Shown: positions 1 to 33,020 of the stretch, one piece after another
Numbering within the stretch: the first letter of the stretch is position 1
How the letters are laid out: each line of letters opens with the position of its first letter
Program-made: the position numbers and the translations under genes
IMG/VR virus record: IMGVR_UViG_3300037189_014483
Span: 1-33,020 of that record
Strand: one strand, 5' to 3'
Source: a virus
Length of the DNA stretch: 33,020 nt
Notes under the pieces: generated by a model
Database searches by the model: none
What the model saw: only the letters and a program-made list of their open reading frames with translations
What the model was told of the DNA's origin: nothing

Positions 1-14
1 ATCGCTAACGACAT
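1..14 (-). CDS. Start of a tail gene running off the left edge (partial)
   Basis: An ATG at 14-12 on the minus strand is preceded by a strong ribosome binding site (AAAGGAG, six bases before the ATG), directly after the stop of the fibre gene at 34. Only four codons plus two bases lie in the window (M-S-L-A). By position it is the next late tail gene. It may be the beginning of the incomplete gene that enters at the right edge (32733-33020), but direct joining of the two ends is out of frame by one base. The start site itself is well supported; the product cannot be read here. Confidence 0.5.
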
Positions 15-33
15 TGGAAGCTCCTTTGTTTAG

Positions 34-1617
34 TTAACCGACGCGCACGGCTGTAATGGTTGTGTTCAGCGTGCCAGTACCACTTGTTACGCTAATCTGA
101 GCGACCGCGTAGTAGGTCGTCGAACCGGACACACTGACCCGCACAGCAGGAACGCAGCCACCTGCAACGGCACTTGTCGCGTACGAGTCGATTCGGCTCG
201 TGCCGATCACAGTCCCGGTGAATGAAGCGCTGTTTGCACTCACCGCAAGGTTCATCACGCCCGTTCCGGAAAGCGTGCCGGTCGCGGAAAGAGATGCCTT
301 CGCAGTGAGATCCCACACGCCCGCAGTAAGCGTGATGGAAGGTCCAAACGGGGTATTGTTTACCGCGTTGTTTGTATTGACGTTGTCATTCGTGAGTCGC
401 TCACCAATGACGCCGGCGGCAGGAGCCCCGCCCGTTGTCAGCGGTGCAACCTCCGCAATCGGCACCGTTGCGGCTGGGGTTTGATAGACACCCGACGAGA
501 CCTTGACGTATCCGGTGCCCGTTGCGCGCTTGATAAGCTTGCCTGTCGTCAGGTCAAACAGTGCGACTTCGGACGCGACAGAGGACGCAGGGCCAACCAC
601 ATCTCCCGAGCCTGTAGAAGCGTATTCAAGCGCCGTTGCGCCCGCGTTCACGCGCAGAAGCTGAAGCCCCGTGCCGAGCGCCGTGAGTCCAGTACCACCG
701 CGCGCAACGGTCAGTGTTCCCGTTGTGCCTGCAACGATAGGCAAGCCCGTGGCATTGGTAAGCACTGCAGCAGATGGAGTGCCGAGCGCAGGAGTCACGA
801 GCGTTGGGCTCGTGGCAAGCACGTTTGCGCCTGAACCTGTACTGGTAGAAACACCCGTACCGCCTCGCGTGACAGCAAGCTGCGCTTCGGACGAAAACGC
901 TCCCGTAGAAGGATCGTTGATCACAACGTGCCCAACGGTGCCCGAAGCGAGCTTCGAGCGAGCGATTGCAGCCGCAGCCTTAATATCTGCGTTCTCAATA
1001 TTGGTTATCGAGTTCCCGGTTCCATCCGCATCGAAAGTCTTATTGGTGAACGTCTGCGTGTTTGACAGCGTCGTAATTGCAGCGCCGCCCACAGTCCCTG
1101 ACGTGGCCGTTAGCGTGCCCACGGTTGCGGTGCCAGTGACCGACAGAGTCGTCACGGTGATCGACGTGAACGACGGACTCGTGCCGTAGAACGCCGCAAG
1201 AACAACCCACGACGTACCATCGAACTGCAGCATGATTCCGCCGAAGTTCTCATTGATAACGTAGGTCAGTGCGCCGTTAATCGTTTGGGATCCGTTGGCA
1301 TCGATGGTCACGTTGTTTGTGGCTGCATCGCCCTTGCCGTCAACGATGACAAACACCTGTTTGGCTACACCTGCAGGCAGGTTTACTGTTACTGCGCCTG
1401 GCACTGTCAGGTTCGTTACGACTGTGTAGTCCGTCGCAGCTACGACAGTGACAGGAGAAGCAATAGCCGTGCGGATCGCTTGCTTTACCGTGCTCTGAAC
1501 GGCAGCGCCGCTTGCGAGCGCTTGCAGGTAGGAGGAGAGAGTGGAAGCCCACCCTGATTCTCCAGCGGTTGTGGGAACGCTGTACGTAACGCCTGCAAAT
1601 GTTACGTTCGTAGCCAT
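34..1617 (-). CDS. Phage tail fibre-like protein with GGTG repeats
   Basis: A 527-residue protein, low in Cys and Trp and rich in Thr, Gly, Ser, Ala and Val, as in beta-rich trimeric fibres. Two RGGTG motifs (about 251-255 and 306-310) flank a segment reading TSPTLVTPALGTPS, a pattern common in phage tail fibre stalks. A stretch around 184-215 (SNTQTFTNKT, ITNIENADIKAAAAI) is another familiar fibre signature. The C-terminal ~130 residues form a separate beta-rich domain that may be the receptor-binding or tip region. The start has AAGGAG eight bases upstream. It follows the four ejection-type genes and is the last complete gene before the left edge. Fibre class is well supported; the receptor is unknown. 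Confidence 0.85.
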   Translation of the reverse strand: MATNVTFAGVTYSVPTTAGESGWASTLSSYLQALASGAAVQSTVKQAIRTAIASPVTVVAATDYTVVTNLTVPGAVTVNLPAGVAKQVFVIVDGKGDAATNNVTIDANGSQTINGALTYVINENFGGIMLQFDGTSWVVLAAFYGTSPSFTSITVTTLSVTGTATVGTLTATSGTVGGAAITTLSNTQTFTNKTFDADGTGNSITNIENADIKAAAAIARSKLASGTVGHVVINDPSTGAFSSEAQLAVTRGGTGVSTSTGSGANVLATSPTLVTPALGTPSAAVLTNATGLPIVAGTTGTLTVARGGTGLTALGTGLQLLRVNAGATALEYASTGSGDVVGPASSVASEVALFDLTTGKLIKRATGTGYVKVSSGVYQTPAATVPIAEVAPLTTGGAPAAGVIGERLTNDNVNTNNAVNNTPFGPSITLTAGVWDLTAKASLSATGTLSGTGVMNLAVSANSASFTGTVIGTSRIDSYATSAVAGGCVPAVRVSVSGSTTYYAVAQISVTSGTGTLNTTITAVRVG

Positions 1618-1629
1618 ATAAACTACTCC

Positions 1630-2430
1630 TTACTTGCTTTCTAGTTTCTGAGCGTTTGTGCTCATGCCAGTGGCTACGTCAACACTCTGACCTGTTTCCG
1701 GGTTCACGTTAGCGTCGGGAGCGGCAAAGTTACCTTGCAGAACGCCAGCGAGGTCACCAGGAACTGTCGTAGACAGGTTCAGAACGGCAATCTGTTTGAG
1801 TTTGGGCCAGGGCACAGTGTACTCCGGGTCCTTCGCAAGTGCCTCAGTGGCCGCCATGCTTATGCCAAAGCTCATCGCTTCCTGGATCTTTGGGTACACA
1901 GCGATGAGGGTCTGAACCTGAGAACGAGACAGGACTCCCATGAGCATGTCATCAAGGACGCTCATCGGCTCTGCAACGGTTCGGTACGCGCGAACGAACG
2001 AAGCGCTCTCAATCGTAGACAGGGGAGACTTACGGCCAGTTGGCATCTTTGGGATGCGCTGCTGCAGGAACCCTATCGAGTTGTTGAGAGCGATGGAAAA
2101 CGAGTCCCTATCGATCTCCGAGACGTCTCCGATCTTCTCGGCAAGCCACTCGGGGCCTATCTCCTCAAATAGAAGGGCGCTCATCTCTTTGAGGTCAACG
2201 GTGGGCATCTTGAGATCCAGCGGCTCAAAGCGCTCACTGTTGATGAACTCTTCGCACTTGCGGGAGATCTCCTTTGGAAGTGCTACCGCGCGGCGCACGG
2301 TCGCTTTGGAGATTGGGTTCTTACCCGCAAGGATCTCGTCTAGACGAGACACGGCAAGAAGGTAGGATCCGTCTGTCTGCGCACCCTCAAGGATAGGCTC
2401 AATACTTGCGGCTATCTCTTTGGCGCTCAT
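1630..2430 (-). CDS. Hypothetical virion protein (ejection cluster)
   Basis: A 266-residue, mostly helical protein of unknown family. The start ATG overlaps the stop of the preceding gene (ATGA) and has AAGGTG just upstream; the gene ends 12 bases before the next start, so it is co-translated with the ejection-type genes. The N-terminal two thirds is mixed helical; the last ~40 residues are Asn/Gly/Pro/Thr rich and look disordered. No signal peptide, membrane segment or catalytic motif is evident. Position after three larger Ala-rich virion proteins suggests a role in the internal or ejected protein complex. This is inferred from synteny only. Confidence 0.6.
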   Translation of the reverse strand: MSAKEIAASIEPILEGAQTDGSYLLAVSRLDEILAGKNPISKATVRRAVALPKEISRKCEEFINSERFEPLDLKMPTVDLKEMSALLFEEIGPEWLAEKIGDVSEIDRDSFSIALNNSIGFLQQRIPKMPTGRKSPLSTIESASFVRAYRTVAEPMSVLDDMLMGVLSRSQVQTLIAVYPKIQEAMSFGISMAATEALAKDPEYTVPWPKLKQIAVLNLSTTVPGDLAGVLQGNFAAPDANVNPETGQSVDVATGMSTNAQKLESK

Positions 2431-4268
2431 TCTTCACCTTCCCGCGTGCTGAAGAACTTCGACGCAGCGATATCGCGCTGACGTCCGACTGCTTTGACGA
2501 TTGCGCCAAGCACTTTGCGGTCTTCTGCTGTGAGGTTATCAGCCTGTGCGAGAGCCTTAAGGTACATCCGCGGATTGTACGCAGCCATGGCAAACGGCGC
2601 GAGTTTTGGGTTCACCAGCATAGACAACAAAGGGGCCAGAGAGCGGCCTGTATTGTCTCCGCCTCCAAGCCTGTTGAAGTCCATGATCTCACGGGCTGTT
2701 GCCAGTGCGCCTTCGGGCATATCGGCTGGCGTTTTCCCGGTCGCCTTGGTGAGAGCTTTTACGAAGTCCTTGCGCGCATCAAACATCCTGTCGAGGTCTT
2801 CAACCTTGCCAGCTGTTCCTTTGCCTAGGACAAACGATTCGACGGCTGCATTAGAGATCTGCTTTCCACCCGCTGCGCCCTTTTTGAACAGGTTCTTTTG
2901 CGCAATTGAGGTGTAGTCCGATGCCTTGCTGTAAAGCTCATCAGCAAGCTTTGCCTCCGGGATCTCCTTGAACAGCTTTTGGGTTTGCGCCTCAAGACTG
3001 CGAAGGATCTTGACCTCTGCGTTATTGAGGTTGTCTTTAAGGCCGTCGCGAGGATTGCCGCCCTTGTAGAGTGCCTGCTTAACGATATCCCTGACCTCAC
3101 GCATCGATTGTGCGTTGCCTGTTTTCACAGCCTCGCCTGTGCCATCGCCAAGCTCTGACAACGCCATGCGTGCCTTGCCTGAGAACACATCGCCTATCTC
3201 TGCAACCACGCCCTGAACGGCTGGCGTGCGCTTTGGATCCAGGCGCTCAATTGCTGGAATGTAGGTCTTTGCGACCGCTTCTTTGAGCTTATTGAGCTGG
3301 CCTCCCATCTTGTCTTCGACGGAGTCGAGAAGCGCTTGCCCCGTCTCACCCGCTGCCTTTTTAAACGAGTCAACGTCGCGCTGTATGGCGTCTTTGACCT
3401 CGTTTTTGATGGTTGAGATCGTGTCCTTGCTCGCAAGCTTAACGATCTGGTTTCGTGCCTCAGGGTCCTTGAGGAACTTCTCAGCCGTCTTTGCGCCGTC
3501 TTGACCAACGGTCACTGGAAGGACGCGCTTGGCAAAGAACTCATTGGATACCGAACCGCGTACACCTGGCAGAAGACGCGCACCGCCTCCGAGGACACCA
3601 CCAAACGCCGCGCCTGCACCAGCGCCACCTGCAACGTCTTTTGCAATGCCAGCGGCGCTCTTTGCCTCGGATTCACCGGCAGCTGTGAGACCGCCCGACG
3701 CTGCGCCCGCCGCGCCAGCGCCAACAACGCCTCTTGCGATGTTTGCCGCCTTGCCCGCTCCGCCGATCATGCTTGCAGCCTTGGCACCGATGCCCAGCGC
3801 GCCAACGCCTGGAGTCAGGGCACTGCCAGCAATCCCGCCTGCGATTTGTCCGCCGAGGTAGGAAGTCGGGTTTGCCATTTGAGCGGCCTGGTACTTCTGA
3901 CGCGCTGCGTCACGCTCTGCTTCGTACGCTTCTCGGAACGAGGTTGCGCCACCGCTCTTGAACGCCTCAAGCGCACCAAGGGCACCGCCCTGGAGCTCAT
4001 CAGCGAACCCGAACGTTGCACCCTGTGCCGCGCCGCGGAGGCCAGACTCTGTTTTGGAGATCTCTCCAGACGGAACCGAGGCTGCATAAGATGCCATTTC
4101 TTCGTCGGTGTAGAAGTCTTTCGGCCCAGTTGTCTTTGCTGCCGTTTCCCGTGGCGCATCAAACACCGGCTGAGGGCCAAGCCTTGGAGCAAGTTTTGGA
4201 GACGCTTTGGGTTGACTCTTTTTTACCCACTCGTCCATTTCTTTGTCGGTGTAAAAATCGCTGCTCAT
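2427..4268 (-). CDS. Internal virion / DNA ejection-type protein
   Basis: A 613-residue protein. I chose ATG 4268, which overlaps the preceding stop (ATGA) and lies behind GGAGGAAGGAG; a longer reading from 4283 would begin inside that site. The N-terminus carries a duplicated short motif, DFYTDKEMDEW (residues 4-14) and DFYTDEEMASY (51-61). Residues about 140-240 are extremely Gly/Ala rich with hydrophobic helices, a feature of phage ejection proteins thought to insert into or cross the cell envelope. The remaining two thirds is charged and helical. No lytic transglycosylase motif was seen. Assignment rests on composition and position between the nozzle gene and the fibre. Confidence 0.65.
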   Translation of the reverse strand: MSSDFYTDKEMDEWVKKSQPKASPKLAPRLGPQPVFDAPRETAAKTTGPKDFYTDEEMASYAASVPSGEISKTESGLRGAAQGATFGFADELQGGALGALEAFKSGGATSFREAYEAERDAARQKYQAAQMANPTSYLGGQIAGGIAGSALTPGVGALGIGAKAASMIGGAGKAANIARGVVGAGAAGAASGGLTAAGESEAKSAAGIAKDVAGGAGAGAAFGGVLGGGARLLPGVRGSVSNEFFAKRVLPVTVGQDGAKTAEKFLKDPEARNQIVKLASKDTISTIKNEVKDAIQRDVDSFKKAAGETGQALLDSVEDKMGGQLNKLKEAVAKTYIPAIERLDPKRTPAVQGVVAEIGDVFSGKARMALSELGDGTGEAVKTGNAQSMREVRDIVKQALYKGGNPRDGLKDNLNNAEVKILRSLEAQTQKLFKEIPEAKLADELYSKASDYTSIAQKNLFKKGAAGGKQISNAAVESFVLGKGTAGKVEDLDRMFDARKDFVKALTKATGKTPADMPEGALATAREIMDFNRLGGGDNTGRSLAPLLSMLVNPKLAPFAMAAYNPRMYLKALAQADNLTAEDRKVLGAIVKAVGRQRDIAASKFFSTREGEE

Positions 4269-5773
4269 TTCTCCTTCCTCCACCCGCCGGGAGTTTTAAC
4301 AAACATCACGCCGTCGCGTTCCATTCTCTCAAGCCCTGAATTCTTTGGCTCCGGAGGAGGCGCGCCCATATTGTTTTTTCCGGTCTGCTGCATTCCTGAG
4401 GCTATAAGCTGAGTCATTCGCCCGCGCTTTTGAGCAATAACTTTTGCCGTATCGCCTGCCGTTGGTAACAGAGCCTCGCGCCTGTTCTTAATTTCGTCGT
4501 CACCAACCACTGCTCCGGATTCAAGACGCAAGCTGGCGTCGGCAAGTTCTGTGACGGCATTCCAGGCAAGGCGCGCTTGCTCCGAGAAGTTCTCAGGGAG
4601 AGGCCTCGCGCTTGGCTTGAGAACGTAACGCAGCAACCCTCCTGCGTCTTTCTGCAATGAATAATTATCAGAGATGTGCTTTCTCATCTTGTCTGCGTCA
4701 GCAGGAGATAGGCCTCCTGCGGCGTCGTATTCTTTCACGCCTTGGGCCATTCTACCGACAAGACCACGAGCCTTTCCTTGGCCTTCGGTTGGAGGCTTTT
4801 CTGGGGTAACGATGTTGCCCTGCGCGTCGACGGTCTGCATGTCGACTTTCTTGCGAACCTGCGTCGTGACCTCGTTACGCAGTTCCTTTTCAACCTGCAG
4901 CTTCTTATCGAGCGCCTGACCCTGGAGAGCCTGCACGTTGGCGTCGCTTTGAATCTGTGCGGCTGGCACGCCTTGAGCCGCAAGCATGGAGGCGTACTTG
5001 GCAGCTACGGACTCGTACGCTGCAGCCTCTTTGAGTTGCAGATTCTGTAGCTGCTTTGCGTAAGAGGACGAGGTTGAGGCCTCGCCTTCTTTGGCCATTT
5101 GATACTGTGCCTGCTGCTTATCAATCGCTGCCTTTTGCTTGGCAAAGTCCATATCGATCTGCTTGTTGATGATATCGAGCGCAGGGTTTCCTGCCTTGCC
5201 CTGCATTCCCATCCCAAACTGACCGAGCCCTACGGCAATCGCTGCAACAATGCGCGATCCTGCGCCTGGAGTGTCCCAGTAATCCTTGAAGTCCATTGCC
5301 TTGAACTTCTCGTATTCCGCCTGCCGCTCGGAGGTCTTAACCGCAAGCTCTTTGTCGGCCTGCTCCATGAGCTTACCGATTGCCTCTTCGCGCTTTGAAG
5401 CCATGGCAGCAATCTCTGCCTGCTTTTGCATCTCTATATTGGCCTGGGCCTTGGCTATCTCAGCGGACTTTTGAGCTGTCTGGATCTGCTGCGCTACGAC
5501 GGCATCGCGCTCTGCCATGAGTCGCTTTTCGCCTGGCGTCATAGACGTCTGCTTTGTCGTCGTCATCGTCTCCGATGTCTCGACAGGCACCATGCGCGTC
5601 GCCTCTGGCATCGGCATAGCGGCAGGCTCAGGCTCAACAACTGGCATCGTTGCCACAGGTGCGTCTGGGTAGACGACAGGTGGTGGTTTCAGGTTCGCAA
5701 GCTCTGCAGGAAGCGGAGTAGGCATTGCAGCCGGTTCATTCTCTTCCAGTCCTGTGATTGGATTGATTGGCAT
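4265..5773 (-). CDS. Internal virion / ejection-type protein, coiled coil
   Basis: A 502-residue protein. ATG 5773 overlaps the previous stop (TAATG) with GGGAG upstream; the in-frame GTG nine bases earlier is less likely. The first ~75 residues are Pro/Met/Glu rich and probably disordered. Residues ~80-170 (Ala/Gln/Lys/Glu rich) predict a long coiled coil. A short hydrophobic segment follows (GSRIVAAIAVGLGQFGMGM, near 175-195), a possible membrane-interacting helix. A second Ala/Gln-rich helical region comes next. The C-terminus is basic (GGWRKEK). This resembles the helical proteins packed above the portal in podoviruses. The specific function is inferred from synteny. Confidence 0.6.
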   Translation of the reverse strand: MPINPITGLEENEPAAMPTPLPAELANLKPPPVVYPDAPVATMPVVEPEPAAMPMPEATRMVPVETSETMTTTKQTSMTPGEKRLMAERDAVVAQQIQTAQKSAEIAKAQANIEMQKQAEIAAMASKREEAIGKLMEQADKELAVKTSERQAEYEKFKAMDFKDYWDTPGAGSRIVAAIAVGLGQFGMGMQGKAGNPALDIINKQIDMDFAKQKAAIDKQQAQYQMAKEGEASTSSSYAKQLQNLQLKEAAAYESVAAKYASMLAAQGVPAAQIQSDANVQALQGQALDKKLQVEKELRNEVTTQVRKKVDMQTVDAQGNIVTPEKPPTEGQGKARGLVGRMAQGVKEYDAAGGLSPADADKMRKHISDNYSLQKDAGGLLRYVLKPSARPLPENFSEQARLAWNAVTELADASLRLESGAVVGDDEIKNRREALLPTAGDTAKVIAQKRGRMTQLIASGMQQTGKNNMGAPPPEPKNSGLERMERDGVMFVKTPGGWRKEK

Positions 5774-7533
5774 TAGGCGCACTCCCTTTCCATGCTGTTA
5801 AGATCGTTTGCGTCGTGCTCATCGTCACCGCACAGAGCCTCGCCAACAATCATAACGCCTGAGCAGGTAACAAGCGCGTAGACCTCGCGAGCCTCAGGTT
5901 GCGCAACAAGCACGCCTGCATCAGCAAACGACTCCCACTGATAACCAGTCCACACCGCATGGCTGCCCGTCGCGACGGTTCCAGAGTACGTGTAGAGCGC
6001 CTCTTCGGATGTGTACTTGCGAACCTCGAGAACCTCCGTGGAGAACAGCGCGTCTCCAACCTTGACGTCTTCGATGTTCTTGTAGGTTGTGTCTTCCATG
6101 AGCACGCGTTCGCCGGGTGGAAAGCACATAGCAACAATGCTTCCGACCGAGGAAATGACGTTGCCGAGCATGCCCTTTTTGTTCTCTTGCTCTCCAGTGA
6201 GGCGTGCCTGCTCTGCGGTGAACTTGTTTGTTTCCGACTGGAGCACAGACTGCAGAGACTGTTGTTCGATCCCGAGAAGCTTTGCCGTCTGAGCCTGATC
6301 CATTCCAGTTGCCTGGAGCTTTGCGGCCTGGTTTGCAATCGACGCACGCAAGCCTGCATCCGTTTTGAATCGGTTCATCTCATCTTGGGCCTTGGCGTTG
6401 AACTGCTGTGCGCCTTGGTTGGCCGTAACGTTGAATTGACCAGCCTGCAAAGCGTTTGCCGCGTTTGAAGTGCTCGCCTTTAGCGCCTGTTCAACGTTGA
6501 AACGACTCGTCTGCCCGAACTCGCCTTGATTGGCCAAGGCAACCTGCTGTGCAAGCTGTGCCTGCGTTGTGGCCTGTTGGTTAGCCTGAGCTGCGTTCTG
6601 CAGAACCGCCTGCTGGTCAAGCTGTGCCTGCTGAGCCGCCAGGTTCACGTCCATCGTGCGCGTCTGTCCGAGCACGTCAGCAAGCTGTGAGCGTGCCGCC
6701 TGCTGTTCCTGGATACGAAGCTCTGCAGCGCGTGCGCCCTGCTCAGAGGAGAGGTTGGCTACGTTGATTGCCGCCTGCCTCTGCGCCATAGCTGGCGTCA
6801 TGCCTCGCTGAGAGCCCGCAAGCGCAAGTTGCTGCCTGATAGCTTGCTCATTTTGGCGCTGCAGCTGCATCTCGGCAATCGAAGGTCCTGCGCCGCTTGC
6901 CTGCGCCTGTAGGGCCTCTGCCAGCTGCATTTGCGAGGCTCTCACGCCTTGCTCATCACCACGCTCAATCGCTGCAGCCTGTGCGCGCTCCAGTTCGGCA
7001 ATACGCGCGGCTTCGGCCTGCTGCATCTGCGCCTGTGCGACGGCAATCCTCTCTGCTTCCACCTCTTCGGGCAGAGAAACGCGAGAAGCATCAGCAATCC
7101 TACCGGTGCTCACAATATCTGCCTTGGTGCCGTTCTTCTGCAGGGCATCAGCAAGCGCTCTGCTGTTTGCACCTGCGCCCTGCATGCCTGCCTGAGCAGC
7201 GTCTACGCCTGCAGTGGATGCTGCTTTGATCCCTGTGTTTGTTGGGTCAAATCCTGATAGGAACTTTCGAAAACCACTGTCTACCTGCTTTGCAACGTTG
7301 CCGACCTTTGCGCCGACGCCTTGCGCCTGGCCTAGAGTCAGCACGTTAAAGGCGGCTTCTGTGATTTTGCCGGACTTCTCAGGAGAGCCGGTCAGAAGCT
7401 CCTTTGCGTCACCGTCAAAGAGAGACTCGCCTACCTTTAAGACCTGATTTGTGGCCTGCATAGGCCCGGCTCTTCTGTCTTTCGGAAGATTCTTTTCGTT
7501 GTACTTATCTACCGCTTTTCCCAGCGAGCCCAT
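5773..7533 (-). CDS. Ala/Gln-rich ejection-type virion protein with C-terminal Hint domain
   Basis: A 586-residue protein. ATG overlaps the nozzle gene stop (TAATG) behind GAGGG. Residues ~150-460 are an Ala/Gln-rich helical region typical of phage ejection proteins, ending in a hydrophobic stretch (GMLGNVISSVGSIVAM). From Cys470 the character changes to a compact ~117-residue domain that I read as Hint (hedgehog/intein). It begins CFPPGERVLMED (block A nucleophile Cys with the usual G..V), continues YKNIEDVKVGDAL (the IEDIKVGD-like strand), and has T522-G-S-H525 (block B TxxH) before an aromatic W-x-x-x-x-W stretch. A block F-like VYALVTCSG follows. The terminal Asn/His-Asn needed for splicing is absent and no C-extein follows, so self-cleavage before Cys470 is more likely than splicing. 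Autoprocessing is inferred. Confidence 0.75.
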   Translation of the reverse strand: MGSLGKAVDKYNEKNLPKDRRAGPMQATNQVLKVGESLFDGDAKELLTGSPEKSGKITEAAFNVLTLGQAQGVGAKVGNVAKQVDSGFRKFLSGFDPTNTGIKAASTAGVDAAQAGMQGAGANSRALADALQKNGTKADIVSTGRIADASRVSLPEEVEAERIAVAQAQMQQAEAARIAELERAQAAAIERGDEQGVRASQMQLAEALQAQASGAGPSIAEMQLQRQNEQAIRQQLALAGSQRGMTPAMAQRQAAINVANLSSEQGARAAELRIQEQQAARSQLADVLGQTRTMDVNLAAQQAQLDQQAVLQNAAQANQQATTQAQLAQQVALANQGEFGQTSRFNVEQALKASTSNAANALQAGQFNVTANQGAQQFNAKAQDEMNRFKTDAGLRASIANQAAKLQATGMDQAQTAKLLGIEQQSLQSVLQSETNKFTAEQARLTGEQENKKGMLGNVISSVGSIVAMCFPPGERVLMEDTTYKNIEDVKVGDALFSTEVLEVRKYTSEEALYTYSGTVATGSHAVWTGYQWESFADAGVLVAQPEAREVYALVTCSGVMIVGEALCGDDEHDANDLNSMERECA

Positions 7534-10500
7534 TATGTAGCCCTCATTGTTTGAGTGTCTGGAAGCCTGTTTGTGCCACCCTTGACGCCGATGCCCAAAG
7601 TCAGGCCTGTGATGTTAAACGCGCCCGTGCCTTGATTGTCGGGGAATGCGTCCTCAATGAGAAGGCGCATACTCTGGCATTTCTGACGGGCTGGTTTGAA
7701 CTCAAACTGATAAACACCCGTACCACCGCCGAACGACCCTGAGCCATAGATGCCAGTGCCGAATACGTCTCCATTTACGACAGGAGCCGGGTTCATAATA
7801 AACTCCTCCCGATAGAACGGCTCAAAGTCATAGGCCACGCGTACACGCAGCCTGTGGTCACCGATGTACTCGCCCAAGATAATGCCGTTATAGCAACGCT
7901 GAAAACCTTGCAGTCCGCCTGTCTGGAACCACTGCGTGCTGATGCGTGTGCGGATAACAGAGCCATTGTCTGCGTAGGATGCGGATTCCTGCCAAGCTTC
8001 TCCGTTGGTCTTGAGGAAAACAAAGTTGTTCTGCCAACCAACGGCAGAAACGGATTCCTGATTGGTAAACGTAGTCCACACCTGGAAGAAATAGTCATAA
8101 ACCAGCGTGCGTCCCTGTGTGGTCGTGAATCGAACCTGGTTTTGGTCAGGCACAACCACCGCTCCAGAGACGTTGAGAGCGTTGAACTCTTCAACCTTGG
8201 CGCCAACGTATTCGACTTGCAAAGAGCGAGACAGGATGTAGATGCCCTTGGCGCTCTTGAACATGACGCCTTGCGGAGTCTCAACGATGCTTTCAGGCTC
8301 TGTGCAACCAACGTCGGATGCTACCTGCTGAGGAACAAGGAAGTCATTCTGAGCGCCCGTGTCGGTCGGTCCTTCTCCAGTGAGGATGTAGATGCTTGTC
8401 TGCTTAAACAGCACAAGCTTTTCATCAAGAACGGCGAGCGCAGTAACGGAACCGCCCTGGTTTCCTACCTGGAGATTGAACAGATCAGAGAACGCAACGC
8501 CTTCGTCGTTTACATGCGCCTTAGAGAACAGAACGTCAGACTGTCGCTCAAGCCCAGCAACGAATAGTCTGTTCTTAAACACGCGAACAACATCGCATGA
8601 AGGCACTGTGTAGTTATCTAGAGTGCCGCCTGTCGTGTACAGAAGCGGCTTTGTTGCCAAAACATTGTCGTCCATGGTGTCGACGAAATCGACCGTGTCA
8701 ACCGTTGGATCGTTGTACAGAGGCGATGTGTCAGACGATGCTTTGTAAAACAGCGTTCCCGAAGCCGCAGTGCGATAGACACTCACGATGACTTCCGAGC
8801 GCACAGGAGCCTTCTTTGACGTGTATCTAAGAGTTGGGATCGTAAGCGTCACGTTACGATGACTTCCGGTGACGGTGAACGACTGAGGGATGCTTGTTAC
8901 GCTACGGTGAACCTGGCCACGGCCGTCAATCCATTCATACACAACGATGTATTGATGCGTTCCAGGATGAACCCCACTAGACCCACTCTGGGCGATGCTT
9001 GATGCATCCGGATAGAGGTGGAATCCGTGTTCCACAACAGACACGCCGTCGTAAATCTTGAGATATCCGCCGGGGATGTGCAGGTTCCCTGCTAGCTGTG
9101 CAGGTGTGCCGATGCGTGGCGCAGAGTGGTCAATTCGAACCGAGTTGACTCCTAGGAGCGTGAACGTGTCAACGTTGTCTGCAACAATGCGCGTCTTTCG
9201 GAGGGTGGAGATGAGCCAATTTGTCCCTTCAAGGAGCCATGCGCCCGGAAGTTGCGAGACTTTGTTTGTGTGCCCTCCTCCAACAGTGGGAAGCACCTTT
9301 GCCTGGATAATCGACTCGACAGTGGAGCCTCCCCAGTCTGTGCCCCAGTTGTAGCCCCAGCCGGTAGCAAACGCTCCAAGGTTGTCAGAGATGCTAAAAT
9401 ACGTGTCCTGCAACTCCGCAGCTGATTCGTACGCCACAAGCATGCGCGAAGAGTTTAGGGAGCGGTACGCCTTTGAGGCAAGGCCCGCTGCCCGCTGGAA
9501 CACCACGGCGCTTGAGACTGCATTGTCAGAGACGCTTAAGAGCGCACGGGCCACGTATCGGTTGATAACGGCAGCCGCGTTGCGTTCGTAGAAGATCTCC
9601 ACCTGATTAAGGGAAGAGAATGGGTCAAGGTACGCAAGAGCAGTCACGTTGCGCACAGTGGTTGCGACGTCAGAGTCTACGACGACAGAAGCCTTGTAAG
9701 TCGTAAAGTCTCGGTAGAACCCCATGGTCTTAAGGCCGTCTGTCGTATTGAACCAGACCACATGGAACGTGTCTGTGGTGCCGTCTGGAACTCCAGTAAC
9801 AACGGTGATGCACGTAGTCGGGTTCTCTGCGGTGATTGCCGTTGGGCCAGGAACACCGTCTGCTGTGGTTCCCACCGTGTTTGTCTGCAGAAGGTAGGCA
9901 ATCTTGAGCTGGGCCGTGGCGCTTCGGTAAGCAATGACCATGCGAGACGTGCCAAGCTGACAGATATCGTAAATGGGATTGGCAGTGTCGATATCGTTTG
10001 CGGCATCGTTCTCTAAGGAAAACTCAAATGGGTTTGAGGTATCGATGCGCCTTGAGATGAGCGTGTTTGAAGTCGAGTCGAAGTACAGCACAAAGAGGTA
10101 CGTCCCGAGTGCAAAGCACCGAGGACGCGAGCCGGTAGCCGAAAGCTCTGTGTCTGCGATGAGTGATGCGCCAGAGTCCTGGTCAACAACCGTGGCACGC
10201 ACGCCGCCGCGCGAGTCTTCCCACGCATACACGGTCGTTCCGCGCACATAGGCAGCGTCTACGTTTGTCTGCTGGTATGAGTTGGTGACGATGTTCCGAG
10301 TCTGAACGCTTGAGGTTGCGACACCGCCTTTGGCAGCCCACGATTGCGCAGTCGTTGCGTACGAGTACAAAGACCGCGAGTTGAGCATAACAAGCTCATC
10401 GTCGAACGTCGCAAGGCGAATGCCCTCGTCTAAGTCATCGCCTCCTAGTACATCGATACCGAGACTGTCGTAGCCCTTGCGTTTGCGCAGTTCGCCCGTC

Positions 10501-10616
10501 TTTTGAACAACCACGTTCTCAGCGATAAGAAGGCCCGCTTGCAGGGTCTTTGCATCGTTCTTTGTGTCTAGGCCAGTGCCAAGAACTACAGACACGTTTT
10601 GCCTCTGAAGCGTCAT
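7533..10616 (-). CDS. Tail nozzle / stabilisation-type protein
   Basis: A 1027-residue beta-rich protein. ATG 10616 overlaps the preceding stop (TGATG) and has GGAGGT five bases upstream; the TTG just before it is too close to that site. The N-terminal segment (ENVVVQKTGELRKRKGYDSL, about residues 33-52) is a hallmark of phage nozzle and stabilisation proteins that begin with a ring of N-terminal strands. A middle section (VVRVFKNRLFVAGLERQSDV) matches the propeller-like 'run-time viewer' repeats of such proteins. It would sit at the distal end of the short tail. It exceeds T7 gp12 in length (about 794 residues), so it is a distant analogue. Confidence 0.7.
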   Translation of the reverse strand: MTLQRQNVSVVLGTGLDTKNDAKTLQAGLLIAENVVVQKTGELRKRKGYDSLGIDVLGGDDLDEGIRLATFDDELVMLNSRSLYSYATTAQSWAAKGGVATSSVQTRNIVTNSYQQTNVDAAYVRGTTVYAWEDSRGGVRATVVDQDSGASLIADTELSATGSRPRCFALGTYLFVLYFDSTSNTLISRRIDTSNPFEFSLENDAANDIDTANPIYDICQLGTSRMVIAYRSATAQLKIAYLLQTNTVGTTADGVPGPTAITAENPTTCITVVTGVPDGTTDTFHVVWFNTTDGLKTMGFYRDFTTYKASVVVDSDVATTVRNVTALAYLDPFSSLNQVEIFYERNAAAVINRYVARALLSVSDNAVSSAVVFQRAAGLASKAYRSLNSSRMLVAYESAAELQDTYFSISDNLGAFATGWGYNWGTDWGGSTVESIIQAKVLPTVGGGHTNKVSQLPGAWLLEGTNWLISTLRKTRIVADNVDTFTLLGVNSVRIDHSAPRIGTPAQLAGNLHIPGGYLKIYDGVSVVEHGFHLYPDASSIAQSGSSGVHPGTHQYIVVYEWIDGRGQVHRSVTSIPQSFTVTGSHRNVTLTIPTLRYTSKKAPVRSEVIVSVYRTAASGTLFYKASSDTSPLYNDPTVDTVDFVDTMDDNVLATKPLLYTTGGTLDNYTVPSCDVVRVFKNRLFVAGLERQSDVLFSKAHVNDEGVAFSDLFNLQVGNQGGSVTALAVLDEKLVLFKQTSIYILTGEGPTDTGAQNDFLVPQQVASDVGCTEPESIVETPQGVMFKSAKGIYILSRSLQVEYVGAKVEEFNALNVSGAVVVPDQNQVRFTTTQGRTLVYDYFFQVWTTFTNQESVSAVGWQNNFVFLKTNGEAWQESASYADNGSVIRTRISTQWFQTGGLQGFQRCYNGIILGEYIGDHRLRVRVAYDFEPFYREEFIMNPAPVVNGDVFGTGIYGSGSFGGGTGVYQFEFKPARQKCQSMRLLIEDAFPDNQGTGAFNITGLTLGIGVKGGTNRLPDTQTMRAT

Positions 10617-10855
10617 CAAGCACCTCCGACAGTAAGCGGCACTGACTGCCCAGACTGAGCTTCCATCTGCTTCTTAACGGCTAAAACCCAATCGACCCCG
10701 AGCACAACCTCTCGCGAAGACCAATTTGGGATCTCGCGCACAGATCCGTCCTGGAAGAACAGAACCATCTTGTTCATGCTCTGTTCATAGCGGTGTCCCT
10801 GGATAATAAACATCCGCCACTTCCATCCGTCTTTGAACTTGATTCTGTATTCCAT
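10616..10855 (-). CDS. Small hypothetical virion-operon protein
   Basis: A 79-residue protein rich in Trp and basic residues (KFKDGWKWRM near the N-terminus), probably a small beta/alpha fold. The ATG at 10855 overlaps the preceding fibre stop (TGATG) and its own stop overlaps the nozzle gene start, so translation is coupled both ways. A Shine-Dalgarno-like GGGTGAAG precedes it. No family recognised. By position it could be a fibre attachment or assembly factor, but nothing in the sequence shows this. Confidence 0.6.
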   Translation of the reverse strand: MEYRIKFKDGWKWRMFIIQGHRYEQSMNKMVLFFQDGSVREIPNWSSREVVLGVDWVLAVKKQMEAQSGQSVPLTVGGA

Positions 10856-12321
10856 CACTTCACCCGCATAATGTAACGGGCTGTGATGTAAGAAGGACGA
10901 ACGTCAAAAGACGATCCAGTTCCTGAGCTTGCAGTGTTTCCTGTGAAGCTTGTAACAGATCCTCCAATACCAACGGCAGCAGTTGCAGATGGCGCGCCTG
11001 TATCGAGAATGAGGTTTCCAGGAATGTCTACGGCTCCTCCAGTGTAGTAGGATGACAGCCCAGAAAATATCTTCGTCACAAAGTTACCAGAGCCAGTGCC
11101 CTGGGCTGACGAGTTGAGAATTTGGGATGAGGTTGTGAAGTCGGCAGTTGAAGGATTGCGTGAATTAAGACCATATAAAGATCCATCTGATCCACTCACG
11201 TAACTCCACTGATGTACGTGCCTCATATCGTGGGTATGGCCAGCGCTGGCAAACGTCGTAGTCCCAGTGAGTGCAAACGTGTTGGAATGCCCGTGACTCA
11301 TGTCGTGCGTGTGCGCTGGAAGCTCGGTGGTTGTCAGGGTCTTTGTGTTTGACCCGCCTGCCGTGCCGGAAACCGAGTTCCCCATTATAAACGCGTTGTT
11401 GTTTATGTTTGGAACCGTTGCGCCAAACATCGGGCTTGTTGCGTCTGCTACGCTCTGACCGTTGCACTGCACGAATCCAAACGCATCAGGCGTCGTGGTT
11501 GCAGAGCATGTGTACGCGCCAGAGAGGCTTGGAAAAGTTGCAATGACAGACCCCAAAGGCAAGATGCCAGGGCCGCCTGTAAAGCTTGTAACGCCTGTAA
11601 ACGCAATGCTCTTTGTTATCGTGCTCGGAAGGCTCACGGTGTGGGCACTTGAAGACGGCGTAACCGTGACCTCTCCAGCGGTTCCGCTAATCGTGCGGAA
11701 CGTACCAGTCCCGGCGCCATTGAACGTAAGAACCGTGTCAGCCGTTGGCGCAGAGATTGGAAACGTGAGTGTGTATGCGCCCGTTGCTGCGTCTGCGGTC
11801 AAGGTCACAGACAAAGCGCCTCCAGATGCATCGGCAAGCAAGAGCTTTGAGCCGTAAAGCCCTGCCGTGATGCCGGAATCCTGCAGGAACGAGAAGATCT
11901 TCGTCGTATCCGAGTACGTAACGCTCGCAGTGACGCCGGGCTGTCCAAAGTCGCCGCCAATCGTTCCCAAGGAGGAGAACGAAAGGCCCGCGCCCGAGGT
12001 TATCTGCACGCCCGTGCCGTTGCCGTTCACCCACCACAGATCTCCGCTCACAAGCTGCAGGCATCCAAGGTCTGTGGCGGTCGTTTGCACCGTTCCTTGG
12101 TCATTAAACCGAGCGGAACGAAGCTCGGTCGCGTTATTCCCTGCGAATGGGAGGTCGGCGTTAATGTTTATGCCCGTTGGGCTTATCTTGACGCCTTTAC
12201 CTGTCGAGTGATCGTGTGAGTCGACGTCCTCAAATGCTGCATTGACTGAGGATGCCCAGGTTGGGCCAGGAGTCGTGTTTACGACCGGAAGGTCAAGATT
12301 CATGTTTGTAGTGGTAGGCAT
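10855..12321 (-). CDS. Tail fibre/spike with phage tail collar domain
   Basis: A 488-residue protein. The N-terminus (about 10-50: DLPVVNTTPGPTWASSVNAA, DSHDHSTGKG) is a common virion-attachment segment. A beta-rich stalk follows. Residues ~256-320 form a phage tail collar (PF07484-like) domain: LGSVIATFPS, then FGFVQCNGQSV and VPNINNNAFIMG. Next come two His clusters, HTHDMSHGH (about 337-345) and HTHDMRHVH (362-370). In T4 fibre tips similar HxH motifs coordinate metal; that role here is inference. The protein ends YITARYIMRVK, the usual collar-fibre terminus. The start has AGAGGT upstream. It sits between the adaptor and nozzle genes, not with the other fibre at 34-1617. Confidence 0.85.
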   Translation of the reverse strand: MPTTTNMNLDLPVVNTTPGPTWASSVNAAFEDVDSHDHSTGKGVKISPTGININADLPFAGNNATELRSARFNDQGTVQTTATDLGCLQLVSGDLWWVNGNGTGVQITSGAGLSFSSLGTIGGDFGQPGVTASVTYSDTTKIFSFLQDSGITAGLYGSKLLLADASGGALSVTLTADAATGAYTLTFPISAPTADTVLTFNGAGTGTFRTISGTAGEVTVTPSSSAHTVSLPSTITKSIAFTGVTSFTGGPGILPLGSVIATFPSLSGAYTCSATTTPDAFGFVQCNGQSVADATSPMFGATVPNINNNAFIMGNSVSGTAGGSNTKTLTTTELPAHTHDMSHGHSNTFALTGTTTFASAGHTHDMRHVHQWSYVSGSDGSLYGLNSRNPSTADFTTSSQILNSSAQGTGSGNFVTKIFSGLSSYYTGGAVDIPGNLILDTGAPSATAAVGIGGSVTSFTGNTASSGTGSSFDVRPSYITARYIMRVK

Positions 12322-12330
12322 GTAAACCTC

Positions 12331-12639
12331 TTAAAAGAAGTAAATCGTGACGGTAACGGCTGCTGAAGCCTGAAGCGGCAACGTCTTCTCTGGTGTTACG
12401 CTTACCGAAGGCTCCCAAACATCCGCTTGTGCGTTCTTGCGGATTATAATCCATCCTTCGATGTTGCGGTTGAGACCGTGCGAAACTTCCACAGGCGACG
12501 TTCCTAGAACAACCTGCACGGTGTTCCCGCTTAAGAGCGCAACGCGCACGATAGACGCAAACGTGTCCCTGATGCTGTCCTGAACACGCATTAGGTCAGG
12601 GTCTCTTGCGTTGATTGTGCGAAACGTCTTTACGCTCAT
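12331..12639 (-). CDS. Conserved-type podophage structural protein, unknown role
   Basis: A 102-residue protein whose ATG overlaps the preceding stop (TGATG). It contains VSHGLNRNIEGWIIIRKNAQADVWE in the middle and ends with alternating hydrophobics (AAVTVTIYFF), giving a small beta-sandwich appearance. From memory, similar short proteins with an HGL...GWI signature occur next to head-tail adaptor genes in podoviruses, where they are left as hypothetical. It lies between the adaptor and the collar fibre, so a connector or fibre-docking role is possible but not shown. Confidence 0.65.
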   Translation of the reverse strand: MSVKTFRTINARDPDLMRVQDSIRDTFASIVRVALLSGNTVQVVLGTSPVEVSHGLNRNIEGWIIIRKNAQADVWEPSVSVTPEKTLPLQASAAVTVTIYFF

Positions 12640-13307
12640 CAGAACAACCTGCGTTGGTTGAAGTTAATCGTGCTCATATCAACAATCGTCTGAGGCTCGC
12701 CTGCGTCTCTGTCTGCTGCCATGGCCTCAATGCGGTCTAGGAGCTTCTGCTTTTGCTCACGGAACGCAGAGGAATCCGACTCTTCTTTGTTGAGCATCTT
12801 GATTGCGCAATCGACTACGACGTACTCAGTCCAGCCGTTGATCCCATCGAACGTGTCAGCGTCTAGAACGAGACCAGCAAAGCGCGGGATGTACCAGATT
12901 CGGTAGTTGCCAGGCGCGAACTCAGGCGGAGTGAGCTTTATGTAGCTGCCAAGCACGCGATAACGCATGCGAGGCATGGTGCCGCCAAACCCCGGGTCAA
13001 AGGTCTCGTTACGCTCAACGAACTGGAAAGACCGAACGGTCTCGTACAGGCCGCCGCCAACATCAAAGTCGAGTCCCTTGAGCTTGTAGAAGTCCGAAGG
13101 GATCGTCAGCTGGTCAGAGCCACTGGCAACGGTCTGCGTCGTGTCGAGGATGTAGTAATCCTCAAAGCGGCTCACAAGGATATCGTAAAGCTCAGCAATG
13201 GAGGCGTTTACGTACGTCGTAAGCTCTGCGTCAGTGACAAAGTTTGAGCCCTCCATGTCGGCTCTTTGGCGTGCTGCTGTACGTATCTGCAGAAGAGTTG
13301 AGATCAT
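12639..13307 (-). CDS. Head-tail adaptor / connector protein
   Basis: A 222-residue protein. ATG 13307 has GGAGAC a few bases upstream; an upstream in-frame codon at 13337 would lie inside the terminator and was rejected. The N-terminus (LLQIRTAARQRADMEGSNFVTDAE) and the following helix (LTTYVNASIAELYDILV, about residues 25-45) match the phage adaptor family that docks on the portal: 'R.RAdm..s.fvtd.El...iN.s..ELyd'. The centre is beta-rich and the C-terminus ends in a basic tail (NFNQRRLF). It directly follows the head genes and starts just beyond a terminator, so it may use its own promoter or depend on readthrough. Confidence 0.75.
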   Translation of the reverse strand: MISTLLQIRTAARQRADMEGSNFVTDAELTTYVNASIAELYDILVSRFEDYYILDTTQTVASGSDQLTIPSDFYKLKGLDFDVGGGLYETVRSFQFVERNETFDPGFGGTMPRMRYRVLGSYIKLTPPEFAPGNYRIWYIPRFAGLVLDADTFDGINGWTEYVVVDCAIKMLNKEESDSSAFREQKQKLLDRIEAMAADRDAGEPQTIVDMSTINFNQRRLF

Positions 13308-13321
13308 CGTTGTCTCCAAAC

Positions 13322-13351
13322 AAAAAAAGCCCCTCACCGAGGGTGAGAGGC
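13322..13351 (-). terminator. Rho-independent terminator after head genes
   Basis: On the minus strand a 10-bp stem (GCCTCTCACC pairing with GGTGAGGGGC, one G-U pair, three-base loop) is followed by seven T residues. It lies between the end of the 74-aa gene (13374) and the adaptor start (13307). It would limit transcription from the head genes into the tail genes, a common way to raise capsid over tail protein. Confidence 0.9.
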
Positions 13352-13373
13352 AAAGAGGTGTCGCTCCGTCTGA

Positions 13374-13598
13374 TTAGCACATCCCAACGAAGTCGCTCAG
13401 TGCCTTCGATAGCATATCAGAATCCTTGGCAGCGATAGCCGTCAGAATGTCATCGGCCGCAGCCTTGAGACCTTCGTCGGATTCGCCCTCTTCCTCTTCG
13501 TATTCCTTCTCTTCGCTTTCCTTCTCGGACTTCTTTCCGCCAAGGCCAGCGATGATAATGCTTAAAGCTCTCTTCTTATCGCCCATGAGTTCTTTCAT
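13374..13598 (-). CDS. Small acidic head-operon protein
   Basis: A 74-residue protein. ATG 13598 lies one base after the previous stop. The middle is a nearly pure acidic/lysine run (about residues 24-41, alternating Glu, Lys, Ser, Asp); the C-terminal half is an amphipathic helix pair (AADDILTAIAAKDSDMLSKA, then LSDFVGMC). Short proteins of this build with a 'DDIL.AI..KD...L..AL..F' C-terminus are frequent next to phage head genes; function unknown. It is the last gene before a strong terminator. Confidence 0.65.
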   Translation of the reverse strand: MKELMGDKKRALSIIIAGLGGKKSEKESEEKEYEEEEGESDEGLKAAADDILTAIAAKDSDMLSKALSDFVGMC

Positions 13599-13599
13599 C

Positions 13600-13998
13600 T
13601 CACACGCTCGAATTCTTGAGGACGATCTGAACGTAGATAACCGATCCATCGATGACTTCAGCGTCTGCGCCAGTGTCCGTGCGGCACAGCTGAACATCAA
13701 GGATTGGAGTCGCTGAAGAGACAGCGACGTTGCGGATAATCGGATTCACACCAGCGGCTGCGGTGTATGCAGCGTCAGCTGCGCCCGACACGATCACGCT
13801 GACGTTCAGGAGGCGGGTGTACTTGTCTTCAAGCGTGATGCGGTATCGGCCAGCTTCCGATGCCACTTTGGCAACGCTGAGGCCAACAGCAGATGTGCTG
13901 CCGATTGCGCCTGAGGTTGTAGTGGTGATGACTGCATACAGAGTAACAACGCCCTTCTCGAGAGTGCCCTGGAATTGCTGGAACTGCCTGTTGGCCAT
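13600..13998 (-). CDS. Capsid-associated protein (possible decoration protein)
   Basis: A 132-residue protein, rich in Ser, Thr, Val and Ala and predicted mostly beta. AAAGGAG precedes the ATG. The N-terminus (RQFQQFQGTLEKGVVTLYAV) and the middle (RYRITLEDKYTRLLNVSVIV) fit a family often encoded just after the major capsid gene in podoviruses. It is separated from the capsid gene by a hairpin terminator, so it may be made at a different level. A decoration or head-fibre role is plausible from position only. Confidence 0.65.
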   Translation of the reverse strand: MANRQFQQFQGTLEKGVVTLYAVITTTTSGAIGSTSAVGLSVAKVASEAGRYRITLEDKYTRLLNVSVIVSGAADAAYTAAAGVNPIIRNVAVSSATPILDVQLCRTDTGADAEVIDGSVIYVQIVLKNSSV

Positions 13999-14011
13999 GG
14001 TTTCTCCTTTG

Positions 14012-14048
14012 AATAAAGAAACCGCGCCACCGATTGTGGCAGCGCGGT
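14012..14048 (-). terminator. Hairpin terminator after the major capsid gene
   Basis: On the minus strand an 11-bp stem (ACCGCGCTGCC with GGTGGCGCGGT, two G-U pairs, six-base loop) is followed by TTCTTTATTC. It starts 28 bases beyond the capsid stop. The interrupted T-tract suggests partial termination, allowing some readthrough to the downstream head gene. Confidence 0.75.
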
Positions 14049-14075
14049 CTGGATCACTCTGCGAATCCTACGGAT

Positions 14076-15305
14076 TCACAGGCTCACGTAGCAGTTCCAA
14101 CCGGGCGCACGGCATCCGACGTTGCCGTAGAAGCCGTAGCGGACTTCAACGCCGTCAGCGGAAGCCTGACGAAGCATCTGCAGGCCGTCGGTGTCGATGA
14201 CGCGCACAGCTTTACCGAGGCTGTAGAGCTTCCAGGTGTTGAGCTGGAGAAGGTAAGCAGCGTCGCTGATCATGTTCTGGTCAGGGATGACCTTGATAGG
14301 ACCGCGTGGTCCGTTCACGATCATGCCGCGGAAGCCGACTTCAGCGTTAACCTTGAGGTCGATGTACTGAACCTTGGATCCCAGTGCTTTCTCAAGCTCT
14401 GCGAACTTGTCGTAGTTCAACAGGCAGTGGTCAACCTTGCCGCCTTCGCGTGCAGTGAGGGCCGCTGCATCGATGAGGGCTTCCTCGATCGGTTGAGCCG
14501 AACCATCGTAACGCACGCCGCCGAGACGGGTCACGTCGACAGAGCGGTCAACGCCAAAGAACAAGGTCGAGCCAGGTGCAGACGCAGGAACCCAGTCAAG
14601 GAGTCCGCTCATCTTGGCGCCACGGTCACCGTTGACGAAAATGAAGTCATTCGCTGCGATGGTACCGGTCGAATCGTAGGTACCAGTGAGCGTGAGTGCG
14701 CCAGTCGTGCGGTTAACGCCAGCGACGGGGAACGTGTTCACACCAGTGGTACAGATGCGCTGCGTGCCGCCAGACTCAGCAGACCAAATGACAAGCTGCT
14801 GACCGACTTCAAAGTTGGTCACATCCTGCGGGCTCTTGAGCTGAACAACGAACGTTGTAGACGTCTCGGTTGGCTCAACGTTGACTTGACCAATCGAGCC
14901 CGACGAGTTGCGGTACATGGCGATCGCAATCGAACGGGTCAGCGAGTTGATCGCACCGTCGATTTCAGTTGTGGCAGCTTCCATGAATGCGTTGGAGTTG
15001 CCCTTCGAAGCTTCGAGGGTTTCGTTATCGATTGTGGCGATGGAATAATCGCGAACGCGCGTGATGATATAGTCGGTGATGAGCGAGTTGGTGATTCCAC
15101 CGCGTGTCTGCGCGTTGGAGAACGTCGCAGAACGGCCCTGAGGGTTGCCGTAGATGAGAGGGATTGGCAGGTTTCGGCCGCCAAAGTCTTCCATCTTGGC
15201 CATAAGAGCGAGAAGAGGGTTGTCCATATAGACAAGGTTCTCAACGCGGTCTGCCGTGTAATGTTGCTTCAACGCTGCATCAAAACTGGTTAGATCAAGA
15301 GCCAT
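14076..15305 (-). CDS. Major capsid protein
   Basis: A 409-residue protein that follows portal and scaffold in the standard order. Features: N-terminal arm (ALDLTSFDAALKQHYTADRV), then NPLLALMAKMEDFGGRNLPIP near residues 29-49, an alternating G/S/T/V beta region near 160-235, and a C-terminal domain with GGKVDHCLLNYDKFAELEKA, in which the loops and helix order resemble HK97-fold phage capsids. AGGGG precedes the ATG. The protein would form the icosahedral shell around the scaffold. The identification is firm from synteny and character; the fold family is an inference. Confidence 0.9.
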   Translation of the reverse strand: MALDLTSFDAALKQHYTADRVENLVYMDNPLLALMAKMEDFGGRNLPIPLIYGNPQGRSATFSNAQTRGGITNSLITDYIITRVRDYSIATIDNETLEASKGNSNAFMEAATTEIDGAINSLTRSIAIAMYRNSSGSIGQVNVEPTETSTTFVVQLKSPQDVTNFEVGQQLVIWSAESGGTQRICTTGVNTFPVAGVNRTTGALTLTGTYDSTGTIAANDFIFVNGDRGAKMSGLLDWVPASAPGSTLFFGVDRSVDVTRLGGVRYDGSAQPIEEALIDAAALTAREGGKVDHCLLNYDKFAELEKALGSKVQYIDLKVNAEVGFRGMIVNGPRGPIKVIPDQNMISDAAYLLQLNTWKLYSLGKAVRVIDTDGLQMLRQASADGVEVRYGFYGNVGCRAPGWNCYVSL

Positions 15306-15322
15306 TGTTTTCCCCTAAGTGT

Positions 15323-16156
15323 TTAAGTCCAACGCAGGAGAGCGGCGGCCGCGCGTTTGCTTTCCTCTTCGGAAAGGCGCTTGGTGCCGTCAGATGCGCT
15401 AGAAACAAGTTTATTCGTCAGTGTCACGGTCTGCTGGCCTGACTGTCTCTCAGGGGATTTATCTGTCTCTTTGGCCGTTGGCGGTAAAAGCCTGGCCTTA
15501 ATCTTGTTTGCTTGTGCAACCTTCAACGCCTCACCCTCAAGGTAAGACTCAACTGCCTGCAGTGCAGTCTCCAAAGGTAACACTTGCTGATTACTTTGAA
15601 AGTACTCAGAGACGGTATCAAACACAAGTTCGGTGCCATAATCCCCCATAGCGAGGATCATCTCATAGGCCGCAGGGTCAGCCTTGGCGGCTGATGCGAT
15701 GCTGCCTTTGAACTGGGAAAGCGTCGCCTCGACTCTTTCGTTGGCTTCCTTCTCTCTGGCCTCGCGCTCGGCTGTCTCTCTGTCGTTGAGACGCTTCTCG
15801 ATAGCCGCAAGCTTGTCCTCTGGGCCAGGCTCTTTGCCTTCGCTCAGGATGTAATGCGTCAGGTCCTCGTAGGTCATCCCCAACGCTTCGAGCGCCGCGA
15901 GTGGGTTCTCTTTGGACTTGGATAGAGCCTGCTCTATTGGGTTTAGGCGCTCTTCCTTGGCCTTGATCTCAAGCTGCCGTTGTGTGAGTTCGCGCTGACG
16001 TTTTGCCAATTCTGCAAACCTTGCGCCGTCGCGTGGCGCGGGTTTCGCATCAGGTGCTACGTCTGCGGCAACTTCTGCTGCTAAGTCTGGCGCTGTCACG
16101 GGAGCGTCTGCTGCGGGCGCTGCCTGCACAGGTACGGCTGCTGCTGTCTCTGTCAT
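15323..16156 (-). CDS. Scaffolding protein
   Basis: A 277-residue, highly charged helical protein directly upstream of the major capsid gene. The first ~45 residues are Ala/Pro/Asp rich and disordered; residues ~45-150 are a Glu/Lys/Arg/Gln coiled coil; the C-terminus (about 240-277) is Ser/Lys/Arg rich and basic, as in scaffolds that bind the capsid protein. It has no protease motif and ends RAAAALLRWT. A strong AAGGAG precedes the ATG. Such proteins guide procapsid assembly and leave before or during packaging. Confidence 0.85.
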   Translation of the reverse strand: MTETAAAVPVQAAPAADAPVTAPDLAAEVAADVAPDAKPAPRDGARFAELAKRQRELTQRQLEIKAKEERLNPIEQALSKSKENPLAALEALGMTYEDLTHYILSEGKEPGPEDKLAAIEKRLNDRETAEREAREKEANERVEATLSQFKGSIASAAKADPAAYEMILAMGDYGTELVFDTVSEYFQSNQQVLPLETALQAVESYLEGEALKVAQANKIKARLLPPTAKETDKSPERQSGQQTVTLTNKLVSSASDGTKRLSEEESKRAAAALLRWT

Positions 16157-16166
16157 GCCTATCTCC

Positions 16167-18056
16167 TTAAGCCATTATCTGTGGGTCTTGACCCATAGGT
16201 AGCAGGTCTGAAACGGGTGGCGCTGCAGGTTGTGCGAGCACGGGCGCACCAGCGGGTGCGGACTGGTCAGCAACCATGGCCTCTGCAGCCGGTGCGTTCT
16301 GCTCTGTGAGCATGGCCTGTGCGTCGTCAATATACCGGCGCAGAAGCTCTTGCACGTCCTGCGGTTGGTTGTCTGCGCGCGCTTTGAGGTAGGCGCTCTG
16401 GCCCAGTTTCACCGCAAGCTGCAAGTTCTGGTACATCTCAGGCGTATCGTATTTCTTGTCTTCTACTATCTTCTCAAGCTGCTCCATTACGTCATCGATT
16501 GCAGCGTTGCTGAGGTTCATTTGGCGCTCAAGGTCGGGGAAGTCGAGCAGTGCAAGGCCCTCCTCCTTCGAAAGGAAGCCGCCTTGGATAAGCTCTTGAA
16601 CAACCTGCAGACGTCCGGCTGGCGTGGTGGGCAGAATGCTCGTCGGAAAACAGCGCATTATGTAGGCGTCCGCTGGCAGCGAGACCTCAGACCACTTGAT
16701 CTTTTCGATGAACGTCTTCCCCGGAACGCGCACCATGAGGTCGTTTTCGACCGAGTACAGGTCCGTAGCCGCGTCAACCGCTTGCGCAGCGATATCGATG
16801 AAGAACTGTTCCCACCTCTGGCCTGTGACCGCAAAGCGCTCTGACTCGATATCGTTAAACTCACGCAGCGCAACGCCAGAGTCGAGTCCTGCAGGCTTTT
16901 TTGAGGTTGCAGAGAGCTGCGAGACGCCGACGATCTCAAACGCTTTGTTATAGAGCCTGTCGAGTTGTGCATAAACTTCTGAATTCATCCCCGTAGGCGT
17001 GTCAAAGATAGGCGGGCGGCCCGTGTATTTGATGACTGACGAGGTCTGGTTATTCAGGTGTGCCGTGTTTATCTGTGAACCGTTCTCGACAAACACGCGA
17101 GGCACAGCCTGAAGAGCAATAGCGCGTTGGATGTTGCGCAGGAGCTTGTTTATCTCAATCTGAATTCCGAGAAGCTCTTCAGCAATGCCAGAGCCGTAGA
17201 ACCCGATGATCTGTGGAGCCCAACGGAAGAACACGAAGGGGAAATAATCCTTCTCGTAATCCTCAGCGATGAGCGTTGTGCCCTTAATGGAGATGACGTG
17301 CTTGCCGTCTTTGGCCTTCGGGCCTGAGCGCAGGTGCCACGACTCCACAACGGCAATGAGGTCACCAGCGTACACGCTCGTATTGTCCCCTGGCATTCCC
17401 GCTGGCGCGTCTTTGATTGCCATTTTGGCATCCTTAGACAGACCCGGAAGGTCCATTAGGATCTCACGATGCACGTACTTTGTGCGGTGCACTTGGCGAG
17501 GCTCGCCGTAAATGCCCTCAGCGTCGTCTACAAGGATCTCATCGGGCAGTACTCGCTCAAAGCAAACCTTGGCGTCATCCTTGTAGACGTGCATGACGCC
17601 GGTGCCAAACACGCAAGCGTCAACAAAAACCTGATTTGCGATGACATAGACGCGCTCCATGTCGAACAAACCATCGATAAACTTCGTCAGGTTTTTGGCC
17701 CGCTTCTTAAGCTTCCAATCGCCACCTGAGGTCAGGAACATGGGACGCGGCCGATTGCGAGCAATCTTGTTAGCGACTGTGTCCGTGCACTGGCGGATGA
17801 CATTAAACGTGACGCGCTGTTCCACGCCTTGGGTCACCGTGCGCGCATAGGTGCCAGCCTGCAGGCCTAGAAGCTCCAGGTTGGAGTACAGGCGTGCGTA
17901 ACGCAGGTTTTGCGTGAGCCTGTAGGATTGGTTCTCTTTGATCTTGCAAGCGACCGCGTAGGCGTTCATGCCCATCTGCGCGTCACTCTCTAACCACCAA
18001 CGCGACTTGATGCCCTCGGCTTGCGAGGACGGTCCGACGTATTCGGTCCGAATCAT
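16167..18056 (-). CDS. Portal protein
   Basis: A 629-residue protein. ATG 18056 has GGAGG eight bases upstream and overlaps the preceding small gene stop (ATGA). The N-terminal half contains FNVIRQCTDTVANKIARNRP and VFVDACVFGTGVMHVYKDD, typical of podovirus portals, and the centre has GSGIAEELLGIQIEINKLLR, the conserved 'G.g..e.l..lQ..iN...r' segment. The helical C-terminal part runs to a disordered Ala/Pro/Gln-rich tail (from about 580). The protein forms the dodecameric ring at the packaging vertex and contacts TerL and the adaptor. Confidence 0.92.
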   Translation of the reverse strand: MIRTEYVGPSSQAEGIKSRWWLESDAQMGMNAYAVACKIKENQSYRLTQNLRYARLYSNLELLGLQAGTYARTVTQGVEQRVTFNVIRQCTDTVANKIARNRPRPMFLTSGGDWKLKKRAKNLTKFIDGLFDMERVYVIANQVFVDACVFGTGVMHVYKDDAKVCFERVLPDEILVDDAEGIYGEPRQVHRTKYVHREILMDLPGLSKDAKMAIKDAPAGMPGDNTSVYAGDLIAVVESWHLRSGPKAKDGKHVISIKGTTLIAEDYEKDYFPFVFFRWAPQIIGFYGSGIAEELLGIQIEINKLLRNIQRAIALQAVPRVFVENGSQINTAHLNNQTSSVIKYTGRPPIFDTPTGMNSEVYAQLDRLYNKAFEIVGVSQLSATSKKPAGLDSGVALREFNDIESERFAVTGQRWEQFFIDIAAQAVDAATDLYSVENDLMVRVPGKTFIEKIKWSEVSLPADAYIMRCFPTSILPTTPAGRLQVVQELIQGGFLSKEEGLALLDFPDLERQMNLSNAAIDDVMEQLEKIVEDKKYDTPEMYQNLQLAVKLGQSAYLKARADNQPQDVQELLRRYIDDAQAMLTEQNAPAAEAMVADQSAPAGAPVLAQPAAPPVSDLLPMGQDPQIMA

Positions 18057-18205
18057 TCGTCATCCCTCCAGGGAACAGGTGAGAGCTCCCCAACAACAGG
18101 AGGCCCTGAAGGGCTCAGTGTAACCTTGATGCCTGCACCCTCAAAAACGAGGACGTTTTTATGGTTCAAAAGCTCAAGGAGCTGCTCAAGGTTGGCGATG
18201 TTCAT
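18053..18205 (-). CDS. Small 50-residue protein between TerL and portal
   Basis: ATG at 18205, stop at 18053 overlapping the portal start (ATGA). The product begins MNIANLEQLLELLNHKNV, followed by LVFEGAGIKVTLSPSG and a Pro-rich acidic end (VPWRDDE). AGAGGAT lies only a couple of bases before the ATG, so the ribosome site is close-set. It starts five bases after the TerL stop, so without it there would be a 155-base gap in an otherwise seamless operon. The helix followed by short beta strands resembles tiny phage proteins found at this locus in other podoviruses. Function unknown. Confidence 0.65.
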   Translation of the reverse strand: MNIANLEQLLELLNHKNVLVFEGAGIKVTLSPSGPPVVGELSPVPWRDDE

Positions 18206-18210
18206 ATCCT

Positions 18211-19590
18211 CTAGCTTTGGTCCCACCATTCCTTGGTTTCCTTTTCTGCGAGGCGTTGTGCTTGCGAATCCCAGAACGTTTCGACCTGCTCTTCCGAGGT
18301 GGAGGCTCTGCGCGGGATTGGGTTTGTGTACCTGTCGATAGAACGAAATCCGTACGTGGCCGCCGCAATCGCATCCATGTGGCCAAGCGTTGCAGTGCGG
18401 TTGAAGTCCGTGCGCGTTTTGTTGAACGTTGCAGCCTTCAGAGTAGCAATGAGGAACTTGCAGCGTGGGTGAACGAACACCATGCGTTGGTTGAAACCGT
18501 TGCGAAGCATGTTGACCTGAGCGAGCCAGTCATCCTTTGGAGTCTGGCGGCACAGGTAACCATGGGCTTGGTTTAAGTCTATGAGCAGCTGGCCCGGCGC
18601 ATCCACGATACGGTCCACTGGGTACGGCTCAAGTCCCATGAGACCCGAGATGATATCCTTGGTGCCTGTGTTTGCGTCAGCCACGAACTCGCCAAGGAAG
18701 TGCGTGGTAGCGCGTTCGAAGTCATAGGCGACAAGGAGGCCCACAGTCTTATCGCGCACGCCTCCGAAGTCCGTGGCAACGAGGTAGTTCGCATGCCGTG
18801 GCTCATGCTCTATGACGTGCACCTCTGAGTTGAACTCAGGGACGACAACAAACTCCTTATCGATCTCACGGATGCACATGAACTCGCGACGCCATGCGAC
18901 AGACGCCTCGCCTCCGCAGTCTTTTTTGAACTGCTCAATGGTTCGCGCATCGATAAGCGGGTTGTCGTAGACCGTGCGGACAAAGTGAGCGCCGTTTTGC
19001 TGACACTCAGGGACAACGTCATCGTGCAGAGGATGCACAGGATATGGACTCGGTGTCGTGAGGTGCGTCATCGGCCCGCGCGAGTGCATGAGCGTAGGTA
19101 ACAGCACGCTTCGCACCGTGTAGAGGAACTCATCAGGGTCGGTGATGCCCGACTCATCGCAGTAGATGGAGGACGCCCGCAGCCCACGGAAGGACTCCGA
19201 AGCGCTATCGAAGCCGCCAAGGATGATCGAGGAACCGTTGGCACAGTTCCACCGGTACTCGGACTTGGTGCGCGTCACGAGGCCAGGAGGCGCGTGCATG
19301 AGCACATCACGGATGAGCGGCACGATTATGCTTGAGGCCTGCTTCAGGGAAGGCGCGCAGTAAAGCACCTGCGCATTGGGCTGCGCGAGTGCGTCTTCAA
19401 GAGCCATCACAACGCCAAGCACGCTCTTGCCCCAGCGGCGGGAGATCTCCACTACGCGTTGGCGGGCTTCCGAAGGAAGGGCGCGGAGGCGGCGGTACAC
19501 ATCCTTCTGTGACTCATGCAGATACCAATGCAGGCAGCCCTGAGCGAACAGAGCTTGTTTGGCTATGGCAGGATCAATCCTCGCTACCAT
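18211..19590 (-). CDS. terL: Terminase large subunit
   Basis: A 459-residue packaging ATPase/nuclease. I chose ATG 19590, with GAGGGG upstream, over the in-frame codon at 19602. ATPase domain: Walker A-like SRRWGKS (50-56), Walker B IYCDES (142-147, with D145 and E146) and a TTP coupling motif near 178-180. Nuclease domain (RNase H-like): Asp274 in ATDFGG, Asp330 in RIVDAPG, Asp406 in GHMDA. It is at the short end of the TerL range but has all catalytic motifs. It overlaps TerS by 17 bases. Confidence 0.93.
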   Translation of the reverse strand: MVARIDPAIAKQALFAQGCLHWYLHESQKDVYRRLRALPSEARQRVVEISRRWGKSVLGVVMALEDALAQPNAQVLYCAPSLKQASSIIVPLIRDVLMHAPPGLVTRTKSEYRWNCANGSSIILGGFDSASESFRGLRASSIYCDESGITDPDEFLYTVRSVLLPTLMHSRGPMTHLTTPSPYPVHPLHDDVVPECQQNGAHFVRTVYDNPLIDARTIEQFKKDCGGEASVAWRREFMCIREIDKEFVVVPEFNSEVHVIEHEPRHANYLVATDFGGVRDKTVGLLVAYDFERATTHFLGEFVADANTGTKDIISGLMGLEPYPVDRIVDAPGQLLIDLNQAHGYLCRQTPKDDWLAQVNMLRNGFNQRMVFVHPRCKFLIATLKAATFNKTRTDFNRTATLGHMDAIAAATYGFRSIDRYTNPIPRRASTSEEQVETFWDSQAQRLAEKETKEWWDQS

Positions 19591-19951
19591 CTTGCCCCTC
19601 AAACAGTGTGGGCTGCTGCGGCATGTTCACCGCCTGAAGTAACGCAGCTCTGTCAACATTAGCGAACACCTGGAACGCTGGTTGCTGCGGTGTCTCAGGT
19701 GCTTTAAGTGGAGCGGCGATGTAGGGCATGACGGCAACGATGGTCTTTGCGCGCAAGTCTGGAGCGAGCTGAGGCATGAGCCTCACCAGTTCCTCAATCG
19801 GATTAAAGCCAAGGCGGTCGAAGGTTTCAGCGACCGTTTCCCTGATCGCTTTATCCACACCCCTTGCGGTAGGAGCGATATTGATTGAGCCCGCCTTTCG
19901 GCCTGAGCCTTGAGGTTTTGGACTTCCTTTTGGACGTCCTTTACCGGCCAT
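19574..19951 (-). CDS. terS: Probable terminase small subunit
   Basis: A 125-residue protein just before TerL, overlapping it by 17 bases. The N-terminal ~30 residues are basic and Gly/Pro rich (GRPKGSPKPQGSGRKAGS), a DNA-binding tail common in phage small terminases; residues ~35-85 are helical (oligomerisation core); the C-terminus is Gln/Pro rich and acidic. No canonical helix-turn-helix is obvious. Only a weak purine stretch (GAAAG) precedes the ATG. The upstream leader contains a repeated ATCTAT motif (19953-19997). The call rests on synteny plus the basic tail. Confidence 0.75.
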   Translation of the reverse strand: MAGKGRPKGSPKPQGSGRKAGSINIAPTARGVDKAIRETVAETFDRLGFNPIEELVRLMPQLAPDLRAKTIVAVMPYIAAPLKAPETPQQPAFQVFANVDRAALLQAVNMPQQPTLFEGQDGSED

Positions 19952-19952
19952 T

Positions 19953-19997
19953 ATCTATCTTTCATTGGCATTATCTATTTCATCTATCGATCATCTA
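19953..19997. repeat. Four ATCTAT repeats upstream of terS
   Basis: ATCTAT occurs at 19953-19958, 19973-19978, 19982-19987 and 19992-19997, with start-to-start distances of 20, 9 and 10 bases, close to the helical repeat. Read on the minus strand the block also repeats ATAGATAATG just before and at the terS start. Such phased repeats near a small terminase gene can be packaging recognition sites or regulatory sites; neither is shown. Confidence 0.5.
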
Positions 19998-20219
19998 TTT
20001 CTTAGTCGCCTTAACAGGGGCAGCGTCATCACCTTCTGTCGCTTGCTCAACGTAAGCAATATTGGAAAAGGGAATGAGCGTTTTCGATGTTCCCTTAGTC
20101 GCAATGAGAAACGGTGGCTCGATAATCATATCGACGCGTTCTTTGGCACCATCGATAAAGTTAAATTCTTTAGAGCCCACACGAACTGTGGTCTGGAAGC
20201 GCGCACGAATGACCTTCAT
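19995..20219 (-). CDS. Small hypothetical protein upstream of terS
   Basis: A 74-residue protein with its ATG overlapping the GNAT-like gene stop (ATGA) and AAAGG upstream. Predicted beta-rich: basic N-terminus (MKVIRARFQTTVRVGSKEF), a middle IIEPPFLIATKG, and a C-terminus PFSNIAYVEQA. Short proteins of this shape ('...LIPFSNIAYVE') are common in podovirus genomes near the terminase genes. Function unknown. Confidence 0.6.
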   Translation of the reverse strand: MKVIRARFQTTVRVGSKEFNFIDGAKERVDMIIEPPFLIATKGTSKTLIPFSNIAYVEQATEGDDAAPVKATKK

Positions 20220-20635
20220 AAATACCTTTCTCTTTCGCCTACAGCGTATGGATCAAAAGCTAGCACATCAGAGTGTGCTCGTAAAATCGACTCGCCTGCG
20301 TGAGTCATGGCGGTAGCCACGGTGGGCTTGCCAGCCACGCACCAGAGAGAGTGAGCAAGTCCGTTCCGGCGCATGAGGTGTTTGACGTAGACGTAGTGGA
20401 TCAGCTCACCTTCGGAAACGATAAAGCCCCAGATGACGTTGTCATCCTCAGGGTCAGCGGCAACCAACGTCTCGGCCCGGTCTAGGGTCTTCAGTATACT
20501 GGCCGCCTGGCCAGCATAGTACGTAGCATTGTCAGCGAGCCTGACGGCAGGCGCGTTGCGGTAGCTCTTAAGCCATGAGCTGAGGACAAAGGGCCGCTCG
20601 GTTTCGAGGAGTGGGCGGATGTGTACATCGTTCAT
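20216..20635 (-). CDS. GNAT-like acetyltransferase-fold protein
   Basis: A 139-residue protein. The order of features fits a GNAT fold: MNDVHIRPLLETERPFVLSS at the N-terminus, a central pair of strands (WGFIVSE, ELIHYVYVK) and then RRNGLAHSL (about residues 88-96), which matches the acetyl-CoA pyrophosphate loop pattern R/Q-x-x-G-x-A. The C-terminal half is shorter and more variable than in typical GNAT enzymes. It opens the late minus-strand operon. No Shine-Dalgarno site is evident before the ATG, and a GATAAC hexamer lies 8 bases upstream, so the message may be leaderless. Substrate unknown. Confidence 0.55.
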   Translation of the reverse strand: MNDVHIRPLLETERPFVLSSWLKSYRNAPAVRLADNATYYAGQAASILKTLDRAETLVAADPEDDNVIWGFIVSEGELIHYVYVKHLMRRNGLAHSLWCVAGKPTVATAMTHAGESILRAHSDVLAFDPYAVGERERYL

Positions 20636-20778
20636 GCGGGAAAGTTATCGAACGATTCACGGGCGGGCAAGGAACGTGCCAGTAAAAAAGGCGTTGACGG
20701 GCTCAAGACTTTTGAGGACGTGCCGATAAGTATTTTGTGGGGAGGATCGGCCTTCCCGCTCCCTGGCAGGAGAAAAAC
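20636..20778. other. Intergenic region between leftward late operon and rightward moron
   Basis: About 140 bases without a gene, between the GNAT-like gene (minus) and the small plus-strand gene at 20779. On the minus strand TTGCCC and GATAAC (15 bases apart, a poor match in spacing) sit directly before the ATG at 20635. On the plus strand a good -35-like TTGACG is at 20693-20698, but no clear -10 lies at the right distance. An inverted repeat CTCAA-gactt-TTGAG overlaps this area (20702-20716). Probably contains promoters in both directions, but I cannot place them firmly. Confidence 0.4.
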
Positions 20779-20925
20779 ATGAAAACGATTACACTCGAAT
20801 ATTGCGGCGAAATGGGCGGGCAATCATGGCTCGCATTCGTAAATGGCGAGAAGGACAACAACCTTTGCCAATACGGCGCAACTGCTCAGGAAGCCTTGAG
20901 CAAGCTTGGCGCTGAGATATTTTGA
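20779..20925 (+). CDS. Small plus-strand moron protein (48 aa)
   Basis: Begins at ATG 20779 behind CAGGAG; an in-frame ATG at 20737 lacks such a site. The product has a short beta hairpin (ITLEYCGEM, SWLAFVNG) and a helix (ATAQEALSKLGAEIF). The 'G.TAQEAL..L' ending resembles the end of HicB-like antitoxin or small YcfA/HicB folds, but the protein is too short to assign. It is transcribed against the flanking minus-strand genes and belongs with the secreted protein gene 70 bases downstream. Confidence 0.55.
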   Translation: MKTITLEYCGEMGGQSWLAFVNGEKDNNLCQYGATAQEALSKLGAEIF

Positions 20926-20995
20926 TTGTTTTAAACAGATTCCGCTCAAGTTTCCCCACGGAATGCCGATAAGAGAAACAACAACGGAGGTTCTC

Positions 20996-21388
20996 ATGCT
21001 CAAGATTGTTGCAATTGTTATCGGCATGCTCGCGGTCGGCTCTGTGGCGCAGGGGCAGGCAAAGAAGTTCATCTCGGACGCTGAGATGGCTCAAATAGAA
21101 AGCAAACAAACGAATTCGTTTGCGTATTTTACTGTCAGCCACCCCCTAACAGGTGAGCATTTTTCTCAATGCATTAAACAAAACGTGTCCGTAGAAGAGG
21201 CAAACAACAACCAAATTCGCGATAGCGAAAAGAACGGTGAGGTTTGCGCCTCTGAACGTAAGAGCGCCATGTTTATGGCTTCAGGCTGTAAAAACCCTAA
21301 AAACGGAGTTGAGTCGTTTTTTGCGGCTTTCGACACTCTTCTTAAGTGCGAGAATGCGCGGGCTAATTTGATCAAAGCGTCTAAGTGA
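20996..21388 (+). CDS. Secreted Cys-rich small protein (moron)
   Basis: A 130-residue protein. ATG 20996 follows a strong ACGGAGG; earlier in-frame starts are unsupported. The first 22 residues form a Sec signal peptide: a Lys, a hydrophobic core (IVAIVIGMLAVGSVA) and an AxA-like cleavage site near AQGQA. The mature part is polar and has four cysteines (in SQCIKQ, EVCASE, SGCKN, LKCEN), suited to two periplasmic disulfides. The gene is opposite to its neighbours and ends 12 bases before a convergent stop. A moron acting in the envelope (exclusion, lysis timing or host modification) is a reasonable guess; no family is recognised. Confidence 0.7.
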   Translation: MLKIVAIVIGMLAVGSVAQGQAKKFISDAEMAQIESKQTNSFAYFTVSHPLTGEHFSQCIKQNVSVEEANNNQIRDSEKNGEVCASERKSAMFMASGCKNPKNGVESFFAAFDTLLKCENARANLIKASK

Positions 21389-21399
21389 TTGGCTTGCGT

Positions 21400-21618
21400 T
21401 CATGCGTCGTACCCGTCCACGGGCTCAAAGCGCTCTGCTATCGCAAGTTGCACAAGCTTGATGCAGTCGTATCCCTGCCGGATGCGGATGCGCAGGTAAG
21501 GCTCATCTTGGACCTTGAGCTCCCAGCGGTTGATAGCGTCTCCGACTACGTTGACGATTTTGTACAGTTCCTCTGTTTCAACGCGCCTGTATGCATCAAG
21601 AAGAGCGTCCGTGTCCAT
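21400..21618 (-). CDS. Small hypothetical protein after the VRR-NUC gene
   Basis: A 72-residue helical protein (MDTDALLDAYRRVETEELY at the start) beginning within the end of the nuclease gene, with which it overlaps by 23 bases, and behind GAGGTG. It is rich in charged residues, with two probable amphipathic helices and a strand-like middle (RWELKVQDEPYLRIRI). It is the last minus-strand gene before the plus-strand moron. No family recognised. Confidence 0.55.
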   Translation of the reverse strand: MDTDALLDAYRRVETEELYKIVNVVGDAINRWELKVQDEPYLRIRIRQGYDCIKLVQLAIAERFEPVDGYDA

Positions 21619-21955
21619 TTAGGTACACCTCAAGATGCTTTTTAACGTCTTCAAGGTCGCGCACCACAAACGCTAAACCGCCGTGAGCATTCACGCTAGC
21701 CAGGAAGGCGTCCTGATCTTTGGATGTTTTACCTTTGCTCGATTTCACCTCGATCGCAAGGAACCGACCGTCAGGAAGAACGCCAAGGATATCCGAGACG
21801 CCTTTGAGGCCGTTTGCGTTGCGATACGCCTCCCTAGACGCATCCCACACGCCTCCGTTGTTCTGGCGCCAAACGAAAAATCCCTTGGTCTTAAGCCAGC
21901 CAAGGGTGAGTGCCTGTATTTGGGATTCGGTTAGGCGAGGATGTGGACCTTCCAA
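21596..21955 (-). CDS. VRR-NUC domain nuclease
   Basis: A 119-residue single-domain protein of the PD-(D/E)XK superfamily, VRR-NUC type. Motifs: SQIQALTLGWLKTKG (helix with conserved Q and the 'E.Q.q..i..wl...g' pattern), GVSDILGVL with Asp55, FLAIEVK with Glu69 and Lys71, and KTSKDQDAFL with Gln81. Start codon is TTG at 21955: AAGGTG lies about six bases upstream and there is no suitable ATG. It overlaps the helicase end by 25 bases. Such nucleases often act on branched DNA in phage recombination or Holliday junction processing; the pairing with helicase, recombinase and SSB supports that. Confidence 0.85.
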   Translation of the reverse strand: MEGPHPRLTESQIQALTLGWLKTKGFFVWRQNNGGVWDASREAYRNANGLKGVSDILGVLPDGRFLAIEVKSSKGKTSKDQDAFLASVNAHGGLAFVVRDLEDVKKHLEVYLNGHGRSS

Positions 21956-23475
21956 AAGTCACCTTCTTTTGAAGCGAGGATTTTACTGACGTCGTACTGA
22001 AGACGTTTGCGCTTTTGGTCTATTTTCTGTTGAACAAAATCATTGTCTACCTTGTGAGTCACGTATTCCGTTATCGGCGAATCGAATCCGACTACGCGAT
22101 AGTAAACAACGGTCATCTGCTTACCAGCCCTTGAGAACCTCTCTTCAAAGTCGACTCGCATAACGGAATGAACTCCGCTTTTAGGCTCTGTCATAGACTC
22201 GGACGTTGTGACCACGTCTGAGTGGGAGATGATTACATCCCCGCATATGTGGCAAGAGCGAGCGGCAGACGCGAGGACGGCCCTACACTTCTCGCACTCT
22301 TTGGTACCTCCCTCCCCCTTCATAAGCGCGGGGTCGATACCCATCTTGATAAGTTCTTCATCGGTGAACTTCTTTTTGCTCTTGCGCTCTTTTGGCTCAT
22401 TTGGCTCCTCTGGAAGACCAAGGCGCTCAAAGTTCCCTGCGCAGTCAATCATCAGAGAGTTGGCCTTGCCTGGATAAAGGCGCAACGCACGTCCGCACAT
22501 CTGGATAAACAGGCTGATGCTTTGAGTTGCTCTTAAGAAGAGCAAGCAATCCACGCGCGGGATATCAACTCCCGTCGTGAGCACGGCGACGTTTGCAATG
22601 TATTGGTGTTTGCCTTCCTTGGCTTCAGAGATGATACGCGCGCGCTCTATGGCTCCAGTCTTCTCCGTGAGCACAGCGCCTCTGTACCCGCGCACTTTCA
22701 TGAGTTCATGAACCATCTTGGCGTGCTCAATTGAGCAACAAAAGATGAGCGTAAGAAGCCTATCGGCTGCCAACCTCTCCCATTGATCAAGGCATGAACG
22801 GACGATCTCGCCAGAAGTCGAAACGCGCTCAAGCTCTGCCTGGTTGAAATCTCCTGCAACGGTCTTGATGCCGTCTGTCTTGATGACCTGTTCTACGGTT
22901 GGAAGCAGATACGGCGTCAGCATGCCGATGGAAAACAGCATGGCCATATCGACCTGAGCAGCGCAGGTCTCCCAGTACTTGCCGGGACCGTAGATGCGCC
23001 CGTTACCGAGACGATACGGCGTTCCAGTCAAGCCAACCACATAGCGAGGCGCGATAGCGTCTAGCATAGTCCTGTATCGAGTCTTCGGGTTTTCAGAAAC
23101 GAGATGGCATTCGTCGATTATAACGATGGAAAATGGACCGCACGCCATGGGGTCACGACCGAGGGAGTCTCTAGAGGCGTGAACCACTGAGAGTCGGGAG
23201 TCGGCTTTCTTTCCAAGCCCTGCGCAAAACACGCCAGATGACTTTACGCCGTTCTGCAAGCAGCGCTCATGGTTCTGCATGAGGATATCGGAGGTGTGGC
23301 ACAACACGAGAATGCGAGAGTCTGGGTTTTTTTCCAGCATTCTCCGCGCTATCTCAGCAATGATTACAGACTTTCCTGAAGAGGTCGGAAGCCATCCGAC
23401 AACACGGGAATGCTTTGAAAGAGAGCGAGCGATATCGCTAACCGCGTCAGCCTGGTACGGACGCAGCGTAATCAT
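21931..23475 (-). CDS. SF2 DEAD/DEAH-type helicase with zinc motif
   Basis: A 514-residue helicase. Domain 1: Q-like RPYQADAV near residue 5, Walker A PTSSGKS (30-36), DECH box (121-124), LTGTP motif III (149-153). Domain 2: VLTTGVDIP motif V (298-306) and QMCGRALR motif VI (325-332). A C4 zinc ribbon follows: CEKC (394-397) and CHIC (408-411). The C-terminal ~100 residues are an extra domain. The start ATG overlaps the preceding small gene stop (ATGA). It is of the UvsW/RecG-like or ERCC3-type SF2 class that unwinds branched or replication-fork DNA. It probably works with the neighbouring Sak4, SSB-like and VRR-NUC proteins. Confidence 0.9.
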   Translation of the reverse strand: MITLRPYQADAVSDIARSLSKHSRVVGWLPTSSGKSVIIAEIARRMLEKNPDSRILVLCHTSDILMQNHERCLQNGVKSSGVFCAGLGKKADSRLSVVHASRDSLGRDPMACGPFSIVIIDECHLVSENPKTRYRTMLDAIAPRYVVGLTGTPYRLGNGRIYGPGKYWETCAAQVDMAMLFSIGMLTPYLLPTVEQVIKTDGIKTVAGDFNQAELERVSTSGEIVRSCLDQWERLAADRLLTLIFCCSIEHAKMVHELMKVRGYRGAVLTEKTGAIERARIISEAKEGKHQYIANVAVLTTGVDIPRVDCLLFLRATQSISLFIQMCGRALRLYPGKANSLMIDCAGNFERLGLPEEPNEPKERKSKKKFTDEELIKMGIDPALMKGEGGTKECEKCRAVLASAARSCHICGDVIISHSDVVTTSESMTEPKSGVHSVMRVDFEERFSRAGKQMTVVYYRVVGFDSPITEYVTHKVDNDFVQQKIDQKRKRLQYDVSKILASKEGDFWKVHILA

Positions 23476-23612
23476 TTCTTCTCGTGCACCTGACGCATGA
23501 GAGAAACGATGTATTCCATAGCATCAAAGTCATCGCCTTTTGCGCATTCGCCCATGGCTTCCTTGAGTACGCCAAGGATGATCTCGCGTGCGTCATCGGT
23601 AAGTGCGCTCAT
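23472..23612 (-). CDS. Very small helical protein before the helicase
   Basis: A 46-residue protein (MSALTDDAREIILGVLKEAM, then a short helix ending VHEKK). ATG 23612 has GGAG upstream and overlaps the preceding stop (ATGA); its own stop overlaps the helicase start. An alternative longer reading in the same frame would start at 23759 behind GGAG, giving 95 residues (see findings). Function unknown; probably a small regulator or accessory factor. Confidence 0.5.
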   Translation of the reverse strand: MSALTDDAREIILGVLKEAMGECAKGDDFDAMEYIVSLMRQVHEKK

Positions 23613-23878
23613 GCTGGCATCTCCGCGCGCTTCAAGATCCCGTCTTCTCTGAATTGCTCGGTCAGTGCTGCGAACATGCGCAAGCGCATCGTCGCGCTCG
23701 ATAGATCGGAGCACGTCGGGGCCGTAGCCCGTAGCCGTATATCCTCTGCTTCGTTCCATGCCCTCTCCAAATCTGCCCAAGAGAACTCAGAATGGCACGT
23801 CTTCGTCTGCTGCGGCTGGTGTGTAGGCTGCGGCCCCTGTCGCTGGTTTTCCTGGTCGTGCTGGCTTCTCTGTTCCAT
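23609..23878 (-). CDS. Hypothetical protein overlapping the SSB-like gene
   Basis: Up to 89 residues. The last ~55 residues (FSWADLERAWNEAEDIRLRA onward, ending ILKRAEMPA) look like a real helical protein, and its stop overlaps the next start (ATGA). The ATG at 23878 would overlap the SSB-like gene by 92 bases and yields a Gln/His/Pro-rich N-terminus with only a weak ribosome site, so the real start may be a later non-ATG codon near the SSB-like stop. The competing frame over the same DNA is discussed in the findings. Function unknown. Confidence 0.4.
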   Translation of the reverse strand: MEQRSQHDQENQRQGPQPTHQPQQTKTCHSEFSWADLERAWNEAEDIRLRATAPTCSDLSSATMRLRMFAALTEQFREDGILKRAEMPA

Positions 23879-24356
23879 TCTCTATCCCGCCCCATTCATA
23901 CATCTTGATCGATTGCTTTGGCCCGCGATGAACTCCCTTAGGAGTAAAGAACATGGCCACATCGTTCTTATCTTCACCGGTGTCCGTTCGTTTTGTAACC
24001 GTTACGTTTGCAATGATTTCGGACCCTGACAAATCCTCAGCAACTTCGCTTGCAGAGTTGTACATCTTGCCGCTTTTTCCGGTTGCAAACAGAAGGTCGG
24101 AAAGCTTCCTTCTGCCAAGCATAACGGCCATTTCACTTGGGTTTGACCATGTGAAGTAAAGGAACACCTTGCGGCCGTTGTATCGGTTGCCAGCTTGAGG
24201 GGAGTGCTCAACAATCTGGAGAACAACCTGAATGCCAACAGAATCAATGTTCTTCATGTGTTGTTTGGCTTCGGAGACAAAGCAGCGGTACGCACCCTTA
24301 GGGATTATATTGCCGCCCGTACTGGCTTCTTCTGCGTCAGGATTCCATGGCTGCAT
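23787..24356 (-). CDS. DUF669/SSB-like single-stranded DNA-binding protein
   Basis: A 189-residue protein with an OB-like beta core (residues ~20-150; for example GAYRCFVSEAK, YNGRKVFLYFTW and a GSEIIANVTV strand) and a disordered Pro/Gly/Ala linker ending in the acidic tip DEDVPF (184-189). That tip is the signature of SSB proteins that dock partner repair enzymes. The overall look fits phage DUF669 proteins, often encoded next to Sak4-like recombinases. It overlaps the recombinase end by 20 bases. It would coat single-stranded DNA and present partners through its tip. Confidence 0.75.
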   Translation of the reverse strand: MQPWNPDAEEASTGGNIIPKGAYRCFVSEAKQHMKNIDSVGIQVVLQIVEHSPQAGNRYNGRKVFLYFTWSNPSEMAVMLGRRKLSDLLFATGKSGKMYNSASEVAEDLSGSEIIANVTVTKRTDTGEDKNDVAMFFTPKGVHRGPKQSIKMYEWGGIENGTEKPARPGKPATGAAAYTPAAADEDVPF

Positions 24357-25065
24357 TATGATTCATTCCTTTCCAAAAGTTCTCATCAGGATTTTCAACA
24401 CACATATCGAGCCCGAACCGATTTCCCGCTAGAAATCCCGCCCTTTCTTGGCAATAGATTTCCCTATCTCCAGACGATAGGCCAACGCTTTTCTTTCCGT
24501 TTTCGCCCTTTTTTACGCGCGTTTTCCAGCGGTAATAGAGCACAGCATCCGTAGCACTAACGATAGAGCTAGAGGCGTTCTTGGTGACGTCTAGCTCGAT
24601 TCGATCGTACGAGTCAACCATCGGATCGTTGGTTGGCTTGATGCGCTGGTGTCCGATGAGAAGAACGTTTTTACCGCCATTCCTCATGCTTTCGCACACG
24701 CCAATAAAGTGCTGCCAAAGGCCCGTGAGTGCGCCGTATCCCTTGCCGTAACCAGGGGATTCAAGCGTCTGCCAATTGTTCTCTTTAAGGAGGTGCGCTG
24801 TAAAGATGCGCTCGATTGCCGTCACTGAGTCGATGACGCACGTCTTAAAATCGGGAGACTTATAGATCTCGCGAAGGCCATGCGTAAGCTTTTCGTAGGT
24901 GTCGATCACGCCGTCTACACGGGCAACGTCAAACCCAGATGAACCCTGTTCAACATCTAGGAACACGGGCTCAGGGGCGAGTGCGGCTAGGTGGGTCTTG
25001 CCTATCTTTGGCACTCCATAGAGAAGCACAAAGAACGGGCGAGAAATCTTTCCCTTTGAAATCAT
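24337..25065 (-). CDS. Sak4-like RecA-fold single-strand annealing / recombinase ATPase
   Basis: A 242-residue ATPase of the AAA_24/Sak4 type. Walker A GVPKIGKT (17-24) and Walker B FKTCVIDS (73-80) are in the RecA-fold order, followed by NGGKNVLLIGHQRIKP and DVTKNASSSIVSATDAVLYY, typical of phage Sak4 proteins. It is the first gene after the control region and is followed by the SSB-like, helicase and VRR-NUC genes; Sak4 recombinases are known to depend on SSB partners. A TTTAAT -10 element lies about 20 bases upstream. Confidence 0.85.
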   Translation of the reverse strand: MISKGKISRPFFVLLYGVPKIGKTHLAALAPEPVFLDVEQGSSGFDVARVDGVIDTYEKLTHGLREIYKSPDFKTCVIDSVTAIERIFTAHLLKENNWQTLESPGYGKGYGALTGLWQHFIGVCESMRNGGKNVLLIGHQRIKPTNDPMVDSYDRIELDVTKNASSSIVSATDAVLYYRWKTRVKKGENGKKSVGLSSGDREIYCQERAGFLAGNRFGLDMCVENPDENFWKGMNHNAAMES

Positions 25066-25088
25066 TGTATCATCCCATTTTTACATCC

Positions 25089-25117
25089 ATTAAACTCACG
25101 CGGTCGTTAGACGTAAT
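25089..25117 (-). promoter_or_regulatory. Candidate leftward promoter for the recombination module
   Basis: On the minus strand a -10 element TTTAAT (25094-25089, five of six matches) follows a weak -35 ATTACG (25117-25112, three of six) with 17 bases between. It would start transcription about 17 bases before the Sak4-like ATG. A repeated CGTCTA(G/A)CG motif overlaps and flanks the -35 region. Confidence 0.5.
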
Positions 25118-25126
25118 CGCTAGACG
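25105..25126. repeat. Direct repeat CG(T/C)TAGACG in the control region
   Basis: CGTTAGACG at 25105-25113 and CGCTAGACG at 25118-25126 differ at one base and start 13 bases apart. The pair covers the spacer and -35 zone of the leftward promoter, where a repressor or activator would bind. No binding protein is identified. Confidence 0.5.
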
Positions 25127-25154
25127 AGTGAGAGTCAAGCCAACCTTGAGCTAC

Positions 25155-25183
25155 TTGCGCCATGGCGTGACTTATGCTGTAAT
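25155..25183 (+). promoter_or_regulatory. Candidate rightward extended -10 promoter
   Basis: TTGCGC at 25155-25160 and TGTAAT at 25178-25183 (five of six to TATAAT) are 17 bases apart; a TG dinucleotide one base upstream of the -10 makes it an extended -10 type. A perfect 10-bp palindrome CGCCATGGCG (25158-25167) overlaps the end of the -35 and could be an operator. It would drive the plus-strand operon starting with the P-loop protein at 25266. Confidence 0.55.
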
Positions 25184-25201
25184 CTCGGAACTTTTCCATA
25201 G

Positions 25202-25235
25202 ATAAAGAGAAACCCGCAGTGTGGAGCTGCGGGTT
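25202..25235 (-). terminator. Hairpin in the control region, terminator-like on the minus strand
   Basis: A 9-bp stem (AACCCGCAG and CTGCGGGTT, seven-base loop) is followed on the minus strand by TCTCTTTAT. On the plus strand it would fold in the leader of the rightward transcript just before the ATG at 25266, with no T-tract. It probably blocks leftward antisense transcription from the rightward operon, or acts as a leader structure. Confidence 0.5.
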
Positions 25236-25265
25236 AACGGTCGCTTCAGCGTCATGAAGGATTCC

Positions 25266-26546
25266 ATGAGAATAGAAGAAATAGCCTCCAAGTCAAGCGG
25301 TTTAATAAAATCGCTCTATGAACAGGCATTGTCTGTAAATCTCCCATACCCAGAATTCGCGCTCGCCACCGCCCTACACACGGTGTCTGGCATCTCTGCG
25401 CGAGCGTTCAAGTGGCCTACCTCAACGGCCCCCACTTTCTATAGCTTCATCGTAGGCGAGCCTGGAGCGGGCAAAAACGGCTATCTCAAGATGCTTGAGT
25501 CCTACCTGTGCGCAGTGGGGGAGAAGTACACCATAGGACGCCTGGTCTCCCGTACCGGGACCGTGGCGGAACTCTCCCGCTGGCCATGCCGAACGCTCAT
25601 AGAGGACGAGATTGGCAACTCATGGCTTGAGACCTACGCACCCAAGGCATCAGAGGCTCGCAGGGAGATCCAGGATCTTCTGCTGACCCTGCACGGGGAG
25701 AATAAGAGTCTGGCGGGCACGGCAAACAAAAAGGTCGAAGACCAGGTTAAGCGGGTCTTCTGGCCTCGCCTGTCTGTCTTTGGGGCCACGACACGGACCG
25801 CCATGCACGATCTCACACAGACAAAGCCCTTCGAGCGAAGTGGGATGATCTCACGTTTGCTCGTCTGGGAGACGGAAAAGACCGTACTGCCAAAGGGACC
25901 TCCTACGGGGTGGGAACTGGATCCGGCAATCCTCGATGGCCTGCGGCGCATTGCAAGGCACGGCGTGGTTGGCCTGAACGTAGACGAGGGCGAGGAAGCC
26001 ATGAAGCCGGAGGCAACCACCTCGGTGCGTCTCTCAGGGGCTGCGGACGCCTCCCTTCTTACGTGGCTGAGGGCATCCTCCGAGAAGAGGGAAGCTCTGT
26101 GCGCTGAGGAGTCCGAGGCGTTTGGACAGGTCTATTCCCGCGCCACAGACAATGCCTACCGGTTTGCCTATGCCCACTGCGCCGGGAGGGAGTCCCTGGA
26201 GGTCTCAGAGCAGGACGCAGCTTTTGGGGTGGCCCTGGCTAGCCTGCACTTGTCCCGGACGCTTGAGAGGATGGGAAGGCAATCTGAGGAGCAGAGGCTA
26301 ATGGATATGCTCTTGGATTGGCTCCAGGGAACAGGTTCGGTCAGCGTCCGTATGGTTGCCCGCACTGGCCCAAATCAGATTAGACGACTGGCAAGCCATG
26401 GGATCCGGGGCATGCTTAATGAGCTTGTAGCGTCTGGCTATGTTAAGTGCTTGAAAGATGAGCACAGCGAAACGTTCTCAGCAACCGGCGGGAGGTTGGC
26501 GTCGCTGTCGGCCGCGACACTTGCCAAAAAGAAAAAACATATATAG
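25266..26546 (+). CDS. P-loop replication-type ATPase (DUF3987-like)
   Basis: A 426-residue protein. ATG 25266 has AAGGA close upstream; the GTG at 25221 lies in a hairpin and was rejected. The Walker A loop GEPGAGKN (64-71) has Asn where Ser/Thr is normal; Walker B is LIEDE (111-115). Conserved-type helices (residues ~10-45) and a segment SVFGATTR (around 175-185), where the motif-III-like sensor is expected, match phage DUF3987-like proteins associated with replication. The C-terminal half appears to include a winged-helix-like part and a basic KKKK tail. It lies immediately upstream of the iteron cluster, so it is the best candidate for the initiator or helicase-type replication protein. 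Confidence 0.7.
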   Translation: MRIEEIASKSSGLIKSLYEQALSVNLPYPEFALATALHTVSGISARAFKWPTSTAPTFYSFIVGEPGAGKNGYLKMLESYLCAVGEKYTIGRLVSRTGTVAELSRWPCRTLIEDEIGNSWLETYAPKASEARREIQDLLLTLHGENKSLAGTANKKVEDQVKRVFWPRLSVFGATTRTAMHDLTQTKPFERSGMISRLLVWETEKTVLPKGPPTGWELDPAILDGLRRIARHGVVGLNVDEGEEAMKPEATTSVRLSGAADASLLTWLRASSEKREALCAEESEAFGQVYSRATDNAYRFAYAHCAGRESLEVSEQDAAFGVALASLHLSRTLERMGRQSEEQRLMDMLLDWLQGTGSVSVRMVARTGPNQIRRLASHGIRGMLNELVASGYVKCLKDEHSETFSATGGRLASLSAATLAKKKKHI

Positions 26547-26686
26547 ATTAAGGATGTTAACGGATTTTGTGTCGCAACTGACCCCCCAAAGTTGCGACAA
26601 GTTGCGACAGAGTTGCGACAAGCAAGATCCCGAGACTAAAGACATAAACAGCCAGTGTCGCAATGTCGCAGGCTGTCTAGAGACCT

Positions 26687-26738
26687 AGGGCGCCTGTATG
26701 TATCTTTAGATACGGGATAGGCCCTCATTTTTATTTTA
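26687..26738 (+). terminator. Hairpin terminator after the P-loop gene, inside the iteron region
   Basis: An imperfect long hairpin on the plus strand: AGGGC (26687-26691) pairs with GCCCT (26721-26725) and an inner GTATCT/AGATAC stem closes on a two-base loop. CATTTTTATTTTA follows. It would end the transcript of the P-loop protein within the iteron cluster, keeping the origin free of readthrough. Confidence 0.6.
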
Positions 26739-26870
26739 CAGAGTAAAAAACCAAACTCAGAGAAGCCAGAGAAGAAAACTCTATATTTAACCTGCGACAC
26801 TGCGACAAGTTCTCACTTGTTATTGATATATAAAGATTATTGGTGTCGCAAACGTGTCGCAATTTGTCGC

Positions 26871-26882
26871 GGCCAGCTGGCC
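26871..26882. repeat. Perfect 12-bp palindrome GGCCAGCTGGCC
   Basis: A perfect palindrome with a PvuII-type centre, abutting the last degenerate iteron at 26865 and followed by AATATTTG. Could be a dimer binding site beside the iteron array. Confidence 0.6.
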
Positions 26883-26987
26883 AATATTTGTTTAACTAAT
26901 TGATACAAATGAATTATTCTGTCGCAAGTGGGTAACAGTTGACTAGCGATGTTTATGGTGCCATTCCGTCAGCCGGACGGAGGACGT

Positions 26988-27254
26988 ATGGATGCTAGTT
27001 TAAGAGGCAGAATCGTTTTGTGGCTCGCCGCATTCAACGCTGGCTATCACCACCACAGGTCAGGGGCTCAGCGGGAGATGCTGACCAAGATCTCTCAGCG
27101 AAGGCTTGAAGATGAACTTGATCTCATGCTCAGCGAGGGCCTTGTAGACGTCAGGGAGCGAGACGGACGCATCGTAGCCACCGACAAGCTCAAGGCATCG
27201 GATCTGTGGCCACGATTGACTAAGGCGCCTGAATGGGACAAGACGTCCGTCTAG
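26988..27254 (+). CDS. Putative small winged-helix-like protein
   Basis: An 88-residue protein. ATG 26988 follows GGAGG; the earlier ATG at 26949 has no site. It is helical with a stretch RRLEDELDLMLSEGLVDVRE and then RDGRIVATDKLK, resembling the recognition helix and wing of a winged helix-turn-helix, but short. It opens the second part of the rightward operon just beyond the iterons, and an iteron (26920) overlaps its possible promoter. Could regulate that promoter. Function unproven. Confidence 0.5.
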   Translation: MDASLRGRIVLWLAAFNAGYHHHRSGAQREMLTKISQRRLEDELDLMLSEGLVDVRERDGRIVATDKLKASDLWPRLTKAPEWDKTSV

Positions 27255-27267
27255 CGAAGGAGATAGT

Positions 27268-27519
27268 ATGTTTTTATGGGTGTACGCAGGCGTTCCCAAG
27301 GATAACAAGTTCGTTCCGTCATCGAAGATGTGCATCAAGTACGAAGACGTCCTCTATGCGGAATCCATCAAGGGAGACCCTCCCGGGGTTCTCTGGATCG
27401 CCCTTCGCACGGGCGGAGTTCATTGCGTGCGCACTACGCAACGCGATTTCCTTGAACACCTCAAGAGCGGCTCCCCTCTCCTCTTGGCTCCCACCGACCA
27501 ACCGGAGGTCAAGGAATGA
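27268..27519 (+). CDS. Small beta-rich protein, weak LytTR-like resemblance
   Basis: An 83-residue protein behind a strong GAAGGAG. It contains IKYEDVLYAESIKGDPPGVL, ALRTGGVHCVRT and RDFLEHLKS, a pattern reminiscent of LytTR-type DNA-binding domains ('...I.yIes..y...t..g....r.tl..l..L') but shorter. It overlaps the next gene (ATGA), so the two are coupled. May be a DNA-binding regulator; low certainty. Confidence 0.5.
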   Translation: MFLWVYAGVPKDNKFVPSSKMCIKYEDVLYAESIKGDPPGVLWIALRTGGVHCVRTTQRDFLEHLKSGSPLLLAPTDQPEVKE

Positions 27520-27746
27520 AAGCGGAAAAAGGGCTCTATTACACGGTGACAGAGGCGGCCCGCGTACTGGGCGTGAACGTAAGCCGCATCCGCCAACTCA
27601 TTTATGCCAAGAGGATCCTTGGGACAAAGAAGGCTGGGAACATCTGGCTAATCAAGGCCCCTATCCGAATCGAGCGGGCGGAAAAGTGGGGCGGATGCTC
27701 AACGATTCCTTCTAAAGCTTACGTGCGCAACAGGAATGCCTCCTGA
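27516..27746 (+). CDS. Excisionase/MerR-like helix-turn-helix protein
   Basis: A 76-residue DNA-binding protein. The segment YTVTEAARVLGVNVSRIRQL (about residues 9-28) then IYAKRILGTKKAGNIWLI is a typical HTH_17/excisionase-type winged helix ('ytv.EaA..LGvs...v..li....l...k.G..w.I'). The start overlaps the previous stop and GGAGG lies upstream. It could be a small repressor, an excisionase-like factor, or a plasmid-type copy control protein near the iterons. No integrase was seen, so excision proper is unlikely. Confidence 0.75.
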   Translation: MKAEKGLYYTVTEAARVLGVNVSRIRQLIYAKRILGTKKAGNIWLIKAPIRIERAEKWGGCSTIPSKAYVRNRNAS

Positions 27747-27958
27747 TGAAAGCCACCCTCGAATTCAACCTTCCTGAAGAGCAACCCGAGTACGACGCAC
27801 TCATGGAAGCCAAACGCCTTGCTGATGAGCGCTACAATGCGCTCTATGACATCGCCAACGTCGCTCGCACCGCTTTAAAGCACGGCGCAGACACCGTTGA
27901 AGCACTCACCAAGGCACTTGAGGAAATCCTCTCTATTTCATTCCGGGAACTGAACTGA
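27746..27958 (+). CDS. Conserved small phage protein (MKATLEFNLPEEQ type)
   Basis: A 70-residue helical acidic protein. It opens with MKATLEFNLPEEQPEYDALM, a common start for small proteins in proteobacterial phages; the rest is two or three helices (RLADERYNALYDIANVART, ADTVEALTKALEEIL). Start and stop both overlap the neighbours (TGATG). Function unknown; in other phages it sits among early replication genes. Confidence 0.65.
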   Translation: MKATLEFNLPEEQPEYDALMEAKRLADERYNALYDIANVARTALKHGADTVEALTKALEEILSISFRELN

Positions 27959-28302
27959 TGGAACGCGCTTATATAGAAAACATGCGCTACATGGCCGCGC
28001 TTCTCGTGCACTCGTACGATATCGCCCTTGAGCACATGCCAGCAGACGACGAGACACCCGAGCAAACAGACGCGCGTTGCAAGAGGCGCTTCGAAGCGGA
28101 TGCTTTGGATGCGATGTGCGCAGCGATGACGGGCGATGACTGCCGTGAGCTTGCAGCACATCTTGGCTTGCACACCTCGGGAGTCTACAACTGGCGCGCA
28201 CAGGGACGAGTTCCGGCGGCGCGCAGAGCGGAGTTCGAGCAATGGATTATCAACAGGCCAGTGGAAACGGAGCAGGAGATTTTGGAGCCGCAGTGCTCAT
28301 GA
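27958..28302 (+). CDS. Cro/YdaS-like helix-turn-helix protein
   Basis: A 114-residue protein whose C-terminal third is a helix-turn-helix: LAAHLGLHTSGVYNWRAQGR and then VPAARRAEFEQWI (about 68-100), matching the YdaS/Cro 'lA..Lgv...avy.W...grvPa.r' pattern. The N-terminal part is acidic and helical. The start is TGATG-coupled to the upstream gene, and the C-terminus overlaps the membrane protein start. Probably an early transcription regulator. Confidence 0.7.
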   Translation: MERAYIENMRYMAALLVHSYDIALEHMPADDETPEQTDARCKRRFEADALDAMCAAMTGDDCRELAAHLGLHTSGVYNWRAQGRVPAARRAEFEQWIINRPVETEQEILEPQCS

Positions 28303-28448
28303 TAGTTCTTATGCTTGCAGGCTTTGGCATGGTATTATTCGCGGTGCAGAGCATCTTCAATGCTGTGATCTCCGCTCGGAGTTACGCAGCTATCCATCGC
28401 TCTGTGACTCAATTCCATCGCGCCCGCAAGGCGCTCAAAACTCCATGA
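28242..28448 (+). CDS. Small one-helix membrane protein (possible holin/antiholin), dual start possible
   Basis: A 68-residue protein. GGAG lies eight bases before ATG 28242, but that start overlaps the HTH gene by 61 bases. An in-frame ATG at 28299 overlaps the HTH stop (ATGA) and would give 49 residues starting at the membrane helix. One hydrophobic helix, AAVLMIVLMLAGFGMVLFAV (about 16-35), is followed by a basic tail (HRARKALKTP). It is 97 bases upstream of the endolysin, so it could be part of the lysis system. Confidence in the gene is good; in the role, low. Confidence 0.55.
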   Translation: MDYQQASGNGAGDFGAAVLMIVLMLAGFGMVLFAVQSIFNAVISARSYAAIHRSVTQFHRARKALKTP

Positions 28449-28545
28449 CGGAGCGGTCGCCGTGTCTTAGTCTGTCCGCTTGCGGTCAAGATTCTAAGGG
28501 AACACCACGGCGGCTGCTTCGTTCATTCATCCAAAGGGGAAGTGT

Positions 28546-29721
28546 ATGCCTTGGTATTTATTGACTAAGAAATCCTTGCTGAAGATGGACGGAAGCAAAG
28601 CAATTGAGCGCATCCGCACGTGGCCTTCAAAAACCGCAATCAATACTCTCTATCTCGCGCCTGACGATATGATCGTTGACCTTGAGCGCGAAGAGCCTGA
28701 GTTCGCAAGCGCAGAGCCTGCTCCTGAGCCCGCGCCCGTCAAACCACCCGGCACCTCTGCTCCAAAGCCTCCGGTGAAGTGGCGCAAGTCGCCGAACTTC
28801 TCTGCGCGCGGCTCTGCGATTGACCGCGTGATCCTGCACTACACCACCGGTGGCACTGCCGAGGGCGCTCTGTCCTGGTTTGAGAAGCCCGAATCTCAGG
28901 TGTCAGCGCACTACGTGATCGATAAGGACGGCACCATTTACCAGTGCGTGTCCGACGATCGCAAGGCGTGGCACGCCTACGGCGAGAACGATGACTCCAT
29001 CGGCATTGAGCACGTCGCGCGCAAGGGTGAGCGGCTCACGCCTGAGCAGGCAAAGGCTTCGGCTGCGCTCATCGCGTACCTCAAAGCGCAGTACAAGCTC
29101 ATCAACGCAGACGTGACCGCGCACAGGTTTACGAACTCTAACAAGGGCCGCACGGATTGCCCCGGAGATCTGTGGAAGACAGAGTCGGAGTTGCATGCGT
29201 GGCTCGAAGCGATGGTGCCAGACGGCTTTTCGGCAGAGCCTATGCCTGCTCCAAAGGAACCCGAGAACGTGGCGACGCTTACCACCAACAAGGCTTGGCA
29301 CCCTGGCACATGGGGCGGCCTGTATATTTTGGTGCTTACGATCGGAAGCGAAGTTTTCTACGTCGCCTCCGGCGCTCGCGGAGCACAGAACTTCCGCCGT
29401 CCTACAGACCCCCGCAGCGTGCCCGGGAACCTCGAGCCGATTCCGCAGGGGCGTTACCGCATTGGACCGATCGAATTCGCAGGCGGGAAGGATAACTATG
29501 AGGGCTCATTTGGCGCTGGGCTTGGTCCTGTGTGGGTGGGTCTTGATGCTGATTTCAGTGATGATCGGGGTAGTTTCGGGATCCACGGAGATGGTAACAT
29601 TGGTTCGGCGCCTGGATCTGCTGGCTGTGTCGTGCTTCGCGATATCACTGACCTTAAGCGTTTCGTGGCGGCGCTGAGGAAGCACGACCCGAAGGTGCTC
29701 CATGTCGACTGGGCCCTCTGA
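28546..29721 (+). CDS. Endolysin: N-acetylmuramoyl-L-alanine amidase fused to a YkuD-like domain
   Basis: A 391-residue protein behind AGGGGAAG. Residues ~55-80 are a Pro/Ala linker after a short N-terminal domain. Residues ~88-215 are an Amidase_2 zinc amidase: H98 in LHYTTGG, AHYVIDKDGTIYQCV, SIGIEHV, then H193 and C205 in AHRF...TDCPGD as the remaining zinc ligands. Residues ~245-391 are a second domain ending in FGIHGDGN...GSAGCVVL: H347, S358 and C361 fit the HG...SxGC active site of YkuD / DUF2778 L,D-transpeptidase-fold enzymes. No signal peptide, so it needs a holin. Part of the C-terminal domain is also read in another frame (29498-29677). Confidence 0.85.
   Translation: MPWYLLTKKSLLKMDGSKAIERIRTWPSKTAINTLYLAPDDMIVDLEREEPEFASAEPAPEPAPVKPPGTSAPKPPVKWRKSPNFSARGSAIDRVILHYTTGGTAEGALSWFEKPESQVSAHYVIDKDGTIYQCVSDDRKAWHAYGENDDSIGIEHVARKGERLTPEQAKASAALIAYLKAQYKLINADVTAHRFTNSNKGRTDCPGDLWKTESELHAWLEAMVPDGFSAEPMPAPKEPENVATLTTNKAWHPGTWGGLYILVLTIGSEVFYVASGARGAQNFRRPTDPRSVPGNLEPIPQGRYRIGPIEFAGGKDNYEGSFGAGLGPVWVGLDADFSDDRGSFGIHGDGNIGSAPGSAGCVVLRDITDLKRFVAALRKHDPKVLHVDWAL
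29498..29677 (+). CDS. Overprinted two-helix holin-like protein inside the endolysin gene
   Basis: In the +1 frame relative to the endolysin there is an ATG at 29498 with AAGGA six bases upstream, giving 59 residues. Two hydrophobic helices (residues ~4-26: LALGLVLCGWVLMLISVMIG; ~40-56: LDLLAVSCFAISLTLSVSW) are joined by a short loop with charged residues (TEMVTLVRR), and the end is basic (WRR). This is the plan of a class II holin. In the overlapped region the endolysin uses more T-ending codons (GGT 5 of 12 Gly against 2 of 24 before; GAT 6 of 7 Asp against 6 of 16), which creates the T in the second position needed for hydrophobic residues in the second frame. Confidence 0.6.
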   Translation: MRAHLALGLVLCGWVLMLISVMIGVVSGSTEMVTLVRRLDLLAVSCFAISLTLSVSWRR

Positions 29722-29882
29722 TGCGCATCGATAAATCATCCCCAAGCACCGCAGACCTGCTGCACGCAGCCGTGAGGCATGCGGCACTCGTTCAGCATTG
29801 GCGTCGCATCGCATTCGCCTCATGGTGCGCGACTGCGGCGCTTATCGTCATGGTTGTCATTCTAGCCCTGAGGGTCCTTTGA
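29721..29882 (+). CDS. Small membrane protein after the endolysin
   Basis: A 53-residue protein beginning at ATG 29721, coupled to the endolysin stop (TGATG). The N-terminal ~30 residues are polar (MRIDKSSPSTADLLHAAVRH); the C-terminus is one hydrophobic helix (ASWCATAALIVMVVILALRVL-like, residues ~33-53). Position and topology fit a lysis accessory protein (holin partner, antiholin or spanin-like), not assignable further. Its stop overlaps a TTG start of the next gene. Confidence 0.6.
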   Translation: MRIDKSSPSTADLLHAAVRHAALVQHWRRIAFASWCATAALIVMVVILALRVL

Positions 29883-30277
29883 GCGCTGCAATCCACAAGA
29901 TCCACATTGCAAACGACAACCAGATCACCACCCGATGCGGCCGTGAGCTCATTGACGTCATCTGGAGCCCAAAGAACGGCGAGGCGACGTGCAACCAATG
30001 CCGCATGGCCGTCGGCATGACAAAGCATCCGCGTGTGCCTAGGAGCCTGGATCCGCGCCCTTCCTCGCAGCCTGTTCCAGAGGTCGGACAGACTTGGGAG
30101 GACATCCAGGCTCGAAGCGAAGGCCGTAAGCGCAGGATCCGCGTGGTGAGCGTGGATGAAACCCACGTGTACTTTCTTGCGACTACGGACGTCCTGCGCA
30201 CGGAGCCACGCAAAGCACTGCGCGAGCGGTTCACGGGGAACATGCGTGGGTATCGGTACGTGGGGGAGCAGGAATGA
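29879..30277 (+). CDS. Small Cys-containing phage protein (zinc-binding-like)
   Basis: A 132-residue protein read from TTG 29879, which overlaps the preceding stop (TTGA) and has GAGGG four to five bases upstream. The earlier in-frame ATG at 29798 would overlap the membrane protein deeply and looks less likely. The N-terminal half has a CG...CxxC arrangement (TRCGRELI, ATCNQCRMA), a possible zinc ribbon; the C-terminal half is beta-rich and basic (KRRIRVVSV, VYFLATTDV). Family not recognised; common in plus-strand early regions of proteobacterial phages. Confidence 0.55.
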   Translation: MSAAIHKIHIANDNQITTRCGRELIDVIWSPKNGEATCNQCRMAVGMTKHPRVPRSLDPRPSSQPVPEVGQTWEDIQARSEGRKRRIRVVSVDETHVYFLATTDVLRTEPRKALRERFTGNMRGYRYVGEQE

Positions 30278-30672
30278 CCGACGCAAACGACGCGGTGACG
30301 CGCATTAGCGAGAAGATGAGCCACTGCGGGCCTGCATCATGGGTCGACGTTGCGGAGCTTCTTGACCGCCTCGAAGCCGCCGAGAAGGAACTCGCCCGCG
30401 TACTCTCTCAATCAGATGCTGAACGCAAAGGCTGGCGCAAGGTAGTAGCGGAAGCTGGCGACACCGCCCGCATGCGTTACGAAGCGCTGGAAGAAGTCAA
30501 AACAGAACGCGACAAGCTGCGCGAGGAACTGGAGTCGGCGAGGCTTGTCCTTGAATACGCTGATGTGTGCGAAAGCCTGACAGCGCACGGGCCTGGAGCG
30601 GCGCATTGTCGCGACGTGCTGCTTGAACGACTCGGCGAGTACAAGAAACGCTTCAGAGGCCGCGATGACTGA
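30274..30672 (+). CDS. Coiled-coil hypothetical protein
   Basis: A 132-residue helical protein. The ATG overlaps the previous stop (ATGA) and GGGGGAG lies upstream. Residues ~25-95 (LLDRLEAAEKELARVLSQ, then YEALEEVKTERDKLREELES) predict a coiled coil. It has three Cys, one in SHCG near the N-terminus. No enzymatic motif. Typical of accessory coiled-coil proteins of unknown function. Confidence 0.6.
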   Translation: MTDANDAVTRISEKMSHCGPASWVDVAELLDRLEAAEKELARVLSQSDAERKGWRKVVAEAGDTARMRYEALEEVKTERDKLREELESARLVLEYADVCESLTAHGPGAAHCRDVLLERLGEYKKRFRGRDD

Positions 30673-30991
30673 CACGCCGTGCTTCGAACACACGCTGCGC
30701 ACGCTGGCGAGCAACGACATGAGCGATGGAGACGCGCGCTATGCAGGCAAGGATTGGGCGCATCTCATCAGCGCAGTAGACACTGCGAATGCCTATTCGC
30801 TGGTGCGCTTCGTCGACCCCACAACCGCCACGCTCGTGGCTGATGTGCTTGAAGCTGTCAGCCGATTCAACGAGGCCGAGTGGTCGGAGGATCGCGATTC
30901 ACGCGAAATGAGACTTCTGCGGTCAGCTTGCGTTTTTGAGATGAAAAAGCGCAAAGACGCCCTGGACGCGCACGCAAGAGGTAAAAATTAA
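30665..30991 (+). CDS. Hypothetical accessory protein
   Basis: A 108-residue protein. ATG 30665 overlaps the previous stop (8 bases) and AGAGG lies upstream; the longer reading from 30623 is not needed. Charged helical protein (DALDAHARGKN at the end). Its C-terminus lies on the first copy of a 14-bp repeat whose second copy is in frame 102 bases downstream, where an older ending of this gene (LDAHAKKRT then stop) still appears to exist. This indicates a changed terminus. Confidence 0.6.
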   Translation: MTDTPCFEHTLRTLASNDMSDGDARYAGKDWAHLISAVDTANAYSLVRFVDPTTATLVADVLEAVSRFNEAEWSEDRDSREMRLLRSACVFEMKKRKDALDAHARGKN

Positions 30992-31077
30992 TGTGTGTTT
31001 GCACGCCGTATGTAAGGACACCTTGGTGTAAAAATTGCCCTCGTCCGAATCCAGCATTTCCCTCTGGACGCGCACGC
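30962..31077. repeat. 14-bp direct repeat bounding a 102-bp insertion
   Basis: CTGGACGCGCACGC occurs at 30962-30975 and again at 31064-31077, exactly 102 bases (34 codons) apart. The DNA between carries the Cys-rich N-terminus of the next gene with its own AGAGGT site and ATG. Removing one repeat unit restores a previous gene end that overlaps the next ATG (ATGA at 31090). This is the expected footprint of insertion or duplication by short-homology recombination. Confidence 0.75.
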
Positions 31078-31302
31078 GAAGAAACGCACATGACCGACCA
31101 AGCGAGCATGAACCTGCGCGACTGCCCGCCGCCCTTCGTGGCCCAGGCCCACAGTTCGTCGCCCCGCCAGTGCATGGTCGTCGCGGCCACCCAGCGCATC
31201 CGGCAGGGCTACGACCAGACCGAATACACGACGCTTCGACTGCGGACGCTCGACGCCGAAGTCATCAGGGACAGGGGGCTTCTCGATGCATGGAAAGACT
31301 GA
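30991..31302 (+). CDS. Cys-rich peptide fused to a small hypothetical protein
   Basis: A 103-residue protein whose ATG overlaps the previous stop (TAATG). The first ~20 residues, MCVCTPYVRTPWCKNCPRP, have C2, C4, C13 and C16 (CxC...CxxC), a zinc-knuckle-like peptide that, from memory, recurs as a tiny separate protein in many proteobacterial phages. From Met34 (31090) it reads as a 70-residue protein (MTDQASMNLRDCPPPF...) that would have been the original gene. I infer that the Cys-rich part was joined on by the 102-bp insertion. Either or both starts may be used. Confidence 0.6.
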   Translation: MCVCTPYVRTPWCKNCPRPNPAFPSGRAREETHMTDQASMNLRDCPPPFVAQAHSSSPRQCMVVAATQRIRQGYDQTEYTTLRLRTLDAEVIRDRGLLDAWKD

Positions 31303-31582
31303 ACTTAAGTTGAACACGACGCGCGAATACATCCCTTGTCCTGTCGATCCAAAAATGACTCGCGAACCGCGTCTCGTTTGGGCGCTCCAAAGCCAGATAG
31401 TTGATTTAGAATCTGAACTCGCCGAAGCGCGCAGAGTGATTGCGTGGCTGCGTAGCCCTAAATGGCTGAAAGACCTTGATGGAAAACTTCATCCATTCAT
31501 GGTGAACAATAACGGCATGGAGTGGTTCATTGATATGAAACGTCACCTCGCAAGCTCACCGCCGAAAGGGTGGAAGCCATGA
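31286..31582 (+). CDS. Hypothetical accessory protein
   Basis: A 98-residue protein; ATG 31286 overlaps the previous gene by 17 bases and its stop overlaps the next start. N-terminus basic and polar, middle a helix (ALQSQIVDLESELAEARRVI), end with Trp and basic residues (HLASSPPKGWKP). A weak upstream GGGGG is too far for a good ribosome site, so coupling to the previous gene is likely. No family recognised. Confidence 0.55.
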   Translation: MHGKTELKLNTTREYIPCPVDPKMTREPRLVWALQSQIVDLESELAEARRVIAWLRSPKWLKDLDGKLHPFMVNNNGMEWFIDMKRHLASSPPKGWKP

Positions 31583-31752
31583 CCTTAGACGAACGCCTTG
31601 CGCTTCTGATGCGCGTGGCTCAAAGCTTTCGCATGCAGGCTTGCCTAGAGGCCCTTCGCAAGCTGGCCGAGTATTACGAGTACGAGCAGCCTTCGGAGAA
31701 CAAACAAGACCCGGCGGTTATCTTCAAGATGCTCGAAGAAAAGCTAAAATAA
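31579..31752 (+). CDS. Small helical protein at the end of the rightward operon
   Basis: A 57-residue protein from ATG 31579, overlapping the preceding stop (ATGA). Mostly helical (MTLDERLALLMRVAQSFRMQ then KLAEYYEYEQ), ending in a short helix (MLEEKLK). It is the last plus-strand gene before the terminator shared with the incoming leftward genes. Function unknown. Confidence 0.55.
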   Translation: MTLDERLALLMRVAQSFRMQACLEALRKLAEYYEYEQPSENKQDPAVIFKMLEEKLK

Positions 31753-31779
31753 GAACCCCACACCGTTTCCAGTGTGAGG
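31745..31779 (-). terminator. Terminator at the convergence of the two operons
   Basis: On the minus strand the stem CCTCACAC/GTGTGGGG (8 bp, one U-G pair) is followed by TTCTTATTTT. On the plus strand the stem has a C-A mismatch and no T-tract, so it acts mainly for the leftward tail genes coming from the right edge (32171 and upstream), stopping them before they run into the rightward operon. Confidence 0.7.
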
Positions 31780-31820
31780 CCAACCCGGAGTCTCTCGACC
31801 CACGGAGCTGCATACGATGA

Positions 31821-32171
31821 TTAGGCAGCTTTGGGAAGGAGCAGACCAAGGGCAGCCTGGCCCTTCACGAAGCCTTCGACGAAGGTAAGAGCGGCGTCTA
31901 CAGCCACTTCGATGCCTTCTTCAGCGGCGTCGCTCGGAAGGTCGAATGCCTTCTTAAACGCTGCAACGGCTTCAGCTTTGACCGCAGGAGAGAGCTTGCC
32001 AGCTTCGCCAAGGGCAGCAGCGTAATCGAGGCCCACGAGGCCCTGCAGATCGCCAAGGCTACCAAAGATAACGCCGAGGTCGTTAAGGCCAACGGCACCA
32101 TCGGCAAACACCTTGCCAACCACGTTGGTAGCTTTGGCAACGGCAACGAGAACTGCAACGAGATTAGACAT
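31821..32171 (-). CDS. Small Ala/Val-rich hypothetical virion-region protein
   Basis: A 116-residue protein. ATG 32171 follows AAGGGG. N-terminus hydrophobic (MSNLVAVLVAVAKATNVV), then Gly-rich loops (GAVGLNDLGVIFGSLGDLQG) and helices (EAVAAFKKAFDLPS). Moderately hydrophobic, no firm membrane helix or signal peptide. It lies after the tail-fibre-assembly-like gene and a small hairpin, just before the terminator at 31779. No family recognised; may be a tail or lysis-associated accessory protein. Confidence 0.6.
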   Translation of the reverse strand: MSNLVAVLVAVAKATNVVGKVFADGAVGLNDLGVIFGSLGDLQGLVGLDYAAALGEAGKLSPAVKAEAVAAFKKAFDLPSDAAEEGIEVAVDAALTFVEGFVKGQAALGLLLPKAA

Positions 32172-32184
32172 ACAAATCCCCTTC

Positions 32185-32210
32185 GAGAAAGCCGCACCGG
32201 TATGGTGCGG
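32185..32210 (-). terminator. Weak hairpin between two leftward genes
   Basis: A 7-bp stem (CCGCACC at 32192-32198 and GGTGCGG at 32204-32210, five-base loop) is followed on the minus strand by CTTTCTC. It could partially terminate or serve as a processing site between the 169-aa gene and the gene starting at 32171. The tail motif TTTCTC recurs after other hairpins in this window. Confidence 0.5.
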
Positions 32211-32214
32211 ATGT

Positions 32215-32724
32215 TTAGAGCGCTTGGATAAGCTCAGGCGGCAAGTGCTTTGCTTCTGCGAGTGAGACAAGCCCGGCTTTGACTTCGTCCGGGATCGTGA
32301 CAACCGATTTCCAGACAGCCCACGTCTCAGCGAGGCGGGAGATCTGCGAGTTCTCCGCATGGCGGAACGCTGCGATGACTGCGGCTGTTTTAAGTGGGAA
32401 CTCGGCCGCCGCTGCGGCATAGACCGCTTCGAATTCGGCGCTCGAAATCATTGCGATGTAGAAGCCCTGCCAGTCCGGCTCGGGTGTTTCGGCAGGCTTT
32501 GGCTGCACAGAAACGCTATAGACCACGCCGCCTTCGACGTAGGGCTCAACCGCTGCAAGGACCTCGGTGGCTGCGTCATGAGCTTTGGCGGTCTGGATTA
32601 AAACAGCTCCATGACTTGCAAGGAAATCCTCGTCAGGGGCGCCAACAAATGACGTGTTAGGCCAAAGCTCGGACGACGTGCCGTGCGCGGTTATTTGACC
32701 TTCAGAGAGGATTGCGTAGCTCAT
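32215..32724 (-). CDS. Tail fibre assembly-like / tail-associated protein
   Basis: A 169-residue protein. ATG 32724 has GAGGT upstream and follows the preceding stop closely. The N-terminal part (MSYAILSEGQITAHGTSSEL, then PNTSFVGAPDEDFLASHGAV) resembles the short proteins found directly after tail fibre genes, and the middle runs VYSVSVQPKPAETPEPDWQG. The C-terminal half is Ala-rich and helical. By position downstream of the LamG-like gene it is probably a chaperone or assembly protein of that fibre. Identification is from pattern and synteny. Confidence 0.6.
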   Translation of the reverse strand: MSYAILSEGQITAHGTSSELWPNTSFVGAPDEDFLASHGAVLIQTAKAHDAATEVLAAVEPYVEGGVVYSVSVQPKPAETPEPDWQGFYIAMISSAEFEAVYAAAAAEFPLKTAAVIAAFRHAENSQISRLAETWAVWKSVVTIPDEVKAGLVSLAEAKHLPPELIQAL

Positions 32725-32732
32725 TAATAACC

Positions 32733-33020
32733 TCAAGTGCCTAGGTTAAAATATTGTCTTTGACTATTTTCTAGCAGTTGTCTGTTTGTTGTGCTCAGGT
32801 TGCTCGCAAAGCAAATAACTTCACAGATACTCTTGTCGCCATAGGAGGTTGCTGTTTGCTGCCTTCCTCCTATCTGAAATCCGGTCGTAGTTGGGCTTGC
32901 CCAGGTCTGCGTTCCTGTGCCCGAGTAGTTTGGCTGCGTCGTGGTTGTTACTGTAACAGTCCCGCCATTTCCATTCGTGCCACCTGCCCTGCCCAAAGTT
33001 GCAAATCTCTTTCCTAAACG
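32733..33020 (-). CDS. Tail fibre/LamG-like protein, C-terminal part (partial at right edge)
   Basis: The reading frame is open to position 33020 and ends at 32733; the first in-frame TTG at 32996 is not compelling as a start. The visible residues are Gly/Thr/Gln rich, and the end (SICEVICFASNLSTTNRQLL, then EN..RQYFNLGT) matches the last strand and helix of LamG/concanavalin-like lectin modules common in tail proteins ('..aEvi.f...Ls...r..ve.y...'). Likely the C-terminal part of a tail fibre or tail-spike gene. It may be the same gene that starts at 14 on the left edge. Confidence 0.6.
   Translation of the reverse strand, partial: RLGKRFATLGRAGGTNGNGGTVTVTTTTQPNYSGTGTQTWASPTTTGFQIGGRQQTATSYGDKSICEVICFASNLSTTNRQLLENSQRQYFNLGT

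Follow-up and report, generated by a model that had tools for sequence, protein, structure and literature searches.

An array of twelve short repeated sites, lying directly downstream of a gene for a DUF3987 (YfjI-family) AAA+ ATPase, is interpreted here as a replication origin (with a probability of roughly 0.8), the upstream protein acting both to initiate replication and as the replicative helicase, with a C-terminal winged helix that reads the repeats (iterons) and, probably, with two hexamers opposed to each other on the DNA. The array belongs to the virus record IMGVR_UViG_3300037189_014483, whose 33,020 bases were analysed as a whole and are called the window below. We conclude that it is most likely an origin of the self-loading-helicase kind represented by SaPI Rep and Cch, and that the helicase comes from a family for which no earlier link to iterons was found.

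The gap between the two genes (positions 26547-26948) was searched for repeat words. It holds eight exact copies of TGTCGCAA, three of TGTCGCAG and one of TGTCGCGG, i.e. 12 sites in 358 bp. All of them lie in the stretch that runs from the ATPase stop codon (26546) to the next gene start (26949 or 26985), the first site starting 23 bp past that codon. The word TGTCGCA occurs 13 times in the window, with 11 copies in the array and the other two at 10317 and 18895. Word density was compared with first-order Markov resamplings of the window in which dinucleotide frequencies were kept (n = 300), and these never gave more than 3 copies per 360 bp, whereas the array has 11. The cluster of about 12 sites in both orientations reported in the earlier note was thus confirmed, and the scan for similar motif density elsewhere, which that note had suggested, returned nothing comparable in the 33-kb record (two further copies in the other 32.6 kb).

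The sites are laid out as a mirror image, a feature absent from the earlier note. After an outer copy of TGTCGCAA that lies outside the dyad (26570..26577, +), the left half-array consists of three TGTCGCAA sites on the minus strand (26592..26599, 26602..26609 and 26613..26620) and an inner pair on the plus strand, TGTCGCAA at 26656..26663 and TGTCGCAG at 26664..26671. The right half-array begins with an inner pair of TGTCGCAG on the minus strand (26792..26799 and 26800..26807), followed on the plus strand by TGTCGCAA at 26844..26851 and 26855..26862 and by the degenerate TGTCGCGG at 26865..26872, at the mirrored spacing; a second outer TGTCGCAA (26920..26927, +) again lies outside the dyad. 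The order of sites is therefore + − − − + + to the left and − − + + + + to the right of the centre, with start-to-start spacings of 22, 10, 11, 43, 8, 128, 8, 44, 11, 10 and 55 bp. The two half-arrays, of 5 sites each, mirror one another about position ~26732 within about one base, so that 10 of the 12 sites are paired, a result reached in 0 of 3000 arrangements in each of two randomised sets. When the degenerate site was left out, 8 of 11 sites were paired, which was matched in 16 of 2000 spacing shuffles.

Between the half-arrays lies a core (26691..26791) with a stretch of 60-70% AT and a weak hairpin, GTATCTTTAGATAC (z −1.6), which is a candidate unwinding element. AT-rich DNA had previously been described as following the array; its presence near the array holds, and its position has to be corrected, as it is found mainly between the half-arrays (about 26700-26790) and also at 26808-26840 and 26881-26920. 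Two other earlier suggestions fared less well: a sigma-70 scan found no promoter overlapping the site at 26920, and cumulative GC skew had no clear turn and gave no support to an origin here. Symmetry of the same type was observed in the array of locus L344 (10/10, exact) and in a Psychrobacter plasmid array (8/9). Dyad symmetry as a universal rule was rejected, with p < 0.05 in only 6 of 42 arrays; others among the 42 have two oppositely oriented clusters and no exact mirroring.

The adjacent gene (25266..26546, + strand) encodes a protein of 426 aa, the proposed initiator helicase, which was characterised with Pfam and PHROG. It scores 41.2 bits against PF13148 (cut-off 27), which places it in DUF3987, and it matches phrog_3022 (DNA primase) at 7.8e-20; at E ≤ 0.001 no Pfam family other than DUF3987 was detected, neither DUF927 nor D5/Primase_Cterm being found. 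This PHROG match is the sole "primase" label in the window, as the Pfam scan recognised no primase domain among the window proteins scanned, so that primers may be supplied by the host or by a gene that escaped recognition. The Walker A P-loop, GEPGAGKN (25455..25478, +), was located in the sequence and lines up with the P-loop of L371, a relative with a DUF3987 protein. A tblastn search with the protein returned only four weak phage relatives, and profile searches gave no convincing sequence relatives in the PDB.

An AlphaFold2 model predicts a winged helix at the C-terminus (residues 341-406; 26286..26483, +), which is the proposed iteron reader. This region has pLDDT values mostly of 82-95 (75-90 at its edges) and a helix-helix-helix-strand-strand topology, and has many matches to winged-helix domains of the PDB (Z 9-10.9); such matches are common and would indicate a fold, not a DNA target. 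The motif GPNQIR, identified from alignments, precedes its last helix (26367..26384, +; ADRKLR in L247, the nearest relative). The same model is poor in the ATPase core (pLDDT below 50), which counts against the reading proposed here; the best MCM match of this model was 3f8t (Z 9.0 over 204 residues, in a model with core pLDDT below 50), and searching structures with only the window model returned no hit at E ≤ 0.001. The relative L371, modelled with 38 sequences, reached a pLDDT of 88.9, and its best matches among solved structures were MCM helicases (Z 17.7, 275 residues, 3.9 Å, 12% identity), several MCM5 chains aligning with it on into the winged-helix end. Since the window ATPase is only 19% identical to L371, we infer its MCM-like fold through this relative.

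For comparison across the family, 98 DUF3987 loci were picked by protein and not by word, from viral contigs and from 398 genomes, sampled from one bacterial phylum and searched for the family, which 52 of them carry; the query proteins of the viral scan came from array-bearing loci, and some of the 98 loci are closely related. The family-wide protein alignment was too diverse for searching the collection, and subgroups were used instead. A 7-mer counted as clustered if it reached P < 1e-6 within the 900 bp surrounding the gene end, and the upstream 900 bp served for comparison. Clustered 7-mers were found downstream at 50 of the 98 loci and upstream at 5. The word TGTCGCA itself occurs 145 times downstream and 9 times upstream, against 9 and 6 for the reversed control word. 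In viral contigs the reversed word mostly hits coding-like repeats in multiples of three, so that hit counts are no clean control; in their place, the upstream regions of the loci picked without the motif, and the reversed word counted at these loci, served as controls.

Words at other DUF3987 loci include AATCGCAA, TATCGCAG, TTTAGCAG, TGTAGCAA and TCTAGCAA, as well as TGTTGCCC, TGTTGCAC, TGCCGCCA, CTGCGCCA and more, and most of them align on a core NNNNGC[A/C]. Arrays behind a DUF3987 gene are also present on circular plasmids of Legionella oakridgensis, Pseudomonas putida, Psychrobacter and Streptomyces; that of L. oakridgensis has six TGTCGCA, three on the minus followed by three on the plus strand, within 90 bp of the gene end. 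Both Psychrobacter plasmids also carry repM, and there DUF3987 need not be the initiator. Two further facts weigh against the ATPase as origin reader: about half of the 98 loci have no significant downstream array, and yfjI of E. coli K-12, which has a GPxxxR-type tail, is followed by none. The array region of one locus (L381) holds 11 copies of CGGTAGC and 6 of TGTCGCA, two iteron words that may mark a replicon in transition from one specificity to another or one with two origins. The DUF3987 proteins of L469, L467, L474, L403 and L354 end in tandem peptides (CANCANCAN, KVPKVPKVP, ATVATV, ASVASVAS), which look like arrays running back into coding sequence.

The nearest relative, L247, has a DUF3987 protein 68% identical to that of the window (67% by tblastn), and its gene is also followed by an array, so that the presence of the array in a close relative, which the earlier note had proposed to examine, was verified, with the word shifted from TGTCGCAA in the window to TGTCGCCA in L247. 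Ten of the 12 window sites align with sites of L247, with their position kept; at these ten, the window has GTCGCA throughout and L247 has GTCGCC in nine and GTCTCC in one. Identity between the two proteins is 0.74 in the helicase body, 0.44 in the winged helix and 0.11 in the motif before the last helix (GPNQIRRLA in the window vs ADRKLRHAG in L247). A word switch accompanied by a diverged winged helix would look like a change of reader specificity. The L247 array itself has a mirror score of only 4/10 and contains, at 7441-7479 of that locus, an AT-rich hairpin with 18-bp arms (z −6.9) in mid-array followed by a T-rich run, which may represent a terminator or else a cruciform in the middle of the origin.

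Covariation was examined on 39 non-redundant loci with a partial Mantel test, iterons being aligned on the core. Iteron similarity followed the winged helix when the body was controlled for (r = 0.288, p = 0.0005) and did not follow the body when the winged helix was controlled for (r = −0.11, p = 0.93). When the core was not forced and coreless loci were kept, the corresponding values were r = 0.11 (p = 0.035) for the winged helix given the body and r = 0.139 (p = 0.036) for the body given the winged helix. Since this unconstrained covariation is weak, a family-wide code linking winged helix and word is put forward as probable only, and the pair formed by the window and L247 is the firmer evidence. 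The earlier suggestion that the adjacent ATPase reads the origin is thus supported by comparative evidence, namely downstream arrays across the family, concerted change in L247 and a confidently predicted winged-helix tail.

TGTCGCA arrays were also found next to proteins of other families (Prim-Pol/AAA_25, Toprim/AAA_25 and BT4734-N/DUF5906), which counts against the ATPase as origin reader. These arrays were fetched by the word, so that a common word may have been used by chance, and a winged-helix profile run on the tails of these helicases gave no detection. Dense examples lie beside a Prim-Pol/AAA_25 helicase (L014:4708-7255), beside a Toprim/AAA_25 helicase with a C-terminal HTH (L097:3959-6000) and beside a BT4734-N/DUF5906 helicase (L093:5347-8163). 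At L066, L028, L049, L102, L114, L117 and L123 the array sits between a PD-(D/E)XK exonuclease gene and a gene of ~102 aa by the terminase small subunit; in the L066 group, no helicase was recognised in the three neighbouring proteins scanned.

Several other interpretations of the array were considered. It may be an origin read by another protein, with the ATPase recruited later, the candidates being a small protein of 101 aa (26949..27254, +), winged-helix-like by eye, which directly follows the array and has the same place in L247, and the product of gene 27516-27746, in which Pfam finds HTH_17. This is improbable, as the arrays trail DUF3987 genes family-wide while the profile of the small protein hits no other searched locus, and as the core-aligned words track the winged helix of the ATPase. 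The 101-aa protein, conserved only in L247, was rejected as a general reader, since the profile search found it in the window and L247 alone. A cluster of operators for a transcriptional repressor or activator of divergent or downstream genes would agree with sites that precede a gene start, the one at 26920 being close to it. A consensus (sigma-70) scan, however, detected no promoter within the array, many unrelated elements with differing downstream genes have arrays 3' of their ATPase gene, and a mirror layout spanning 280 bp around a core would be unusual in operators, which together make this reading quite improbable.

Multi-copy short sites are also typical of partition (centromere) and packaging (pac/cos) sites, and one group of TGTCGCA arrays (L066 and relatives) is located near a terminase small-subunit gene. 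Nevertheless, no ParA/ParB family match was obtained among the proteins scanned around the array, the large terminase gene of the window (18211-19602) is 7 kb off, and the family-wide partner of the arrays is the ATPase; a partition or packaging site is accordingly considered very unlikely. Finally, a DNA-binding protein encoded by the host could read TGTCGCAA, which would explain why unrelated phage helicases have the identical word in common: it lies beside DUF3987, AAA_25 and DUF5906 proteins, and the elements concerned differ widely in GC content. That sample is biased, since it was fetched by the word itself, and DUF3987 elements carry many different words around one core. In the closest relatives, moreover, all sites switch together as the helicase tail diverges, as expected for a reader encoded by the element, and a host reader can hardly be credited.

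An origin read by the DUF3987 protein can be compared with several known systems. In SaPI Rep, the C-terminal domain recognises iterons that lie immediately 3' of the rep gene and to which the protein is thought to bind as two hexamers, and the Cch protein of SCCmec is an MCM-like helicase (PMC7581432, PMC5862659). The window shares with SaPI Rep (SaPIbov1, DUF927), Cch and Cch2 an initiator helicase with a C-terminal DNA-binding domain (both predicted for the window) and iterons directly downstream; it differs from SaPI Rep in having a DUF3987 protein without DUF927, the 8-bp word TGTCGCAA, a near-perfect mirror layout and a tailed phage as carrier. By analogy, it would resemble a SaPI-type origin in its working, yet stands outside the SaPI Rep families, which have DUF927 or D5/Primase_Cterm. 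DUF3987 has been described as a predicted helicase family of mobile elements, standing in for RepA, MCM or DnaB next to primases, and origin recognition has been proposed as the role of C-terminal winged helices (PMC5862659). The yfjI gene of E. coli CP4-57 and the primase of the Vibrio PICMI satellite belong to the same Pfam family as the window ATPase, and the copy number of PICMI falls when its primase gene is deleted (PMC10803314). In the open-access literature, nothing was found that links DUF3987 or YfjI to iterons or places an origin for the family.

MCM proteins of archaea and eukaryotes are the closest solved folds of the DUF3987 AAA+ core (L371 model) and likewise have a C-terminal winged helix, at a sequence identity of only 10-14%. 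MCM is loaded as head-to-head double hexamers, and by other proteins; no specific origin word is known to be read by its winged helix. The alpha protein of phage/satellite P4 has unrelated helicase and primase domains and a different repeat sequence. In that system one protein with primase/helicase activity binds short origin repeats and unwinds the DNA, and ORF904 of the Sulfolobus plasmid pRN1 is a helicase with a C-terminal winged helix whose origin lies just 3' of its gene (PMC4234260). Unlike the window, the pRN1 origin is a 100-nt stem-loop and has no iterons; a stable stem-loop of ~100 nt was not found in the window, where the hairpin is weak (z −1.6), in contrast to the strong hairpin of L247 (z −6.9). 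The window also departs from the classical Rep_3 iteron origin (tandem direct repeats of 17-22 bp in one orientation), its sites being of 8 bp and in both orientations. Iteron words co-vary with the initiator that reads them in begomovirus Rep, a rolling-circle protein unrelated to the DUF3987 protein.

From the observed sites, their mirror layout, the adjacency of arrays to DUF3987 gene ends, the predicted winged helix and the concerted change of word, we infer binding, hexamer loading and assembly, melting, origin activity and bidirectionality as follows. The 8-bp sites would be read by the C-terminal winged helix of the DUF3987 protein, whose AAA+ domain, with a presumed MCM-like fold, would assemble at the array. 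Each half-array (− − − + + and − − + + +) would seed one ring, so that two opposed hexamers would probably flank the core; melting would take place in the AT-rich DNA between the half-arrays, and forks would leave the array in both directions. The large genes of the window diverge from about 25.1 kb, pointing leftward on one side of it and rightward on the other, so that most transcription would run with the forks leaving the array.

Other genes near the array include, on the opposite strand, a Sak4-like single-strand annealing ATPase (AAA_24; 24337-25065, −) and a ResIII/DEAD-type helicase (21931-23475, −), both next to the proposed origin. A protein family of ~560 aa occurring near the arrays of L050, L058, L083 and L121 has a member in the window, which is probably this ResIII/DEAD-type helicase. 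Further downstream, an Amidase_2 endolysin (28546-29721, +) shows weak similarity to Tlde1 at its C-terminus, with a score under the Pfam cut-off.

A broader proposal, to which we give even odds, is that DUF3987 constitutes a large unrecognised class of MCM-like self-loading initiators of phages and plasmids, the specificity of their winged helices obeying a readable code of 7-9-bp words on NNNNGC[A/C], mirror arrays placing opposed hexamers directly through their sequence and one polypeptide doing the jobs that ORC, Cdc6 and MCM have in cells. If these readings are right, a function and an origin would be assigned to a protein family still labelled as a domain of unknown function, and many natural protein-word pairs would be available for the study of DNA reading by winged helices and of specificity switching between replicons. 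The family would also offer a simple one-protein system for studying the placement of paired MCM-like rings at origins, and in many uncultured phages and cryptic plasmids sequence alone would be enough to locate the origin.
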